A stretch of 64,000 bases of DNA, from contig NZ_LT907982.1 in the NCBI RefSeq assembly GCF_900230215.1, forward strand, positions 682,001 through 746,000, written 5' to 3'. Within the stretch, counting starts at the first letter, position 1, and each line of letters begins with the position of its first letter. A program made the translations under genes and the position numbers. The DNA is from Jatrophihabitans sp. GAS493. GTDB lineage: Bacteria; Actinomycetota; Actinomycetes; Mycobacteriales; Jatrophihabitantaceae. The notes under the pieces are model-generated. The model saw only the letters and a program-made list of their open reading frames with translations. It made no database searches and was not told the origin of the DNA. Of this stretch, positions 1 to 64,000 are shown piece by piece.

Positions 1-681
1 CCGGTCGTCGAGGCGGCGCCGGCCCCACCGGAGCAGCTGCAGGCCCTCTCCGGCCGGCTCTGGCAGGCCGCGCTGAAACCGTCGCACATGCTCTCGGTGA
101 TCGACGTCTCCGGTTCGATGAATGATCCGGCGGTCCCGGGCGGCAGCTCGAAGATCGTCATCGCCTCCAAGGCCACCCAGGTCGCCACCAGCGTGGTGCC
201 GCCGAGTTGGACCGTCGGCCTCTGGGTCTTCTCCACCAAGGCTCCCCCGGCCAATCCCTGGACCGAACTCGTCCCGCTCGGCATCGTCGGCCGGAATCGG
301 CCGCAGCTGCTGGCGGCGGACCGCGCCCTCCCGCAGCAGACCGGCGGGAACACGGCACTCTATGCGACGGTGCTGGCCGCCTTCGCCGACAGCAGCCGCC
401 ACTACGATCCGAAAGCGGTCAATGTCGTCGCACTCTTGACCGACGGCTCCAATGTCGACCCGAACAGCAGCATCACGCTGGCCGACGTACTGGCTACGCT
501 GAAGACGCAGTACAACCCGGCAAAGCCGGTTCGCATCGTGACGATCGGCTTCGGCCATGATGCGGACACCGCCGCCCTGAAGAAGATCTCAGACGCGACG
601 GGTGGGCAGTCATATCAGGTGAACGACCCGTCGCAGATCGGCGGAGTGCTCCTCGATGCAATCGTCGCCAACAACACCTGA
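1..681 (+). CDS. VWA-domain protein, 5' end outside the window
   Basis: The reading frame is open from base 1, so the gene starts before the window and only its C-terminal part (226 codons) is visible. A von Willebrand factor A domain is recognisable: the MIDAS motif DVSGSMN lies at about 103-123, and a later LLTDGSN at about 433-453 fits the conserved aspartate loop. In this family the MIDAS binds a divalent metal and mediates protein-protein contacts. Actinobacterial proteins with this architecture often carry an N-terminal substrate-binding-protein-like domain, which cannot be checked here. The next gene follows after 27 bases, so co-transcription is likely. Confidence 0.85.
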   Translation, partial: PVVEAAPAPPEQLQALSGRLWQAALKPSHMLSVIDVSGSMNDPAVPGGSSKIVIASKATQVATSVVPPSWTVGLWVFSTKAPPANPWTELVPLGIVGRNRPQLLAADRALPQQTGGNTALYATVLAAFADSSRHYDPKAVNVVALLTDGSNVDPNSSITLADVLATLKTQYNPAKPVRIVTIGFGHDADTAALKKISDATGGQSYQVNDPSQIGGVLLDAIVANNT

Positions 682-708
682 CCCGCCGGGCCCGACGAGA
701 GGCGACGC

Positions 709-1803
709 ATGCCCCGCCAGCACGACTCCGACGACGCCACGCCCGATGAGAACGGCCCCCTAGCCGCCCAGCAGGGCTTCCTCAGCGAACTCTGGGACGC
801 CATCTCCCCCCGGACGGTGGCCCTGGTCGTCGGGGTCCTGGCCCTGCAGTTGGGGTTCATCCTCTCCTACGTGGGGGCCTTCCACGCGCCGAGGCCGCAC
901 AGCATACCGGTGGCGATCGTCGCCCCGGCCTCGACCTCGGCGCAACTGGTCGCGAAGCTCAACGCCATCGACGGCAGCCCGATCAAGGTCGACGCGGTAG
1001 CCAGCGAGGCGATCGCTCGGCAGAAGATCCTCGACACCTCCCGCTCCGGGGCGCTGATCGTCGACCCGACCGGTAAGCAGGACCGCCTCCTCATCGCCTC
1101 CGGTGGCGGCACGTCGGTCGCTTCGGCCGTCGAGCAGGTCGTGCAGCAGGCTGAGGCCAGCCAGCAGCGCACCGTCGCCGTGGAGGACGTCGTTCCGCTG
1201 CAGTCCGGAGACGGGCGGGGACTCACCGGCTTCTACCTGGTGATCGGCTGGATCGTCGGTGGCTATCTGGTCGCGGCCCTGCTCGGCGTCTCGAAGGGCG
1301 CCCGGCCGGCAACCCCCCGGCGGGCCCTCATCCGGCTGCTGGCCGTAGTGCCGTACGCCATCGCCTCCGGATTCGGCGGCGCCCTCATCGTCGATCAGGT
1401 ACTGGGCGCGCTCACCGGACACTTCGTCGCGCTCTGGTGGCTCGGCGCCCTCATCGTCTACGCCAGCGCGGCGGTCACCATGGCGCTCCAGGTGCTCTTC
1501 GGAGTGCTCGGTATCGGCATCACCGTTCTCGTCTTCGTGGTGCTCGGTAACCCCAGTGCCGGTGGCGCGTACCAGCCATCCCTGCTGCCTCCGTTCTGGC
1601 GGGCGATGAGCTTCCTGCTCCCGAACGGTGCCGGCACCGACACCGTTCGCCGGATCGTCTACTTCGCCGGGGTGGGGATCGGCTGGCATCTGTTGGTGAT
1701 CGCCGCCTACGCGATCGGCGGAACGGCCGTGGCACTGATTGGCTCACGGGCACATCAGCGCCGCGCCCTGGCCGGCGACCGCGAGGCCGGGCTGCTCGTG
1801 TAG
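709..1803 (+). CDS. YhgE/Pip-like (DUF3533-like) membrane protein
   Basis: This 364-aa protein has a short cytosolic N-terminus, one membrane segment at about 36-58, an extracellular domain at about 59-170, and a block of five or so hydrophobic segments at about 170-355. That layout is typical of the ABC-2-like YhgE/Pip/DUF3533 membrane proteins. The extracellular part (residues about 68-160) contains the IPVAIV and SGALIV patches usual for this group. The ATG at 709 is preceded by GAGAGG at 697-702. The substrate is unknown. It sits between the VWA gene and a DoxX gene on the same strand. Family assignment is from topology and local motifs only. Confidence 0.65.
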   Translation: MPRQHDSDDATPDENGPLAAQQGFLSELWDAISPRTVALVVGVLALQLGFILSYVGAFHAPRPHSIPVAIVAPASTSAQLVAKLNAIDGSPIKVDAVASEAIARQKILDTSRSGALIVDPTGKQDRLLIASGGGTSVASAVEQVVQQAEASQQRTVAVEDVVPLQSGDGRGLTGFYLVIGWIVGGYLVAALLGVSKGARPATPRRALIRLLAVVPYAIASGFGGALIVDQVLGALTGHFVALWWLGALIVYASAAVTMALQVLFGVLGIGITVLVFVVLGNPSAGGAYQPSLLPPFWRAMSFLLPNGAGTDTVRRIVYFAGVGIGWHLLVIAAYAIGGTAVALIGSRAHQRRALAGDREAGLLV

Positions 1804-1848
1804 CGGCCGCAGGAGCGGCGATCCGGACCGAGGTGCCAAGATGGATGA

Positions 1849-2436
1849 ATGGCCCTCGTCCGAAAGCTCGCCCGCCCGCTGCTCGCCTCCGTATTCGTCG
1901 TCGGAGGGATCGACGCTATTCGCCACCCCGCGGGGAAGGCCCCGAGCGCGGAGAAGGTGACCGGACGGCTGGTCAGCCAGCTACCCGGCGTCACCTCGAC
2001 CGAGCAACTGGTGCGCCTGGACGGAGTGGCGAAGGTAGTCGGTGGGATCGCCCTGGGCACCGGAACCTTCCCGCGATTGGCTTCATTGGTGCTGGTCGGC
2101 AGCATGGTGCCGACCACGGTGGCTGGACACGCGTTCTGGGATGAGCAGGACCCGTCCAAGCGCGCGGCCCAGCGGCTTCAGTTCATCAAGAACGGGGCGA
2201 TCCTCGGTGGCCTGCTGCTGGCCGCGGTCGACACCGAGGGGAAGCCCTCGATCGGTTGGCGGGCCCGCCGCACGGCCCGCGAGCTCCGGCGTAGCGCAAA
2301 GTCAGCCGGCGCGGCGATCGGTGAGACCACGCACTCCTTCGGCCTATCGGCCCAGCAGCTCGGCCAGACGGCTCAGCAGCTTGGGCAGTCGGCCCAGCAG
2401 CTCGGCCAGTCAGCTCAGCAGCGCCTGCCGATCTAG
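1849..2436 (+). CDS. DoxX-family membrane protein with repeated C-terminal tail
   Basis: The 195-aa protein begins with VRKLARPLLASVFVVGG and continues IRHPAG, a DoxX signature in actinobacteria. Three or four hydrophobic segments lie in the first 130 residues. DoxX proteins are small membrane proteins often linked to redox functions; no specific role can be assigned. The C-terminus is unusual: residues about 169-190 consist of three tandem copies of the heptad QQLGQ(S/T)A, encoded by a 21-base DNA repeat (2353-2415). It would form an amphipathic tail. The ABC exporter operon starts 22 bases downstream. Confidence 0.8.
   Translation: MALVRKLARPLLASVFVVGGIDAIRHPAGKAPSAEKVTGRLVSQLPGVTSTEQLVRLDGVAKVVGGIALGTGTFPRLASLVLVGSMVPTTVAGHAFWDEQDPSKRAAQRLQFIKNGAILGGLLLAAVDTEGKPSIGWRARRTARELRRSAKSAGAAIGETTHSFGLSAQQLGQTAQQLGQSAQQLGQSAQQRLPI
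2353..2415 (+). repeat. 21-base tandem repeat in the DoxX gene
   Basis: Three imperfect copies of a 21-base unit (2353-2373, 2374-2394, 2395-2415) begin CAGCAGCT and encode the heptad QQLGQ(S/T)A. The reading frame is kept, so loss or gain of a unit would change the tail length by seven residues without a frameshift. Confidence 0.85.
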
Positions 2437-2457
2437 GGCATCGCTCTTTCGTATCCT

Positions 2458-3396
2458 GTGGGCGTGACAAACGCCGCCGAACGATCCGAGGCGATCCGGA
2501 CGGTCGCCCTCTGCAAGAACTACGGCCACCGGCCGGCCCTGATCGATATGGATCTGCGGGTCGGGGTCGGTGAGGTCTTCGGGTTTCTCGGACCCAACGG
2601 CGCTGGAAAATCCACCACGATCCGGGTGCTCCTCGACCTGCTCCGCCCCACCTCGGGCGACGTGACGATGCTCGGGCTGCGTCCGCGGCAGGACGGTCCG
2701 GCGCTGCGCCGGCGGATCGGCTACCTTCCCGGCGAATTCGTCATCTACGGCCGCCAGAGCGTGCGCGAAGCCCTCACCGGCCTGGCCCGGCTGCGCGGCG
2801 GTGTCGCCCCGCAGCGCATCGCCGAGCTGGCCGAACGCTTCGATCTCGACCTGAGCCGAACCTTTCGCGAGCTATCAAAGGGAAATCGCCAGAAGGTCGG
2901 CCTGCTGCAGGCGTTCATGCATGATCCGGAGCTGCTCATCCTGGACGAGCCGACGGACGGGCTGGACCCCTTGCTGCGGCAGCGCTTCGTCGAGTTGGTC
3001 AACGAGGTCCGGGCCGACGGCCGGACGGTCTTCCTCTCCTCCCACATCCTCTCCGAGGTGCAGGCCACCGCAGATCGCGTCGGCATGATCCGGGGTGGGC
3101 GCCTGGTGGCGACGGACTCGGTGGAGTCGCTGCGGGAGCGCGCGGTGCGAAGCGTCGAGATCCAGTTCGAGGAAGAGGTCGACGCTGCCGAGTTCGGGCG
3201 GCTGCCGAACGTCCTTGCTGTCTCGGTGACCGTTGAGGGCGAGGTCTGGGTGCTGCGCTGCCAGCTCGCCGGCGGGGCCGACGGGCTGGTCAAGGCCGCG
3301 GCCCGCCACCCGGTGCGCACGCTAAGGGTGGATGAGCCGGACCTCGAGGACGTCTTCGTGACGCTGTACCGGGAGGCCGACGATGGCGACCGCTGA
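2458..3396 (+). CDS. ABC transporter ATP-binding protein
   Basis: This 312-aa nucleotide-binding subunit has a Walker A motif GPNGAGKS at about residues 45-52, a signature LSKGNRQK near 138-145 and a Walker B LLILDEP near 160-166 followed by the D-loop TDGLDP. An H-loop histidine is present in LSSHILSE. The remaining 90 residues form the C-terminal extension typical of DrrA/CcmA-like exporters. The start is GTG at 2458, with a second in-frame GTG at 2464. Its end overlaps the start of the permease gene by 14 bases, so the two form a translationally coupled exporter. The substrate cannot be read from the sequence. Confidence 0.93.
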   Translation: MGVTNAAERSEAIRTVALCKNYGHRPALIDMDLRVGVGEVFGFLGPNGAGKSTTIRVLLDLLRPTSGDVTMLGLRPRQDGPALRRRIGYLPGEFVIYGRQSVREALTGLARLRGGVAPQRIAELAERFDLDLSRTFRELSKGNRQKVGLLQAFMHDPELLILDEPTDGLDPLLRQRFVELVNEVRADGRTVFLSSHILSEVQATADRVGMIRGGRLVATDSVESLRERAVRSVEIQFEEEVDAAEFGRLPNVLAVSVTVEGEVWVLRCQLAGGADGLVKAAARHPVRTLRVDEPDLEDVFVTLYREADDGDR

Positions 3397-4174
3397 GGTA
3401 GCCCGGCTGACGCTGCGGCAGAACCGGCGCGGCGCGTTCGGCTGGATCGTCGGGGTAGCGGCGCTGACCCTGCTCTACAGCTCCAGCTACAAGAGCATCG
3501 GCGGGGCCAAGTCGGCGGCGATCAGCAGCTACCCGGCCTCACTGAAGCAGGCGTTGAACCTTCAGGATCTCACCTCGCCGGTCGGCTACCTGAATGCGAC
3601 TGTCTTCGGAATACCCTTACTTTTGTTGACGACTATCTATGTCGTCAGTGCCGCGACCCGCTCGGTGGCCGGTGACGAGGAGTCCGGTGCCCTGGACCTC
3701 ATCCTCGCTTACCCGGTTAGCCGCAGCAGCCTGGTGCTGGCCCGGATGCTGGCGATGGTCGCCGTACTGGTCGGCTGGGGGGTAGTGCTCTTCGGTGTCG
3801 TGCTGCTGCTGCGCGCGCCGACCGGTCTCAGCATCGGCGTCAGTGCCCTGGCGGCCGAGACCTTCACCTGGCTGCTGCTGGGCTGCAGCCTGGCCGGGAT
3901 CTCACTGCTCATCAGTGCCGCCATCGGGCACCCCTCGAACTCGCTCGGCATCGCCGCCGGCGTGATGCTGCTGGCCTATCTGGCTGATAGCTTCATACCG
4001 CTCATCGACGGTCTAGCCTGGGTGCGAAACCTCTCGCCCTACTACTGGTTCGTCGGTAGCGACGCGCTCTCCAACGGGCTGAGCCTCTGGCACTGCGCGC
4101 TGCTCGCCGGCACCGCCGTAGCCGCCACCGCACTGGCCGCAGTGGCGCTGAACCGGCGGGATATCGGGGTCTGA
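3383..4174 (+). CDS. ABC-2 type transporter permease
   Basis: A 263-aa integral membrane protein with six predicted hydrophobic stretches, including one at the N-terminus (about 17-34) and one at the C-terminus (about 237-256). The segment RSVAGDEESGALDLILAYPVSR matches the conserved coupling region of ABC-2 permeases, with the E-G-x-LDLILA-PVSR pattern. The ATG at 3383 lies inside the ATPase gene, a 14-base overlap. Together with the preceding ATPase it makes a typical one-ATPase, one-permease exporter. It converges on the XRE-cupin gene, with only 11 bases between the two stop codons. Confidence 0.9.
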   Translation: MATAEVARLTLRQNRRGAFGWIVGVAALTLLYSSSYKSIGGAKSAAISSYPASLKQALNLQDLTSPVGYLNATVFGIPLLLLTTIYVVSAATRSVAGDEESGALDLILAYPVSRSSLVLARMLAMVAVLVGWGVVLFGVVLLLRAPTGLSIGVSALAAETFTWLLLGCSLAGISLLISAAIGHPSNSLGIAAGVMLLAYLADSFIPLIDGLAWVRNLSPYYWFVGSDALSNGLSLWHCALLAGTAVAATALAAVALNRRDIGV

Positions 4175-4185
4175 TCCCGGCTGTA

Positions 4186-4797
4186 CTAACGTCTGGCCGG
4201 TCGGGACCGGACGTGGAGGCGCTCGCCCTGCGGTCCGAAGAGGCTGAGGACCTCGGCTGGTTCCGGGCCTGGATTGCCAAAGAAATGCGGGATGTGTGTG
4301 TCGAACTCGGCGACTTCCCCCGGCGTCAGGATCATGTCGTGCTCGCCGAGGAGTAGGCGTAGACGTCCGGAGAGTATGTAGAGCCACTCGTATCCCTCGT
4401 GCACCTGCTGCTGCGGCTCGCCCGCGGGCCAGTTCTTTGCGATGACCATCTTGTAGGCCTGCAGGCCCCCCGGACGCCGGGTGAGCGGGATGATCGTCAT
4501 CCCGCGGCGCTTCAGCGGACGGGCATGCACCCGCGGGTCGCCGGTCGTCGGCGCGTCGACCAGCTCGTCCAGGGGGACCTGGTGGACGCGGGCCAGCAGG
4601 AGCAACAACTCCAAGGTGGGTCGCCGCTGCCCGGACTCCAGGCGGGAGAGCGTGCTCACCGAGATGCCCGTTGAGGTGGAGAGTTGCGCGAGCGTTGCCC
4701 CTCGACGCTGACGAAGCGCCCGCAGGCGAGGTCCGACCGCATCGAGAACATGGTCGAGGTTGGACTCAGCATTGGGCGTGGGCTCTGCGCCGGTCAT
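4186..4797 (-). CDS. XRE-family regulator with C-terminal cupin
   Basis: The chosen ATG at 4797 gives 203 aa and overlaps the stop of the upstream NRDE gene as ATGA. A longer frame to 4830 would run into that gene. Residues about 20-75 form a Cro/C1 helix-turn-helix (ALRQRRGATLAQLSTSTGISVSTLSRLESGQ is the recognisable region). Residues about 110-185 form a cupin (ILSGRLRLLLGEHDMILTPGEVAEFDTHIPHFF). Proteins of this type sense small molecules through the cupin and repress metabolic genes. The coupling to the upstream gene suggests joint expression; the target is not known. Confidence 0.88.
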   Translation of the reverse strand: MTGAEPTPNAESNLDHVLDAVGPRLRALRQRRGATLAQLSTSTGISVSTLSRLESGQRRPTLELLLLLARVHQVPLDELVDAPTTGDPRVHARPLKRRGMTIIPLTRRPGGLQAYKMVIAKNWPAGEPQQQVHEGYEWLYILSGRLRLLLGEHDMILTPGEVAEFDTHIPHFFGNPGPEPAEVLSLFGPQGERLHVRSRPARR

Positions 4798-5540
4798 GGA
4801 CTCGGCTCGGCCCACTGCCGGCTGCTCCACTCGGCGACCTCCCCTGAGGCGCTGTGGCCCAGTTGATAGGCATAGTCCACCCGCAGCAGCCCCGGACGGG
4901 CCGCAATGAACTGGCCATAGACCGTCTCATAGCTGTCCCCCTCGACCGGCATCCGGACGAGGAGCGCACCCGGCTCCGGCACCGGCTCGGCCGCCTCCAG
5001 CGGGGCCAGCCAGCCGGCCCAGAGTTGCTCAGTCGTTCCGGCCAGCGAAGGCGAGACTCCGGTCAACCGATCCATGAAACGTTCGTCACTGGGAGCAGCT
5101 TGGCCGTCGGGCTTGAACATGTGAGTCCCCGGGGCCAGCTCGTACCGTTGCAGCCGCGCGCCGTCGAAGCTCCACCAGGTGAGCGCGCCCGGCGTGGCCA
5201 GCACCAGATTGAAGGAGGCCATCGGCGCGATGTCAATGAAATCCGGCCAATCCTCCCGGTGCCGCAGTGCTAGCAGCGGCAGCACGCCCCGGCTCGCGGC
5301 GCCGGGCTCGGCCGTCCGCCGCTCCGGGCGATTGAGCACCACCGATGTCGCCCCGGCGCGCAGGTCGGAGGCGCACCAGGTGCCCCCGGCGCTGCGGTCA
5401 CGGCCACCGATCACCGACGGCTGCTCCGGCCACCAGGCGCCCGGTCCGTCGAATTCACGACTGGCCAGTTCGTCCCGCAGCGTGAGCATCAGGATCGGGA
5501 TAGCGGCCGACGGATCCCAGCGGCAGAAGACGGTGCACAC
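4794..5540 (-). CDS. NRDE/TANGO2-family protein
   Basis: The 248-aa product starts MCTVFCRW from a GTG at 5540. Cysteine at position 2 followed by T/L-V/I, the segment around residues 30-45 (GPGAWWPEQPSVIGGRD) and the downstream GTWCASD and VVLNRP are hallmarks of the NRDE family (eukaryotic relative TANGO2). The fold is Ntn-hydrolase-like and the exposed Cys2 is conserved. Biochemical function is unsettled. The gene overlaps the end of the upstream membrane-protein gene by 86 bases and is coupled to the XRE-cupin gene through ATGA. Confidence 0.75.
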   Translation of the reverse strand: MCTVFCRWDPSAAIPILMLTLRDELASREFDGPGAWWPEQPSVIGGRDRSAGGTWCASDLRAGATSVVLNRPERRTAEPGAASRGVLPLLALRHREDWPDFIDIAPMASFNLVLATPGALTWWSFDGARLQRYELAPGTHMFKPDGQAAPSDERFMDRLTGVSPSLAGTTEQLWAGWLAPLEAAEPVPEPGALLVRMPVEGDSYETVYGQFIAARPGLLRVDYAYQLGHSASGEVAEWSSRQWAEPSP

Positions 5541-6375
5541 GGGGCGAGCCTATGTCCATCCGTGCCGGCCGGCCCAATGAGCTCAGCGCTCGCACTACCA
5601 ACGCGGTGACTATGACGATGATTATGGCGATGACTATGACTATGACGATGACGGCCAGGGGGATCGCCACCCGGGCCGCACCGCCAGCCTCACCGCCCGT
5701 CGACCCATAGATCAGCGACCAGCCGAGCAGCCCGACCACCGCGGCCTGGACCAGTTCAACCGCCCGCAGCGACCATGGGGCGAGCGCGTCCAGGCGTCGA
5801 TGCAGCGTCATGAGATCGGCCGGGCGCCGTACCCGTGCGGTGAGCAGAACCGCGCAACCCCGCATCGCGCCGAAGGTGAGGCCGGCCAGCATCGCCCAGT
5901 ACGGTTCGGCGCTCAGGGCGGCCAGCGCGGCGAAGAGGTAGGTGCCGGCGGTCATGATGTACGTCGCGAAGCCGACCCCGATCTGGGCACCGAAGCCCAA
6001 CGCGTAGACCCAACGCCGGTAACGCATCAGCCACTCCTCGTCGACCTGACGGGGATGCATCGGTAACTGCCGGCCAACCACGCCCAGGTCGGAGCCGAGG
6101 CAGACGAGGGAGGCGACCACCCCGATTCCGACCCGGTTCGTGAAACCCAACGGTTGCAGTAGCAGAGCGATCGTAGCGGCGCCCGCCCCGAGGATGGCTC
6201 CGCCGGCGACGGCTCCCCCGACGAACCAGGCGCAGGTCAACCAGTAGCGATGGCCTCGGGCGCCTTCGGCGATCGGGTTGATGGCCGAGATCATCGACAG
6301 GCCGCAGGGTGACCAGGTGCCGCGCGCGCCGGCGGCGACGGCCATCACGAGGGCGGCCACCACAAGACTCGTCAC
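5455..6375 (-). CDS. CcdA/MauF-like membrane protein, last gene of the mau-like operon
   Basis: A 306-aa polytopic membrane protein with six to seven hydrophobic segments. Near the N-terminus it has GTWSPCGLSMI, resembling the SPC-x-LP motif of CcdA/DsbD and MauF, which pass electrons across the membrane to periplasmic thioredoxins. It starts with GTG at 6375, overlapping the stop of the MauA-like gene as GTGA. The last hydrophobic segment (about residues 242-262) is an almost pure Val/Ile run encoded by a tract of near-repeats (5606-5653). The last ~28 codons overlap the NRDE gene. The MauF-like role is inferred from the motif and from the MauD- and MauE-like neighbours. Confidence 0.6.
   Translation of the reverse strand: MTSLVVAALVMAVAAGARGTWSPCGLSMISAINPIAEGARGHRYWLTCAWFVGGAVAGGAILGAGAATIALLLQPLGFTNRVGIGVVASLVCLGSDLGVVGRQLPMHPRQVDEEWLMRYRRWVYALGFGAQIGVGFATYIMTAGTYLFAALAALSAEPYWAMLAGLTFGAMRGCAVLLTARVRRPADLMTLHRRLDALAPWSLRAVELVQAAVVGLLGWSLIYGSTGGEAGGAARVAIPLAVIVIVIVIAIIIVIVTALVVRALSSLGRPARMDIGSPRVHRLLPLGSVGRYPDPDAHAAGRTGQS
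5606..5653. repeat. Low-complexity ATGAC/TATGAC tract
   Basis: A tract of degenerate six-base near-repeats (TATGAC, GATGAC and variants). It is AT-richer than its surroundings and lies inside the CcdA/MauF-like gene, where it encodes the alternating Val/Ile membrane segment. The period keeps the reading frame. Confidence 0.8.
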
Positions 6376-8264
6376 GCCGTCACCCGTACCGTCCGCGAGC
6401 CGATCAACACATTGCGGCCCCTATCCACTGCGTAGGCCGCGACGGTGTGGTCGCCGGCAGTCGTGCTGACCTGCATGGCGAATCCGTAGTTGCCGTTGAC
6501 GGCATAGATCCGGTTGACGTCCGGCCGCAGGTGCCCGCTCGGGAAGACGCCGACCTGGCTGCCGTCCACGACGACGGCGATCGGCAGCTCCGTCCCGTAC
6601 TCGTCCGGGTTGAAGGCCCAGCCGTTGAGCGCCACCGACAGGCCCATCGGCGTCACCGCGTCAAGGCTGCCGAGCACGCCGGCCGGACCCACCCGAACCG
6701 TCCGCCGGCCGATCAGCGGATTTCCGATGCCGCCACCGACGTTGATCCCGTAGACGTAGATCGTGTGCAGTCCCGGTGCCAGCGTGATCCGGGTGTCGAA
6801 GCCATGCTGGCCGGTCAGGCCGAATGCCGCGTTGACGTCCGAGCGCGGGCGATCAGCCGGGAACCAACCGATCCCATGCGACTCGGTGTAGATGGCGACG
6901 TTGATGGAGTTGGCCGGCAGATTCGGGTCGAAGGCCCAACCATTGACCCGCACCGTGTCTGCGGCGACGACGCAACTATCCAGATTGCCGCGGGGTTGCG
7001 CGCCGAGATTCACCTCCAGTGATCGCTGCGCGATGAGGTTGTTGCCGCCGCCGGCGACGTTGATTCCGTAGACGGCGAAGGTGTGATGGCCGTCGGCGAC
7101 GTTGAGATGCACGTTGTACCCGTGTTTTCCGGTGATTCCGAAGGCCCGGTCCACATCGGGGCGATCGACGCCGGTGGGGAACCATCCCGCCAGCGCACCA
7201 TCGACGTACACCGCGACCTTGATCTCGGTGGAGGGAATGTCCGGGTCAAAGGCCCACCCGCCCAGGTGAACGTCGTTGCCGACGGCCGAAAGGACGTCCA
7301 GCTGCCCGACCGGCCACGCTTGGTTGACGTCGACACTTCGCCGGGCGATAAGGGGATTCCCCGATCCCGCCCCGACATTGATCGCGTACAGGTCGAAGGT
7401 GTGCCGACCGGTCGGGGCCTTCAGCGTGATGTTGAACCCGTGATTTCCATGCGCTGCGAAGGCCCGGTTCACGTCGGATCGGGGGGCGTTGGTGGGAAAC
7501 CAGGAGATGCCACGTCCGTCCTCATAAACCGCCACGTAGACCGACGTGCCGGGCTGGTCTCTATCCAGCGCCCACCCGGAGAGCTGCACCGTGTTGCCCG
7601 AGGTCGTGATCCGATCGAGCGATCCGATCGGGACCGACCCCGAGTTCGATACGCAGGGTGCCGACTGGGTGGCGGTGTTGTTGTCGGTTGCGCTCGCGGT
7701 GCTGCAGACGCCGCCGTACTGCTGCCAGGGTGGGGTGCAGGAGACCAGGCGGCAGAGCACCGGTCCGGTGGCGGAGGAAGGAATGTGGGTGCTGCACTGC
7801 CCGTAGCGGAACTGGTTGCAGGCGACGAGCCGCTGATCGCAGGTCGTCTTGTTGCAGTGACAGGGGTAGCGACCGTCTCGATAGGCGTTGCAGTCTACGT
7901 AATAGCGGGCTGAACCACCGCAGAATGACGAGTGGTCCGCCTTCCACCAGCCGCCGATGAAGGAGTCGGGTGGGCAGACGTTCTGACCGCCGTTGATCGT
8001 GCAGCAGAAGACGGTGTACCCGTCGCTGCAGCTGGTCGCGGTGCCGCAGACCGTCGCGTACGCGCTGGCCGGGCGCACCAGGTAGTTCAGCGGATCGGTG
8101 ACCACCGCCGCCCCCACGATCGCCGCGCCTCGTAGGAATCCGCGGCGATCCGGCCCCGCCCGCCGCCCGAGACGCGCAGCGACCCGCTCCACGATTCGCT
8201 CGACCCTCCGCTCGAACGTCCGCCCAGACGTCTGCTCCGTCGACTCACCAACGCCGCTGATCAC
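6372..8264 (-). CDS. Tat-exported MauA-like cysteine-rich protein with four C-terminal repeats
   Basis: This 630-aa protein has a twin-arginine signal (DRRGFLRGA, arginines 40-41, then a hydrophobic stretch). Residues 73-187 resemble the methylamine dehydrogenase light chain: C73-x5-C79, a C-C pair at 87-88, CPPD at 97-100, W106-W107, and closely spaced cysteines at 135 and 137. Most light-chain disulfide cysteines can be aligned by eye. The second tryptophan of the TTQ cofactor (W108 in the Paracoccus enzyme, followed by Cys) is replaced by Ala148. Residues about 212-630 are four repeats of 95-105 aa, each with LxGWAFDPD, WFP, DVNRAF and a closing YxINVGxG-NPLI-RR pattern. The start is GTG at 8264, overlapping the previous stop. 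No large-chain gene is near. Confidence 0.75.
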   Translation of the reverse strand: MISGVGESTEQTSGRTFERRVERIVERVAARLGRRAGPDRRGFLRGAAIVGAAVVTDPLNYLVRPASAYATVCGTATSCSDGYTVFCCTINGGQNVCPPDSFIGGWWKADHSSFCGGSARYYVDCNAYRDGRYPCHCNKTTCDQRLVACNQFRYGQCSTHIPSSATGPVLCRLVSCTPPWQQYGGVCSTASATDNNTATQSAPCVSNSGSVPIGSLDRITTSGNTVQLSGWALDRDQPGTSVYVAVYEDGRGISWFPTNAPRSDVNRAFAAHGNHGFNITLKAPTGRHTFDLYAINVGAGSGNPLIARRSVDVNQAWPVGQLDVLSAVGNDVHLGGWAFDPDIPSTEIKVAVYVDGALAGWFPTGVDRPDVDRAFGITGKHGYNVHLNVADGHHTFAVYGINVAGGGNNLIAQRSLEVNLGAQPRGNLDSCVVAADTVRVNGWAFDPNLPANSINVAIYTESHGIGWFPADRPRSDVNAAFGLTGQHGFDTRITLAPGLHTIYVYGINVGGGIGNPLIGRRTVRVGPAGVLGSLDAVTPMGLSVALNGWAFNPDEYGTELPIAVVVDGSQVGVFPSGHLRPDVNRIYAVNGNYGFAMQVSTTAGDHTVAAYAVDRGRNVLIGSRTVRVTA

Positions 8265-8779
8265 CGGGCGGCCACCTCGACGCCGGCCAGAATCGTGTTC
8301 ACTTCACGGCACAGCGGACCGACCCGCCCCCGGTCACCGAGCACGATGAACAGGCACATCGGGTGACCGCGGTGGGTGAAGAATCGCTGGTAGCCGGCCT
8401 GGCCAGCCACCCGCCGCTGCAGTGCGGCCGGGTCGAAGTCGGCCGGCGTGGGGCGCGGTAGGCCCGGTGCCGCGTAGAGCGCGGTCCCCAGCTCGTCCGG
8501 TCCGAACTGCAGTAGCGAGACGAAGATGTCGGACGATCCCATCCGCTCCACGGCACCGGTGCCGTAGTCACCCCGCCCGGCCGGCAGCGGGAAGTTACCC
8601 AGATGCAGGATCGGCCGGGTCACCTCTCCGGCCCATCCCAGGTCACCACCGGCCGAGGCGCGACTGACCGGCGAGGCGAAGGAGCTGACCGGTAGCGGGC
8701 GCTGATAGATCCGGCCTTCCCACGGCTTCGGCAGCGTCACGGCGAGTCCCAGACCGGAGAGACGGGCGGGCGCACTCAT
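8261..8779 (-). CDS. Protein of unknown function in the mau-like operon
   Basis: A 172-aa protein that I do not recognise. It has no clear signal peptide or membrane segment and contains two cysteines, at about 142 and 157. The middle has SSDIFVSLLQFGPDELGTALYAAPGLP. The ATG at 8779 overlaps the stop of the MauD-like gene and its own stop overlaps the start of the MauA-like gene, so it is made from the same message. Its fixed place between the thioredoxin-like and MauA-like genes suggests a cytosolic partner or chaperone for the exported protein; that is inference only. Confidence 0.6.
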   Translation of the reverse strand: MSAPARLSGLGLAVTLPKPWEGRIYQRPLPVSSFASPVSRASAGGDLGWAGEVTRPILHLGNFPLPAGRGDYGTGAVERMGSSDIFVSLLQFGPDELGTALYAAPGLPRPTPADFDPAALQRRVAGQAGYQRFFTHRGHPMCLFIVLGDRGRVGPLCREVNTILAGVEVAAR

Positions 8780-9528
8780 ACCGGCGGGTACAGCGATGGA
8801 TGGCCCGGCGCGATGCCCGCCTCCAGCAGCACGCGGTCGACGTCGCCCTCCCGTTCGGTGTCCCGGCGTGGCTTGCGAATGCCGTCGAGCGGCGGTTGCA
8901 GCTCACGCCGGTCGCCCTCGGATTGCGCGATCAAGGCCGTCACCTGGCTGAACGAGGTGCCCGACCCGGCGCCCTTGGTCCGGCCGGTCGGTCCGTCGAC
9001 GACGACCACGTACGGCGATCCGGGGACGTCGTAATCCTGCCAGGCGGCGGTGGAGAGCAGCAGGTCGACGCCGGCCGGAGCGAGCTCGCGCAGGCTCGCG
9101 GGGCTTTCGTCCACTCCGTCCTTGGCGACGATCACCAGCCGGCTGCCCGCGGGGAGGGCCCAGCTTCCCGGGCGGCCCAGCTCCTCCCAGAACCCGGCGC
9201 AGCCGGCGCAGCCGGAGGAGAGGAAGGCGATCACCGTGTCGTGCTCCACCTCTACCGTGCGCAGGTGCACGACCTCGCCGTCCAGGGTCGAGCCGTCGAT
9301 GTCGTGCCCCGGCGACCATTCGTCGCGTCGCTGCACCTGATGCGTAGTCGCCGACCGTGGGGTCTCCGGGTGCTGGACCCCGGGTGCGGTCTTGAACGGC
9401 GGCGGCTCGTCGCCTCCGTCCAACTCGTGCAGTCGCCGCAGCACACCGGCGTAGCCGCTGAGCAGTCCGGCGACCAGCACGCAGAGCACCAGCAGCAGCG
9501 CCGTCTCCACCGCGATCAACACGATCAT
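8776..9528 (-). CDS. MauD-like membrane-anchored thioredoxin-fold protein
   Basis: The ATG at 9528, which overlaps the MauE-like stop as ATGA, gives 250 aa; a longer open frame upstream is spurious. Residues 1-24 form a single membrane anchor. A thioredoxin-like domain follows, with the active-site motif CAGC in FLSSGCAGCAGFW (about residues 105-115) and a cis-proline-like region PGSPYVVVVDG further on. MauD proteins are needed for correct disulfide formation in the methylamine dehydrogenase light chain. Here the candidate substrate is the Cys-rich MauA-like protein two genes downstream. Confidence 0.82.
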   Translation of the reverse strand: MIVLIAVETALLLVLCVLVAGLLSGYAGVLRRLHELDGGDEPPPFKTAPGVQHPETPRSATTHQVQRRDEWSPGHDIDGSTLDGEVVHLRTVEVEHDTVIAFLSSGCAGCAGFWEELGRPGSWALPAGSRLVIVAKDGVDESPASLRELAPAGVDLLLSTAAWQDYDVPGSPYVVVVDGPTGRTKGAGSGTSFSQVTALIAQSEGDRRELQPPLDGIRKPRRDTEREGDVDRVLLEAGIAPGHPSLYPPV

Positions 9529-10088
9529 GTCGTCTCCACCTTTCGGCCGGCCGGACCGGCTAGACCGGCTGGACCGGCTAGCCGTAACAGGGTCGGCAGC
9601 TGGGTCATCAGCAGATAGCTGCTCCAGGCCAGCAGCAGCACCGCGACGAGCAGGGGAATGCCGAGCAGCGGCTGGCCGGCGAATTCCGCGCGCAGCGACG
9701 GCGTCGGGTGCAGCGCGCCGATCGCCGCACTCACCCCGAAGAGCAGGTTGACCGCGACATGCCAGCCGCTGACGGGGCTCGCACCGGCGCCGAAGCAGCC
9801 ACACTCCTGCTCGGGGGCAACCACCCGCATTCGCCAGGCGAAGGCGGCCAGCGTGGCGTAGCTGAGCGCCAGCAGCAACGCCGGGCCTCGGCCACCGACC
9901 AGCAGCACGACGAGCCCGATCACCACCTCGCCGACCCCGGTCAGCCGCGCGGCTGGCTTCGCCGCCCACCCCGATCCACCCGGGATCCGCGCGGCGGCCA
10001 GCGCCGCACCACCGGCCGCTGGATGGCGAATCTTGTACAGGCCGGCGGCGAGCAGCAGCAGTGCTCCGGCGGCCAGAATCCCCGTCAC
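9525..10088 (-). CDS. MauE/DoxX-family redox-associated membrane protein
   Basis: A 187-aa protein with four hydrophobic segments, starting at GTG 10088. The motif EQECGCFG (residues about 96-103) is the typical Cys pair of the MauE/DoxX redox family, and AGLYKIRHP near the N-terminus is also characteristic. MauE acts with MauD in oxidative maturation of the MauA light chain. This is the first gene of the five-gene minus-strand operon. The C-terminus ends in small repeats (LAGPAGLAGPAG). Confidence 0.82.
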   Translation of the reverse strand: MTGILAAGALLLLAAGLYKIRHPAAGGAALAAARIPGGSGWAAKPAARLTGVGEVVIGLVVLLVGGRGPALLLALSYATLAAFAWRMRVVAPEQECGCFGAGASPVSGWHVAVNLLFGVSAAIGALHPTPSLRAEFAGQPLLGIPLLVAVLLLAWSSYLLMTQLPTLLRLAGPAGLAGPAGRKVETT

Positions 10089-10246
10089 CGCTTCACCGTC
10101 CTACGAACCCGCCCGGAATCGCCGACTCGACACGCGGCGGAAGCAGATTTCCCGCCATGAACCGCTTAAGTAGCGGCGGCCCCGGACGATTGGGCTCCCT
10201 AGAGGACAGCGGCGGCCACGAGATCGCATGGGACAGCTACATACGT

Positions 10247-11458
10247 ATGAGCAGAGCAGGATCGACGAGCTTGCGGCGGCGTACGTCTCGCCGCTATCTG
10301 GCATGTCTTCTGCTGCTCCTGCTCACGCCCTTCTACAGCTTCCTGGACAGCACCCACGCCGCCTGGACGGCCTCCGATGCCAACCCGGGCAACACCTTCA
10401 CCACCGCCAACTGGCCCGCCAAACTCGCCTTCTCCACCCCTCCGGCCGACGCCACGATGGGTACAACCTTCACCACCTCACCCGTGGTGAGCGTCCAGGA
10501 CGCCGCGGGCAACCCGATCGCGACACCGAACGTGCCGGTCACCCTGACCCTGAACGCGGCCCCGACGCCGGGCGGGACGCTGACCTGCACGACGAACCCG
10601 CTCACCAGCAGCGCGGCCAGCGCCACCTTCACGGGCTGCTCGATCAACATCGCCGGCACCTTCACCATCACCGCGTCGTCCCCCGGCCTCACCAGCGTCA
10701 CCAGTGCCGTCTTCACCGTCTACGTCGCCCCGACCAAGCTCGTCTTCACCACCGCTCCGGGAACTCCGTACGCCTACATGTACTTCCCGACGGTCCCGGT
10801 GGTCAGCCTCGAGGACGCCAGCAGCAACGTGGTCGGCGGCGCGCCGCGCAACGTCACGGTGTCGGTCAGTGCCGGCTCGATCGCGTGTACGGCGACAACG
10901 GTGGCCAGCAGCGCCGGCACGGCCAGCTTCCCCAACTGTGCGATCAGCCCGACCGACACCACCACCAAGTCCTACACGGTGACCGCCTCGTCACCGGGGT
11001 TGACCAGTGCCACCACCAGCGTCACGGTTACCGGTGTCCGGGTCGGCTTCCAGACCTACACCTACACGTGTGGTGGAGTGCTCGCCCCCACGGTTGCGGC
11101 CCCCGGACCGTCCTATCTGCTGCAGGTGAACAACTGTGGCTTCACCCCGGGCAGCACTCTGACCACCAAGGTGGTCCTGCTGAAGGGCGGTGGCGACACC
11201 ACCAGCACGCTGATCACCAACAACAGCGGCGCCGCCATCACCGTCTCCGGGATCGTCGCAACCTCGCCGGCGAGCCACAGCGGAACCCCGCCGCCGAGTC
11301 CGAACACGCTGACCATCCCGGTCGGGCAGAGCGCCTCGACTGGCACTGAGACCTCGAGCGCTGACGTGACCAACTGCAGCAGCACCGACTGCATCTGGCA
11401 GTGGAGCATCCCGACGATGCCGAACATTCAGTTCGGCGGGTCCCGGCTGATCCAATAG
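10247..11458 (+). CDS. Secreted protein with two Ig-like repeats
   Basis: The ATG at 10247 gives 403 aa beginning with a basic N-terminus and a strong signal peptide (LACLLLLLLTPFYSFL, cleavage probably near THAAW). Earlier in-frame starts (10061, 10157) would place the hydrophobic core too far inside. Two related beta-sandwich repeats follow, each opening with (P/T)KL(A/V)F(S/T)T(A/P)P and closing with FTITASSPGLTS or YTVTASSPGLTS. The last ~120 residues hold four cysteines and no membrane anchor. A surface or extracellular structural role is likely. It is divergent from the mau-like operon (159-base gap). Confidence 0.75.
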   Translation: MSRAGSTSLRRRTSRRYLACLLLLLLTPFYSFLDSTHAAWTASDANPGNTFTTANWPAKLAFSTPPADATMGTTFTTSPVVSVQDAAGNPIATPNVPVTLTLNAAPTPGGTLTCTTNPLTSSAASATFTGCSINIAGTFTITASSPGLTSVTSAVFTVYVAPTKLVFTTAPGTPYAYMYFPTVPVVSLEDASSNVVGGAPRNVTVSVSAGSIACTATTVASSAGTASFPNCAISPTDTTTKSYTVTASSPGLTSATTSVTVTGVRVGFQTYTYTCGGVLAPTVAAPGPSYLLQVNNCGFTPGSTLTTKVVLLKGGGDTTSTLITNNSGAAITVSGIVATSPASHSGTPPPSPNTLTIPVGQSASTGTETSSADVTNCSSTDCIWQWSIPTMPNIQFGGSRLIQ

Positions 11459-11540
11459 CCGCGGATCGCTGGTCCTACCCAACGCGCTGCTCTGAGGTGA
11501 AGGCTCGGTGCTGGAACATTCAGTCCGTGGAAGGAAGACC

Positions 11541-12407
11541 ATGACGACCGCACTCTCAGCCGGCACCCTAACCCTCGCCGACGACCTCACGATCACCCGG
11601 ATGGGCTACGGAGCGATGCAGCTGGCCGGCCCCGGTGTCTTCGGACCGCCGCGGGACCGCAGCGAGGCGATCGCTGTGCTGCGGGCCGCAGTTGACGCCG
11701 GAGTGACGCACATCGACACCAGTGACTTCTACGGCCCGCAGGTCGTGAACGAGATCATCAAGGAGGCGCTGTACCCCTACCCTGAGGATCTCCACATCGT
11801 GACCAAGGTCGGCGCCCGCCGTGGCGCCGACGCATCCTGGAACCCGGCGCTCGGCCGGGATGATCTGATTCTGGCCGTGCACGAGAACATCTCCCGTCTC
11901 GGACTCGAGGCGATGGACGTGGTGAACCTCCGACTGCACACCCACCTGCCGATCTCTGAAGACTCGATCGCCGAGGAGTTCGCGGTACTGGCCGAGTTGC
12001 GGGAGCAGGGACTGATCCGGCACCTCGGGTTGAGCGAAGCGTCGAGCGCCCAGCTCACCGAGGCACTGACGATCGCCCCGGTGGTGACCGTCCAGAACCT
12101 GTACAACGTGGCCAACCGGCAGGACGACGAACTCGTCGCTCGCTGCGAGCGGGAGGGTATCGCCTTCGTGCCCTACTTCCCGCTCGGCGGGTTCTCGCCG
12201 CTGCAGGCCGACGAACTCGACGCGGTGGCGGCCTCGCTCGACACGACCAAGCAGCAGGTCGCCCTGGCCTGGCTGCTGCAGCGCTCGCCGGCGATCGCGC
12301 TGATCCCGGGGACCTCGTCGCGGGAGCATCTGCGGGAGAACCTGGCCGCGGCGGACCTGACCCTCCCGGCCGCGGCGATCGCCGAGCTGGACGCGATCGG
12401 CGGGTAG
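11541..12407 (+). CDS. Aldo/keto reductase
   Basis: A 288-aa NADPH-dependent oxidoreductase of the TIM-barrel AKR family. The ATG at 11541 has an AGGAAG ribosome-binding site about 6 bases upstream; a longer frame starts at 11508. The catalytic set is visible: Asp in HIDTSDFYG with Tyr, Lys in IVTKVG, and His in LRLHTHLP. The C-terminal cofactor segment is IALIPGTSSREHLREN. The physiological substrate is unknown. It converges on the caspase gene. Confidence 0.93.
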   Translation: MTTALSAGTLTLADDLTITRMGYGAMQLAGPGVFGPPRDRSEAIAVLRAAVDAGVTHIDTSDFYGPQVVNEIIKEALYPYPEDLHIVTKVGARRGADASWNPALGRDDLILAVHENISRLGLEAMDVVNLRLHTHLPISEDSIAEEFAVLAELREQGLIRHLGLSEASSAQLTEALTIAPVVTVQNLYNVANRQDDELVARCEREGIAFVPYFPLGGFSPLQADELDAVAASLDTTKQQVALAWLLQRSPAIALIPGTSSREHLRENLAAADLTLPAAAIAELDAIGG

Positions 12408-12440
12408 CCCGCCGACGGACAGCTCAGGGGGCTAGCTCCG

Positions 12441-13883
12441 TTAGGTCTTGGCCGAGATCTGAACCGCGCAGTCGTCCTTGTTGAGATAGACCGTGGAGCG
12501 GCCGAGCGGGTCAAGGGTCACCGACTTCGTGCCGGCGGGTGCCTTGGCCACGCTGATCTCCTGCCCATCCACCGGGTTGTAGAGGCGGAAGGTGCACTCC
12601 GAGCTGTCCTGGAAGTCCTTGATCTCCACCAGCACCGTCGCCGGCGCGGCGAAGCTGTCGGTATCCAGGTCGTCCGTCTGCGTGAATGGAAGGACAGCCG
12701 ACCCGGCACCGGCCAGCGCAGCGACGACACAGCCGCGGTCAGTGGTCTCCCAGGTGAAGGGACCCGTCTCGCTGACCTGCTTGGTGATCCGCTGGTAGGT
12801 AATCGGCAGCGACACCACTTCGTGAGTCGTCGAGTTGGTCAGCCTCAGCGTGCAGCCGACATCGTTCGCTTGAATGTCGTCAGTGACTCGCAGCCGCCAC
12901 GGCGCGGTGGCGGTGTAGCTACCGCTGCCCGGGTTCAGCGAGGGGAGCGGTGTCTGGCCGCCGTTCGATCCCGAGCCGCCTGAACCTGAGCCGCCGTTGG
13001 TCAGCGCAATCACTACGCCGATCACTGCGGCGAAGACCACCGCGCCGGCTCCGATCAGCAGCGGACGGTTGGGGCGGCGGCGCGTCTGAATGGTTTCGGG
13101 TCGAGCGTCCGGTCGCTCAGCCGGTGGCGTTTGAGCCGGAGAAGACGGGGGATTGACTCGCTCTCGCTCCGAACGGCGCGCCAGCCGAACATCACCGTCG
13201 CCGTCGACCCGGCGCTGCGGGATCTGCTTCCCCTCGCGGCGGAGTTGCTCGTCGACGTAGGTGTACAGGTCGGTGAAGGTGATGAAGCCGTCGTCGTTCT
13301 GGTCGAGATCGGCATCCAGGAGTCCGTCGATGAGGTGCTGGGTGAAGGCGCTCGTGCCGTTGTCGATCGTCGCGTCATTCGCCAGCTGAGTGCCCCGGCA
13401 ACTGGAGAGGACGTAACGCCCGGGTCCGGCCACCGATTCGCCGAGGTCCCCGCCGCGGAATGCCCCGGCGTAGCAACAGTCAAGAATTATCACGGTGTTC
13501 TGAGCCCGCGACGCTTCGGCGAACTCGTTGATACGGGCGCTGCTCACCGCCGTCGAGAGCAACTGACCGGATTCGGTGTCCTGCACGCACAGGTGTAGAC
13601 GTCCGCTCTGGTCGAGCTTGCCGTGGCCGCTGAAGTAGAGCAGCAGCACGTCGTCGCGGGAGGCGCTGTCGAAGAAGGTGCCCAGGGCGCGGATCACTCG
13701 GGCCGAGGTGGCTTCGGGTAACAGGGTCACGTCCACATCGGCGAAGAGCCCGGTTGTGCGGTCGACCAGGGCGCGATTGAGCGCGGCGATGTCCTTCACC
13801 GGCCCTTTCAGCGTCTGCAGATTGTGCTCGTCGGCCGGGTAGGTCGAGTTGCCGATCAGGAGTGCGCGGTACCGTCCGGCCAT
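12441..13883 (-). CDS. Caspase-like (peptidase C14) protein with EF-hand and membrane anchor, EACC1-associated type
   Basis: The ATG at 13883 (MAGRYRALLIGN) gives 480 aa; the longer frame to 14033 is out of family. The caspase fold spans about 1-240, with catalytic His87 in YFSGHGK and Cys137 in LDCCYAG. Within it, residues 194-205 (DQNDDGFITFTD) match a 12-residue EF-hand calcium loop at every ligand position. A Pro/Arg-rich linker is followed by a membrane segment at about 275-296 and an extracellular beta-rich domain (about 310-480). The start overlaps the upstream EACC1-like gene by 28 bases. Caspases with EACC1-like partners are known as effectors in predicted bacterial conflict systems; the target is unknown. 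Confidence 0.85.
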   Translation of the reverse strand: MAGRYRALLIGNSTYPADEHNLQTLKGPVKDIAALNRALVDRTTGLFADVDVTLLPEATSARVIRALGTFFDSASRDDVLLLYFSGHGKLDQSGRLHLCVQDTESGQLLSTAVSSARINEFAEASRAQNTVIILDCCYAGAFRGGDLGESVAGPGRYVLSSCRGTQLANDATIDNGTSAFTQHLIDGLLDADLDQNDDGFITFTDLYTYVDEQLRREGKQIPQRRVDGDGDVRLARRSERERVNPPSSPAQTPPAERPDARPETIQTRRRPNRPLLIGAGAVVFAAVIGVVIALTNGGSGSGGSGSNGGQTPLPSLNPGSGSYTATAPWRLRVTDDIQANDVGCTLRLTNSTTHEVVSLPITYQRITKQVSETGPFTWETTDRGCVVAALAGAGSAVLPFTQTDDLDTDSFAAPATVLVEIKDFQDSSECTFRLYNPVDGQEISVAKAPAGTKSVTLDPLGRSTVYLNKDDCAVQISAKT

Positions 13884-14275
13884 CCCGATCCCCCCACCCG
13901 ATGGGCGGCCGCGGCGGCGATCGCCCGAACGGAGTCGATGTCGATCGCCTCGCCGGTGAGGCTGACGAAATGGTCCACGCCATCGTCGTCCCAGCGGACC
14001 TCGATGCGGCGGCCGCGGTCGCGACTGAGCCAAGCCCGGAACGATTCGACCGCGGCGGTGAAGGCACCGGCACTGCCGAGGGCGACGATGAGTTCGTCGA
14101 CGCCGCCCTTCGAGCCGGTGAACGGACGTGACTGCACGCGCGTGTCGACGATCCCGTGCAGTTCGGATTGATAGGCGTTCACCTGGCTGCGCCAGCGGTC
14201 GTCATCGGGGTAGTAGTCGCTGCTGCGCAGCTCGACGGACAGCTCGAAGGTCGTATTCGAATCGTCTGTGGACAT
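13856..14275 (-). CDS. EACC1-like effector-associated protein
   Basis: The ATG at 14275 (MSTDDSN), with a GGGG-rich ribosome-binding site just upstream, gives 139 aa. The pattern of a charged first strand, G-x-KGGVDELIVALGSAGAFTA, an amphipathic helix with SFRAWLSR, and a final beta pair (IEVRWDDDGVDHFVSL) looks like the effector-associated constant component 1 (EACC1) family. Members sit beside caspase- or trypsin-like effectors in predicted NTP-dependent conflict systems. Its 28-base overlap with the caspase gene supports a two-protein unit. Assignment is by eye. Confidence 0.7.
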   Translation of the reverse strand: MSTDDSNTTFELSVELRSSDYYPDDDRWRSQVNAYQSELHGIVDTRVQSRPFTGSKGGVDELIVALGSAGAFTAAVESFRAWLSRDRGRRIEVRWDDDGVDHFVSLTGEAIDIDSVRAIAAAAAHRVGGSGWPDGTAHS

Positions 14276-14521
14276 CCCACACCCCTTGCTAGGTGGGCCG
14301 ATTTTACCAACGCATCGGCACGCAAAGCGAGGAGTCCGAGCGACCCTGCGCTGATACACGGCTCATTGCACGCTGGAACTGCTCGCGCCATAACGGCGCC
14401 GCCTGTTCGCGTGGAGGGTTGGGCGGCGACGACAGAGAGTAGATACTTGTTCACACTGACGGACCGGTGAGCACTCACTGCACGCTCAGCCGAGCGAAGG
14501 TCTAGGGAGAGGTGAGCGCCC
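14276..14521. promoter_or_regulatory. Divergent promoter region of the caspase/AAA+ island
   Basis: A 246-base non-coding stretch separates the leftward EACC1-caspase pair from the rightward 644-aa/AAA+ pair. It should hold both promoters. I do not see a convincing -35/-10 pair or palindrome. A short AGGGAGAGGTG purine run at 14502-14512 serves as the ribosome-binding site for the gene at 14522. Confidence 0.5.
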
Positions 14522-16456
14522 GTGACGCGCATGCAGGGCCAGAAACAGCTCAGCCACGATCCCGACGAGCAGGAGGGTGAACGAACACCGGCTGAGAAGC
14601 CGAAGGGCACCGCCGCGCTCAGCGGGCTCGCCAATGCGAAGCCGGGCATCACATTCGCCCAAAGCTGGTCCGACGTGACCCGAGGTGCTCCGTCCGCAAC
14701 CTTGACCAAAGCGATCAATGAGCATCAGCGCTGCAAGATGGGCCTGGGTTCGCTGGGGCAGAAGCTCGCGGGCCTGAATCTGCCGCCGAATACCGTTGAC
14801 ATCTTCGGGCTCCGGCTCGACCTGATCAGGAGCAAACTCGCCGAATTCGAGGGCGCCGAGATCTCTGTCAAGGATCGCCAGCAGGCGATCGCCACGATCA
14901 TGAGCATCTTCGGACTCATGAACGGCATCTGGCATGACGCCGTCGCCGCCCACCAGGAGAAGCTCCGTCAGGACGCGGCGGACGAGAAGGAGCGCCTACG
15001 CCGGGAGCAGGAGGAGAAGAACAAGCTGCCGGCCGACTTCGGCGGCAAGCCGGCCACCTACGACAAGGCGAAGACTCTTGCCGCCGGCCTGGCCAAGCCC
15101 GCCTTCGACCAGGCCTCCGAGTCGATAGCCACCACGAAGAAGGAGGGCCTGAATGCCTTAGAAGCGAGCAAACCCAACGAGTGGGACGAGAAGCCGAAGA
15201 AGCGCCGGAATCAGAAGAACCAGCCTAAGAAGCAGGAGCCGAAGGCGCAGACGGCAGAGGACTTCGAACTGGCGGCAGCCTCGGCGTTGAAGGTGGCCGA
15301 GGATCAGCGGGATTCGACTATCAACAGCGTCGTCGCCAAACTGGGCACCGTCGCCTCGTCAGCCAGCGGAAAGAAGCTCGACGACTCGATCTTGATGGAG
15401 ATCTTCGGTCTGGGCCACGGCAACATCTCGCTCTGCCAGACCCTGACCGACGTCGCGGCGACCGCGGGGGGCCTTCGGCTGGCCCAGGATGTCGCGGCCG
15501 AGAAGGATGCGGCCGGAGTGGGTCGGGAGTGCCTGCGTCTGATCACGCTGAAGGTTGACCCGGCGTTCGTAGTCGCCCCGGCTCGGTTGCTCGCCCGCGC
15601 TGGTGGTGGCTCATTCGCCCCGTGGCTCTGCAGCCTGATCGGCGGAAACGACTTCGTCACGGCCACCAAGTTTGCCGGCGAGCATCTCTCCTGCCTGAAC
15701 GTGGTACCGCTGGTGGCGCCGCAACTGGGATTCAGTCAGTTGGCCCACGACCTGGTCAGTTGGCTCGGCGAACGGCAGGAGAACACCGGCGACGTTACCT
15801 GGCTGTTGAACTTCCAGGCGCAAGACACATTCCAAACGTTCGTGGCGACGATAGTCAAGGGCAGTCTTTCAATCGGCGATTTCCGCAGTGTCTTCACGAA
15901 GGCGGGGGCCAAGTTCACCTTCGATGAGCTGAGCCCCCTCTGTATCAGCTTTCGCGCCCAATTGCCGACCCTGGAACTCGCACTAGCCGACGCACCCGCC
16001 CATCAAATGCGCTTCGTCAGCCTGGCCGCATCTATCGGCACGGGAAGCGACGTAACCCTCAAGAATGCGATGAAGGCGGAATCGTTCCTCTTCCACAAGA
16101 CTGCCGGATTCGCCATCAATTGGAAGGTCGACAAGCCGGATATTCCGTACGGACGCGACGAAGATGGCGAGTACTACGCCGCCAACGTCGCCGGCGACAA
16201 CCGCCTCGGCCGTCTATACATGACCTTTCCAGGCGTGACGGCGGAGATGTTCATACACACTCATTGGATGGCCACCAAATCGGGCAACATCACGTCGATG
16301 CACGTGAAGACCCTCGACAGGGCCGGTGGCCAGAACGGCACCGAATTGAACAAATTCCCCGCCCTTTTCTCGTTGCTTCCGAAGGAAATCGCGCGGGTTC
16401 AGGACCTCTCGCCTCATGTGGGCCCCACGCTGTTCTGGACACCACCGAAGCGCTGA
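14522..16456 (+). CDS. Protein of unknown function with coiled coil, partner of the AAA+ ATPase
   Basis: A 644-aa soluble protein that I do not recognise. The N-terminal 140 residues are mixed, residues about 140-165 form a charged coiled coil (rich in KLRQD, EKERLRREQEEK), residues about 225-245 are a Lys/Pro/Gln-rich linker, and residues about 250-500 are helical. The C-terminal ~140 residues are beta-rich, including PYGRDEDGEYYAANV and FIHTHWM, and may be a separate domain. No signal peptide or membrane segment is seen. The ATPase gene follows within 10-22 bases. Candidate roles are client, adaptor or effector of the ATPase. Confidence 0.75.
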   Translation: MTRMQGQKQLSHDPDEQEGERTPAEKPKGTAALSGLANAKPGITFAQSWSDVTRGAPSATLTKAINEHQRCKMGLGSLGQKLAGLNLPPNTVDIFGLRLDLIRSKLAEFEGAEISVKDRQQAIATIMSIFGLMNGIWHDAVAAHQEKLRQDAADEKERLRREQEEKNKLPADFGGKPATYDKAKTLAAGLAKPAFDQASESIATTKKEGLNALEASKPNEWDEKPKKRRNQKNQPKKQEPKAQTAEDFELAAASALKVAEDQRDSTINSVVAKLGTVASSASGKKLDDSILMEIFGLGHGNISLCQTLTDVAATAGGLRLAQDVAAEKDAAGVGRECLRLITLKVDPAFVVAPARLLARAGGGSFAPWLCSLIGGNDFVTATKFAGEHLSCLNVVPLVAPQLGFSQLAHDLVSWLGERQENTGDVTWLLNFQAQDTFQTFVATIVKGSLSIGDFRSVFTKAGAKFTFDELSPLCISFRAQLPTLELALADAPAHQMRFVSLAASIGTGSDVTLKNAMKAESFLFHKTAGFAINWKVDKPDIPYGRDEDGEYYAANVAGDNRLGRLYMTFPGVTAEMFIHTHWMATKSGNITSMHVKTLDRAGGQNGTELNKFPALFSLLPKEIARVQDLSPHVGPTLFWTPPKR

Positions 16457-16466
16457 GGTGCGTCCT

Positions 16467-18488
16467 GTGCATTTGCCTATGAGCGATCTGATCGATGGCC
16501 TCACCGTGGCCGGAAAGCGGCGACATGACCAGTCGTGGGGAGATTGGCGGCAGGCCGATTCCTTCGATGCCGCAGTCTCGGTTCTGACTGAGGACTACCT
16601 GTCCGGCACTGACGAGAACGTGCAGGCCGATCGCGTTGACATGGTGGCGGCGACCTTCGGGCTTGATCTGATCGATGCCGGACTGCTGTGGTCCATCGCC
16701 GCCCCCGACCTGGACGCGTCGGTCGCGCTGGCCTACGGGGCGCTGCGCGATAGCGGCGGCACGAGTGCGGCAACGGTGGCGCTGGCCCTGGAACTCGCGG
16801 CCATTCCCACCAATTCACGCGAGGCGTTCGCTCGGCTTGGCCCTGACTCACCACTCTCCGCTCATGGCCTGATCGAAGTCATCGAGGGCGACACCTGGCT
16901 GACCAGCACGCTGCGAACCCCCAACATCGTCACGGCCACTCTGGCCGGAGCCGAGCCGAAGGATCAGCTCGTCAGTCGCCTGCAGTGCACCCTGAGCCCG
17001 CTGTCGCTGCCCGGCGGGATTCAGGTTCAGCGAGCCCTGCAGCAGGGTGAGCCACTGATCTGGATCCATGCCCCATCCGGGAGTGCCGGCGATTCGATGG
17101 CCGCCGGTGCCGTCGAGGCGACCGGACAGGGATGGCTGGCGATCGATGCCCGGCGCTGTACGGCGGCCGCCACATCGACATCGGCGAACCGAATTGTGCG
17201 CGGAGTGCTGGGCGAAGCTATGGCCCGCGCGGCTCGCGTGGCCGGTTTGCGTGGACGCGCACTCATCGTCATCGGTGGCGAGCACCTGGCGGAGGCGGCC
17301 GTCGACGGAGATCTGGACGCTTTCGCCGTACTCGCCGCGGCAGCGATCCCGGTGGTGATCGTCGGTGCGACCGCCTGGACGTCCAGCTGGATGACCCGGC
17401 GCCCGCTGACGGTGACCGCCGAGCCACTTACCGCCGCGGAGCGGATTGAGCTCTGGGGCCGCGAAGTCGGTCCGATGGTCGAGCGCGACCACGCGCTGCG
17501 CCAGAATCTGGCCGGTCTGCGGCTCAGTCCGGAGGATGTCGCTGAGACGGCTCGGTACGCCCGGCTACTGGCCGCCAGTCAGGCTCGCGAACTCGATGCC
17601 GCGACGGTGCGGGAGGCCGCCCGGGAGATCGGCGGATCGCGCAGCGCCCGGGGCGGGCGGGTGCGCACCGATCCCGTCGGAGGTGAAGGGCCGACCTACG
17701 ACGACCTCCTGCTTCCGGAGCGCGCGATCGCACCGATCCGGCAGCTGGTGACCTGGGCGCGTCACCGCAACGAGGTGACCGCCCATGGCCCGCTGCGGCA
17801 CCGTGGGCGCGGGCTCACGGCGCTCTTCGCGGGCAGCCCCGGAACCGGCAAGACGCTGGCGGCCCACGTCGTCGCCGAACAGCTTTCGATGGAACTCTTC
17901 CAGGTCGATCTCGTGGGAATTGTGGACAAGTACATCGGCGAGACCGAGAAGAATCTGGAGCGGGTCTTCCGCGCGGCCGAGTCACTCGACGTGGTTCTCT
18001 TCTTCGACGAGGCCGACGCGCTCTTCGGCAGCCGATCCGAGGTCAGCGACGCTCACGATCGCTACGCCAATCAAGAGGTCGCATACCTACTTCAGCGCAT
18101 GGAGCAGTTCGACGGTGTCACGATTCTGGCCACCAACCTGCGCGGGAATCTCGACCGCGCATTCTCCCGCCGGATGAGCTTCATCGTCCACTTCCCGGAC
18201 CCGGATCCCGAGACCCGCAGACGGCTCTGGCACCATCACCTCGCCCAGATCACGCTCGATGCCGACGATCCGGTTCGCGTCGCCAACCTGGGTGACGAAC
18301 TTGCCCTCACCGGCGGCGATATCCGCAATATCGTGCTGGCCGCGACCTACGACGCGACGGCGGCCGGCGAACCGGTTGGGATGCGCCACATCGTCGCCGC
18401 CACCACGAGCGAGTTTCAGAAACTCAGCCGAGTGCTACCCGAAGATGCGCTGCGGCGCCTCTACGCGCGGCGGGATGACGAGAACTAG
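16467..18488 (+). CDS. AAA+ ATPase of the contractile-injection-system (Afp15-like) type
   Basis: The product is 673 aa from GTG 16467, which has GAGGTG at 16455-16460; ATG 16479 is an alternative. The first ~420 residues are an uncharacterised helical region with a degenerate ATPase-like domain. The C-terminal AAA+ module has Walker A GSPGTGKT (17830-17853), Walker B VVLFFDEADALFG, sensor TILATN and paired arginines SRRM. The stretch KYIGETEKNL plus HDRYANQEVAYLLQRME is characteristic of the CDC48-like ATPases found in extracellular contractile injection loci. No sheath, tube or baseplate gene lies in the window, so this copy appears to work with the upstream 644-aa protein. Confidence 0.85.
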   Translation: MHLPMSDLIDGLTVAGKRRHDQSWGDWRQADSFDAAVSVLTEDYLSGTDENVQADRVDMVAATFGLDLIDAGLLWSIAAPDLDASVALAYGALRDSGGTSAATVALALELAAIPTNSREAFARLGPDSPLSAHGLIEVIEGDTWLTSTLRTPNIVTATLAGAEPKDQLVSRLQCTLSPLSLPGGIQVQRALQQGEPLIWIHAPSGSAGDSMAAGAVEATGQGWLAIDARRCTAAATSTSANRIVRGVLGEAMARAARVAGLRGRALIVIGGEHLAEAAVDGDLDAFAVLAAAAIPVVIVGATAWTSSWMTRRPLTVTAEPLTAAERIELWGREVGPMVERDHALRQNLAGLRLSPEDVAETARYARLLAASQARELDAATVREAAREIGGSRSARGGRVRTDPVGGEGPTYDDLLLPERAIAPIRQLVTWARHRNEVTAHGPLRHRGRGLTALFAGSPGTGKTLAAHVVAEQLSMELFQVDLVGIVDKYIGETEKNLERVFRAAESLDVVLFFDEADALFGSRSEVSDAHDRYANQEVAYLLQRMEQFDGVTILATNLRGNLDRAFSRRMSFIVHFPDPDPETRRRLWHHHLAQITLDADDPVRVANLGDELALTGGDIRNIVLAATYDATAAGEPVGMRHIVAATTSEFQKLSRVLPEDALRRLYARRDDEN

Positions 18489-18538
18489 CCGGTGAGTGCG
18501 GCCCACGGCTGAAACTTGAAATCCGGGTACCTACCCAC

Positions 18539-18769
18539 TTGAATGCACTCAACACCCTCTGGACTGAGATGGAGATCGTGGAACCGGATGACCGCCTGGT
18601 TCGCGCCGCCGCCGACATTGCGCTGACCCACGGACTGCGTGGCTACGACGCGATTCACTGCGCGTCCGCTCAGCAAGTTGCCGACGACGATCTGTTGGCT
18701 GCGGCTGGCGACGCACGCCTGCTCAGCGCGTGGATGGAATCGGGCACCTCAACCCACGACACGAATTAA
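18539..18769 (+). pseudogene. C-terminal remnant of a PIN-domain (VapC-like) toxin
   Basis: This frame encodes about 76 residues matching only the second half of a PIN-domain ribonuclease: a helix followed by LRGYDAIHCASAQQV and DDDLLAAAGDARLLSAW, which hold the late acidic residues of the active site. The N-terminal half with the first catalytic Asp is missing, and the frame upstream does not restore it. No antitoxin is adjacent. It is best read as a decayed vapC left at the edge of the conflict island. Confidence 0.65.
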
Positions 18770-18802
18770 CCGTGAGGGCATCAGTCAAGTAGGGGCGGCG
18801 AG

Positions 18803-19276
18803 ATGGTAGATCTACGCTTACCCGTGCGGTCTCTCCGTCTCGAAAGGATCATCAACGCTTCCGTCCAAGAATGCTTCGACCTGTCACTGTCGGTAGATGC
18901 CCACACGGCGTCGATGGGTCTGTCAGATGAACGAGCGATCTCGGGCGTAACGAGCGGGACCATGAAGATGGGTGAGAGTGGGACGTGGCACGCGCGCCAC
19001 TTCGGGCTTCCGTTCCGCATGATGTCGATGATCACCGCGTTCGAGCGCCCAACGCGCTTCGTTGACGAGCAAACACGAGGACCGTTTCGCTTCGGGTGGC
19101 ACGAGCACACCCTCGAAGCGCAGGAATCTGGAGCCACACTCATGGTGGACAGGGTGGAATTCAAGTCCTCGCTCGCGCCACTCGGGACCACCGCCGACCG
19201 CGTCGTGCTCGACAAGTACATGCACAACCTTCTACGTCAACGAAACGATTGGCTCAAGGTTGCGCTGGCGGGATGA
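18803..19276 (+). CDS. SRPBCC (START-like) family protein
   Basis: A 157-aa protein with the START/Bet v 1-like pattern: a first strand LERIINASVQECFDLSLSVDAHTASM, a central GESGTWHARHFGLPFRMMSMITAFERPTRFVDEQTRGPF and a C-terminal helix. Such proteins bind hydrophobic ligands or lipids in a deep cavity. A purine-rich ribosome-binding site (AGGGGCGGCGAG) precedes ATG 18803. The neighbourhood does not indicate a ligand. Confidence 0.8.
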   Translation: MVDLRLPVRSLRLERIINASVQECFDLSLSVDAHTASMGLSDERAISGVTSGTMKMGESGTWHARHFGLPFRMMSMITAFERPTRFVDEQTRGPFRFGWHEHTLEAQESGATLMVDRVEFKSSLAPLGTTADRVVLDKYMHNLLRQRNDWLKVALAG

Positions 19277-19362
19277 CGGCCGAGCTACCCTGGCTCGCCA
19301 CATGGACTCACGTTCCGTGAGGCGGAGCGACGACTACGTGGGGCCGCGCCCTCATTCGATGG

Positions 19363-19560
19363 TCAGCAGGTCCAACCGCCGGTGCGGTCGCTAAGGGGCA
19401 ACGCACACTGATTGATGGTGTGTGAGCTTCTGGACCGCCAGTCCTCGTACTTGTTGCTGGCCGGTGCAGCTGCGAGGAGCAGAGTCGCACTGGCGAGCAG
19501 GCCGATGATCCAGAACGTGCGACGACGGGAAGTGCCAACATCGGTAATGTCAGCCATCAT
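19363..19560 (-). pseudogene. Truncated paralogue of the downstream secreted protein
   Basis: Sixty-five residues from ATG 19560 (or 19557): a short basic N-terminus, a hydrophobic segment (FWIIGLLASATLLLAAA) and a tail INQCALPLSDRTGGWTC that ends at a stop. That tail parallels AIQCTKKPAERSGAWAC in the 260-aa protein encoded at 19839-20621, where the domain continues for 180 more residues. It therefore looks like a truncated copy, although a short functional membrane peptide cannot be excluded. It overlaps the end of the 92-aa gene by about 11 bases. Confidence 0.5.
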
Positions 19561-19828
19561 TATGTCCCCGTCGTAACGGTACAAGGTCCTGAATTTCTTC
19601 GGAGAAAATAAGTACATTGGGGCACCGGTCCGACGCCCATTCGATCACGTCGGCCTGCGGCCCGATAAATTCCTCGTGGCCGTTGTTTGCGTCTTGAGCC
19701 CAGACAGCGCGCCAGTCGCTGGAGCGCCCGACCGGTTGGAGCACGACGTTTGGAGTGAAGTCGGGGTTGGGGCTAGGTTCAGCGAGCGCGTCGCCGTCGG
19801 TGACAAAATCCTGATAAGGGATTTTCAT
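19550..19828 (-). CDS. Small protein of unknown function
   Basis: A 92-aa protein starting MKIPYQDFVTDGD, without signal peptide or membrane segment. It contains DWRAVWAQDANNGHEEFIGPQADVIEWASDRCP, a compact acidic segment of the sort found in small actinobacterial immunity or accessory proteins, but I do not recognise the family. It lies 10 bases downstream of the 260-aa secreted-protein gene and overlaps the truncated paralogue, so the three form a small operon in a lower-GC patch. Confidence 0.5.
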   Translation of the reverse strand: MKIPYQDFVTDGDALAEPSPNPDFTPNVVLQPVGRSSDWRAVWAQDANNGHEEFIGPQADVIEWASDRCPNVLIFSEEIQDLVPLRRGHNDG

Positions 19829-19838
19829 GAGTTAGAGC

Positions 19839-20621
19839 CTATCCGTTGTAACCGGCGGCGGCGTAGCTGCCGGGGAGGGCAGAAGCGGTGGAGAACCGGT
19901 AGATCGCCTTGTCTGGTGCGTGCATGACTGGACTTCGTTGATACGCCCACCAGTACCCTTCGTACCCTGACAGCTTCCACGACGTCTCGATCACCATGTT
20001 GTGGTCGTAGTTGTGATTGTCGTACAGGTTGCATCCGCCGGGGTAGCTGACCAGGTAGCTGGCCGAGGCGGCCGGCCTCGTGTTTGGACCGCATGAATGC
20101 ACAAGCGATCCGCCGTTGGCTTTGCCAACGGCACCGTTATACAAGGCCCCACTGAAGATGGTGTTGACCGTGTAGTTCGAGTTACGTGATTGCACCGGGG
20201 AGGCGACGGTTTGGGCACCGGTGAGGTGCCACTCGATGAGAATATGTTCGTTGCCGAGGACTTTGGCACCGATTCCGTAGGTGATCGTCGTGGTGTTGAA
20301 CTCAGCGAAGAAGTCATTGAAGACTGTCCAGCAGCCGTGGTTGTCGCAGAACACCGAGCGTGATGGTGTGGCGTCTGGTGAGACACTGGGGGTTGCAACG
20401 GAGGACGTGTCGATGCAGGCCCAAGCGCCGGATCGTTCGGCTGGCTTCTTGGTGCACTGGATGGCAGGCGTCGCACCACTGGGGCTGGCGAAGTCGGTGT
20501 AGGGCACCGCGCTGATGGATGTCGCCGAAGCCACGGTTGTCAGGGTGCCGGAAATGGCGATCACGGCGACGCAGACGGCGATGATCAGATAGCGAATTGT
20601 GAACCTCTTCTGCCGTGGCAT
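19839..20621 (-). CDS. Secreted protein of unknown function
   Basis: A 260-aa protein with a clear Sec signal peptide (basic MPRQKRFTIR then a hydrophobic stretch, cleavage near ASATS). The mature part has six cysteines, at roughly positions 56, 68, 92, 97, 177 and 197, that could form three disulfides. The second half is rich in Asn, Tyr and Gly (YDNHNYDHNMVIETSW, GYEGYWWAYQ). No catalytic motif is evident and the family is not recognised. Base composition is lower in GC than the flanks, which suggests a separate origin. Confidence 0.7.
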   Translation of the reverse strand: MPRQKRFTIRYLIIAVCVAVIAISGTLTTVASATSISAVPYTDFASPSGATPAIQCTKKPAERSGAWACIDTSSVATPSVSPDATPSRSVFCDNHGCWTVFNDFFAEFNTTTITYGIGAKVLGNEHILIEWHLTGAQTVASPVQSRNSNYTVNTIFSGALYNGAVGKANGGSLVHSCGPNTRPAASASYLVSYPGGCNLYDNHNYDHNMVIETSWKLSGYEGYWWAYQRSPVMHAPDKAIYRFSTASALPGSYAAAGYNG

Positions 20622-20979
20622 AGCCCCTCCAAGCTGTGTCGGCGCGGCAGTCGCAGTGTCGAAGCCGCGGTGCCGGAGTGGGAAGAGACTTACATAGACT
20701 GCTACCGCTAGTCAAGACACGAACACCCATAGTTCCCGCGCCTGCGCTGGGCCTACGGAATCTCCGAGCTAGCTGCCAAGCATCGGAGACGCCCGATCTA
20801 CGGCAGTGCGGGTCCGTCGTTTGCGACGGGGGAGTTTCCTCCCGAGATCCGGCAAGAAGACTTCCCCGATTCCGACCGAGCAAGTGGCCGCTCATCACGG
20901 TGTCGCACGACGACCCACACCGGTCAGTTCGCCGAGAGCGATCACCCCTGGGAGCCGGAACAACGACCCCGCCGCCGGA
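20622..20979. other. Non-coding region between the secreted-protein gene and lon
   Basis: About 360 bases without a supportable gene. It must contain the promoter of the leftward secreted-protein gene and the distal promoter of lon. Short open frames here lack ribosome-binding sites and actinobacterial codon bias. The only strong regulatory signal is the HAIR repeat at its right end, listed separately. Confidence 0.5.
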
Positions 20980-21000
20980 CTTGAGCCTCTATGACTCAAT
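20980..21000 (+). promoter_or_regulatory. HAIR-type HspR operator upstream of lon
   Basis: CTTGAGC (20980-20986), a 7-base spacer, and ACTCAAT (20994-21000) match the HAIR consensus CTTGAGT-N7-ACTCAAG at 12 of 14 arm positions with exact spacing. HspR represses dnaK, clpB and, in Streptomyces, lon through this element. It overlaps an upstream in-frame ATG at 20991, which supports translation starting at 21021 instead. Confidence 0.85.
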
Positions 21001-21020
21001 TCCCTGAAGGGGACAAGTAC

Positions 21021-23357
<2,337 letters not shown>

Positions 23358-23389
23358 CCCTCCACCTAGCCCTCCACCTAGCCCTCCAC
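23358..23389 (+). repeat. 12-base tandem repeat carrying in-frame stops after lon
   Basis: Directly after the lon stop, the unit CCCTCCACCTAG occurs twice (23358-23369 and 23370-23381), then a third partial copy. The period of four codons puts each TAG in the lon frame, giving backup stop codons. Confidence 0.8.
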
Positions 23390-23432
23390 TTTTGGCACAG
23401 CGACAGGGACTATCCCTGTCGCTGTGCCAAAA
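23390..23432. terminator. Perfect 20-bp hairpin terminator after lon
   Basis: Arms 23390-23409 and 23413-23432 are perfect reverse complements of 20 bases with a 3-base CTA loop. The left arm begins TTTT and the right arm ends AAAA, so the structure could terminate transcription in both directions. It ends 30 bases before the GNAT start codon. Confidence 0.85.
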
Positions 23433-23462
23433 CCGGTTGGGGTGGCGGCTTACGCTCTCCCC

Positions 23463-23927
23463 ATGCCCGACCCGAATTGGATCGTCACCGACCTCCGCCC
23501 CACCGATCACGACACCTGGCAGCGGCTCTACACCGGTTACTGCGACTTCTACGAGGTGCCGGCCAACGCGGAGAAGCTAGACCGGGTCTGGGGCTGGCTC
23601 AACGACCCGACCCACGAGGTCAACGGGATCGTGGTGCGCAGACACGAGGACGCACCCGCGTCCGGGCTGGCTCACTATCGGGCCTTCGCCCGCCCGCTCC
23701 ACGGCGCCATCGGCTGCTACCTCGACGATCTCTTCGTCGCCCCGCAAGACCGAGGCAGCGGCGCGGTCGACGCACTACTGGCGCAACTGCGACACCTAGC
23801 TCGCACCAACGGCTGGGACGTGGTGCGCTGGATAACCTCCGACACCAACATCCGCGCCCGCACCGCCTACGACCGGGTGGCCACGGCCACCAACCTCATC
23901 ACCTACAACATGTCGCCGCAGGAATGA
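23463..23927 (+). CDS. GNAT-family N-acetyltransferase
   Basis: A 154-aa protein from ATG 23463; a longer frame would start inside the lon terminator. The GNAT fold is seen in the order WIVTDLRPTDHDTW, then a central strand IGCYLDDLFVAPQDRGSGAVDALL, which is the acetyl-CoA-binding motif A (R-G-x-G with a preceding LFV strand), and the late DVVRWITSDTNIRARTAYDRV. It would transfer an acetyl group to a small molecule or protein. It is coupled to the TMEM175 gene by an ATGA overlap. Confidence 0.9.
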   Translation: MPDPNWIVTDLRPTDHDTWQRLYTGYCDFYEVPANAEKLDRVWGWLNDPTHEVNGIVVRRHEDAPASGLAHYRAFARPLHGAIGCYLDDLFVAPQDRGSGAVDALLAQLRHLARTNGWDVVRWITSDTNIRARTAYDRVATATNLITYNMSPQE

Positions 23928-24559
23928 GCAGCGTCGACTCGCGCCCCACCAAGGCCCGGATGGAGGCGTTCAGTGACGGCGTCTTCGCCGTCGCGATCAC
24001 CCTGCTGGTGCTGGACATCAAGCTCCCCGAAGTCGACGCGCACGCCAGCCTCTGGCACGCGCTTGGGCACAACTGGTCGCACTACCTGGCCTACGCGATC
24101 AGCTTCCTGACGATCGGCGTCATGTGGGTCAACCACCACAACATGCTGCACACGGTTGAGTTCGCCGACCACGGCCTGCTGTACAGCAACCTCGGGCTGC
24201 TGGCCGTCATCGCCTTCATCCCGTTCCCGACGTCGGTGCTCTCGGAGTACGTGCGCGACGGCTCCTCCGAGCACCTGCAGGCGGCGGTCGGGCTCTACGG
24301 GCTCACCATGATCGCCCTCGGCACGACGTTCTCGCTGATGTGGCTGCACATCTACCATCACCCCGAGATCCGGCGGCGCGGCACGACGAACGCCCTTATC
24401 CGCAAGGACGTCCTGCGCTCCTGCGGCGGCACGGCCTGCTACGCGACGGGCACCCTGATCGGGATCTTCCTGCCCTACCTGGCCCTGGCCATCTTCGCCG
24501 GGCTGGTCGTTCTCTTCGCCGTCGCCCGGCCGGCGACGGCGCGAGCGACCGTCAGCTGA
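23924..24559 (+). CDS. TMEM175-family (DUF1211) membrane protein
   Basis: The ATG at 23924 overlaps the GNAT stop and gives 211 aa. The N-terminal segment RMEAFSDGVFAVAITLLVLDI is the TMEM175 signature, with FSDG in the first membrane helix. Six hydrophobic segments are present. Bacterial TMEM175 homologues are reported as potassium channels. A longer frame starting at 23477 is a shadow of the GNAT gene. It converges on the S4 gene with an 8-base overlap. Confidence 0.88.
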   Translation: MSSVDSRPTKARMEAFSDGVFAVAITLLVLDIKLPEVDAHASLWHALGHNWSHYLAYAISFLTIGVMWVNHHNMLHTVEFADHGLLYSNLGLLAVIAFIPFPTSVLSEYVRDGSSEHLQAAVGLYGLTMIALGTTFSLMWLHIYHHPEIRRRGTTNALIRKDVLRSCGGTACYATGTLIGIFLPYLALAIFAGLVVLFAVARPATARATVS

Positions 24560-24758
24560 CGAGCAGCTCCTCGACGCCGACCCGCACCCGGTCACCCCGC
24601 ACCAGCTGCCGACCCCGGCGAAGCTCCACCTCGGAGTTCACCAGAACCTCGCCCGAGGCCAGCAGTTCCTTCACGTCCGACCCGTTCTGAACCACGTCGG
24701 CCAGCTTCAGCAGCTGCCCGAGACGGATCGAGTTCTCCCTGATCGGCACCTCGCGCAT
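24552..24758 (-). CDS. S4-domain RNA-binding protein (YbcJ-like)
   Basis: The ATG at 24758 gives 68 aa consisting almost only of an S4 domain: IRLGQLLKLADVVQNGSDVKELLASGEVLVNSE followed by RRGRQLVRGDRV. YbcJ-like proteins bind structured RNA. It lies directly downstream of the FKBP gene (13-base gap) and overlaps the end of the convergent TMEM175 gene. Confidence 0.88.
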   Translation of the reverse strand: MREVPIRENSIRLGQLLKLADVVQNGSDVKELLASGEVLVNSEVELRRGRQLVRGDRVRVGVEELLVS

Positions 24759-24771
24759 TGCGCTAGTCCGC

Positions 24772-25140
24772 TTAACGGACGCCGAGCAGGTCAATGACGA
24801 AGATGAGTGTCTTTCCAGAGAGTCGGTGGCCCGACCCGGCCGGCCCGTAGGCCTTCTCCGGCGGGATGGTGAGCTGGCGACGGCCACCCACCTTCATGCC
24901 GGGGATGCCCTCCTGCCAACCCTGGATGAGTCCCTGCAGTGGGAACTCGATCGATTCGCCGCGGTTCCATGACGCGTCGAACTCGGCGCCGCTGTCGTGC
25001 TCGACACCGACGTAATGCACCTTGACCGTCGCGCCGGCTACCGCCTCAGCGCCTTCACCGACGACGATGTCCAGGATGTCGAGATCCTCGGGCGCATCTC
25101 CGGCTGGGAATTCGATGACTGGCTTCTCGAGATTTGTCAT
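24772..25140 (-). CDS. FKBP-type peptidyl-prolyl cis-trans isomerase
   Basis: The ATG at 25140 gives 121 aa, a single FKBP domain. The core VKVHYVGVEHDSGAEFDASWNRGESIEFPLQ, then LIQGWQEGIPGMKVGGRRQLTIPPEKAYG and the last strand LIFVIDLLGV keep the Tyr, Asp, Trp and Phe pocket residues of the family. It catalyses proline isomerisation in folding proteins. There is no signal peptide, so it acts in the cytosol. It is probably co-transcribed with the S4 gene. Confidence 0.95.
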   Translation of the reverse strand: MTNLEKPVIEFPAGDAPEDLDILDIVVGEGAEAVAGATVKVHYVGVEHDSGAEFDASWNRGESIEFPLQGLIQGWQEGIPGMKVGGRRQLTIPPEKAYGPAGSGHRLSGKTLIFVIDLLGVR

Positions 25141-25147
25141 GCCTCCA

Positions 25148-25618
25148 TCAAACCGCACGGGACGCATCGAGCAGACCCTGGGCCACCAGTAGTTCCATCA
25201 ACCGGATATCGGCCGGGGCCGTGATCGGGCCGTCGGAGAGGGCCAGCCAGCGCAGTTCGGCTATCTCCGACGCCGGGGCCGCCGGCGGCGAGCCGGGCAG
25301 CGGGTCGGCGAAGAAGCAGAGCATTCGCACCTGGCGCCCCTCGTGCACGCCATGGGCCGGCGCCTCGATGGTCGCGGCCAGGCGCAGCGACGACGGATCC
25401 AGCAGCACGCCCAGCTCCTCGCGCACCTCGCGCAGCAGCGCCTCGGCGTCACTCTCCCCCGGCTCGCGCTTGCCACCGGGGACGTAGAACGCGCTGTTGC
25501 CACGGGTGCGTACGTGCAGCAGCAGCCCGTCCCGCAGGCAGACCCAGGCCACCACGTCCAGCGGCGGCCGGCCGGCCGGTGGCTGCGCGTCCGGTACTTG
25601 CGCGTCGGGTGTCAGCAT
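25148..25618 (-). CDS. NUDIX hydrolase
   Basis: The ATG at 25618 gives 156 aa. The Nudix box is complete: GGKREPGESDAEALLREVREELG, with the catalytic REVREE core. The preceding VVAWVCLRDGLLLHVRTRGNSAFYVPGG is the standard lead-in strand. Members cleave nucleoside-diphosphate-linked substrates. The start overlaps the end of the frameshifted DUF218 gene, so the two were once coupled. Confidence 0.93.
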   Translation of the reverse strand: MLTPDAQVPDAQPPAGRPPLDVVAWVCLRDGLLLHVRTRGNSAFYVPGGKREPGESDAEALLREVREELGVLLDPSSLRLAATIEAPAHGVHEGRQVRMLCFFADPLPGSPPAAPASEIAELRWLALSDGPITAPADIRLMELLVAQGLLDASRAV

Positions 25619-26189
25619 CGGAACTGCAGCAGAGCCTTGGCGAAACCGGCCGTCTGATACAGGTACTGGTAGGCCCATTCGACCGGTGAGATCCGCTCCG
25701 AACTCGCCGCCACCATGCTGATCTGCGCGCCGTCGGTGCAGTTGTTCAGGATGAACCGGGCCCGCGTGATGTGGTACTTCGAGGTCACCACGGCGAGCGA
25801 CGTCCAGCCGTTCGCGCTGATCAGTTTCTGCAGCTCGCGCCCTCACCCCGCGTGGTCGGCGGGTCGGGGTGGAAGCAGTGCACGGTGATCCCGGCCGGCG
25901 GGTTCCGGCAGAGCGCGTTCGCCGCCCGCTGCTTGACGCTGTTCACCGAGATCACCAGATTCGTGGCTACGCCGTCGTCAAGCAGAGTCATCGCCTCCTT
26001 CAACCGCGCCGCACCGGGTGGGCCGAGCACGACCACCGCGTCGGCCTTCGTCGGCGAGTCCACCGAGGGGAAGACCAGCAGCATCGTGCAGGCCGCGAGC
26101 CAGACGGCCACCAGCGCGAGCAGCGCGACGAGCACCTTCCGGCGCCGGCTGAACCGGGCTCGCTCGGCGTTGTGTTCACCCCCCGGCAC
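25612..26189 (-). pseudogene. DUF218 (YdcF/SanA-like) gene with a frameshift
   Basis: The first 122 codons encode a membrane anchor (residues about 17-38) and the start of a DUF218 domain (DAVVVLGPPGAARLKEAMTLLDDG, NLVISVNS). The frame then stops at 25821. In another minus frame the domain goes on as LISANGWTSLAVVTSKYHITRARF and ends at 25612. A one-base deletion within about 25834-25846 (plus-strand CTCGCGCCCTC) would explain this, giving the conserved TTRGE helix when corrected. It is either a recent pseudogene or a sequencing error. Confidence 0.75.
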
Positions 26190-26291
26190 GACTTCAGGCT
26201 AGCCGGGCCGGTTTCCGCAGATCGCGCTGGGCGAACGCCGATCGGGTGCCCGGGCCTGCCGAAACCCGCCGATCCCGCTTAGGCTCGTAAG

Positions 26292-27182
26292 GTGCCCGAA
26301 CTTCCTGAGGTAGAGGCGTTGGCCGCCTTCCTGCGCGAGCGCGCGGTAGACCGCACGGTGATGCGGATCGACGTCGCGTCCTTCAGCGCGGTGAAGACCT
26401 TCGACCCGCCGCTGTCGGCCCTTTACGGCGCACCGATCACCGGCGCCGGCCGGCACGGCAAGTTCCTCGACATCGACGTCAGCGGGCTGCATCTGATCAC
26501 GCATTTCTCCCGGGCCGGCTGGCTGCAGTGGCGCGACTCGCTGCCGGCCGCGCCCCCTCGCCCGGGCGGCAAGGGGCCGATCGCGCTACGGCTGCACCTG
26601 GCGCCGGAGTTCGACGAGGCCACCGGGCAGGAGGGACCGGTCAGTGGCTTCGACCTCACCGAAGCCGGCACCCAGAAGCGGCTGGCCGTCTACCTGGTCC
26701 GCGACCCGCTGGAGGTACCGGGCATCGCTCGGCTCGGCCCGGACGCCCTCAGCCTCGACGAGGCGGAGTTCGCCGAGTTGCTGCGCTCGCACCGGGCCCA
26801 GGTCAAGGGCGTGATCACCGACCAGAATGTGCTGGCTGGAATCGGCAACGCCTACTCCGATGAGATCTTGCATGCGGCCCGTCTCTCGCCGTTCAAGAAC
26901 ACCGCGAAACTCACCGATGACGAACTGGCCCGGCTCTTCGAGGCGATGCGAGCCGAGCTGACCGAGGCCGTGCAGCGCTCGGTCGGGCAGAAGGCTGCGA
27001 CCCTGAAGGGCGAGAAGCGCAGTGGCCTCGCGGTGCACGGGAAGGCCGGTCTGCCGTGCCCGGTCTGCGGCGACACGATCGGGGAGGTCTCCTTCGCCAG
27101 CAAGTCCTTCCAGTACTGCCCAACCTGTCAGACCGAGGGGCGCGGGCTGGCCGACCGGCGGATGTCCCGGCTGCTCAAGTAG
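26292..27182 (+). CDS. Fpg/Nei-family DNA glycosylase
   Basis: A 296-aa protein starting from GTG with PELPEVEAL, so the mature enzyme has the catalytic Pro2 and Glu3. The H2TH region contains LAGIGNAYSDEILHAARLSPF. The C-terminal zinc finger has two Cys pairs, CPVCG and CPTC. It excises oxidised bases and cleaves the resulting abasic site. The sequence between the finger and the H2TH domain (KRSGLAVHGKAG) fits the actinobacterial Fpg/Nei subgroup. It is followed at 15 bases by a rhodanese gene. Confidence 0.93.
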   Translation: MPELPEVEALAAFLRERAVDRTVMRIDVASFSAVKTFDPPLSALYGAPITGAGRHGKFLDIDVSGLHLITHFSRAGWLQWRDSLPAAPPRPGGKGPIALRLHLAPEFDEATGQEGPVSGFDLTEAGTQKRLAVYLVRDPLEVPGIARLGPDALSLDEAEFAELLRSHRAQVKGVITDQNVLAGIGNAYSDEILHAARLSPFKNTAKLTDDELARLFEAMRAELTEAVQRSVGQKAATLKGEKRSGLAVHGKAGLPCPVCGDTIGEVSFASKSFQYCPTCQTEGRGLADRRMSRLLK

Positions 27183-27197
27183 GGCAGACTGGTCAGA

Positions 27198-27545
27198 ATG
27201 CATCCCCATCACCAGATCCCCACGGTCGACGTCAGCGAGATCTCCGGCGACGCCGTCCTGCTGGACGTCCGCGAGGACTTCGAATGGAACGCCGGGCACA
27301 TCGACGGTGCGCTGCACGTCCCGATGAACGACCTGCCGCAGCGCCTCTCCTACGATGCCGGCGCCATCACCCCGGACGCCAACGTGGTGGTCGTCTGCAA
27401 GATGGGCGGGCGTTCGGCTCAGGTCACGGCCTGGCTCAACCAGCAGGGCTACCGCGCGACCAACCTCGAGGGCGGCATGCTGGCCTGGGCCACCGCCGGT
27501 AAGCCGATGATCAGCGAGGATGGCACGCCACCGCAAGTGGCGTAA
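27198..27545 (+). CDS. Rhodanese-like domain protein
   Basis: A 115-aa single-domain rhodanese. The domain opens with VLLDVREDFEWNAGHIDGALHVPMNDL, and the active-site loop is VVVCKMGGRS with the catalytic Cys. The final WATAGKPM helix is typical. Members transfer sulfane sulfur. The ATG at 27198 is 15 bases after the glycosylase stop. Confidence 0.92.
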   Translation: MHPHHQIPTVDVSEISGDAVLLDVREDFEWNAGHIDGALHVPMNDLPQRLSYDAGAITPDANVVVVCKMGGRSAQVTAWLNQQGYRATNLEGGMLAWATAGKPMISEDGTPPQVA

Positions 27546-27622
27546 CCGAACCATTCCGCCACGCGGCGCCGATTTCACCGGTTGGTCATGACGCGGCCAC
27601 CTTCACCAGGCAAGATGAAGCC

Positions 27623-28567
27623 GTGCCCCCGCGCGAACGGCTTCGAAGCCCGCTGACGCGCCCCACTCCCACCAGCGTGGTGCGTGCCCGAATATCTCAA
27701 CGAACCCGGCCCCCACTCCCCCGGGTCGAGCGCCCGCTCGTGGTCGCGCACCGCGGCTCGTCCTTCGACGTCGCGGAGCACACCCTGGCCGCCTACAAGG
27801 CGGCGATCGACGGCGGCGCGGACGCACTGGAGTGCGACGTTCGCATGACCCGCGACGGCCATCTCGTCTGTGTCCACGACCGGACGGTGAACCGCACCTC
27901 CGATGGGCGGGGCGCGGTCAGTTCGATGGATCTGAAGCGGTTGGAGAGCCTGGACTTCGCGTCCTGGCGGACTGACGCGTACCTGGCCGACGTTGCTCCG
28001 GACGAGGACAACCATGGGCGCGTCCTCACCCTGGACGCGCTGCTGACGCTGGTCCGGGATGCTCCGCGGCCGGTTCGACTGCTGATCGAGACCAAGCACC
28101 CGACCCGCTACGGCGGCCTGGTCGAGATCGAGGTGGTGAAGGCACTGCACCGCTTCGGCTGGGCCGGCGAGCTCGGTGATCTGAACGGGGAACCGAGCCG
28201 TCCACGCCCGTTCGATCAGGACCGGGCCAAGGCCGCACCGGTCACCGTGATGAGTTTTGCTCCGCTGGCGCTGCGCCGGATCCGGCTGCTCGCACCCGAT
28301 CTGCCCACGGTGCTGCTCAGCGAGCGGTTGCTCCCGGGGCGCCGCGACGGTTCGCTGCCGGTCGGCGTTCCGATCAGCGGACCGGGCCTGCACATCCTGC
28401 GATCCAACCCCGGTTACGTCGACCGGGCGCACGCTCGCGGCTCATTTGTCTATGTGTGGACTGTGGACGAACCCGATGACATTGACTACGTTCTGCACCT
28501 CGGGGTGGACGCCGTCATCTCGAATCGTCCGGATTTGGTGCTGTCGCGGCTGGCTCAGGTTAAATGA
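27623..28567 (+). CDS. Glycerophosphodiester phosphodiesterase
   Basis: A 314-aa GDPD-family enzyme with the TIM-barrel markers VVAHRGSS, EHTLAAY, DALECDVRMTRDGHLVCVHD and VRLLIETKH. The His, Glu and Asp ligands for the metal are all visible. It hydrolyses glycerophosphodiesters to glycerol-3-phosphate and an alcohol. The start is GTG 27623; the first ~38 residues are basic and disordered, so the true start may be further in. No signal peptide is evident. Confidence 0.93.
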   Translation: MPPRERLRSPLTRPTPTSVVRARISQRTRPPLPRVERPLVVAHRGSSFDVAEHTLAAYKAAIDGGADALECDVRMTRDGHLVCVHDRTVNRTSDGRGAVSSMDLKRLESLDFASWRTDAYLADVAPDEDNHGRVLTLDALLTLVRDAPRPVRLLIETKHPTRYGGLVEIEVVKALHRFGWAGELGDLNGEPSRPRPFDQDRAKAAPVTVMSFAPLALRRIRLLAPDLPTVLLSERLLPGRRDGSLPVGVPISGPGLHILRSNPGYVDRAHARGSFVYVWTVDEPDDIDYVLHLGVDAVISNRPDLVLSRLAQVK

Positions 28568-28680
28568 GTGTGCAACCATAACTGCAACCGACCGCGGTCG
28601 AGGTTTACCGATCGTGACGCTTGGGCATAAGAGTTCGTATCAGGCTGGACAGCCGGTCGAACAAGGGAAGGGGCGCGCAC

Positions 28681-29079
28681 ATGTTCACGACATGGGCTTC
28701 CCCCGACGCGGACAGTGTGACTGCGGTTCGGCACGGACTGGCCCGAAATCTGCAGATGCTCTCGCTCGCTCCAGAGATCATCGACGACGCTGAGTTGGTG
28801 CTCGGCGAACTGCTGGTCAACTCCATCCGCCACGCCCGCCCGCTGGACTCCGGGCGGATCGAGGTCGCCTGGGATCTGCGTGATGACGCGGTCGTGCTGC
28901 GGGTGACCGACGGTGGAGGCGCGGAGACCCCTCACGTGCGCGAAACCGGCACCTTCGAATCCGGTGGACGCGGTCTGCGGATCGTGCAGGCGCTGGCCGA
29001 CCGGTGGGGCGTGATCCGCTCGGACGCGACCAGCACCGTCTGGGCCGAGCTCGCACTGGGAAACGCAGCAGCCTCCTAA
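28681..29079 (+). CDS. HATPase-domain anti-sigma-factor-like kinase
   Basis: The ATG at 28681, behind a strong AAGGGAAGGGG site, gives 132 aa. The whole protein is a GHKL ATPase domain: N-box ELLVNSIRHA, G1 box VTDGGG and G2 box GGRGLRIVQALADRWG. Stand-alone domains of this kind (RsbW-like) phosphorylate anti-sigma-factor antagonists and bind sigma factors. No partner gene is adjacent. Confidence 0.9.
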   Translation: MFTTWASPDADSVTAVRHGLARNLQMLSLAPEIIDDAELVLGELLVNSIRHARPLDSGRIEVAWDLRDDAVVLRVTDGGGAETPHVRETGTFESGGRGLRIVQALADRWGVIRSDATSTVWAELALGNAAAS

Positions 29080-29124
29080 CTGGCCGCGCTCACGACAAGA
29101 CCGGACAGCTGTTCCCAATGCCGC

Positions 29125-32100
29125 TCAGACGGGGAGGCTTCGCATTACGCGAAGCGCCACCGACAGCGTGGCGAGGTCGACGTTGTCCCGGGCGAGCCCT
29201 TCGCCGATCGTGGTCAGCGTCCGGTTCACCCGCTCGACGTTGGCATCGCGCCACTGCTCCAGCCGCTCGGCCGGGCTCTCGGTGGCCGGGGTGCTGGCCA
29301 GCACCCCCCGCGTGATCGCCGACAGCGCCGCGTAGACGTCGTAGCGCAGCGCGGCTCGAGCCAGCGCCGACCAGCGATCGTCGCGGGGCAGCGCGGTGAT
29401 CATGTTCAGCAACTCGTCGACCCGAAACAGCTCCGAGGCCTGGAAGTGCAGGGCCGCCACCTGCTCGGCCGGCTGGTCGGTGGCCACCGCGATCTCGACA
29501 ACGTCCAGCAGCAGGAACGCCGTGAGCAGTTCCGCGGTCCGCAGCGCGATCTCGTCCGGCAGCCCGTCATCCTTCAGCCGCTGGATCTCGCCCTCCAGGT
29601 TGGCCCGCTCGACCGAACCGAGCAGCCCGAGCACCTTCGGAGTCAGCGCGGCGATCGTCGGGCCGAATCGCTCGACCTCGCGGGCCACTTCGGCGATCGG
29701 GAACCGCACGTCGACGAACCAGCGGGTGGCCCGGTCGATGAGGCGCCGAATCTCCTGGTAGCCCGCACACTGAGCCGCCGTCGGCACCACGTTGTCCAGC
29801 GCCTCGATGTCGCGCCAGAGCGCGTCGAGGCCGAAGACCTCCCGCACCAGCGTGTAGGCGCGGGCAATCTGGGCCACGTCGGCCCCGGTCTCCTCGACGA
29901 CCCGATGAACGAAGGTCGCGCCGCTGCGATTCACCATGTCGTTGACGACGCAGGTGGTGATGATCTCCCGGTGCAGCGGATGGCTCTGCAGCCCGCCCTC
30001 GGCGCGCTGCAGGATCTGCGGCGGGAAGTATCCACTGAGCACACGCTGGAACCACGGCTCGTCGGGGAGCGTGGAGTCGTCGATGCGCGCGGCCAGCGTC
30101 ATCTTCGCGTACGCGACGAGCACCGCGAGCTCGGGCGAGGTGAGCCCGTCGCCGGCCGAGCGGCGGGCGGCCAGCTCCTTCTCCGTGGGCAGGAACTCCA
30201 GCGCCCGATCCAACTGCCCCGATTTCTCCAGCGTGTTGATGAAGCGGGCATGCACGCTGATCATCTTGCGGGCATTGCCGCGACCGATCCCGAGGAGAAC
30301 GTTCTGCTCGTAGTTGTCGCGCAGCACGTGCTCGGCGACCGCGTCGGTCGCCGAGGCCAGCAGGACGTTGCGTTCCTCGGCCGGCAGGGTCTTCGCGGCC
30401 ACCATGCGGTCGAGCAGAATCTTGACGTTCACCTCGTGGTCGGAGGTGTCCACGCCGGCCGAGTTGTCGATCGCATCGGTGTTGATCCGCCCGCCGTTGC
30501 GGGCGTATTCGATCCGTCCCGGCTGGGTGAAGCCCAGATTGCCGCCCTCGCCCACCACCGCCGCCCGCAGCTGATTGCCGTCGATGCGAACCGCGTCATT
30601 CGCCTTGTCCCCGGCCGCCGCGTGTACCTCGGTCGAAGCCTTCACGTAGGTGCCGACTCCGCCGTTGAAGAGCAGGTCGACCCGGGCGGTGAGGATGGCC
30701 CGGATCAGCGCCTGGGGCGTCATCGTCGGCTCGTCACCCTCGATGCCGAGCGCGGTTCGGACCTCGGGCGAGATCGGAATCGCCTTCAAAGTACGGGGAA
30801 AGACCCCTCCGCCCTCGGAGATGAGACTGCGGTCGTAGTCACCCCAGCTCGATCGCGGGAGGTCGAAGAGCCGCCTCCGCTCGGGGAAGGAAGCGCTTGC
30901 GACCGGGTTCGGATCGAGGAAAATGTGCCGGTGGTCGAAGGCCGCGACGAGACGGATGTGCTCCGACAGCAGCATGCCGTTGCCGAAGACGTCGCCGGAC
31001 ATGTCACCGATGCCGACCACGGTGAAATCGTCAGTCTGGGTATTGACGCCCAGCTCGCGGAAGTGGAACTTCACCGACTCCCAGGCGCCTCGGGCGGTGA
31101 TCCCCATAGCTTTATGGTCGTATCCCACCGAGCCACCCGAGGCGAAGGCGTCACCCAGCCAGAACCCGTAGTCGATCGCGATGCCGTTGGCGATGTCGCT
31201 GAAGGTCGCGGTCCCCTTGTCGGCCGCCACCACCAGGTACGGGTCGTCAGTGTCGTAGCGGCGCACCCCATCGGGGACGACGACCTTCCCCGAACCGTCG
31301 GCGGCATAGTTGTCGGTGAGGTCGAGCATCCCGCGGATGAAGAGTCGGTAGCAGGCGATGCCCTCAGCCAGCCAGGCTTCCCGGTCGTTCTGCGGATCGG
31401 GCAGCTGCTTGCAGACGAATCCCCCCTTGGCCCCAACCGGGACGATGACGGCGTTCTTCACCATCTGCGCCTTCACCAGACCGAGGACCTCGGTGCGGAA
31501 ATCCTCGCGCCGATCCGACCAGCGCAATCCACCCCGCGCGATCGCACCGAAGCGCAGATGCACCCCCTCCACCCGCGGCGAGTAGACCCAGATCTCATAA
31601 CGCGGGCGCGGCTCCGGCAGCTCGGCCACCAGCCGCGGGTCGAGCTTGATGGCCAGCGCCGAACTGCTCTCGTGCTGGTAGGCGTTGGTGCGCAGGGTCG
31701 CCGAGATGAGGCCAAGCAGCGAGCGCAGGATCCGGTCCTGATCCAGGCTGGCGACGTCGCTGAGTGCGTCGTTGATCTGTTCGAGCACCGGCCGGTCCAC
31801 CGCCAGATCCACGTCCTGCGGGTTCGTTGCCCCGTTCGTGCCGGAGACGTGCGGCAGCCCCTCGCGTGACGGATCGAAGCGCACCTCGAAGAGCTCGACC
31901 AGCATGCGGGCGATCTGCGGATAGTCGGTCAGTGCCTGCACGACGTACCCCTGGCTGAACGGGATGCCGGCCTGCCGCAGGTACTTCACGTAGGCCCGCA
32001 AGACGTTCACCTGCCACCAGGTCATCCGTGCCCGCAGCACCAGTGCGTTCAGGCCGTCCTGCTCGATGTCCCCGCGCCAGAGCGAGCGGAGCGTGGCGAT

Positions 32101-33891
32101 GACGTCGCTGGCCCGCTCGGCGTCAAGGTTCACATCGTGCGGTACGGCGAAGCCGAAGTCATAGATCCAGGCCTTCAGCGACCCGGGCCGATTCAATTCG
32201 TAGGGACGCTCGTCGAGGACCTCGATCCCCATCTGCGAGAGGATCGGCAGGGTCCGGGCCAGCGAGAGCGGACGTCCGGTGCGGTAGATCTTCAGCCGTC
32301 GATCGGCCTGTTCGCCCGCGGCTGGGGTGTAGAGCTGAAACGCCAACCCGTCCTCGGGCGGGAGGTCGTCCAGCCGGGATACATCCGTCACTGCGGTGCT
32401 GGCGCTGAAATCCGCCTTGTACGCCTCCGGGAACGCCCCGGCGTACTGCGGAAGGAGCCGGCGGGCGCGCTCCTCCCCGGCCGCGATGGTGAGAAGGTCG
32501 GCCAGATCGTCACTCCAGCGACGGGTCAGCCGGGCCACCTCGGCCTCGACGACCTGCCGGTCGGGCTGCGGCGTGGCCGCGTTCGGCCGGAGCGCGATGA
32601 GGAACTGCATTCGGGCCAGCCCGAGCTCGACGATCCGGTCGTCGCGGGAGATGACGGTGCCCGGCCAGTAGGACATCACCGTCTTGGCCACCTTTCGCCG
32701 CGTCTCCGGGCCGAGCCGGTCAGCCCCGAAATACACCAGCACGGTCACGAAGTCGCGGTTGAGGTGCACGCGGGCGAAGACGCCGACGCGATCCTGCTCG
32801 GCCCGATCCATCACCAGTTCGGCCAGCCGAAGCAGGTCGGTGGTCGGCGCGGCCAGCAGCTCGTCGCGGGGCAGCGTGCGCAGGGCGGCCAGCAGCTGAC
32901 GCCCGGTGTGGCTGTTCGGCCGCACCCCGGAGCGGCGCATGATCTCGCCGACGCGCTTGCGCACGACCGGAACCCGAGCCATCCACTCCTCGCCGGTGTC
33001 GATGATGAGGCCCAGGAAAACATGGATGGTCTGCCCGGAACCGTCCTTGGCCGCGGTCACCACCGTGATGCAGTCATAACGGTCAGCGCGGCGCACCCGA
33101 GACACCAGGGGCGACTTGAAGATCACCAGCGGCGCTCCGCTGCGGAAGGCCGGGAGGATCTCCAGCGGGGATAGCTTGGTATCGCCCCGGAGAACGCCAC
33201 GCAGCTCCCCCTCGGAGGGGTTTCCGCCACTAGCCAGTTCGTTGGCCGAGTAGGCGGCGTGCCCGACGATCATGCAGTTGCCGTCGACGAGCCAGCGCAG
33301 CAGTTCGCCGGCTTCGGCGCTGGTGGAGCGGTCGAACTGGCCGGGATCGGCGGCGAGACCGTCGGCCAGCGAGCGGGCCAGCGCGTACGTCTCGGGGGCG
33401 TCGTCGACCGCGAAGTGAACGTCCTGCAGCGCGAGTTCAAGCTCGGAGCGGACCAGCGACTCCTGCTCGACGCTGAGGGCCTCGACTTCGGTGTGGATCC
33501 AGGATTCGGTGATGACCCCGGGTGGCAGCTCGGCATCGTCGTCCAGGTCGAAGACCTCGACCAGATTCCCGTCGTCGTCGCGGCGCACCACGAGCTGCGG
33601 GTGCAGGACGGCCTCTACCTCGTACCCGAGCCGCTCCAGCTCGGCCCGCACCGAGTCGACCAGGTACGGCGCGTCATGCGTGACGATGTTGATCGCGGTG
33701 GTGTCGCCGTCGAGATGGGCGACGCTAACCAGATTCGCCTCGGCCGCCCGGACCCACCCGAGGGCAAGGTGATCCTGCGCCGCATCGTCGAGTTCGGCAA
33801 CGCTGCGGTCGCTCAACTGGGCCTGGGCCTGGGCCAGATATCGGCGGAGGAAGACCTTCTTGAGGCTGTCGCTGCTGAGGTCATTCGTCAT
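29125..33891 (-). CDS. NAD-specific glutamate dehydrogenase, 180-kDa type
   Basis: A 1588-aa enzyme of the large NAD-GDH class, which is usually about 1600 residues. N-terminal ACT-like regions (first ~450 residues) precede the catalytic core. The segment LRFGAIARGGLRWSDRREDFRTEVLGLVKAQMVKNAVIVPVGAKGGFVCK carries the substrate-binding lysines, and DMSGDVFGNGMLLS marks the cofactor region. It converts glutamate plus NAD to 2-oxoglutarate and ammonia. It is a single-gene unit on the minus strand. Confidence 0.97.
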   Translation of the reverse strand: MTNDLSSDSLKKVFLRRYLAQAQAQLSDRSVAELDDAAQDHLALGWVRAAEANLVSVAHLDGDTTAINIVTHDAPYLVDSVRAELERLGYEVEAVLHPQLVVRRDDDGNLVEVFDLDDDAELPPGVITESWIHTEVEALSVEQESLVRSELELALQDVHFAVDDAPETYALARSLADGLAADPGQFDRSTSAEAGELLRWLVDGNCMIVGHAAYSANELASGGNPSEGELRGVLRGDTKLSPLEILPAFRSGAPLVIFKSPLVSRVRRADRYDCITVVTAAKDGSGQTIHVFLGLIIDTGEEWMARVPVVRKRVGEIMRRSGVRPNSHTGRQLLAALRTLPRDELLAAPTTDLLRLAELVMDRAEQDRVGVFARVHLNRDFVTVLVYFGADRLGPETRRKVAKTVMSYWPGTVISRDDRIVELGLARMQFLIALRPNAATPQPDRQVVEAEVARLTRRWSDDLADLLTIAAGEERARRLLPQYAGAFPEAYKADFSASTAVTDVSRLDDLPPEDGLAFQLYTPAAGEQADRRLKIYRTGRPLSLARTLPILSQMGIEVLDERPYELNRPGSLKAWIYDFGFAVPHDVNLDAERASDVIATLRSLWRGDIEQDGLNALVLRARMTWWQVNVLRAYVKYLRQAGIPFSQGYVVQALTDYPQIARMLVELFEVRFDPSREGLPHVSGTNGATNPQDVDLAVDRPVLEQINDALSDVASLDQDRILRSLLGLISATLRTNAYQHESSSALAIKLDPRLVAELPEPRPRYEIWVYSPRVEGVHLRFGAIARGGLRWSDRREDFRTEVLGLVKAQMVKNAVIVPVGAKGGFVCKQLPDPQNDREAWLAEGIACYRLFIRGMLDLTDNYAADGSGKVVVPDGVRRYDTDDPYLVVAADKGTATFSDIANGIAIDYGFWLGDAFASGGSVGYDHKAMGITARGAWESVKFHFRELGVNTQTDDFTVVGIGDMSGDVFGNGMLLSEHIRLVAAFDHRHIFLDPNPVASASFPERRRLFDLPRSSWGDYDRSLISEGGGVFPRTLKAIPISPEVRTALGIEGDEPTMTPQALIRAILTARVDLLFNGGVGTYVKASTEVHAAAGDKANDAVRIDGNQLRAAVVGEGGNLGFTQPGRIEYARNGGRINTDAIDNSAGVDTSDHEVNVKILLDRMVAAKTLPAEERNVLLASATDAVAEHVLRDNYEQNVLLGIGRGNARKMISVHARFINTLEKSGQLDRALEFLPTEKELAARRSAGDGLTSPELAVLVAYAKMTLAARIDDSTLPDEPWFQRVLSGYFPPQILQRAEGGLQSHPLHREIITTCVVNDMVNRSGATFVHRVVEETGADVAQIARAYTLVREVFGLDALWRDIEALDNVVPTAAQCAGYQEIRRLIDRATRWFVDVRFPIAEVAREVERFGPTIAALTPKVLGLLGSVERANLEGEIQRLKDDGLPDEIALRTAELLTAFLLLDVVEIAVATDQPAEQVAALHFQASELFRVDELLNMITALPRDDRWSALARAALRYDVYAALSAITRGVLASTPATESPAERLEQWRDANVERVNRTLTTIGEGLARDNVDLATLSVALRVMRSLPV

Positions 33892-34011
33892 AGCTGGCTC
33901 ATCGCGGTGCTCAACCTTTGTCAGGGTGTCGGCACACGTCGTTGTGGGCCGACCTCATGCATTCTTGCACTCAACTTGAGATTCGCCCGTTCGACCGACG
34001 CGTCGGCCCAG

Positions 34012-34596
34012 CTAATCGGCGGGCTGCATCGCCGCCTGTTTGAGTGCCTGCTTGGCCGCCTGTTTCGTGGCCCGCACGGCCTGCAGGGACTTGGCATCGG
34101 TCACATCAGCGACTGACCGCTGCGAACCCTCCTCGCCGTAGGCGCCGGCCGCCGCGCGCCAACCGGGTGGCTGAATCCCGAACTGTTTGCCCAGGAGCGC
34201 GGCGAAGATTCGCGCCTTCTGATCGCCGAAACCGGGAAGGGTGCCGATCCGGGCCACCAGCTCGTCGCCGTCCCGCACGCCGGCCCAGACACGCTGCGCG
34301 TTGCCGTCGTAGTCGGCTACCAGGATCTCGGCCAGCGCCTGGACCCGCTTGGCCATCGCCGCCGGGAAGCGATGCAGGGCAGGAGTCTGCCGGAAGATCT
34401 CCTCGAACCGCTCCGGATCGCAGGCGGCGATCTCGCGGGCGTCCAGGGTCACCGAGCCCATGCGTTCGGCGAGCACCGAGGGCGAGGTGAACGCCTTCTC
34501 CATCGGGATCTGCTGGTCCAGCAGCATCCCGATGAGCAGGGCCAGCGGATCGCGTTCGAGCAGTGCGTTGCCCTCGTCGGTGGTCGCCAGGTACAT
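34012..34596 (-). CDS. HhH-GPD family protein (TIGR03252-like)
   Basis: A 194-aa protein. It opens MYLATTDEGNALLERDPLALLIGMLLDQQIPMEKAF, the conserved start of an actinobacterial HhH-GPD group related to base-excision glycosylases. A helix-hairpin-helix region is seen in IGTLPGFGDQKARIFAALLGKQF. No iron-sulfur cluster cysteines are present. The last 30 residues are a Lys/Gln/Ala-rich tail. Substrate specificity is not known. Confidence 0.85.
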   Translation of the reverse strand: MYLATTDEGNALLERDPLALLIGMLLDQQIPMEKAFTSPSVLAERMGSVTLDAREIAACDPERFEEIFRQTPALHRFPAAMAKRVQALAEILVADYDGNAQRVWAGVRDGDELVARIGTLPGFGDQKARIFAALLGKQFGIQPPGWRAAAGAYGEEGSQRSVADVTDAKSLQAVRATKQAAKQALKQAAMQPAD

Positions 34597-35100
34597 GACC
34601 CCATGCTAGTGCCGGCGTTCGACACCTCGCCGGACACCGCGGCCGACGCCGCCGTGAATGCGATGTTGTTTCCTCGGAATGTACAAACATGCAGCGTTTT
34701 ATGAATTCGAGTACTTTCCGGCGAAGGCAATTTATCTGGTACACCGGGTACCAATTCGTAAACATCCCGGCTAACCTGCCTGAAATGTGGCACACAAGTG
34801 CGTTCTGGTGCAGCGCTTTGTACGAAGTGTCGCTATTTGCTTGTCGAGAATTTACATTGTGATCACACCCACCGACATTTGTTCAGCCGCTAGTTGCAGC
34901 AACTGGACAACCACGGGGAGAATTGGGCCACGTCGCAGTGGGCCCCAGCGGCTTCGCAAGACCGGAGCGGCGATGTGCATGCTTACCGTAATCGGGGGAT
35001 TCGGTTGCAGCGCCGTCGCCGTTCCGGTCCTTCGGAAGTCGAATGACATTCGACCGCGGAAATCGCTAAGGCGCCTGAAGTAGCGGCCGATCTGAAACCC
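34597..35100. other. Non-coding region with a small inverted repeat
   Basis: About 500 bases of lower GC content without a supportable gene; an open frame at 34787-35083 has atypical composition and no family features. TGGTAC (34737-34742), a 5-base spacer and GTACCA (34748-34753) form a perfect inverted repeat that may be an operator. Promoters for the leftward HhH-GPD gene and the rightward GT2 gene should lie here. Confidence 0.5.
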
Positions 35101-36297
35101 GTGGGGAACCTCGGCTGCGAGCTGTCGGCATGCTTGATCGTGCGCAATGAGCGGGGTCGCCTCGCCGACTGCTTGAGCTCGCTTCACCCCCTGGTCGACG
35201 AGATCATCGTCTACGACACCGGTTCGAACGACGGCACCGTCGAACTCGCCCGCTCCCTCGGCGCCCGGGTGATCGAGGGCTACTGGGACGACGACTTCGC
35301 CCGCGCCCGCAATGCCGCCCTGGTCGCGGCCACCGGCCGCTGGATCCTGAGCATCGACGCCGACGACCGCTTCACCGGCGATCCGGCGGCGCTGCGACCC
35401 CTGCTCGCCGCGGAGAACGTCGACGGCTATCGAGTCCAGATAGACAATCTCAGCGGCACCGACGGGGCTGACAGCTACACCTCCTTCCCGCTGCGCCTAT
35501 TCCGCCGGGATCGGGCCAGCTGGCGCGGCCAGATCCACGAGCGCGTCTGCCACGCCGATGGCTCCGAACTGAAGCTCGGCATCGCCACTGCCCGCGGACT
35601 CCGGCACATCGGCTACGCCGACGCCGACGAGGCCCGCGGCAAGGCCGCCCGTAATGCCGTGCTCGGCCTGCGAGAACTGCAGCAGTTGCACGACGCGGGG
35701 TGTGCCGATCCGGCTGAGCTGGCCCGGGTGCTCCTCGACCTCGGACGGAGCCTGATGGCCTGCGAGCAGCGCCAAGGCGCCGTCGATGCCTTCGTCGGCG
35801 TGCGCGACCTTCCACTGCGTGGCCCCGAGTTCGTCCAGGCGACCGACTTCATGGCCCGCCTGGCCTTGGGGGCGAATCAGCCGGATGACGCGGCCAATCT
35901 CGTTCAACAGCTCCGCGCCGCCGGCGCCGACGCTGAGTACTGCAATTGGTTGGAGGCCCAGGTGCTTGCTCAACAAGGAGATGCAGTATCGGCGTACCGG
36001 ATGCTCGCTGGGGTTAGCAGCCTCGTCGACCCGGCCGGCCGTGTGTACAACCAGGGTCAGGTCGTCGAGATGCGAGCCCTGGCCGCGGCGCTGGCCGGAC
36101 GCAATGACGACGCGGTGGCCGATCTGGTCGAGGCGATGTCTCGCTATGGCCGGGTGGCCGGGCGCGGCAAGCTGCTCTTGGAGTGGTGGGGGGATCGGCC
36201 ACTGGCCCCGCTCTGGGAGCAGATTTCCCAATACGGAACGACCTATTTGGACGGAATTCAACGCGAGTTGTCAGCCTGTGAAGTTGCCCCGGTCTGA
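35101..36297 (+). CDS. Family 2 glycosyltransferase with TPR-like C-terminus
   Basis: A 398-aa protein from GTG 35101. The GT2 (GT-A) domain covers about 1-220: LSACLIVRNERGRLADCLSSL, then VDEIIVYDTGSNDGT for nucleotide-sugar binding and a DxD-like LSIDADDRF. The C-terminal half is helical, with repeats of about 34 residues consistent with TPRs. No membrane segment is present. Substrate and acceptor cannot be inferred; there is no polysaccharide gene cluster nearby. Confidence 0.88.
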   Translation: MGNLGCELSACLIVRNERGRLADCLSSLHPLVDEIIVYDTGSNDGTVELARSLGARVIEGYWDDDFARARNAALVAATGRWILSIDADDRFTGDPAALRPLLAAENVDGYRVQIDNLSGTDGADSYTSFPLRLFRRDRASWRGQIHERVCHADGSELKLGIATARGLRHIGYADADEARGKAARNAVLGLRELQQLHDAGCADPAELARVLLDLGRSLMACEQRQGAVDAFVGVRDLPLRGPEFVQATDFMARLALGANQPDDAANLVQQLRAAGADAEYCNWLEAQVLAQQGDAVSAYRMLAGVSSLVDPAGRVYNQGQVVEMRALAAALAGRNDDAVADLVEAMSRYGRVAGRGKLLLEWWGDRPLAPLWEQISQYGTTYLDGIQRELSACEVAPV

Positions 36298-36375
36298 CTA
36301 CAGTACCCATCAGTTGTGATCGGTAGCACATTCACAAATGGTCCTTGACTGAGACCCCCTTCCACGCGAATATCA

Positions 36376-36404
36376 CTTATGTCGTACCTCAGGTACGACA
36401 TAAG
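36376..36404. repeat. 29-base perfect palindrome
   Basis: Arms CTTATGTCGTACCT (36376-36389) and AGGTACGACATAAG (36391-36404) are perfect reverse complements around a single central base. It lies 79 bases after the GT2 stop, in a gap with a second hairpin. It could be a terminator stem or a protein-binding site. Confidence 0.8.
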
Positions 36405-36496
36405 CTGCGCGGGAATGAAGATGCAGTTGCCTGATGGCATCGGGGGATTCGATCGGGCGATTGTGTAACGGGGCCCAGCGCGCTATTTCAAAAGCA

Positions 36497-36539
36497 GACG
36501 CCGTTCCGAGTGTCCACTTTGGACGCTCGGGGCGGCGTT
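36497..36539. terminator. GC-rich hairpin between convergent genes
   Basis: Arms 36497-36515 and 36521-36539 form an 18-bp stem with three G-U pairs and a 5-base loop. It sits between the convergent GT2 and DUF1684 genes and suits a bidirectional terminator. There is no clear U-tract. Confidence 0.6.
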
Positions 36540-36584
36540 CTGTGCATTCTGTGGCGTCGGAGCCGGTGCTGGGCGTGCTGCTCC

Positions 36585-37271
36585 TTACGCCGTCAGTCGC
36601 TCGCCGGCCTGGACGTCGAAGCCGATCGTGTTGCCCGGCTGAGCCAGCGGGCACTCCCACGCCGGGTTGTACCGACACGACGGGTGGTACAGGAAATTCA
36701 GATCGAGGACCAGCGTCTCGGCGCTGCCGCCCAGGTCCGCGCTCTTCGCCGTGTCGAGCAGATACCGCCCGCCGCCGTAGCTCGTCCGACCGGAACTGCC
36801 GTCGCGCAACGGCAGGAAGATGCCGCCCGCATACTGCTGAAGCCACCAGACGTCCAGCGAGGCATCGAGCGGGGCCGGAAGTTGCACCTGCCCGATCCGC
36901 CGCAGCGGGATGAGGCCGTCGCTCGCGGTCGGTACCTGCAGGGTGAGCGGCTCCGAGGTGGGCAGCAGCGGCACCTCGAAACGCAGCCGCGGATCGTAGG
37001 GCCAGTAGGGCAGGCCGGTGGTGAAGAGTTCGCTGTCGGGCAGGAGCGGACTCTGCGGGTGCTCCCGGAAGAGTTCGTCCCGGCCGGCCCGCCAGAGTGC
37101 GTGGCCGGCGGCCGGATCTTCCTCAGCCCGGACCTGCGCATAGAGCCGGGCGACCCGGCGCCGCCAGTCGGCCAGCTGCAGCCGCCCGGTAACCGTGCGC
37201 TGGGCGTCTCCCGCGGCTTGGTCGTCAACGCCGTCGGTGTCATCAGCGTCGTCCGTCCACAGCTTGGGCAT
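36585..37271 (-). CDS. DUF1684 family protein
   Basis: A 228-aa protein with the DUF1684 signatures LADWRRRVARLYAQVR, ELFREHPQSPLL near the start and DLNFLYHPSCRYNPAWECPLAQPGNTIGFDVQAGERL at the end, including the conserved His, Cys and Trp residues. The biochemical function of the family is unknown. The ATG at 37271 leaves about 55 bases to the divergent quinone oxidoreductase start. Confidence 0.9.
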   Translation of the reverse strand: MPKLWTDDADDTDGVDDQAAGDAQRTVTGRLQLADWRRRVARLYAQVRAEEDPAAGHALWRAGRDELFREHPQSPLLPDSELFTTGLPYWPYDPRLRFEVPLLPTSEPLTLQVPTASDGLIPLRRIGQVQLPAPLDASLDVWWLQQYAGGIFLPLRDGSSGRTSYGGGRYLLDTAKSADLGGSAETLVLDLNFLYHPSCRYNPAWECPLAQPGNTIGFDVQAGERLTA

Positions 37272-37326
37272 GGCGCAAGCGTAACCAGCTGAACCGACAA
37301 CGGGACGGGGTCATAGGGTCAACGGC

Positions 37327-38313
37327 ATGCGCGCTGTCGTCATCACCGAACCCGGCCGGCCAGAAGTCCTTCAGGTGCAGGAGGTGCCGGACCCGGTACC
37401 CGCCGCCGGCGAGGTCGTCATCGACGTTGCCGCAACGGCGATCAACCGGGCCGACCTGCTGCAGCGGCAGGGTCACTACCCGCCGCCGAAGGGGGCGTCG
37501 CCGTATCTGGGCATGGAGTGCTCGGGCACCATCAGCGCGGTCGGCGAAGGCGTGAACGGGGGCGGCTGGCACGTCGGGGACCAGGTCTGCGCGCTGCTCA
37601 GCGGCGGCGGCTACGCCGAGAAGGTCGCCGCCCCGGCCAGCCAGTTGATGCCGGTCCCTGCCGGTGTCTCACTCGTCGACGCCGCGGCGCTGCCGGAGGT
37701 GACCTGCACCGTCTGGTCCATGGTCTTCGACACCGGACGGCTGCAGACCGGCGAGGCGTTCCTCGTCCACGGCGGTAGCAGCGGCATCGGCACCATGGCC
37801 ATCCAGTTGGCCCACGCCTTCGGGGCGCGCGTCTTCGCCACCGCCGGCACCGAGCGGAAGGTCGGGATAGCTCGCGAGCTCGGAGCCGACGTCGCGATCA
37901 ACTATCGCGAGCAGGACTTCGTCGACGTGGTCAGCAGCTCGACCGACGGAGGCGGGGTGGACGTCATCCTCGACAACATGGGCGCCTCCTATCTGCCGCG
38001 CAACGTGGACGCCCTCGGGCTGGGTGGCCGGCTCATCGTCCTCGGACTGCAGGGCGGTAACAAGGGCGAGCTGAACCTCGGCAAGCTGCTGATGAAGCGG
38101 GGCAGCATCATCGCCGCCTCGCTGCGGGCCCGCACGCTGGCCGACAAGGCGCGCATCGTCGCCGGCACCCAGGCCTTCGTCTGGCCGCTGATCGAGCAGG
38201 GCCTGGTGCGGCCGATCATCGATCGCACCCTGCAGCTGGACGACGCGGTCGAGGCCCATCGGCTGCTCGAGTCCAGCGAGCACGTCGGCAAGGTCGTTCT
38301 GCGGACCCGCTAG
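37327..38313 (+). CDS. NAD(P)H:quinone oxidoreductase (PIG3-like MDR family)
   Basis: A 328-aa medium-chain reductase without structural zinc ligands. Features in order are VVIDVAATAINRADLLQRQGHYPPPKGASPYLGMECSG, VHGGSSGIGTMAIQLA (NADPH-binding glycine motif at about 148-153) and the substrate-side GRLIVLGLQGG. This matches the PIG3-like quinone oxidoreductases. It would reduce quinones or reactive carbonyls in the cytosol. Its stop overlaps the end of the convergent aminotransferase-V gene by 4 bases. Confidence 0.93.
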   Translation: MRAVVITEPGRPEVLQVQEVPDPVPAAGEVVIDVAATAINRADLLQRQGHYPPPKGASPYLGMECSGTISAVGEGVNGGGWHVGDQVCALLSGGGYAEKVAAPASQLMPVPAGVSLVDAAALPEVTCTVWSMVFDTGRLQTGEAFLVHGGSSGIGTMAIQLAHAFGARVFATAGTERKVGIARELGADVAINYREQDFVDVVSSSTDGGGVDVILDNMGASYLPRNVDALGLGGRLIVLGLQGGNKGELNLGKLLMKRGSIIAASLRARTLADKARIVAGTQAFVWPLIEQGLVRPIIDRTLQLDDAVEAHRLLESSEHVGKVVLRTR

Positions 38314-39503
38314 CGGCGGGCGATCATGCTCAGCGCGTCGATGAACTGGTCGATCTCGTCGCCGGTGGTGTGCGGCATGACTCCGAAGTGCACGGTGCCC
38401 CCGAGTTCGTCGGCGCCGATCGCTCGCATCAGCTCGGTGAGGCCGTTCTCGCCGGTCCAGACCGACACGTCGTAGTCGTAGAGCATCTCGCCGACCTGGG
38501 TCGGGCTGCGTCCGGCGACGGTGAATCCGGCAACGGGCAATCGCGTCTCGGAGGAGCCGAGCAGGGTCACTCCACGCAACCGCTCCAACCGATTCCGGGC
38601 CGCGTCGAAGAGCTTCGACTGATACTCGCCGGCCGCGGTCAACGAGGTGACCAGTCGCTCCCGGCGGCTACCGACCGCCCACTCGTCGAGTCCGGCCAGG
38701 TGGTCGATCGCGGCGGTGAGACCGTCGATGAGCTCGACCGGAAGTGAGCCGACCTCGAAGCGCTGCCGGCCCGGCAGCGAACCCGGCCGCTCCAGTTCAC
38801 TCATCAGCCCCGGACGGGCCCCCATGATGCCCAGCGTCGGGCCGCCGAAGGTGGTGGCCGAGATGGAGAGGACGTCAGCGCCGAGCGCCACCATGTCGAT
38901 CGGCATGTGGGGCAGCGCAGCACCGGCATCGACCACGACCAGCGCCCCGACATCGTGGGCCATCTCCGAGATGTGCCCGGTGGCCGGCACCGTGCCGGTG
39001 GCCGGATTGGCCAGCGGGACGGTCACCAGCCGGGTGCGCCGGTTGATCAGCTTCTCGTACTGCCAATCCGGCAGCTCGCCGGTCTCGACGTCCACCTCAG
39101 CCCACTGCACGATCGCGCCGCTGGCCTTCGCCGCCCGCAGCCACGGCCGCACGTTGGCGTCGTGGTCGAGCCGGCTGAGCACGATCTCGTCACCCAGCTG
39201 CCAGTCCTGAGACACGACATCGACGAAACGACCCAATAAAGTCGACACATTCGCGCCGAGCATGACGTCGTCGGCCGGGGTGTTGACCAGATCGGCGACC
39301 GCCCGCCGGGCGTCGCGAACGGCGGCGGCGCTGCGCTGCGAACGGGCCGAGCGGGAGCCGGGCTGAGCCGGGGAGGAGCGCAGCGTGGTGATGATCGCCC
39401 GCACCACGGTCTCGGGGAGTAGGGCACTGTAGCTGCCCTCCAGGTGCGCGATGCCGGATCCGAGCGTTGGGTACAAGCCGCGGACACGTGCGACGTCAAA
39501 CAC
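38310..39503 (-). CDS. Aminotransferase class V-like protein lacking the PLP lysine
   Basis: The GTG at 39503 has GGGGGAAC about 7 bases upstream and gives 397 aa starting VFDVARVR; an upstream TTG at 39542 has no such site. The overall fold matches the cysteine-desulfurase-like subfamily TIGR01976. The segment DVLSISATTFGGPTLG corresponds to the place where relatives carry a Schiff-base lysine (typically AYKFFGPHLG). Here the aligned residue is Thr (codon 38850-38852), so canonical PLP chemistry is unlikely. Its role is therefore uncertain. Confidence 0.8.
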   Translation of the reverse strand: MFDVARVRGLYPTLGSGIAHLEGSYSALLPETVVRAIITTLRSSPAQPGSRSARSQRSAAAVRDARRAVADLVNTPADDVMLGANVSTLLGRFVDVVSQDWQLGDEIVLSRLDHDANVRPWLRAAKASGAIVQWAEVDVETGELPDWQYEKLINRRTRLVTVPLANPATGTVPATGHISEMAHDVGALVVVDAGAALPHMPIDMVALGADVLSISATTFGGPTLGIMGARPGLMSELERPGSLPGRQRFEVGSLPVELIDGLTAAIDHLAGLDEWAVGSRRERLVTSLTAAGEYQSKLFDAARNRLERLRGVTLLGSSETRLPVAGFTVAGRSPTQVGEMLYDYDVSVWTGENGLTELMRAIGADELGGTVHFGVMPHTTGDEIDQFIDALSMIARR

Positions 39504-39612
39504 CGTGCCGTTCCCCCGATTCAGGTCAAATAGGTAAGTCAAAGTCTCTGCAACTACAAACGACAGCCCAAGCGGTTGACGTTAGCGGATCGTCATAGGC
39601 CAGACTGTGGGT

Positions 39613-40275
39613 ATGAACATAGAGACGCCCGCCGACCACCAGACCGAAGACTATTCTCTCGCGTCGGGGCCAGCCGCGTCACTGGACACTGTGCCTGGTG
39701 AAGCTGTGAATGGCAACGCCTCGCAAACCGGTTCCGAGCGCGGCTCCGGCGGTGACGCCGACGACCTGGCCGCGATGGTGGAGCAGCCGGCCAAGGTGAT
39801 GCGCATCGGCACGATGATCAAGCAACTGCTGGAGGAAGTGCGGGCCGCGCCGCTGGATGAGGCCGGTCGCTCCCGCCTCCGCGAGATCCACGAGTCCTCC
39901 ATTCGTGAGCTGGAGCAGGGCCTGGCTCCTGAACTACGTGACGAGCTACACAGACTCACCCTGCCGTTCCAGAACGAAGTGCCCTCCGAGGCTGAGTTGC
40001 GAATCGCCCAGGCGCAGCTCGTCGGATGGCTGGAAGGGCTCTTCCATGGCATTCAGACCGCGCTGTACGCGCAGCAGCTGGCCGCGCGGGCTCAGCTGGA
40101 GGAGATGCGCCGCCGCGCCCTGCCCGGGGCCGGCGGCGACGCGGTGATCGTCGGGCCGGGTGGGCAGATCATCGGGCACACCTCAGGTAGCGAGTTCGGC
40201 GCCGGTGGCAGCCCGTTCGGCGGCGCTGCCGGGCAGGCCCCCGGCGAGCACAGTGGCACCGGCCAGTACCTGTAG
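39613..40275 (+). CDS. bpa: Bacterial proteasome activator Bpa (PafE)
   Basis: A 220-aa protein from ATG 39613; a GTG at 39607 is also possible. The helical core contains LLEEVRAAPLDEAGRSRLREIHESSIRELEQGLAPELRDELHRLTLPF and VPSEAELRIAQAQLVGWLEGLFHGIQTALYAQQ, as in mycobacterial Bpa. It ends in GQYL, the motif that docks into the 20S proteasome. Bpa forms a ring that opens the proteasome independently of ATP. The C-terminus overlaps the SIR2 gene tail by 93 bases. Confidence 0.95.
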   Translation: MNIETPADHQTEDYSLASGPAASLDTVPGEAVNGNASQTGSERGSGGDADDLAAMVEQPAKVMRIGTMIKQLLEEVRAAPLDEAGRSRLREIHESSIRELEQGLAPELRDELHRLTLPFQNEVPSEAELRIAQAQLVGWLEGLFHGIQTALYAQQLAARAQLEEMRRRALPGAGGDAVIVGPGGQIIGHTSGSEFGAGGSPFGGAAGQAPGEHSGTGQYL

Positions 40276-41100
40276 CAACTCACCCAACGGCGCGTCGATG
40301 CGCAGGTCGGCGTAGGCGTCGCCCCGGGTCGGCCCCTGGTTGACGATGGCCACCGGCTTGCCGGCCTTGGCTGCGTGCAGCACGAACCGATACCCCGACA
40401 TCACCTGCAGCGACGATCCCAGGACGAGGAGAGCACCGGCCCGGTCGACGGCGTCGAAGGCCTGCCGGACCCGCGGGCGGGGCACCGTCTCGCCGAAGAA
40501 GACGACGTCGGGTTTCAACGGCCCGCTGCCACAGACCGGACAATCGAGCATCACGAATCCGTCGAGTTCCTCCTCGGCGATGTCGGCGTCACCGTCGGGG
40601 TTGATCCGCTGGATATGGGCCTCGAAGGTGGGGTTGGCCGCGTGCAGCGCCTCCTCCAGCCAGGCCCGGCTACCGACCGCCTCGCAGTTGAGGCAGACCG
40701 TCCGCTCCAACCCGCCGTGCAGTTCGATGATGTCGGCCCGGCTGCCGCCGGCCACCCGATGCAGGCCGTCGACGTTCTGCGTGATGATCGTCGAGACGAC
40801 CCCGCCCTGCTGCAGATCGGCGAGCGCGCGATGTCCGGAATTCGGACGGGCCGCCTTCATCGCCGGCCAGCCGAGGTAGCTGCGGGCCCAGTACCGGTGC
40901 CGGGCCTTCGCGTCCTTCATGAACGTCTGAAACTGCATCGGAGTGTGCCGCCGCAGCGAACCACTCGGGCCGCGGTAATCGGGTATCCCCGACTCGGTAG
41001 ACATCCCGGCGCCCCCGAGCACCGCCGCCGCGGGTTCGGCCTGCGCGAGAAACTCGGCCAGCGCTACCGCAGCGGAACGGGTATCGGCGGCGGTCGTCAC
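40183..41100 (-). CDS. SIR2-family NAD-dependent deacetylase
   Basis: A 305-aa sirtuin. Visible motifs are GAGMSTESGIPDYRG for NAD binding, TQNVDGLH with the catalytic region, ELHGGLERTVCLNC and CPVCGSGPLKPDVVFFGE, with two Cys pairs for zinc. It removes acyl groups from protein lysines using NAD. Its end overlaps the last 93 bases of the convergent bpa gene. Confidence 0.93.
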   Translation of the reverse strand: MTTAADTRSAAVALAEFLAQAEPAAAVLGGAGMSTESGIPDYRGPSGSLRRHTPMQFQTFMKDAKARHRYWARSYLGWPAMKAARPNSGHRALADLQQGGVVSTIITQNVDGLHRVAGGSRADIIELHGGLERTVCLNCEAVGSRAWLEEALHAANPTFEAHIQRINPDGDADIAEEELDGFVMLDCPVCGSGPLKPDVVFFGETVPRPRVRQAFDAVDRAGALLVLGSSLQVMSGYRFVLHAAKAGKPVAIVNQGPTRGDAYADLRIDAPLGELLQVLAGATVLAGGLPGSAAERAATGAELAT

Positions 41101-41110
41101 TCCCCCGAGA

Positions 41111-41968
41111 TTACTCAGTGACCGCGGCCGGGCTCAGGTTCTGTGAACCGATCACCCGCAGCAGGTCGAGCCGGTCACGGGCATCCGTCCCCTCGGTCGG
41201 GAAGAAGACCAGCATCCGGACGTCCGCGCTCGGCGTCAGCAGCACCTCGCAGGTCAGCTCCAGCCGACCGACCTCCGGGTGCTCGATCCGCTTCCGGTCG
41301 AACTGCCGGGCGGCCACATCATGCCTTCGCCAGAGCTCGTCGAACTCGGCGCTGGCCGCCCGCAGGTCGGCGACGAAGGACTCCACGTCGGGGTCGCCCC
41401 CGCGCCGCGCTGCGGTGGCTCGCAGGTCGTTCACGTGCGCCGTGGCATGCCGCCGTCGATCCTCGACCGGGTAACGCAGCCGGCGCTGCGGATCGGTGAA
41501 CCACTGCCAGGTGAAGTTGCGCTCCCGGCCCGGGCAAGGCGACAGCGGACCGAAGACCAGGTCGGCGGTCGAGTTCTGCCAGAGCACCTCGTCCAGGTCG
41601 GAGATGATGCAGACCGGCACATCGTCGAGGTGGTCGGCCAGCCGAACCAGCCCCGGCCGCAGATGCCCGGCGCTGGAGCGGCGCGGCGGTGGAGTCGCAC
41701 CAGCCAGGTAGAAGAGGTGGTCATGCTGGTCGGCGTCCAGGCGCAGCGCCCGGGCCAGGGACGCCAGCATCTGGTCGGAGGGGTGCGGACCGCGGGCCTG
41801 CTCGAGCCGGCTGTAGTAGTCGGTGGACATACCGGCGAGCTGGGCCACCTCCTCCCGTCGCAGCCCCGGCGTGCGGCGACGAACTCCCGGCGCGAGCCCG
41901 ACATCCGCGGGACGAAGGGACTCGCGGCGAAGCCGCAGAAACTCCGCCAGCTCCACACGATTGGTCAT
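41111..41968 (-). CDS. XRE regulator with MmyB-like ligand-binding domain
   Basis: A 285-aa regulator. The helix-turn-helix at about 10-75 includes RRTPGLRREEVAQLAGMSTDYYSRLEQ. The rest is an MmyB-type PAS-like domain (VCIISDLDEVLWQNSTADLVFGPL, then FTDPQRRLRYP), which binds fatty acids in characterised members. Such regulators normally repress a divergent oxidoreductase gene, but no such gene is present here. A perfect inverted repeat lies 31 bases upstream. Confidence 0.92.
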   Translation of the reverse strand: MTNRVELAEFLRLRRESLRPADVGLAPGVRRRTPGLRREEVAQLAGMSTDYYSRLEQARGPHPSDQMLASLARALRLDADQHDHLFYLAGATPPPRRSSAGHLRPGLVRLADHLDDVPVCIISDLDEVLWQNSTADLVFGPLSPCPGRERNFTWQWFTDPQRRLRYPVEDRRRHATAHVNDLRATAARRGGDPDVESFVADLRAASAEFDELWRRHDVAARQFDRKRIEHPEVGRLELTCEVLLTPSADVRMLVFFPTEGTDARDRLDLLRVIGSQNLSPAAVTE

Positions 41969-41998
41969 GACCCAATTATCGACGCCTGCGCAGAATCC

Positions 41999-42023
41999 AA
42001 CCAGGGAGTAATAGTCCCTGGTT
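41999..42023. promoter_or_regulatory. Candidate operator of the XRE/MmyB regulator
   Basis: AACCAGGGA (41999-42007), a 7-base spacer and TCCCTGGTT (42015-42023) form a perfect inverted repeat. It lies 31 bases upstream of the regulator start, the position expected for autorepression. Confidence 0.7.
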
Positions 42024-42286
42024 GGGGATGGCTACAGACTGCCTTACATATTAAGGAGAAACTCACAGAAACCAAGATACGTACCGACTCGACTGCATGA
42101 GTCTCGGGTCACACACGACGGCTCTTGCCCCGGGAACGGGACGAATCTGCGACCCGTCTCACATCTGTTGTTCATCGGGCGGGAAATTTCTCCGCTCAGC
42201 GCGAAAAACAGCATTCGGCATATGTCCATTCGACGAAGTACCAGCTACCGTGAGCACAGCGCCTCGCCGTCAACAACCCTCCCGCT

Positions 42287-42314
42287 GGCGGCGGGGCGCC
42301 TTCATGCCGCCGCC
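42287..42314 (-). terminator. Hairpin downstream of the adhesin gene
   Basis: GGCGGCGG (42287-42294) pairs with CCGCCGCC (42307-42314) across 12 bases, just downstream of the minus-strand adhesin stop. It is a plausible terminator, without a U-tract. Confidence 0.45.
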
Positions 42315-42322
42315 GTTAGCCG

Positions 42323-44170
42323 CTACGGCGTCACTGAACCCGATGGGCTCGACGCGGCTCCGACGCCTGCGGAGTTCGTCGCCGTCACCGTGAACGTGTA
42401 CGGCGTCGAGTGCGTCAGCCCGGTCACCGTGCAGCTCGTCGTCGCCGCGCTGCAGGTCAGTCCGCCCGGACTCGAGGTCACCGTGTAGCCGGTCACCGAC
42501 GCCCCGCCGTCCCAGGCCGGCACGCTCCACGAGACGGTGGCCGAGGTAGTGCTGGCAACACTGGCCGCGGCCGCGGTGGGCGCCTGCGCCGTGATCGCGA
42601 TGCTCCACTTCCGGGCCATGTACTCCTGCAGCGTCCGCCGCTCCGCCGTCGACAGCGCCCGGCTAAAGGCCATCACCTCAGGGATCATCCCGCAGAAGCC
42701 GTTGCTGCTCTGATGCGCTCCGATCTGGATGCCGGCATCGGTGGGGTTGTTCGTGCTGGCTGTGCCGGTGACCGCCGGTGCCGCGTTCACGTCGACGCTT
42801 CCCAGCTTCGAAGTGTTCACGAAGGTACCGCTACCGATATAGGCGACATTGACGGTCTTGCCGAGCGTGGTGGTCGCGAAGGGTGCCGAGTGGTAGAGCG
42901 TCAGGCCACCACCGCTGTTGGTGTAGAAGACGTGGCCGGTGCCACTGGTCCCGGCGATGATGTTGTTGTGGCACGCGCCGCCATTCGTCGTCGCCTCGTA
43001 TGTGGCGAGCACGCTGTAGTCCGAGGCGGTCGGGAAGCCGGTCGCCAAGGTCAGGTATCGGCTGGCACTGAACGTCGGGGCGACCTTGCCGCCGAAGGTG
43101 GCGGTGTCGGCCGTGGGGGCGGTCGTGCTCGGGGTTCCCGGCGCCAGCACGTCGTTGTTGGAACCGGATTTGTCCTTCCAGCGGGCGATGTACTGGCCAG
43201 CCGTCGTGACCGGGTTCGTCCCCGCCGTGTCCTGGAAGAGAGTGGTGAGGTCCGCGCCGTCCAGCCAGAGCACGTGCCCGGTCCCGATGATCAGCGCCGG
43301 GAACGGAATCGCTGATGCGCCGGAGGAGGCGCTGCCGGTGGCCGCGGAGTTGGTCGCGGAGACCTTTACCGTGTAGGTGATCCCGTCGGTGAGGCCGCTG
43401 ATCACGCAGGTGAGTGCGCTCGTCGTCGTGCAGGTTCCACCACCGGGGGTGGCCGTCGCGGTGTAGCCGGAGACGGCCAGCCCGTAGCCGCCGGCCGAGG
43501 CGTTCCAGGTCGCGGTGAGCTGCCCGTCCCCGGCGCCCGCGGTGACCGTGGTGGGACTGGCCGGGCCGCTGGCGCCCCAGACGGTCAGCGTCGGCTTCGA
43601 GGTCAGCGCGCTGTACCCGACGGGGGCGGCGGCCGGGAGCGCGAAGCGGGCGCGGAGGTGATCGACACCCGGATTCGTCAGCGACGCCAGCCCAGCGGTC
43701 AGTTGGGCCGACGGGCTAGCCGCCTTCGCGGTGGCCAACGCCGTCGCTGCGAAGACCACCGTCGTCGTACCGGCGCAGGCCGCCGGCAGGCCGGGTGCAC
43801 TCTGCTGCCAGGCGACACTGCACAGATCGATGGCGACGCGCAGGCCGTTGGTCGCATCGGTGTCCAGCGAAGTATTGGTCGCACTGGTCAGGGCAATCTC
43901 AATCGCCGGTGTGGTCGGCGTTCCGTCGTTGCGCAGGTTTACCAACTGGTCTGAGTAACTGCCCGGGGCCAGTCCGCTGATGCTGTAGGTCTGCGGCGAG
44001 GTGGCGGCCGGGGTGCCCGGCCCGACCTGGATGAGCGGCGCGGTACCGACCTGCTGCGACGAGTTCTGGCTTGAAACGTAGGAGGATTCTGTGCCGACGA
44101 TCGAGGCACTGGCCACCAGCACGGTCGCGATCAGCGCGAAGAGCAACCGCCGCCGACCGGTCCCCGTCAC
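42323..44170 (-). CDS. Surface adhesin with TasA-like, FN3 and LamG-like domains
   Basis: A 615-aa exported protein. After a signal or anchor segment (about 8-27) comes a TasA/camelysin-like domain (about 40-200) with GLAPGSYSDQLVNLRNDG and SLDTDATNGLRVAIDLCSVAW, both shared with the TasA-like protein at 44794. It is followed by an FN3 domain (about 205-290), a LamG/concanavalin-like domain (about 300-515, including VLWLDGADL and IPEVMAFSRALSTAERRTLQEYMARKW) and a second FN3 domain. It overlaps the signal peptidase gene as GTGA or ATGA. It is probably the adhesive component of a surface fibre. Confidence 0.82.
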   Translation of the reverse strand: MTGTGRRRLLFALIATVLVASASIVGTESSYVSSQNSSQQVGTAPLIQVGPGTPAATSPQTYSISGLAPGSYSDQLVNLRNDGTPTTPAIEIALTSATNTSLDTDATNGLRVAIDLCSVAWQQSAPGLPAACAGTTTVVFAATALATAKAASPSAQLTAGLASLTNPGVDHLRARFALPAAAPVGYSALTSKPTLTVWGASGPASPTTVTAGAGDGQLTATWNASAGGYGLAVSGYTATATPGGGTCTTTSALTCVISGLTDGITYTVKVSATNSAATGSASSGASAIPFPALIIGTGHVLWLDGADLTTLFQDTAGTNPVTTAGQYIARWKDKSGSNNDVLAPGTPSTTAPTADTATFGGKVAPTFSASRYLTLATGFPTASDYSVLATYEATTNGGACHNNIIAGTSGTGHVFYTNSGGGLTLYHSAPFATTTLGKTVNVAYIGSGTFVNTSKLGSVDVNAAPAVTGTASTNNPTDAGIQIGAHQSSNGFCGMIPEVMAFSRALSTAERRTLQEYMARKWSIAITAQAPTAAAASVASTTSATVSWSVPAWDGGASVTGYTVTSSPGGLTCSAATTSCTVTGLTHSTPYTFTVTATNSAGVGAASSPSGSVTP

Positions 44171-44766
44171 GCCGTCACCGCCGGGGCATTGCGGGGCCGG
44201 GCCAGGATGGCCAGCGAGGAGTAGTCGTAATTATCAAGCAATTCCGCCGCATCGGGGAGCTGCCGGATGAGCCGCTCCAACCAGGGCAGGGCGAAGAAGA
44301 GCGGCAGGAAGCCGAGAATGAAGCCGACCCCGCTACGTCCGGTCAGGCGGTTGATCAGGCGCCCCACGCCGGAGATGACGCCGACCTCATGCCAGACCGT
44401 CTGCTGCGCTGGAAAGATCGCCTCGCGCGCGTCGACGGAGTCGTTGGCGTCGCCCTTGGTCACGATGTTCACCGTGCCGTCGGCGATGCTGAGCTGCGCG
44501 ATGCGGTGGGTCACCGGCAGTTGGGTGCCGGCCCGGTTGAAGCTGATGATCTGCCCCGGACGGGCGTCTTCGGCCTTCTCGGGTCGGTAGATCACCAGGT
44601 CGCCGACGTGAATCCGCGGCGCCATACTGCCGGTCAGCTCGCCCCGAATGTGCAGCACACCGGTAAGACCGATCGCCACGACCACCGCGCTCAGCAGCAC
44701 GGACGCCAGCAGGGCCGCGCTGACGAACCAGCGCAGCCCTCTGACCACCCACAGCAGCGCAGTCAT
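44167..44766 (-). CDS. sipW: SipW-type signal peptidase I
   Basis: A 199-aa protein of peptidase family S26B, with membrane segments near both ends (about 12-38 and 148-165). The catalytic serine is in GELTGSMAPRIHVGD and the second catalytic residue is His in PVTHRI, as in the ER/archaeal type, not the usual bacterial lysine. TKGDANDSVD follows. SipW-type peptidases process TasA/camelysin precursors, and both neighbours are such proteins. Confidence 0.9.
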   Translation of the reverse strand: MTALLWVVRGLRWFVSAALLASVLLSAVVVAIGLTGVLHIRGELTGSMAPRIHVGDLVIYRPEKAEDARPGQIISFNRAGTQLPVTHRIAQLSIADGTVNIVTKGDANDSVDAREAIFPAQQTVWHEVGVISGVGRLINRLTGRSGVGFILGFLPLFFALPWLERLIRQLPDAAELLDNYDYSSLAILARPRNAPAVTA

Positions 44767-44793
44767 CGCTGATCGAGTCTCCGCCCGCCCTGG

Positions 44794-45435
44794 TTAGTGG
44801 TAGGCACCGCCGGTGGCCTGCGTCGCCGTGAAGGCGAAGTTCAGCACCGAGGTGAGTCCGGAGGTCCCCGTCGAGCCGCTCGGCAGGTTGTAGTGAATGC
44901 GCAGGTAGTCGGTGCCTCCGGTGAGGGCCACCAGGCCGGTCGAGTACGAGGGTCCGGTGGCCTTCAGCGTCGCGACCGGGGTCAGCGCCGTCTCGGCTGT
45001 GGTCGTCCCGCTACAGGTCGCGGCGACTGTGGCCGAGGCCTGCGTCCAGGGCACCGAACAGTCGTCGACGGCGAGCTTGAGGCCGTTGGTCGCGTCGGTG
45101 TCCAGCAGGCTGCTGGTGGTGGGTGCGGTGACGGCAATCGCGACCGACCCATAGTTGATCGAGCCGGCGTTCACGACATTTACCAGGCGATCGGCGAAGT
45201 CACCCGGAGCCAGCCCGGAGACGTTGGTCGAGAAGAGCGCGCCGGCGCCGGGGTCATTGAGGGCGAAGGTGAAGGTGCCGCTGGAGATGGACTGGGCCTT
45301 GCTCTGGGTGGAGGTGAAGGTGGAGAGCGTCCCCGTGACGGCCGCGCCGCCGCCAACCAGGAGCACGGCGAACGAGACGAATAGGACGCGTTTGCGTCTC
45401 GTCCTCAGACTCTCTCTGAACTCGTCGATCCTCAT
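44794..45435 (-). CDS. TasA/camelysin-like exported protein
   Basis: A 213-aa protein. It has a basic N-terminus, a membrane segment (about 18-38) and the sequence GTLSTFTSTQSKAQSISSGTFTF, which resembles the cleavage region of TasA-type precursors. The mature part shares GLAPGDFADRLVNVVN and LLDTDATNGLKLAVDDCSVPW with the adhesin encoded downstream. TasA-type proteins build extracellular fibres after SipW cleavage. It is the first gene of a three-gene operon, with GGAGGCAG just upstream of the start. Confidence 0.8.
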   Translation of the reverse strand: MRIDEFRESLRTRRKRVLFVSFAVLLVGGGAAVTGTLSTFTSTQSKAQSISSGTFTFALNDPGAGALFSTNVSGLAPGDFADRLVNVVNAGSINYGSVAIAVTAPTTSSLLDTDATNGLKLAVDDCSVPWTQASATVAATCSGTTTAETALTPVATLKATGPSYSTGLVALTGGTDYLRIHYNLPSGSTGTSGLTSVLNFAFTATQATGGAYH

Positions 45436-45577
45436 GGCTACTGCCTCCCGATGGCCGACGGCTTCTTGCCGCTCGACTTGGGGACACCATCGACCTCAAA
45501 AACGGATACTTGAGTGTTTCGAATAATTTCCTGGATGAACTATTCCCGGACGATTACTCAATCCGCGAACTGCTCGT

Positions 45578-46423
45578 TCAGCGATAGGTGTGCAGCACCC
45601 GTTCGATGAGCTGGGCCACCGCGTCGTCGTCGTTCGACCCCACCACGTGATCGGCCGCCGCTTGCACGGACGGGTGGGCGTTCGAGACGGCGAAGGAGTG
45701 CCCGGCCCAGGCCAACATCGGCAGGTCGTTGGGCATGTCGCCGATCGCCGCCACCTCGCTGGGCGCGAAACCTTCCCGGGCCGCGATGTCGGCCAGCCCG
45801 GTCGCCTTGGTGATTCCGGCTGCGGCTATCTCCAGCAGCGCCGTCTTCGACGAATGAGTGACCGTCGCCTGGCCGTGCAGCAACTCCGCCGCCGCCGCCA
45901 TGAACTCATCGGGATTGGCCGTGCGGTCCTTGGCCAGCAGCTTCACCGCCGGGTGCAGGCCGATCTCGTCGAGGTGGCCGACGGTCGGCGGGGCGATCGG
46001 GTTGCCGGCCCGGTCGTGGGTGGGGCTGATCTCCCAGTCATGACGGTATTCCGGCTCGTGGCCGAAGCTCAGCCCGTACTCCAGGCCGAAGGTGACGTCG
46101 GGGAAGCGATCCCGCAGCGCGCTCGTGACGCTTCGGATCAATTCGGGCTGCAGCGGGTGGGTGCTGATGATCTCGGCCGAGTGCAGGTCATAGGTGACGG
46201 CGCCGTTGGCCGCGACCGCCACACCGGTGTGGCCGGTCATCGAGCCGATCTCGTCCAGCCAGCGGGGTGGACGACCGGTGACGAAGACGATCAGCAGTCC
46301 AGCCTCGGCGGCCTGGGCGATCGCCGCCCGGGAGCGGTCGGAGATGGTGTAGTCCGAGCGCAGCAGGGTGCCGTCGATGTCCGTGGCGACGAGTCGCACA
46401 CCCGGCAGCGGGCCGTCGATCAA
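45578..46423 (-). CDS. HAD-superfamily phosphatase, Cof type
   Basis: The chosen start is TTG 46423, which overlaps the serS stop; GTG 46399 is an alternative and the frame to 46462 would run into serS. This gives 281 aa, the usual Cof length. Motif I is [13 protein letters not shown], motif II FVTGRP, and motifs III/IV the lysine and [18 protein letters not shown]. Members dephosphorylate sugar phosphates or flavin-type substrates. It is translationally coupled to serS. Confidence 0.9.
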
Positions 46424-47703
46424 CGGGCCACCGGGGTGAGTAGGTCGCGACCGCCGAGCCACGGGCGCAGCGCCGCCGGGACGTAGACCGAGCCGTCCGG
46501 CTGCTGGTGATGATCGAGGAGACAGGCGATGGTTCGGGCCACCGCGCAGAGCGTCCCGTTGAGAGTGGCGACCGGCCCGACCACGCCCTTGCCGCCGTCG
46601 GTGGCCGCGGCCCGGGAACGGATGTTGAGTCGGCGGGACTGGAAGGTCGTGCAGTTGGAGGTCGAGGTCAGCTCGCGGTAGGCGCCCTGGGACGGGAACC
46701 AGGCCTCGATGTCGAACTTCCGCGACGCGCTGGAGCCGAGGTCGCCGGCCGCGACGTCGATGACCCGGTAGGAGAGTTCCAGTGCATCCATGAACTCGCG
46801 CTCCCAGGCCAGCAGCCGCTGGTGTTCCTCGGCCGCCTCCTCGACCCCGATGTAGGAGAACATCTCGACCTTGTCGAACCAGTGCACCCGGATGATGCCC
46901 TTGGTGTCCTTGCCGTAGGAGCCCGCCTCACGCCGGAAGCAGGATGAGAATCCGGCGTAGCGCAGCGGCAGTGCGGCCGCGTCCAGGATCTCGCCCGAGT
47001 GGTACCCGGCCAGGGCCACCTCCGACGTTCCCACCAGATAAAGGTCGTCGTCGGCCAACCGGTAGACCTCGTCGGAGTGAGCGCCGAGGAAGCCGGTTCC
47101 CTCCATCGTCTCCGGCTTCACCAGCGCCGGGGCGATCATCGGGATGAAGCCGGCGGCGGTGGCCTGGGCCATCGCCATATTCACCAGGGCGAGTTCGAGC
47201 TGGGCGCCGATGCCGGTGAGGAAGTAGAAGCGGGCGCCGCTTACCTTGGCTCCCCGCTCGGTGTCGATCGCCCCGAGCAGCGCGCCTATCTCGGTGTGTT
47301 CCTTCGGGTTCTCGACGACGGGCGGGGTGCCGACCAGTTCGAGGGTGACGAAGTCGGCCTCGCCACCGGGCGGAACACCGTCCTGAACGACGTTCGGAAT
47401 AGCCAGGTGGGCCGCCCGAAGCGCCTCGTCGGCTGCGGACTGCTCGGCCTCGGCCGCCTTCACCCCGTCGGCCAATTCCTTGGCCCGGGCCAGTAGCGCG
47501 GGGCGGTCCTCCGGGGTCGCCTTGGCCACCAGCCGACCCAGCGGCTTCTGCTCGGCGCGCAGGTCATCGGCGCGCGAGACCGCCGTTCGACGGGCAGCGT
47601 CGGCGGCCAGCAACGTGTCGACAAGGGACGGGTCCGCGCCCCGGACGCGCTGCGAGGCGCGCACTAGTTCGGGTTCGTCGCGGAGCAGGCGGAGATCAAT
47701 CAC
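46420..47703 (-). CDS. serS: Seryl-tRNA synthetase
   Basis: A 427-aa class II synthetase. It starts [24 protein letters not shown], then a long N-terminal coiled coil. Motif 2 includes [28 protein letters not shown] and motif 3 [37 protein letters not shown]. It charges tRNA-Ser in the cytosol. It precedes the HAD gene in a coupled pair. Confidence 0.97.
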
Positions 47704-47963
47704 CTACCCAGATTACTGACGCCGCCGAATCGGCGCCGCCGGATTCACGGTTCACATCCCGCCACCAGCACTGTTCGACGGCAATCCACCCGCAGTTCAG
47801 GGGCCGTTCACGCGTGGTGGGAGGCAACTTCAGGCGTTAGGTCACGCCGATGTCACAGACCTGGCGAAGAACCCATTTCAACTTGCCTACCGTTCTGAAT
47901 GTTGGCATCGTGACAGTCGACAAGCTGAATTTCGCCTGTCGCCGCACGAGCACGGGGGATGCC

Positions 47964-49343
47964 GTGACACCGTTCAACGCGCGCCACTCCCGCATCCTGC
48001 GCGCCTCGCGGATGCTCCTCGGTGCAGCGGTCGCGATCTCGGCCACGACGACGGCGGCCGTCTACCTGAGCGCCGGCGGTGCCGCTGCGGTCGGAAACTC
48101 CGACGCCCCGAACCCGGTGCAGTTGGGCTACGACTGCGCGTTCCCGGGAGCGACTTCGCACTCGATCACGGCCCTGGTCGCCTGGGCCGCCGGCGGCGCG
48201 GGCTCCGCCGTCAGTTCCAGCCCATCCTCGACCGCTCCGGGGGCCGGCAGTCCCTCCGTCGACAGTTCGGTGCGCCTGACGTCGGTCAGCCTGATCCTCT
48301 CGGCCGAGGTGGTCGATGAGCTTCGCCAGCTGCACGCGGCGTCCGTCGGGGGCGTCTTCGGTCCGCAGGTGTCGCCGAGCTCGCCGACCTCGACTTCGAC
48401 GTTGGCCGCACTGCTCGCACTGCCGGCGACACCCGGTACGCCACTGGCGCTAGTCGGCGGTTGGCTGGGCGGAGCGCCCACCTTCTCCTATGCCTCCAGC
48501 ACGCCGTACTCGTTGAAGGCCGATTCGTTCGTGCTGCAGCTGGCGGCGGCCACCGCCGATGGCACGTCGGTGAGCCTCCCGGCCTCGGTCGTCTGTACAA
48601 CGACGCCCGGACGGGACAACACGATCTTCACTCACACCGCGCGCGTCTGCGCCGGTGGCTCCATCGCGGCCCCGGGGGGTACCTGCACGACTCCCTCGCC
48701 GCGGCCGGCAACGCCCACACCGTCGCACGCTCCGGCAACGACTCCTGCGCCGGGGAAGGCGCCGACACCGACACCCGTCGTGACGCGCACGTCGGCGCTC
48801 CCAGCCCCTTCGGCCGCAGCACCGCCGGTGGTGGCGACGACCTATTCGCTGACCGGGATCTTCACGCTTCCTTCGGTGAGTGGGTCCGGGCGGCTCGGCC
48901 CGGGGACGCTGCGGGTTCGACCAGCGTCGGCGGACGGCCGATTCACCGGCTCACTAACGGTGCCGCCGGCGGTGATCGACGGGACGCTCTTCGGATTCGT
49001 GCCCATCACGGTGACGGCGGCGTTCACGCCGGTTGGCGCGGTGACCGGGCGAGTGAGCGCGAACCTGAGCGCCACGGCCGAGTCGGTCTTCTCGGTGGCG
49101 TTGAAATCGGTGAAGCTATTCGGACTGCTTCCGGTGACCTCATCGGAGTGCCGCACCAAGGCGCCGGTAAAGCTCCATCTCGCGTCGGGTGGCGCCGGGA
49201 CCTTCAACCCGGCTACTGGTGGCGGCCTGAGTGGGCAGCTTTCGATCGGTGAGTTCACTGGTTGCGGCGTGGCGACGAACGTGCTCAACGCAGTGGTTCC
49301 CGGCGCCGGAAGCTCGGTGACGTTCAGCGTGCTGCATCCGTAG
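47964..49343 (+). CDS. Secreted two-domain protein of unknown function
   Basis: The GTG at 47964, with GGGGGA close upstream, gives 459 aa whose hydrophobic signal (about 13-36) then lies near the N-terminus; an in-frame start at 47850 would add 38 residues. The mature protein has a Cys-containing beta-rich first domain (GYDCAFPGATSHSITAL), a Pro/Thr-rich linker (about 245-295) and a second beta-rich domain with two cysteines. The family is not recognised. A cell-envelope role is likely. Confidence 0.7.
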   Translation: MTPFNARHSRILRASRMLLGAAVAISATTTAAVYLSAGGAAAVGNSDAPNPVQLGYDCAFPGATSHSITALVAWAAGGAGSAVSSSPSSTAPGAGSPSVDSSVRLTSVSLILSAEVVDELRQLHAASVGGVFGPQVSPSSPTSTSTLAALLALPATPGTPLALVGGWLGGAPTFSYASSTPYSLKADSFVLQLAAATADGTSVSLPASVVCTTTPGRDNTIFTHTARVCAGGSIAAPGGTCTTPSPRPATPTPSHAPATTPAPGKAPTPTPVVTRTSALPAPSAAAPPVVATTYSLTGIFTLPSVSGSGRLGPGTLRVRPASADGRFTGSLTVPPAVIDGTLFGFVPITVTAAFTPVGAVTGRVSANLSATAESVFSVALKSVKLFGLLPVTSSECRTKAPVKLHLASGGAGTFNPATGGGLSGQLSIGEFTGCGVATNVLNAVVPGAGSSVTFSVLHP

Positions 49344-49435
49344 ACAGCCACTGCTCCCAGCGAATCACCCTGCTTTTACTCGGCATCTCCTCGCTTTCGA
49401 CCTTTTTGTCGTACCTCACCGCTACGGTTCTGGGT

Positions 49436-50821
49436 ATGGAGGGAACACCGTACGAGGGCCGCGAGGAGGACACCTCTGTCTCCTCGCGGGTTCCGTCGTT
49501 TGCCGATGCGGTGATGTTCCCCGACGGTGTGGCTTCGTGGTTGGCGGCGCATGAGCCGGGTCCTGAGACGGGGGCGTTGTTGGGGGTGCTGGATCCGGAG
49601 CGGTTGACCCATGCTGGGCGGGTGGATCTGTTGGTCGCGGTCCGCCGTCAGCAGGCCTGGTTCGCCGCGACCGAAGCCGGCCTGCTGGCTTCGATCAGTG
49701 CTCATGCGGCGGAGCTATCCCCGGTGCCGGAGTTGGCGTTCGAAGCCGCGGAGGCGGACGTGTCGTGTGCGCTGCAGATCCCGCCGCGGACAGCCGGGTT
49801 CGCGTTGGACCACGCCGTGACCCTGGTCCACCGGATCCCGACCACGCATCGGTTGCTGTTGGAGGGTCGGACGACACTGCGGCACGCGATGACCCTCGTC
49901 GGTGCCATCACCAACATCAGCGACGACCGGATCGCCTCCCAGGTCGAGGACGCGGTGCTGGGCAAGGTGGGGCATCAGACGCCGACCCAGTTCACCGGCA
50001 CCGTCCGCCGCGCCGTCGCCAAGTTCAACCCCAAGACCGATGCCCAGGCCCACGAAGACGCGGTGAAGGAACGTCGGGTCGCCCGGTTCGCCCACGACGA
50101 CGGGATGGCCGCGATCTGGGCCTACCTCCCCGCCGACGCCGCCGACGCGGTGATGGTCGCCGTCAACGCCGTCGCCGACCAGTCGAAAGCTCAGGCCCCC
50201 GGCGATGGGCGGACCGCCGACCAACGCCGAGCCGACGCGTTCCTGAACATCGCCCTGCGGGCGTTGAACGATCCGGGGCTGCCGAAAGCCCACGGCCTGC
50301 GACCCAGCGTTCACGTCACCGTCTCCGCAACCACCCTGTTGGGCTTGGATGAGTTGCCGGGGGACCTCGACGGGTACGGCCCGATCCCCGCCGCCCTGGC
50401 CCGACGCATCGCCGCCGACCCCACCGGCACCTGGCGCCGCCTGATCACCGACCCACTGTCCGGCACCCTCCTCGACCGCGGCCGCAGCACCTACACACCA
50501 CCCCGCGACCTCACCGAACACGTCATCACCCGAGACCGGACCTGCGCCTTCCCCACCTGCACCCGACCCGCTCGCCGCTGCGATCTCGACCACCGCATCC
50601 CGTATCCCACCGGCTGCACAAGCGCCTGCAACCTCAACGCCCTCTGCCGCCGACACCACCGGCTCAAACACCAACTCGGCTGGAACATCACCCACCGCGA
50701 CACCCACGGCAACTACCACTGGAGCACCCCAACCGGCCACCACTACCAATCCATCACCCCACCGCTGAGCGACCCCGACCCACCACCCGAGAAACCACCG
50801 GATACCGAGGCAAACACGTAG
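49436..50821 (+). CDS. HNH endonuclease / DUF222 protein
   Basis: The ATG at 49436 gives 461 aa; a longer frame upstream overlaps the previous gene. The DUF222 domain spans most of the protein. The C-terminal HNH nuclease has the two Cys pairs (CAFPTC and the later pair near SACNLNALC) and the HNH core DLDHRIPYPTG followed by CRRHHRLKH. Copies of this 13E12-like family are numerous and mobile-looking in actinobacteria. Its GTG-poor, C-rich 3' half differs slightly from the 5' half. Cellular role is unclear. Confidence 0.9.
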   Translation: MEGTPYEGREEDTSVSSRVPSFADAVMFPDGVASWLAAHEPGPETGALLGVLDPERLTHAGRVDLLVAVRRQQAWFAATEAGLLASISAHAAELSPVPELAFEAAEADVSCALQIPPRTAGFALDHAVTLVHRIPTTHRLLLEGRTTLRHAMTLVGAITNISDDRIASQVEDAVLGKVGHQTPTQFTGTVRRAVAKFNPKTDAQAHEDAVKERRVARFAHDDGMAAIWAYLPADAADAVMVAVNAVADQSKAQAPGDGRTADQRRADAFLNIALRALNDPGLPKAHGLRPSVHVTVSATTLLGLDELPGDLDGYGPIPAALARRIAADPTGTWRRLITDPLSGTLLDRGRSTYTPPRDLTEHVITRDRTCAFPTCTRPARRCDLDHRIPYPTGCTSACNLNALCRRHHRLKHQLGWNITHRDTHGNYHWSTPTGHHYQSITPPLSDPDPPPEKPPDTEANT

Positions 50822-50890
50822 CGTCTAGCGGAGCGTCGTGAAGATGGCCAGCTGCGGTCAATGCTAAATGTCCAGCAAGATACTGGGGAT

Positions 50891-52195
50891 TCAGGTCAGA
50901 TAGGCATAGGCGGGCGAACCCGGGTCGATCTGCTCGATGCGCATCGGTGACTCCTCCATGCGCTGCAGCAGGCCGGGCAGCGCCTCGACCGCCCCGATCT
51001 CGATGCCGACCAACGCCGGCCCCGTGTCGCGGTTGTTCCGCTTCACATACTCGAAGAGCGTGATGTCATCCTCCGGACCGAGCACCTCGTCCAGGAATTG
51101 CCGCAGCGCACCCGGCTTCTGGGCGAACTCAACCAGGAAGTAGTGCTTCAGCCCGCTGTGCACGAGCGACCGCTCGACGACCTCGCCGTAACGCGACACA
51201 TCGTTGTTCCCACCTGACACCAGCGCCACCACCACCGCGTCCTCCGGTAGCTCGAGGCGCAGCTCACCGATCAACCCGACCGCCGCCGCGGCCAGCGCCC
51301 CCGCCGGCTCGGCGATGATGCCCTCGTTCTGGTACAGCGCCAGCATCTCGGTACAGATCGCACCCTCGTCGACCTCCACCATCCGGAAGCTCTCCCGATC
51401 CCCGGCATCGTCCGCCGCAGCCGCCGCCGCGACGATCTCGTACGGCAAGTCACCGACCCGGCGCACCGCAGCTCCGTCGACGAATGGGTCCATCTCGTGC
51501 AGCGTCATCGGTGCACCCGCCGCCAATGCCGCCGTCATGGACGCAGCCCCGGCCGGCTCCACACCGACCACCCGTACCCGCGGCGCCCGCTCGGCCAGGT
51601 AGGCCAGCAGCCCGGCGATGAGCCCACCCCCGCCGACCGGCACCACGACGACATCGGGCGGCTTCGGCAACTGGGCCAGAATCTCGGCTCCGATCGTCCC
51701 CTGCCCGGCCATCGTCCGCCGGTCGTCGAACGGCGGCACCAGGGTGGCCCCCGTCGCCCGAACATCGGCCAGCGCCGCGGCCGCTGCGTCGTCGTAGGTG
51801 TCGCCGACCAGAATCAGCTCGACCCGCTCGCCACCGTGCACCCGAATCCGGTCACGCTTCTGCCGGGGCGTCGTCCGGGGCAGGTACACCCGCGCGCTGA
51901 TCCCCAGCCGCTTGCTCGCGAACGCCACTCCCTGCGCGTGGTTTCCGGCGCTGGCACAGACGACCCCGGCCGCCCGTTCCGACTCATTCAGCTGCGACAT
52001 CAGGTTGAAGGCCCCCCGCAGCTTGTAGCTGCGTACCGCCTGTAGGTCCTCCCGTTTGAGGTAGACCTGCCACCCTGATTCCCGCGAGAGCCGCTCGCAG
52101 ATCTGCAGCGGCGACGACTCGATCACGTCGGCCAGTCGCAGCGCCGCCTCCTCGACGTCGGCGGCGCTCAGCGTTTCTGTGGTCACGCCGACCAT
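50891..52195 (-). CDS. ilvA: Threonine ammonia-lyase
   Basis: A PLP enzyme of 434 aa from ATG 52195; upstream ATGs at 52255 lack a well-spaced ribosome-binding site, so the start is uncertain. The PLP lysine is in LQAVRSYKLRGAFNLM, the glycine loop is PVGGGGLIAGLLAYL, and SGGNNDV follows. The C-terminal ~85 residues form one regulatory domain (HYFLVEFAQKPGALRQFL). It deaminates threonine to 2-oxobutanoate for isoleucine synthesis. Confidence 0.95.
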   Translation of the reverse strand: MVGVTTETLSAADVEEAALRLADVIESSPLQICERLSRESGWQVYLKREDLQAVRSYKLRGAFNLMSQLNESERAAGVVCASAGNHAQGVAFASKRLGISARVYLPRTTPRQKRDRIRVHGGERVELILVGDTYDDAAAAALADVRATGATLVPPFDDRRTMAGQGTIGAEILAQLPKPPDVVVVPVGGGGLIAGLLAYLAERAPRVRVVGVEPAGAASMTAALAAGAPMTLHEMDPFVDGAAVRRVGDLPYEIVAAAAAADDAGDRESFRMVEVDEGAICTEMLALYQNEGIIAEPAGALAAAAVGLIGELRLELPEDAVVVALVSGGNNDVSRYGEVVERSLVHSGLKHYFLVEFAQKPGALRQFLDEVLGPEDDITLFEYVKRNNRDTGPALVGIEIGAVEALPGLLQRMEESPMRIEQIDPGSPAYAYLT

Positions 52196-52269
52196 CGTCG
52201 CAGTTCGCCGCGCGATTCGATGCGGCGCCGTCGAGAGTGACGAGGTAGACATCAAAACGAAGTGACAGC

Positions 52270-52305
52270 CTCCGTTTCCCTGGTAGCGTTTTCATCGAAA
52301 CGGAG
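52270..52305. promoter_or_regulatory. Candidate operator upstream of the first MFS pump
   Basis: CTCCGTTTC (52270-52278) and GAAACGGAG (52297-52305) are perfect 9-base inverted arms separated by 18 bases. The site lies 59 bases before the MFS start codon. The TetR gene two positions downstream is the obvious candidate regulator. Confidence 0.55.
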
Positions 52306-52363
52306 TCATTGGCTCCTTTTTCGGATTCCACTCTCACGATCCACCGCCAAGGAGCACCAAGAA

Positions 52364-53884
52364 ATGACGCTAACCAGCGAAGAGGTGCGGCCGGACGGCA
52401 ACGTCGCCGCCACCGCCGAGCACGAGAACCCTCACCACCGCCACCGCTGGAGCATCCTCGGCGTCCTCGGCCTGGCCCAGCTCATGGTCGTCCTCGACTC
52501 GACCGTCGTGAACATCGCCCTCCCGTCCGCCCAGCAGGCGCTTGGCTTCTCCGACAGCGAGCGGCAGTGGATCATCACCGCCTACGCGCTCGCCTTCGGC
52601 AGCCTGCTGCTCCTGGGTGGCCGCCTGGCCGATCTCTTCGGCCGCAAGCGCATCTTCCTCATCGGCCTCGCCGGCTTCGCCGTCGCCTCGGCGGTCGGCG
52701 GCGCGGCCGACGGCTTCGGAATGCTGGTCACCGCCCGCGCCGTACAGGGCGCCTTCGGCGCACTGCTGGCCCCGGCCGCGCTATCGCTGCTCACCACCAC
52801 CTTCACCGAGCCCAAGGAGCGCGCGAAGGCCTACGGAATCTACGGTGCGATCGCCGGTAGCGGCGCCGGTGTCGGCCTGCTGCTCGGTGGGATCCTCACC
52901 GAGTACCTCTCCTGGCGCTGGTGCATGTACGTCAACCTGATCTTCGCGATCGCGGCGTTCATCGGTGGCTACATCTTCCTCAAGCACACGGTCGCCCAGG
53001 TGCGCCCGAAGCTCGACATCCCCGGCGCCATCGTCGTCTCGGTTGCCCTCTTCAGCCTCGTCTACGGCTTCGCCCACGCCGCGACCGGTGGCTGGGCCGA
53101 CGCCGTCACGATCAGCTTCCTGGCCGCCGGCGTCATCCTGCTCGGGGCGTTCGTCTTCCTCCAGCAGCGCGCCGCGCACCCACTACTGCCGATGCGCGTG
53201 CTGGCCGACCGCAACCGGGCCGGTGCCTACATCGCCATCTTCATCTCCGGCATCGGCATGTTCGGCGTCTTCCTCTTCCTGACCTACTACCTGCAGGCAA
53301 CTCTGGGCTACAGCGCGGTGCGCAGCGGCCTGGCCTTCCTGCCGATGGTCGGCGTGATCATGGTCGTCGCCACCGTCGGCACGGCGGTGCTGGCCACCAA
53401 GCTCGGCCCGCGCTGGCTCATCGGTCCGGGCATGCTGATCGCCGCCTTCGGCATGGTGCTGCTCACTCGAATCACGGTCGAACCCCAGTACGCCATCCAC
53501 ATCCTCCCGGGCATCATGGTCATCGGCGCCGGTCTGGGCCTGGTCTTCTCCTCCGCGATGAGCCTGGCCACCTCCGGTGTCAAGGCCGACGACGCGGGCG
53601 TCGCCTCGGCATTGGTGAACATCGGGCAGCAGGTCGGCGGGTCAATCGGCACCGCACTGCTGAGCACCCTGGCGGCCACCGCCGCGACCAACTACGTCAT
53701 CGACCACGCCACCAGCAACCCGCCGGCGACCAGTGTCCTGGCCAACGCCGCCGTGCACAGCTACGTCGTCGCGTTCTGGTGGTCGGCCGCGATCTTCGCG
53801 GTCGGTTCGCTGATCGGTTTCGTCGTGCTTCGAGGAGCGGTGCCGGAGTACAACCCCGACGCCGAGCCGGTCATGGCTCACTAG
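52364..53884 (+). CDS. DHA2-family MFS transporter (first pump)
   Basis: The ATG at 52364 has AAGGAG about 10 bases upstream and gives 506 aa with 14 predicted membrane segments, the DHA2 (EmrB/QacA) layout. The first helix is LAQLMVVLDSTVVNIALPS, with the conserved Asp, and motif A is GGRLADLFGRKR. Members export drugs or toxic metabolites by proton antiport. A TetR regulator gene follows. Confidence 0.93.
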   Translation: MTLTSEEVRPDGNVAATAEHENPHHRHRWSILGVLGLAQLMVVLDSTVVNIALPSAQQALGFSDSERQWIITAYALAFGSLLLLGGRLADLFGRKRIFLIGLAGFAVASAVGGAADGFGMLVTARAVQGAFGALLAPAALSLLTTTFTEPKERAKAYGIYGAIAGSGAGVGLLLGGILTEYLSWRWCMYVNLIFAIAAFIGGYIFLKHTVAQVRPKLDIPGAIVVSVALFSLVYGFAHAATGGWADAVTISFLAAGVILLGAFVFLQQRAAHPLLPMRVLADRNRAGAYIAIFISGIGMFGVFLFLTYYLQATLGYSAVRSGLAFLPMVGVIMVVATVGTAVLATKLGPRWLIGPGMLIAAFGMVLLTRITVEPQYAIHILPGIMVIGAGLGLVFSSAMSLATSGVKADDAGVASALVNIGQQVGGSIGTALLSTLAATAATNYVIDHATSNPPATSVLANAAVHSYVVAFWWSAAIFAVGSLIGFVVLRGAVPEYNPDAEPVMAH

Positions 53885-53964
53885 AATCATCCAGCGAAAT
53901 CCCTACAGTCGCCCGTCGGCGGCGCCACAGATAGCCGCCTGTCGGCGGTGGAGAGGAGAAACAG

Positions 53965-54618
53965 ATGCTCATCGAGAAGTCAGTCCGTAAGGACGTGGCC
54001 CGAAACCGAGCTCTGCTCCTCGCCGCCGCCGACGAGGTCTTCTGCCTGCGCGGCGCGCACGCCACCCTCGACGAGATCGCCCAGCATGCCGGCGTCGGAG
54101 TCGCCACGGCGTACCGGCACTTCGAGAGCAAGCAAGGTCTGCTGGTCGCCCTCTTCCAGGACCGCATCAACAAGGTCCAGCAGATTCTCGAAGACGCCGA
54201 GACGATCAGCGACCCCCGTGAAGCGATCGAGTCGTTCCTCTACGGCGTCTGCGCAACGCAGGCCAACGACGCCGGGCTCCGCGAGGCGATGACCTCGAAC
54301 ATCGGCCTCCCCGACGCCAACGAAGTGCGCGACCGGCTGGCTCCGATCGCGACGCGCATCCTGAATCGGGCCCGCGCCGCCGGACTGCTCCGGCCCGAGG
54401 CCAACGAGAACGATATCCCAATAATTCTATGGATGATCGGCTCCATCACCGACTACGCCGGCCCCTCGAATCCAGAGATCTGGCGCCGCTACCTGGAGAT
54501 CCTGCTGGACGGACTCTTCGCCGAGTCGGTGCCCCGTCGCGGACTGAGCATCCCCGCGCTGGACGAGGACGCGATCGCCCTCGCGATGACCGAGTGCGGC
54601 AGCCGAACACAGCGTTAG
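53965..54618 (+). CDS. TetR-family regulator (first pump)
   Basis: A 217-aa regulator behind a GGAGAGGAG site. The N-terminal helix-turn-helix is IAQHAGVGVATAYRHFESKQGLLVALF. The C-terminal ligand-binding part is less conserved. It lies in the same direction as the first MFS pump, 80 bases after it, and probably represses that pump. Three 18-base repeats follow its stop codon. Confidence 0.92.
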   Translation: MLIEKSVRKDVARNRALLLAAADEVFCLRGAHATLDEIAQHAGVGVATAYRHFESKQGLLVALFQDRINKVQQILEDAETISDPREAIESFLYGVCATQANDAGLREAMTSNIGLPDANEVRDRLAPIATRILNRARAAGLLRPEANENDIPIILWMIGSITDYAGPSNPEIWRRYLEILLDGLFAESVPRRGLSIPALDEDAIALAMTECGSRTQR

Positions 54619-54666
54619 CCGTCCCGCCAGCGTTAGCCGTCCCGCCAGCGTTAGCCGTCCCGCCAG
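54613..54666 (+). repeat. 18-base tandem repeat across the TetR stop codon
   Basis: The unit CGTTAGCCGTCCCGCCAG occurs three times without change (54613-54630, 54631-54648, 54649-54666). The first copy contains the TetR stop TAG, and the period of six codons repeats TAG in frame. Confidence 0.9.
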
Positions 54667-54678
54667 TTAGCCAGCCGG

Positions 54679-55530
54679 CTAGTTCAGGCGCCGCATGCTG
54701 GCCGGTAGCTCGCCACCGGCATAGACGCTCTCGGTCAACTCGGCCAACGCCGTGAGGGCGACGTTCTGGCTGTACGGGCCGTAGGAGACGCGGGCCACCC
54801 CGAGCTGCTCCAGCCGCTCGAGGCTGAGCGAGCCCGGAACGGCGATCACACTGATCCTTCCCCGACCCAGCGCCTCGACCAGCGCGCCGACCGTCGGCTC
54901 GTCCAGCTTTCCCGGGACGAAGAAGCAAGCGGCACCGGCGTCCAGGTAAGCCCGTCCGCGCTCGATCGCGTCAGCCAGCACAGCCTTGGGATCTCGGTCG
55001 GCTCCCCGCAGAAATGCGTCGGTGCGGGCATTGAGCACGAAGCCAACCCCGGCCCGCTCACCGGCCTCGACCGCGTCGCTCACCGCGCGTACCGCCTCGG
55101 GCAGCGGCTTGAGCTGGTCCTCCAGATTGGCCCCGACCACTCCGACGTCGATGGCCCGGCTGATGGTCTCGCCGACGTCGCCGTACCCCGCCTCCAGGTC
55201 TGCCGTCACCGGTAGCTTCACCGACGCGGCGATCCGGGCCACTGCATCGATCATGAGCACCCGCGGAATCTGCTCACCGTCCGGGTACCCGTGGGCCGCG
55301 GCGATCGAATGACTCGCGGTAGCCAGCGCCTTGGTGCCGGGAGTCGCGGCGACCACCTGCGCGGTGATGACATCCCAGACGTTCACCAGCTTCAGCAACT
55401 GCGGAGCTGTGTGCAGACGCAGCAGTTCGGTGGCCTTCTCGGCGGTGGTCAGGTCGGCCACCGTCAGATCGTCCGGGTTCAGCTCGGCAAACTCTTCGGG
55501 CTCTTCGAAGCTCTCTTCGGTGCTCGTCAT
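54679..55530 (-). CDS. Isocitrate lyase/PEP mutase superfamily protein
   Basis: A 283-aa TIM-barrel protein. The family motifs are LVNVWDVITAQVVAATPGTKALATASHSIAAAHG, LPVTADLEAGYGDV with the metal-binding Asp and Glu, and NLEDQLKPL. The first ~35 residues are an acidic extension. Members make or break C-C or C-P bonds of oxaloacetate- or phosphonate-type substrates; the present substrate is unknown. The start overlaps the stop of the second MFS gene, so the two are coupled. Confidence 0.9.
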   Translation of the reverse strand: MTSTEESFEEPEEFAELNPDDLTVADLTTAEKATELLRLHTAPQLLKLVNVWDVITAQVVAATPGTKALATASHSIAAAHGYPDGEQIPRVLMIDAVARIAASVKLPVTADLEAGYGDVGETISRAIDVGVVGANLEDQLKPLPEAVRAVSDAVEAGERAGVGFVLNARTDAFLRGADRDPKAVLADAIERGRAYLDAGAACFFVPGKLDEPTVGALVEALGRGRISVIAVPGSLSLERLEQLGVARVSYGPYSQNVALTALAELTESVYAGGELPASMRRLN

Positions 55531-57038
55531 CCTTCGAACTTAGCTGGTTGCTCCTGACTGCCCTCGCTGATGCCGTCGTTGATGCCGTCGTTGCCGGCCT
55601 GCTGCACGTCGCGCTCGAACTCGGCCATCGGGTCGCGGGCATGCTTCGGCAGCATCGCCGAGAGGCCGAGCAGCACGGGCGTCAGGCAGAGCTCGACGAT
55701 GAAGCAGACTTCGATCGCCGAGACGAATCCGTAGTGCTCGACCCGGCTGAAGAAGATCGTCCCGAGGACCGCGACTCCGATCGCCCCGGCCAACTGCTGC
55801 ACCGCATTGAGGACACCGCTGGCCGAACCGGTCTCCTCATCGGTGACGGCGGCGAGGATGAAGTCGAAGAGCGGGGCCACGATCATGCCGGTGCCGATAC
55901 CCCAGACGAGCTGCGGCCCGACGAGCTCCAACGAGCTGGTGTGCAGTCCGTTGTTGTGCACGGTGAGCCACATCCAGGCGATGCCGACACCACCGATGAG
56001 GCCGCCGATCTGCAGCGCGGTGCGACCCAGTTTCGGCACCAGCACGGCCGATCCCAGGGCAGCACCGACGGCCATCCCGAAGGCGAACGGGCCGAGCGTC
56101 AGACCGGCATGAATGGCCGAGAATCCTTGACCAATCTGCAGGAACAGGGTCATCGTCAGCATGGTGCCGATCATCCCGGCGAAGAAGACGAGGATCATCA
56201 CCAGGCCGGCGCTGTAGCCGCGATGGGCGAAGATGCTCGGCACGACCAGCGGGTCCTTGTGCCGGCGCTGTCGGGAGATGGTCCACAGAACCAGCAGCCC
56301 GAGACTCGCCGCGCTGGCCAGCATCATCGCGTACGTCCAGAACGGCCAGCCGTACTCACGGCCCTGAATGAGCGGGAAGACCAGCAGACCGGCGAACGCC
56401 GCGACCAGCAGCGTCCCGACGACGTCGAGGCTGGGTGGAGTCTCGTCCATCGACTCCGGGAAGTACTTCGACGCACCGAGCGCGGCGATCAGGCCCAACG
56501 GCAGGTTGATGAGGAAGACCAGCCGCCAGCCGGTGTTGAAGAGGTCCGCGTCGACGAGGACGCCACCGAGGATCGGCCCGAGCACCGCGGATAGGCCGAT
56601 CACCGGCCCGAAGATGCCGAACGCGGTGGGCAGATCCTTCGGGGAGAAGGTGGCCCGCATGATGCCCAGCCCCTGGGGGATGAGCAGCGCGGCGGCGAAG
56701 CCCTGAATGAGGCGGAAGGTGATCAGCAGTTCGGCGTTCGGGGCCAGCGCGCAGGCCAGCGACGCCAGGACGAATCCGTAGGCCCCCATGATGAACAACC
56801 GTTTGCGGCCGTAGATATCGCCGAGGCGGGCGCCGGTGATGAGGCCGATGGAGAAGGTGAGCGCATAGCCACCGGTGATCCACTGCAGGGCGGTGGCGCT
56901 GGCGTTCAGATCCTCCTTGATCGTCGGCGCCGCGACGTTGACGATCGTGCTGTCGAAGAGATCCATGCACTCTGCGGCCAGCACGAGGGCGAGGATGAGC
57001 CACTTCCGCGGAAGGCTCACAACCGGTTGGACGGACAT
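55527..57038 (-). CDS. DHA2-family MFS transporter (second pump)
   Basis: The ATG at 57038, after GGGAGAAG, gives 503 aa with 14 membrane segments. The first helix holds LAAECMDLFDSTIVNVAAPT and motif A is GARLGDIYGRKR. The N-terminal extension of a longer frame (57071) is unsupported. A divergent TetR gene starts 95 bases away, with a palindrome between them. The PEP-mutase-like gene is coupled downstream. Confidence 0.93.
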   Translation of the reverse strand: MSVQPVVSLPRKWLILALVLAAECMDLFDSTIVNVAAPTIKEDLNASATALQWITGGYALTFSIGLITGARLGDIYGRKRLFIMGAYGFVLASLACALAPNAELLITFRLIQGFAAALLIPQGLGIMRATFSPKDLPTAFGIFGPVIGLSAVLGPILGGVLVDADLFNTGWRLVFLINLPLGLIAALGASKYFPESMDETPPSLDVVGTLLVAAFAGLLVFPLIQGREYGWPFWTYAMMLASAASLGLLVLWTISRQRRHKDPLVVPSIFAHRGYSAGLVMILVFFAGMIGTMLTMTLFLQIGQGFSAIHAGLTLGPFAFGMAVGAALGSAVLVPKLGRTALQIGGLIGGVGIAWMWLTVHNNGLHTSSLELVGPQLVWGIGTGMIVAPLFDFILAAVTDEETGSASGVLNAVQQLAGAIGVAVLGTIFFSRVEHYGFVSAIEVCFIVELCLTPVLLGLSAMLPKHARDPMAEFERDVQQAGNDGINDGISEGSQEQPAKFEG

Positions 57039-57101
57039 TACTTCTCCCTGTTTCGAAATATTGGAACACAAGTTGCGAGTGCAAATACAACGTTCGCACT
57101 C

Positions 57102-57116
57102 ACGAACATTGTTCGT
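57102..57116. promoter_or_regulatory. Palindromic operator between the second pump and its TetR gene
   Basis: ACGAACA (57102-57108), one central base and TGTTCGT (57110-57116) form a perfect 15-base palindrome in the 95-base divergent region. It lies 17 bases before the TetR start, a good place for control of both genes. Confidence 0.7.
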
Positions 57117-57133
57117 AGCGTAGATTCACGTTC

Positions 57134-57859
57134 GTGTCCGAGTCAAGCCCACTTCCCCCCGCGCCGCGACGCCCCGACCGCCTGGGGCGGGTCGATCGCA
57201 AGCCAGCCCTGAGCGTGGACGTCATCGTCCAGGCGGGAATCGACGTCCTCGACGAGGGCGGGGCCGACGCGCTCTCCATGCGCCGGGTGGCCGAACGGCT
57301 CGGCACCGGAGCCGCCTCCCTCTATGCCTACGTGCGCAATAAGGACGAGCTGCTCGAGTTGATGTACGACGAGTTGATATCCCGGGTGCCGATCCCGACC
57401 CCCGACCCGGCCCGCTGGCGGGAGCAGATTCGCGAGGTGATCGGCGGGATGCGCCGGATGCTGCAGGACCATGCCGAGGTCGCGATGGCCGGAGCCGGCC
57501 GAGTGCCGATGTCCGAGAAGGGCCTAGCCGGTGCCGAGGGGGTCACCGCCCTGCTCAACGCCGGCGGGTTGCCGCCCCGGATCGTCGGTATGGCGGCTGA
57601 CCTGATCGGGCTCTACATCACGGCGATCGCCTTCGAGGAGAGCACCTTCTCCCGCTCGGGCATGGACCCGGAGACCGCCGCCGAGTACTTCACCCGAGTC
57701 CACGAGTTCTACGTCGCTCTCCCGGCCGATCGCTATCCGGTCATGGCGATGCTCGGCTCGGCCCTCACCGGTCCGGACGGCGACGAGCGCTTCGCCTTCG
57801 GCCTGGACGTCATCCTGGCCGGGTTAGTCGCCCTGGCCGACGACCCTTGCTGGGCCTGA
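57134..57859 (+). CDS. TetR-family regulator (second pump)
   Basis: A 241-aa regulator from GTG 57134. The helix-turn-helix is MRRVAERLGTGAASLYAYVRNKDELLELMYDEL, and the C-terminal part fits the TetR_C class. It is divergent from the second MFS pump and probably represses it through the palindrome at 57102-57116. Confidence 0.92.
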   Translation: MSESSPLPPAPRRPDRLGRVDRKPALSVDVIVQAGIDVLDEGGADALSMRRVAERLGTGAASLYAYVRNKDELLELMYDELISRVPIPTPDPARWREQIREVIGGMRRMLQDHAEVAMAGAGRVPMSEKGLAGAEGVTALLNAGGLPPRIVGMAADLIGLYITAIAFEESTFSRSGMDPETAAEYFTRVHEFYVALPADRYPVMAMLGSALTGPDGDERFAFGLDVILAGLVALADDPCWA

Positions 57860-57888
57860 GTACTGAACCTGACGATCTGATGCAAACC

Positions 57889-57910
57889 GTTCATGTTCTG
57901 TTCACCTAAA
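57889..57910 (+). promoter_or_regulatory. PHO-box-like direct repeat upstream of the phosphate transporter
   Basis: Two 11-base units, GTTCATGTTCT (57889-57899) and GTTCACCTAAA (57900-57910), match the actinobacterial PhoP box, in which GTTCACC repeats every 11 bases. It lies 85 bases before the pit start codon. Only two units are seen, and the first is degenerate. Confidence 0.65.
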
Positions 57911-57994
57911 GTCGATAGCTTCGCCGAGCGGGGCGTGCTAGCCCGCGGGTCTCGTCCCAACAGCTAAAAATCCCCTCACAGACTGGGCTCGTAC

Positions 57995-59179
57995 ATGGAC
58001 GTCTCGTTCTTGGTCGTCGTCGTGATCGTCACGGCCCTGGCGTTCGACTTCACCAACGGGTTCCATGACACGGCCAACGCGATGGCCACCTCCATCGCCA
58101 CCGGAGCGTTGCGTCCGCGGGTTGCCGTCGTAATCTCCGGGATTCTCAACGTGATCGGTGCCTTCATCTCCACCGAGGTCGCCAAGACGATCTCGGGCGG
58201 GATCATCGACGACAGCAAACTCACCGCGCCGGGTGTCAACGGCACCGCGATCATCTTCGCCGGACTCATCGGCGCCGTCCTCTGGAACCTGGTCACCTGG
58301 CTCATCGGACTCCCCTCCTCCTCCTCGCACGCGCTCTTCGGCGGCCTGATCGGAGCGGTCTGGGTGGTGGTCGGTGTCGACGCCATCAACTTCAACATGG
58401 TCTTCTCCAAGATCATCCTGCCCGCGCTCATCTCCCCCTTCGTCTGCGGCCTCGTGGCCCTGATCGGCACGTACGCCGCGTACACGATCACCCATCGCGC
58501 CGATAAGAAGACGGCCGAGGGTGGCTTCCGACGGGGCCAGACCATGTCGGCCTCCATGGTCTCGCTGGCCCACGGCACCGGTGACGCGCAGAAGACGATG
58601 GGCGTCATCACGCTGGTCCTCATCATCAACGGCTACCAGGCCAGCGGCTCCGGCCCGCTGCCGTGGGTCATCCTGACCTCCGGCTTGGCGATCGGCCTCG
58701 GCACCGCCGTCGGCGGCTGGCGCATCATCCGCACGATGGGTAAGGGCTTGACCGACATCGAATCGCCCCAGGGCTTCGCGGCCGAGACCGCTTCGACGGC
58801 CGTCCTGCTCGCCTCCGCCCACATGGGATTCGCCCTCTCCACGACCCAGGTCTGCTCAGGGGGCATCCTCGGTGCCGGGCTCGGGCGACGGTTGGCCGAG
58901 GTGCGCTGGAACGTGGCTGGACGGATGGCCCTGGCCTGGCTCTTCACCCTCCCGGTGGCCGCGTTGATCGGCGCGATGGCCGGCAAATTGGCCAGCCAGG
59001 GCAACGGCGGAGTGCTCGCCGTCGCGGTCGTCGCCCTGCTGCTCGTCGGGTTCATCGTCATGCGCTCCCGCCGCGCGCCGGTGACCAGCGAGAACGTCAA
59101 CGACCTCCCCTCGTCCCTGGCCCTCGTCCCTGACCCTGCCCCCATCCCGGAGCCCGCAGCGGCACCGATCGCGGTCTGA
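57995..59179 (+). CDS. Low-affinity inorganic phosphate transporter (Pit family)
   Basis: A 394-aa membrane protein with about ten hydrophobic segments. The N-terminal FDFTNGFHDTANAMATSIATGAL and the internal repeat region SMVSLAHGTGDAQKTMG are both Pit signatures. It imports phosphate, usually as a metal complex, with protons. A PHO-box-like repeat lies upstream and a small membrane protein gene follows after 13 bases. Confidence 0.95.
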   Translation: MDVSFLVVVVIVTALAFDFTNGFHDTANAMATSIATGALRPRVAVVISGILNVIGAFISTEVAKTISGGIIDDSKLTAPGVNGTAIIFAGLIGAVLWNLVTWLIGLPSSSSHALFGGLIGAVWVVVGVDAINFNMVFSKIILPALISPFVCGLVALIGTYAAYTITHRADKKTAEGGFRRGQTMSASMVSLAHGTGDAQKTMGVITLVLIINGYQASGSGPLPWVILTSGLAIGLGTAVGGWRIIRTMGKGLTDIESPQGFAAETASTAVLLASAHMGFALSTTQVCSGGILGAGLGRRLAEVRWNVAGRMALAWLFTLPVAALIGAMAGKLASQGNGGVLAVAVVALLLVGFIVMRSRRAPVTSENVNDLPSSLALVPDPAPIPEPAAAPIAV

Positions 59180-59192
59180 GCGGAGTCCACGC

Positions 59193-59519
59193 ATGAGTCA
59201 CAGCGCCATCGCCGCCGCTGCCAACGCAGCCACCACAGCCACCGCAGCCACTGGGTCGAAGCCGTTCATCGACTGGGCCTCGCTGGGAAAGGTCGTCGGG
59301 GTCAGCTTCGTGTTCGGCGTCGCGATCGTCGTGCTCTTCGCGATCGGGATCGTCGGAGTCTCCTGGATTCGAGGTGAGACCGGCACAGACGCCGACGGCG
59401 TCGCCCCGCCGGCCCAGAGCCGGCCGATCGGGTACGCGATCTCCGGAACCTGCTTCGCCGTCTGCGCCGGTGCTGTGCTCTACGGCCTCTGGCTGATGAT
59501 CCCCCAGTTCCACAACTAG
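59193..59519 (+). CDS. Small membrane protein next to pit
   Basis: A 108-aa protein with an Ala/Thr-rich N-terminus, one membrane segment at about 33-58 (VVGVSFVFGVAIVVLFAIGIVGVSW) and a second at about 80-103. I do not recognise a named family. Its position 13 bases after the phosphate transporter gene suggests an accessory role. Confidence 0.7.
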   Translation: MSHSAIAAAANAATTATAATGSKPFIDWASLGKVVGVSFVFGVAIVVLFAIGIVGVSWIRGETGTDADGVAPPAQSRPIGYAISGTCFAVCAGAVLYGLWLMIPQFHN

Positions 59520-59559
59520 TTCCGCTGATGGCGGCGGCTCGTCACTAAGCTCGCTGAAC

Positions 59560-59907
59560 ATGATCACCATGTCGCGGGCACGTTTCGCCGCACTCGTGGA
59601 GGATGCCCTCGACGCGATCCCGGCGGAGTTCGCCTCCCGGCTGGGCAACGTCGTCATCCAGATCGAGGAGGAGAACCCCGACGAGCCCGAGACGCTCGGA
59701 CTCTACGTCGGGGTTGCGCTGACCGAGCGTCTATCCGACTACAGCTTCGCCACCCCGGACACGATCACCATCTATCGACGGCCGATCCTGCAACTCTGTG
59801 CGACGGAGGAGGAGGTCGCCGACGAGGTGGCGATCACCGTGGTGCACGAGATCGGGCACTTCTTCGGCATCGACGACGACCGGTTGCACGACCTGGGATG
59901 GGCTTAG
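59560..59907 (+). CDS. Zincin-like metallopeptidase
   Basis: A 115-aa protein with the zinc-binding motif HEIGHFFGIDDDRLHDLGW (HExxHxxGxxD). The start MSRARFAALVEDALDAIPAEF and YRRPILQLC are typical of the small stand-alone metallopeptidase family common in actinobacteria. Its substrates are unknown. No signal peptide is present. Confidence 0.92.
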   Translation: MITMSRARFAALVEDALDAIPAEFASRLGNVVIQIEEENPDEPETLGLYVGVALTERLSDYSFATPDTITIYRRPILQLCATEEEVADEVAITVVHEIGHFFGIDDDRLHDLGWA

Positions 59908-59911
59908 TTCC

Positions 59912-60319
59912 ATGGGCGATTCGATCGTCGGGAGTTCGGCATCGTCGTCCCAGGCCCGAAAGCTCGGGCTGCGGCCGGGACTACGACTGGCGCTGATCAA
60001 TCAGCCGGCTGGGTGGAGCCTGGCCGACCCGCCGGCTGACTTGGAGCTCATCGAGAGCGGGCCAGTCGACGTGATCCTGGCCTTCTTCACGGCAGCGGCC
60101 GAGGTCGTGGCCGGCTACCAGGTGCTCGGCACGCGCATCCGTCCGGCTGGTGGACTCTGGATCGCCTGGCCTCGACGAGCAGCCGGACACCGCAGCGACA
60201 TCGACGGCGAAGTACTGCGCGAACTGATCCTGCCCTCGGGGCTGGTCGACAACAAGAACGCGGCCATCGACGAGGACTGGTCGGGGCTGCGCTTCGTGTG
60301 GCGGATCAGTCTCCGCTGA
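59912..60319 (+). CDS. DUF3052-family protein
   Basis: The ATG at 59912, four bases after the metallopeptidase stop, gives 135 aa. The sequence ARKLGLRPGLRLALINQPAGW, VDVILAFFTAAAEV and GGLWIAWPRRAAG, ending LVDNKNAAIDEDWSGLRFVWR, matches DUF3052. The function is unknown. A 20-base duplication spans its stop codon. Confidence 0.9.
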   Translation: MGDSIVGSSASSSQARKLGLRPGLRLALINQPAGWSLADPPADLELIESGPVDVILAFFTAAAEVVAGYQVLGTRIRPAGGLWIAWPRRAAGHRSDIDGEVLRELILPSGLVDNKNAAIDEDWSGLRFVWRISLR

Positions 60320-60342
60320 CGAGGATCAGTCTCCGCTGACGC
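60303..60342. repeat. 20-base tandem duplication shared by two convergent gene ends
   Basis: Two copies of a 20-base unit beginning GGATCAGTCTCCGCTGACG (60303-60322 and 60323-60342). The DUF3052 stop lies in the first copy; the end of the convergent TetR gene lies across the second. Each copy can supply a stop to either gene. Confidence 0.85.
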
Positions 60343-61021
60343 GCAGCTGGTGCATCCCCCGGACACCGGCGATGAAGAGGTCGATGCCGGCGCTGTAGTA
60401 GAACTCCTCGTCGTCGCAGTCGATGAGGTCGTCGGAAGCCTCGATCACATGCGGGTACCGGTCGGCCGGAAGTGAGGCCAGCCGCGCCCGCTTCGCCGCC
60501 AACGCGGCATCGGTATCCACGACGCCGAGCTCCAATCCGGGCTCAGCGCTGCAGAGCATGATCGCCGTATGCAGCGCCTGATGCGCAAGGTTGGCCGCTT
60601 CCGCGACGCTGAATCCGGCTGAGCGCAGCAGCGACAGCGTCTGCTCAGTGAGCTCGAGTCCGTGCTCAGACGCGACGATCCGGGTCGCCGCCAGGTTGGC
60701 GAGACTCGGGTGGGCCCGCAGCACGGTGACCAGGTTGGTCACGATCACCCGCAGTCGCTCGTCCCAGCGCGCAGCGGTGTCGGCGCTGAGCTCGATCCGG
60801 CCGATCACGTCGTCGCCGATCGCATCGAAGAGCTCGTCCTTGTTCTTGAAGTGCCAGTAGAGGGCCATCGGGGTGACGCCCAACTCCTGGGCCAGCCGGC
60901 GAATCGTCACCGCGGCCAGACCCTCGGCATCCGCGATGGTGAAGGCGCGGTCGATCACCGCCGAGCGGCTCAGCTGCGGACGCGCGTCAACCGGCGCGGT
61001 TTTGAGGATCACGCTTGACAA
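60326..61021 (-). CDS. TetR-family regulator (third pump)
   Basis: A 231-aa regulator. The helix-turn-helix is IRRLAQELGVTPMALYWHFKNKDELFDAI, and the rest fits the TetR_C class. It is divergent from the third MFS pump with a 58-base gap. A near-perfect 28-base palindrome lies between them. Confidence 0.93.
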   Translation of the reverse strand: MSSVILKTAPVDARPQLSRSAVIDRAFTIADAEGLAAVTIRRLAQELGVTPMALYWHFKNKDELFDAIGDDVIGRIELSADTAARWDERLRVIVTNLVTVLRAHPSLANLAATRIVASEHGLELTEQTLSLLRSAGFSVAEAANLAHQALHTAIMLCSAEPGLELGVVDTDAALAAKRARLASLPADRYPHVIEASDDLIDCDDEEFYYSAGIDLFIAGVRGMHQLRVSGD

Positions 61022-61045
61022 CTATACGCGGTACAGGCCTACTAT
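61015..61045 (+). promoter_or_regulatory. Promoter of the third MFS pump
   Basis: TTGACA (61015-61020) and TACTAT (61040-61045) fit -35 and -10 boxes with a long 19-base spacer. The operator palindrome overlaps the -10 region, which explains how the TetR protein could repress. Confidence 0.5.
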
Positions 61046-61069
61046 ACGTTGTACATGTACGCCGTATAG
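61042..61069. promoter_or_regulatory. Palindromic operator of the third pump
   Basis: The arms 61042-61055 and 61056-61069 are reverse complements with two mismatches; the outer sevens are CTATACG and CGTATAG, and the centre is GTACATGTAC. A further half-site CTATACG lies at 61022-61028. This is a strong candidate binding site for the divergent TetR protein. Confidence 0.75.
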
Positions 61070-61079
61070 GGAGCCCGAG

Positions 61080-62537
61080 ATGACCACCGTTTCTGACAAT
61101 CAGACCGCACCTCGCCGGGCGCGCTGGGCGCTGCTCGCCGTCGCCCTCGCGACCTTCATGACCTACCTCGACAACAACATCATCAATGTGGCGATGCCCG
61201 CCATCCAGCGCGATCTGCAGCTCTCGGTCTCCGGACTGGAGTGGGTGGTGAGCGGCTACATCCTGACCTTCGCCGGCCTCCTGCTCGTCGGCGGTCGACT
61301 GGCCGACGCCTTCGGGCGCAAGCGCCTGTTCCTCATCGGCCTCGGCATCTTCACGATTGCCTCGCTGGCCGCCGGCCTCTCCGACAGTTCGGTCACCCTG
61401 ATCGCGGCCCGCGTAGTGCAGGGGCTGGGTGCTGCTCTGGTTACCCCGACGACGCTGGCGATCATCTCGGCGACCTTCACCAACACCAAAGCCCGCAACG
61501 CCGCGGTCGGCATCTGGAGTGCCGTCGGCGCACTGGCCCTGGCCGTCGGTCCGCTGCTCGGCGGGGTGCTGAGCCAGCACGCATCCTGGGGCTGGATCTT
61601 CTTCATCAACGTTCCGGTCGGTGTCGCGACGCTGGCCCTCGGGGCCTGGGCGATCACCGAGTCCCGCGAGAGCACAGCCCGCGGACTCGACCTCCCGGGA
61701 CTCATCACCTCCGCGCTCGCCCTCTTCACACTGACCTACGCGCTGATCGAGGGCCACGACAAGGGCTGGACTTCAGTGACGATTCTCGGCGCATTCGCGC
61801 TGTCGGCGGTGATGCTCGTCGTCTTCATCCAGATCGAACGCCGCAGTGCCGCCCCCATGGTGGACGTTGCCCTCTTCACCGAGCGCGCCTTCAGCGGAGG
61901 CACGATTGCCTTGATGATGTGGGCCTTCGGCCTCTTCGGGATCTACTTCTTCACTTCGCTGTACCTGCAGAACGTGCTCGGCTTCTCCCCGACGAAGGCC
62001 GGGCTCGCTTTCGTCCCGATGGCGCTGCTGATGGCGGTGAGCGCGATCGTCTCCGAGCGGGTGGCCCTGCGCTTCGGCGCCCACCGCTCCACCGCATTCG
62101 CCATGTTCCTGATGGCCGCCGGGATCGCCTCGGTGAGCATGCTCGGCGAGTCGGCATCCTTCCTCGATCTGATGCCGAGTTTCGCGATCATCGGCATCGG
62201 CGGTGGCTTGACCATCCCGCTCACCACCTCGGTGCTGGCGGTGATGCCGGTCGAGCAGTCCGGAGTCGCATCCGCCCTCTTCAACGCCTCCCGGGAGGTG
62301 GCCGGACTGTTGGGGATCACCGTCATCGGCGCCATCCTGGTAGCGCGCCAGACAACCGCGCTGGCTCAGGGTCACTCGGCCACCGACGCCTTCCTGACCG
62401 GCTACCGCACCGGCCTGGTGGTGGCGGCCGTACTCGTCGCCGCCGGTGGCGTGGCCGCTTGGATCGCCCTGCGGCCCTCGACCGCGGTAACTCCGCCGAG
62501 TCCCACCGAGGCGGCTGAATTGGCCCTGGCCGGCTAA
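61080..62537 (+). CDS. DHA2-family MFS transporter (third pump)
   Basis: The ATG at 61080 gives 485 aa with 14 membrane segments; the longer frame from 60873 runs through the divergent TetR gene. The first helix has LATFMTYLDNNIINVAMPA and motif A is GGRLADAFGRKR. It exports an unknown compound. It is paired with the divergent TetR gene through the palindrome at 61042-61069. Confidence 0.93.
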   Translation: MTTVSDNQTAPRRARWALLAVALATFMTYLDNNIINVAMPAIQRDLQLSVSGLEWVVSGYILTFAGLLLVGGRLADAFGRKRLFLIGLGIFTIASLAAGLSDSSVTLIAARVVQGLGAALVTPTTLAIISATFTNTKARNAAVGIWSAVGALALAVGPLLGGVLSQHASWGWIFFINVPVGVATLALGAWAITESRESTARGLDLPGLITSALALFTLTYALIEGHDKGWTSVTILGAFALSAVMLVVFIQIERRSAAPMVDVALFTERAFSGGTIALMMWAFGLFGIYFFTSLYLQNVLGFSPTKAGLAFVPMALLMAVSAIVSERVALRFGAHRSTAFAMFLMAAGIASVSMLGESASFLDLMPSFAIIGIGGGLTIPLTTSVLAVMPVEQSGVASALFNASREVAGLLGITVIGAILVARQTTALAQGHSATDAFLTGYRTGLVVAAVLVAAGGVAAWIALRPSTAVTPPSPTEAAELALAG

Positions 62538-62563
62538 CGGATCGCCCGCTCCGCGCGGCGTCG

Positions 62564-62592
62564 CTGTGGATAACTTTTCCGGTTATCCACAG
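62564..62592. repeat. Two inverted DnaA boxes forming a hairpin
   Basis: CTGTGGATAAC (62564-62574) and GTTATCCACAG (62582-62592) are perfect inverted arms around a 7-base spacer. Each contains a consensus DnaA box, TTATCCACA (62565-62573 on the minus strand, 62583-62591 on the plus strand). It lies 27 bases after the third pump, so it may act as a terminator hairpin, a DnaA-binding site or both. Confidence 0.75.
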
Positions 62593-62696
62593 TGGCGCCG
62601 TTCGTGCTTCCGGCGCCCGCGATTCGGCCTACATTCTCTGCGAGGGACCCGCTGAGCGGGTGCACCTCCAACTCGTCGCTCGGGAGGGAATTCGCA

Positions 62697-62963
62697 GTGA
62701 TCATCGTCGGAACACGCACAAAATTCAGGGTGTTGGCTATCGTGCACTTCGTCTGCGGCGTCTGTCACCGTCCGGCTCCGCAGCAGATGCTCGAGCGGAC
62801 GAGCAAGTTCACCCTCTTCTTCATCCCGCTCTTCCCGGTCGCCAAATCGCGCTACGCACGGTGCGCGCACTGCGGTCTGTCCACACCGATGAGTGCGGCC
62901 CGAGCCGACGAGTACGTGGCCTCTACGCGATCGCCTCAACTACTGCGCCTAACGGCAGTCTGA
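62697..62963 (+). CDS. Zinc-ribbon protein
   Basis: The GTG at 62697 with GGAGGG upstream gives 88 aa. It has two Cys pairs, FVCGVCH and ARCAHCGL, separated by SKFTLFFIPLFPVAKSRY, which matches the zinc-ribbon_15 family. The FFIPLFP stretch is the hallmark. Function is unknown. Confidence 0.85.
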   Translation: MIIVGTRTKFRVLAIVHFVCGVCHRPAPQQMLERTSKFTLFFIPLFPVAKSRYARCAHCGLSTPMSAARADEYVASTRSPQLLRLTAV

Positions 62964-63005
62964 CCTTCCTGTGTGTGGCCCGCGTCATGTGGATGGGACA
63001 TATTC

Positions 63006-63034
63006 TTGACTTGTCTCAGGACCCGTTCTAGCGT
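63006..63034 (+). promoter_or_regulatory. Promoter of the cutinase gene
   Basis: TTGACT (63006-63011), a 17-base spacer and TAGCGT (63029-63034) fit a vegetative sigma-factor promoter. The leader to the ATG would be about 100 bases. Confidence 0.6.
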
Positions 63035-63141
63035 CCCTTCCGTCCGTCAGCCGACGGTCGTCACGCCGCACCGGGACAGGGTCCAGCCCGTTCTTGGGCC
63101 CGCGCCAGTGCCCGTGACAGCGTCTGAGATTTGGAGTGCAC

Positions 63142-63915
63142 ATGATCAGCTTCAAGCGTTCGAGCATCGTGGCTCGACGTATCCCCAAGAAGGTCACCGG
63201 TGCCGCCGCCGTACTCGCGTTCGGTGCCCTCGGTGTCGCCACCCTCGCCATCGCACCCTCGGGTGCCTCTGCGACGGCGGCCTCCGGATCAGGGTGCGCG
63301 GCGGTGCACGTGCTGGCCGCCCGGGCCTCCACCGAGTCGTCCGGCCCCGGCATCATCACCTCGCTCGTCTCAAAGATCCAGAGCGGCGTCTCGGCGTCGG
63401 TGAGCACCAGTTCGGTGGACTACCCCGCGTTGCTCTTCCCGTACGACACGAGCAGCACCGCCGGTGACACGGCGATCAAGTCGGAGCTCACGGCGCAGGT
63501 TCAGAAGTGCCCGTCCCAGAAGATCGTGCTCGTCGGCTATTCGCAGGGCGCGCAGTTGGTCGGTGACGTCCTCGCCGGCGGCGGTGGGTCGCTCGGGCTC
63601 GGTGCCGCGTCGGCTCCGGTCAGCTCGTCGATCTCCTCGCACGTCGTCGCGGTGATCCAGTACGGCGATCCACGGCACATGCCGAACACCTCCTTCGACA
63701 AGGGGACGGCCAACGGGGCAACCGGCCTCTTCCCACGGACGAGCAACCAGTCACTGGTGCCGTTCGCGTCCAAGATCCAGTCCTACTGCGACACGGGTGA
63801 CCCCTTCTGTGCAGGCGGGCTCAATGTCTTCGCCCATCTCGACTACACCATCAAGTACGACTCGTCGGCTACCCCGTTCGTGGTCGGCAAGTTGAACGCG
63901 GCCGGAATCCACTAG
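63142..63915 (+). CDS. Secreted cutinase-family serine esterase
   Basis: The ATG at 63142 with GGAG about 7 bases upstream gives 257 aa; GTG 63136 is an alternative. A signal peptide covers about the first 40-45 residues, cleaving near SGASATAA. The cutinase motifs are CAAVHVLAARASTES, the nucleophile GYSQGAQLVGDV, and the Asp/His region YCDTGDPFCAGGLNVFAHLDY, all with paired cysteines. Cutinases hydrolyse cutin-like polyesters or lipid esters outside the cell. Confidence 0.95.
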   Translation: MISFKRSSIVARRIPKKVTGAAAVLAFGALGVATLAIAPSGASATAASGSGCAAVHVLAARASTESSGPGIITSLVSKIQSGVSASVSTSSVDYPALLFPYDTSSTAGDTAIKSELTAQVQKCPSQKIVLVGYSQGAQLVGDVLAGGGGSLGLGAASAPVSSSISSHVVAVIQYGDPRHMPNTSFDKGTANGATGLFPRTSNQSLVPFASKIQSYCDTGDPFCAGGLNVFAHLDYTIKYDSSATPFVVGKLNAAGIH

Positions 63916-63948
63916 TCCGGCTCGCCGGCTGCCCCGCGCGGTCGCCCG

Positions 63949-63983
63949 GCGCGGAGACGTCCCTGCCTCGGACGCCTCCGCGC
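63949..63983 (+). terminator. Hairpin terminator after the cutinase gene
   Basis: GCGCGGAG (63949-63956) pairs with CTCCGCGC (63976-63983), and an inner CGTCC/GGACG stem (63958-63962 with 63970-63974) extends it. It lies 34 bases after the cutinase stop. No U-tract is evident. Confidence 0.6.
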
Positions 63984-64000
63984 TGGGCATTCTCGGTATC

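Follow-up and report, generated by a model that had tools for sequence, protein, structure and literature searches.

Among the closest described counterparts of the genes analysed here is the mau cluster of Paracoccus denitrificans (mauFBEDACJG). MauE and MauD are needed for the maturation of methylamine dehydrogenase (MADH), and the TTQ of the MADH light chain is formed from Trp57 and Trp108. In aromatic amine dehydrogenase (AADH)-type clusters, genes are arranged in the order large subunit–MauE–MauD–light chain. Some of these components are re-used elsewhere: in decRiPPter clusters of Streptomyces, MauE and, in one family, MauD stand beside Cys-rich products without MADH, and there is speculation that MauE forms disulfides in the small subunit of MADH (PMC7794033).

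The locus described here lies within a 64,000-nucleotide stretch of DNA from Jatrophihabitans sp. GAS493 (contig NZ_LT907982.1, positions 682,001 to 746,000), called the window below. An earlier note on this DNA had described five overlapping genes at 5455-10088, with ATGA or GTGA junctions, as a mau-like operon without MauB or MauG. The coordinates and overlaps were reproduced, with ATGA at the mauE/mauD and mauD/gene 3 junctions and GTGA at the gene 3/gene 4 and gene 4/gene 5 junctions. The features, in window positions, are as follows:

10088→5455, minus strand: the cassette of five genes, with four head-to-tail overlaps
9525..10088, minus strand: gene 1, MauE-like membrane protein, 187 aa (PF07291; hhalign to MauE)
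8776..9528, minus strand: gene 2, MauD-like membrane-anchored thioredoxin-fold protein, 250 aa, ATG at 9528 (hhalign to MauD)
8261..8779, minus strand: gene 3, 172 aa, undescribed family (AF2 model; co-occurrence with the head of gene 4)
6372..8264, minus strand: gene 4, Tat-exported Cys-rich protein, 630 aa (TIGR01409 TAT signal)
8055..8264, minus strand: Tat leader of gene 4, residues ~1-70, RRGFL at 40-44 (TIGR01409 at residues 39-68)
7650..8078, minus strand: Cys-rich head of gene 4, residues 63-205, 16 Cys (A3 profile)
6372..7634, minus strand: tail of gene 4, residues ~211-630, four ~95-aa repeats with a GWAxDPD-type motif (no Pfam family)
5455..6375, minus strand: gene 5, MauF/CcdA-like multi-TM protein (hhalign to MauF; TM segments)

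For genes 1, 2, 4 and 5, families were built from relatives and compared by hhalign with the annotated mau genes of seven plasmids; reversed and mismatched pairs, run as controls, scored at most 0.2%. Gene 1 matched PF07291 (MauE; E 3.3e-13, 50.5 bits against a cut-off of 27), its family scored 97.4% against MauE, and it retains a CGCFG motif. Genes 2 and 5 had no Pfam match as single sequences, and their families matched MauD (98.4%, E 9e-15) and MauF (98.4%, E 1e-14), respectively. Gene 2 has kept its CAGC (CxxC) motif and has a hydrophobic helix at the N-terminus. A TWSPCG motif, of the WSPCG type, is present in gene 5, the final ~40 codons of which fall outside the conserved domain; at 5600-5665, hexamer-like repeats (GACTAT/GATGAC type, plus strand) encode its last Ile/Val-rich helix, IVIVIVIAIIIVIV.

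Profile searches of the complete 4.88-Mb genome found neither MauB (PF06433) nor MauG (PF03150), both of which were matched in the P. denitrificans mau plasmid used as a positive control, and the description of a mau-like operon without these two proteins thus stands for the genome as well as for the window. The strict co-occurrence of a mauB homologue with the operon, which the earlier note had named as a refutation, was not observed: PF06433 was above cut-off in none of 396 Actinomycetota genomes, all 32 carriers of the cassette included. PF02975 was above cut-off in one of the 396, a non-carrier; the assembly with this sole match (L127, genome G554) has 6% contamination. Of MauB and MauG, the large subunit alone is a strict hallmark, because the AADH-type clusters shown also lack an adjacent MauG.

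The cassette has MauF-, MauE- and MauD-type proteins and a gene for a Tat-leader, Cys-rich substrate in common with the P. denitrificans cluster; it differs in lacking MauB, MauG, MauJ and amicyanin, and in adding gene 3, which is unrelated to MauJ. Compared with P. denitrificans MauA, the substrate and its relatives have 16–26 Cys instead of 12, and it carries a long repeat tail and, by alignment, lacks the second TTQ Trp. The adjoining MauE–MauD–light chain order is common to AADH-type clusters, but those shown carry a large-subunit gene, which the cassette does not. In the decRiPPter clusters, the precursors are treated as RiPP peptides, and MauF, gene 3 and a tailed surface protein are not described in the passages that deal with them (PMC7794033).

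From the results that follow, we think it probable that these genes form a cassette dedicated to the Tat export and oxidative folding of a single cell-surface protein, and that the gene 4 product is not an amine dehydrogenase subunit. This agrees with the earlier note in that the cassette looks built for the export and disulfide folding of a Cys-rich protein; its MauA label and its phrase ‘one Cys-rich protein’ both need the qualifications given below.

Distribution and linkage of the five families

The head of gene 4 and gene 3 were found in exactly the same 32 of the 396 Actinomycetota genomes, with a marginal, partial head match in a 33rd (G209); the hypergeometric p for this co-occurrence is ~2e-46, relatedness being ignored. 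Within the class, relatives of gene 4 were present in 8 other genomes among 297. A species collection gave 96 loci with such relatives, of which 80 were kept, nearly all from Actinomycetota; occurrences in one ‘Melainabacteria’ and one ‘Acidobacteriota’ MAG are probably the result of mis-binning.

All five families were found together in 58 loci, which show at least nine gene orders and include some genomes twice because two collections cover them. A further 20 loci fetched later, one truncated at the end of its contig, contained the same five-gene set. The survey of actinobacterial MauA-like genes that the earlier note had proposed thus found them with the same partners. Recurrence of these families as a group in dozens of genomes puts the five-gene arrangement far beyond chance. 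Four genomes that have no MauF-like gene adjacent to the cassette were tested, and each has one copy elsewhere; at two loci (L058 and L059), for which the locus itself was searched, no MauE was seen next to the cassette. The five proteins have correlated distance matrices (r 0.68-0.85), against a permutation maximum of 0.23.

Clustering of neighbouring genes revealed none beyond the five that was conserved past clade synteny, except for a PD40/SLH gene in some loci. This gene, encoding a secreted protein with a PD40 beta-propeller and/or an SLH domain, directly follows gene 3 in L036, L053, L060, L073, L080, L108, L109, L113 and L116; these loci belong to deep-branching actinobacteria, some with untailed heads, and the gene may provide a separate anchor or partner.

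Two neighbours in the window were considered as cassette members and excluded, as neither occurs in any related locus: a TANGO2-family gene (4794-5540), which shares 86 bases with the 3′ end of gene 5, and an upstream divergent secreted gene. Further along, the minus strand encodes a caspase-like protein (12441-14033; DCCYAGAF motif seen by eye only), and a small gene (13856-14359, minus strand) overlaps it as its upstream neighbour, giving the look of an effector-type pair. No relatives of the cassette were found in viral contigs or plasmids, and classification as a defence system was rejected, there being no PADLOC match. A search of the open literature, as distinct from subscription journals, did not find the five-gene set described. 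Together, these results identify the cassette as genuine and phylum-wide, and as a form of the mau maturation kit that has apparently not been described before.

The gene 4 protein and its relation to MauA

The TAT signal of gene 4 scored 21.7 bits (TIGR01409, cut-off 16.7), and the RR of the leader is conserved in 84–85 of 86 relatives. The head, as defined by the A3 profile, starts within the last 8 residues of this leader. It matches no Pfam or NCBIfam family and, at a mean identity of 55%, is better conserved than the other four proteins, with an invariant GWWK motif (W106-W107); residue Ala148 is Cys in most relatives. One additional, unpaired Cys (in LDSC) is found in the tail and brings the total from the 16 of the head to 17. 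The MAG that has the complete cassette L029 also contains, at L045:5778-8885, a second head gene, an orphan whose tail is of the ricin-B lectin type.

Tails, by contrast with heads, vary among relatives. LGFP repeats were found in 61 of 93, CWB2 in 4, FG-GAP in 3, and ricin-B lectin (RicinB), B-lectin (B_lectin) and DUF4214 in one each; other relatives have unassigned repeats as a tail, and some heads are untailed. The repeat type of the window protein is also present in relatives L020-L022 and has no characterised relative. As the LGFP repeats of MytA interact with peptidoglycan–arabinogalactan (PMC11299179), display on the wall or surface is likely, by analogy, for the LGFP-tailed relatives. 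Because relatives carry LGFP, CWB2, lectin or FG-GAP repeats as tails, the gene 4 product of Jatrophihabitans is probably also a surface protein, even though its own tail type is uncharacterised.

We considered whether the product could instead belong to a RiPP-like peptide natural product pathway, as Streptomyces offers a precedent in clusters where, as the source presents them, MauE and MauD lie beside Cys-rich precursors without other mau genes (PMC7794033). At 630 aa, with a Tat leader and a long tail of repeats, the product is no short precursor, and neither a RiPP enzyme nor a transporter is conserved next to the cassette, which makes this the least probable of the explanations that we weighed.

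The number of cysteines in the head points to disulfides. In raw counts, 88 of 92 sequences had an even number; the four odd counts were artefacts of cutting out the head, the missing Cys lying just outside the boundary, and after correction the number was even in all 92. Cysteine columns also vary in pairs (phi 0.96-1.0), namely residues 79-137, 88-204 and 135-149 of the full-length window protein, and a further pair, 133/148, is confined to relatives and absent from the window protein. Even counts and paired gain or loss are what structural disulfides predict, and the head of the window protein is taken here to be compact, with eight predicted disulfides.

These cysteines also bear on whether the chain of genes 1, 2 and 5 works in the opposite sense. 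As the usual task of CcdA-like proteins is to bring reducing power to the outside, the chain could work reductively instead of oxidatively: MauF/CcdA, MauE and MauD would then send electrons outward, and the head would be an extracellular thiol-redox protein with cycled disulfides, not a disulfide-stabilised scaffold. That gene 5 is of the CcdA/MauF kind and that gene 2 retains its CxxC are in keeping with such cycling, and the conservation of the head is what would be expected of an active protein. Set against this are the always-even, pairwise-varying cysteines, as expected of structural disulfides, and a CxxC-like motif in the head that varies between clades, and we regard outward redox cycling as unlikely. 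Oxidative folding of an exported head is the reading that we continue to prefer.

The earlier note had called gene 4 MauA-like. That label applies at most to the first ~205 residues, the remainder being the four-repeat tail that relatives swap for other repeats, and even there the kinship is distant. PF02975 had no match in the genome or among the 70 sequences of a head alignment, a direct PDB sequence search with the head returned nothing, and a first hhalign comparison of the head with a single MauA gave a match of 12 columns only. With the Tat leader included, the gene 4 family scored 92.9% against MauA; with the leader removed, the mature family scored 1.5% (E 0.03, 36 columns). Because the higher score is driven by the Tat leader, we do not claim sequence-proven homology for the mature head, and its MauA-like identity is weakly supported.

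The AlphaFold2 model of the head (pLDDT 83.6) was compared with the PDB, and all 22 entries listed with Z>=2 were TTQ light chains, at a Z of only 2.0-2.5 and with a Foldseek E of ~1. Given the three Mau-type neighbours, a distant common origin of the head and MauA is likely. In three MAFFT alignments, which are weak, the invariant Trp of the head GWWK aligned with MADH Trp57, and the position of Trp108 was occupied by Pro, Ala, Ser or Gly, never by Trp. If these alignments are right, TTQ as it is known could not form in the head.

The same observations bear on how far an amine dehydrogenase, TTQ-like or otherwise, should be entertained, with a beta-propeller unrelated to MauB as its large subunit. 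Such an enzyme would account for the exclusive appearance of TTQ light chains among the listed folds with Z>=2, for the Trp that aligns with Trp57, and for the PD40 beta-propeller or SLH gene that follows gene 3 in some loci. It fits poorly with the replacement of Trp108 in every alignment, with the absence of MauG and of any above-cut-off PF06433 match in the 396 genomes, with the lack of a propeller gene adjoining the window operon, and with neighbour clusters in which no amicyanin or cytochrome gene recurs. We therefore hold it to be improbable.

Gene 3 and the proposed export route

Gene 3, which the earlier note had left as unknown, matched no Pfam or NCBIfam family and is indeed an undescribed family; it is not a bystander, being a strict partner of the head with a predicted PsbP/Mog1-like fold. 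Identity with MauJ was rejected, as comparison showed no relation. The protein has neither a signal peptide nor a TM helix, and a hydrophobic N-terminal stretch was seen in only 1 of 85 orthologues. Its AF2 model (pLDDT 92) resembled PsbP/Mog1/LpqN-like folds with VIA-align Z of about 5-6.8 and Foldseek E of at least 0.02. Proteins of this fold include CyanoP, LpqN, Tsi3 and EagT6, and EagT6-type proteins were among the likenesses; gene 3 differs from them in having no sequence family match and in being confined, among the 396 genomes, to carriers of the cassette. From the predicted fold and the co-occurrence with the head, we propose that gene 3 is a cytoplasmic export chaperone.

Occurrence of the same fold in immunity proteins was counted against a chaperone role. 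Tsi3 and TplEi, both immunity proteins, were the top structural neighbours of gene 3 (Z 6.5-6.8), level with relatives of PsbP, LpqN and Mog1, and might suggest an antagonism system with the head as a disulfide-stabilised toxin and gene 3 as the matching immunity protein. A head that is highly conserved across the phylum on a varying tail is the reverse of polymorphic toxins, and gene 3 has no signal peptide and the locus no PADLOC match; we consider antagonism very improbable.

For the export and folding cassette that we favour, the following route is proposed. Gene 4 would give rise to a reduced precursor consisting of Tat leader, compact head and C-terminal repeat tail, which the soluble gene 3 protein may hold or pilot in the cytoplasm until the Tat system exports it. 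On the outer side of the membrane, the CxxC of the MauD-like thioredoxin would make or reshuffle the disulfides of the head, with electrons moved, in a direction that we infer, by the MauE-like and MauF/CcdA-like membrane proteins. The interchangeable tail would then display the finished head on the wall or surface. The first and last of these steps are based on signals and tail families and the middle ones on homology; the redox roles of the MauD-, MauE- and MauF-like proteins are assigned because of this homology and of the known need for MauE and MauD in MADH maturation.

A more specific proposal joins two claims: that the head is a new kind of extracellular working protein, which uses the scaffold of the MADH light chain but no TTQ and may carry some other modification at its invariant Trp pair, and that the cassette is a separate actinobacterial branch of mau in which a cytoplasmic chaperone and an extracellular disulfide relay are both devoted to one Tat substrate. 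Taken jointly, we offer these as a speculative idea with rather low odds of being right.

Whichever function the head performs, parts of the machinery for MADH assembly have persisted across a phylum almost wholly without MADH (PF06433 above cut-off in 0 and PF02975 in 1 of the 396 genomes), and they serve a substrate and a partner for which neither Pfam nor NCBIfam has a matching family. One substrate with four helpers provides a simple system for the roles of MauE, MauD and MauF, which in MADH are tangled with TTQ formation. The Tat pathway generally prefers cargo that is already folded, and conditions in the cytoplasm are reducing; the cassette is relevant to the folding of a Tat substrate that has eight or more disulfides. 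The combination of a constant head with exchangeable, wall-binding tails would point to a surface function, apparently unstudied so far, in many actinobacteria of soil and water.
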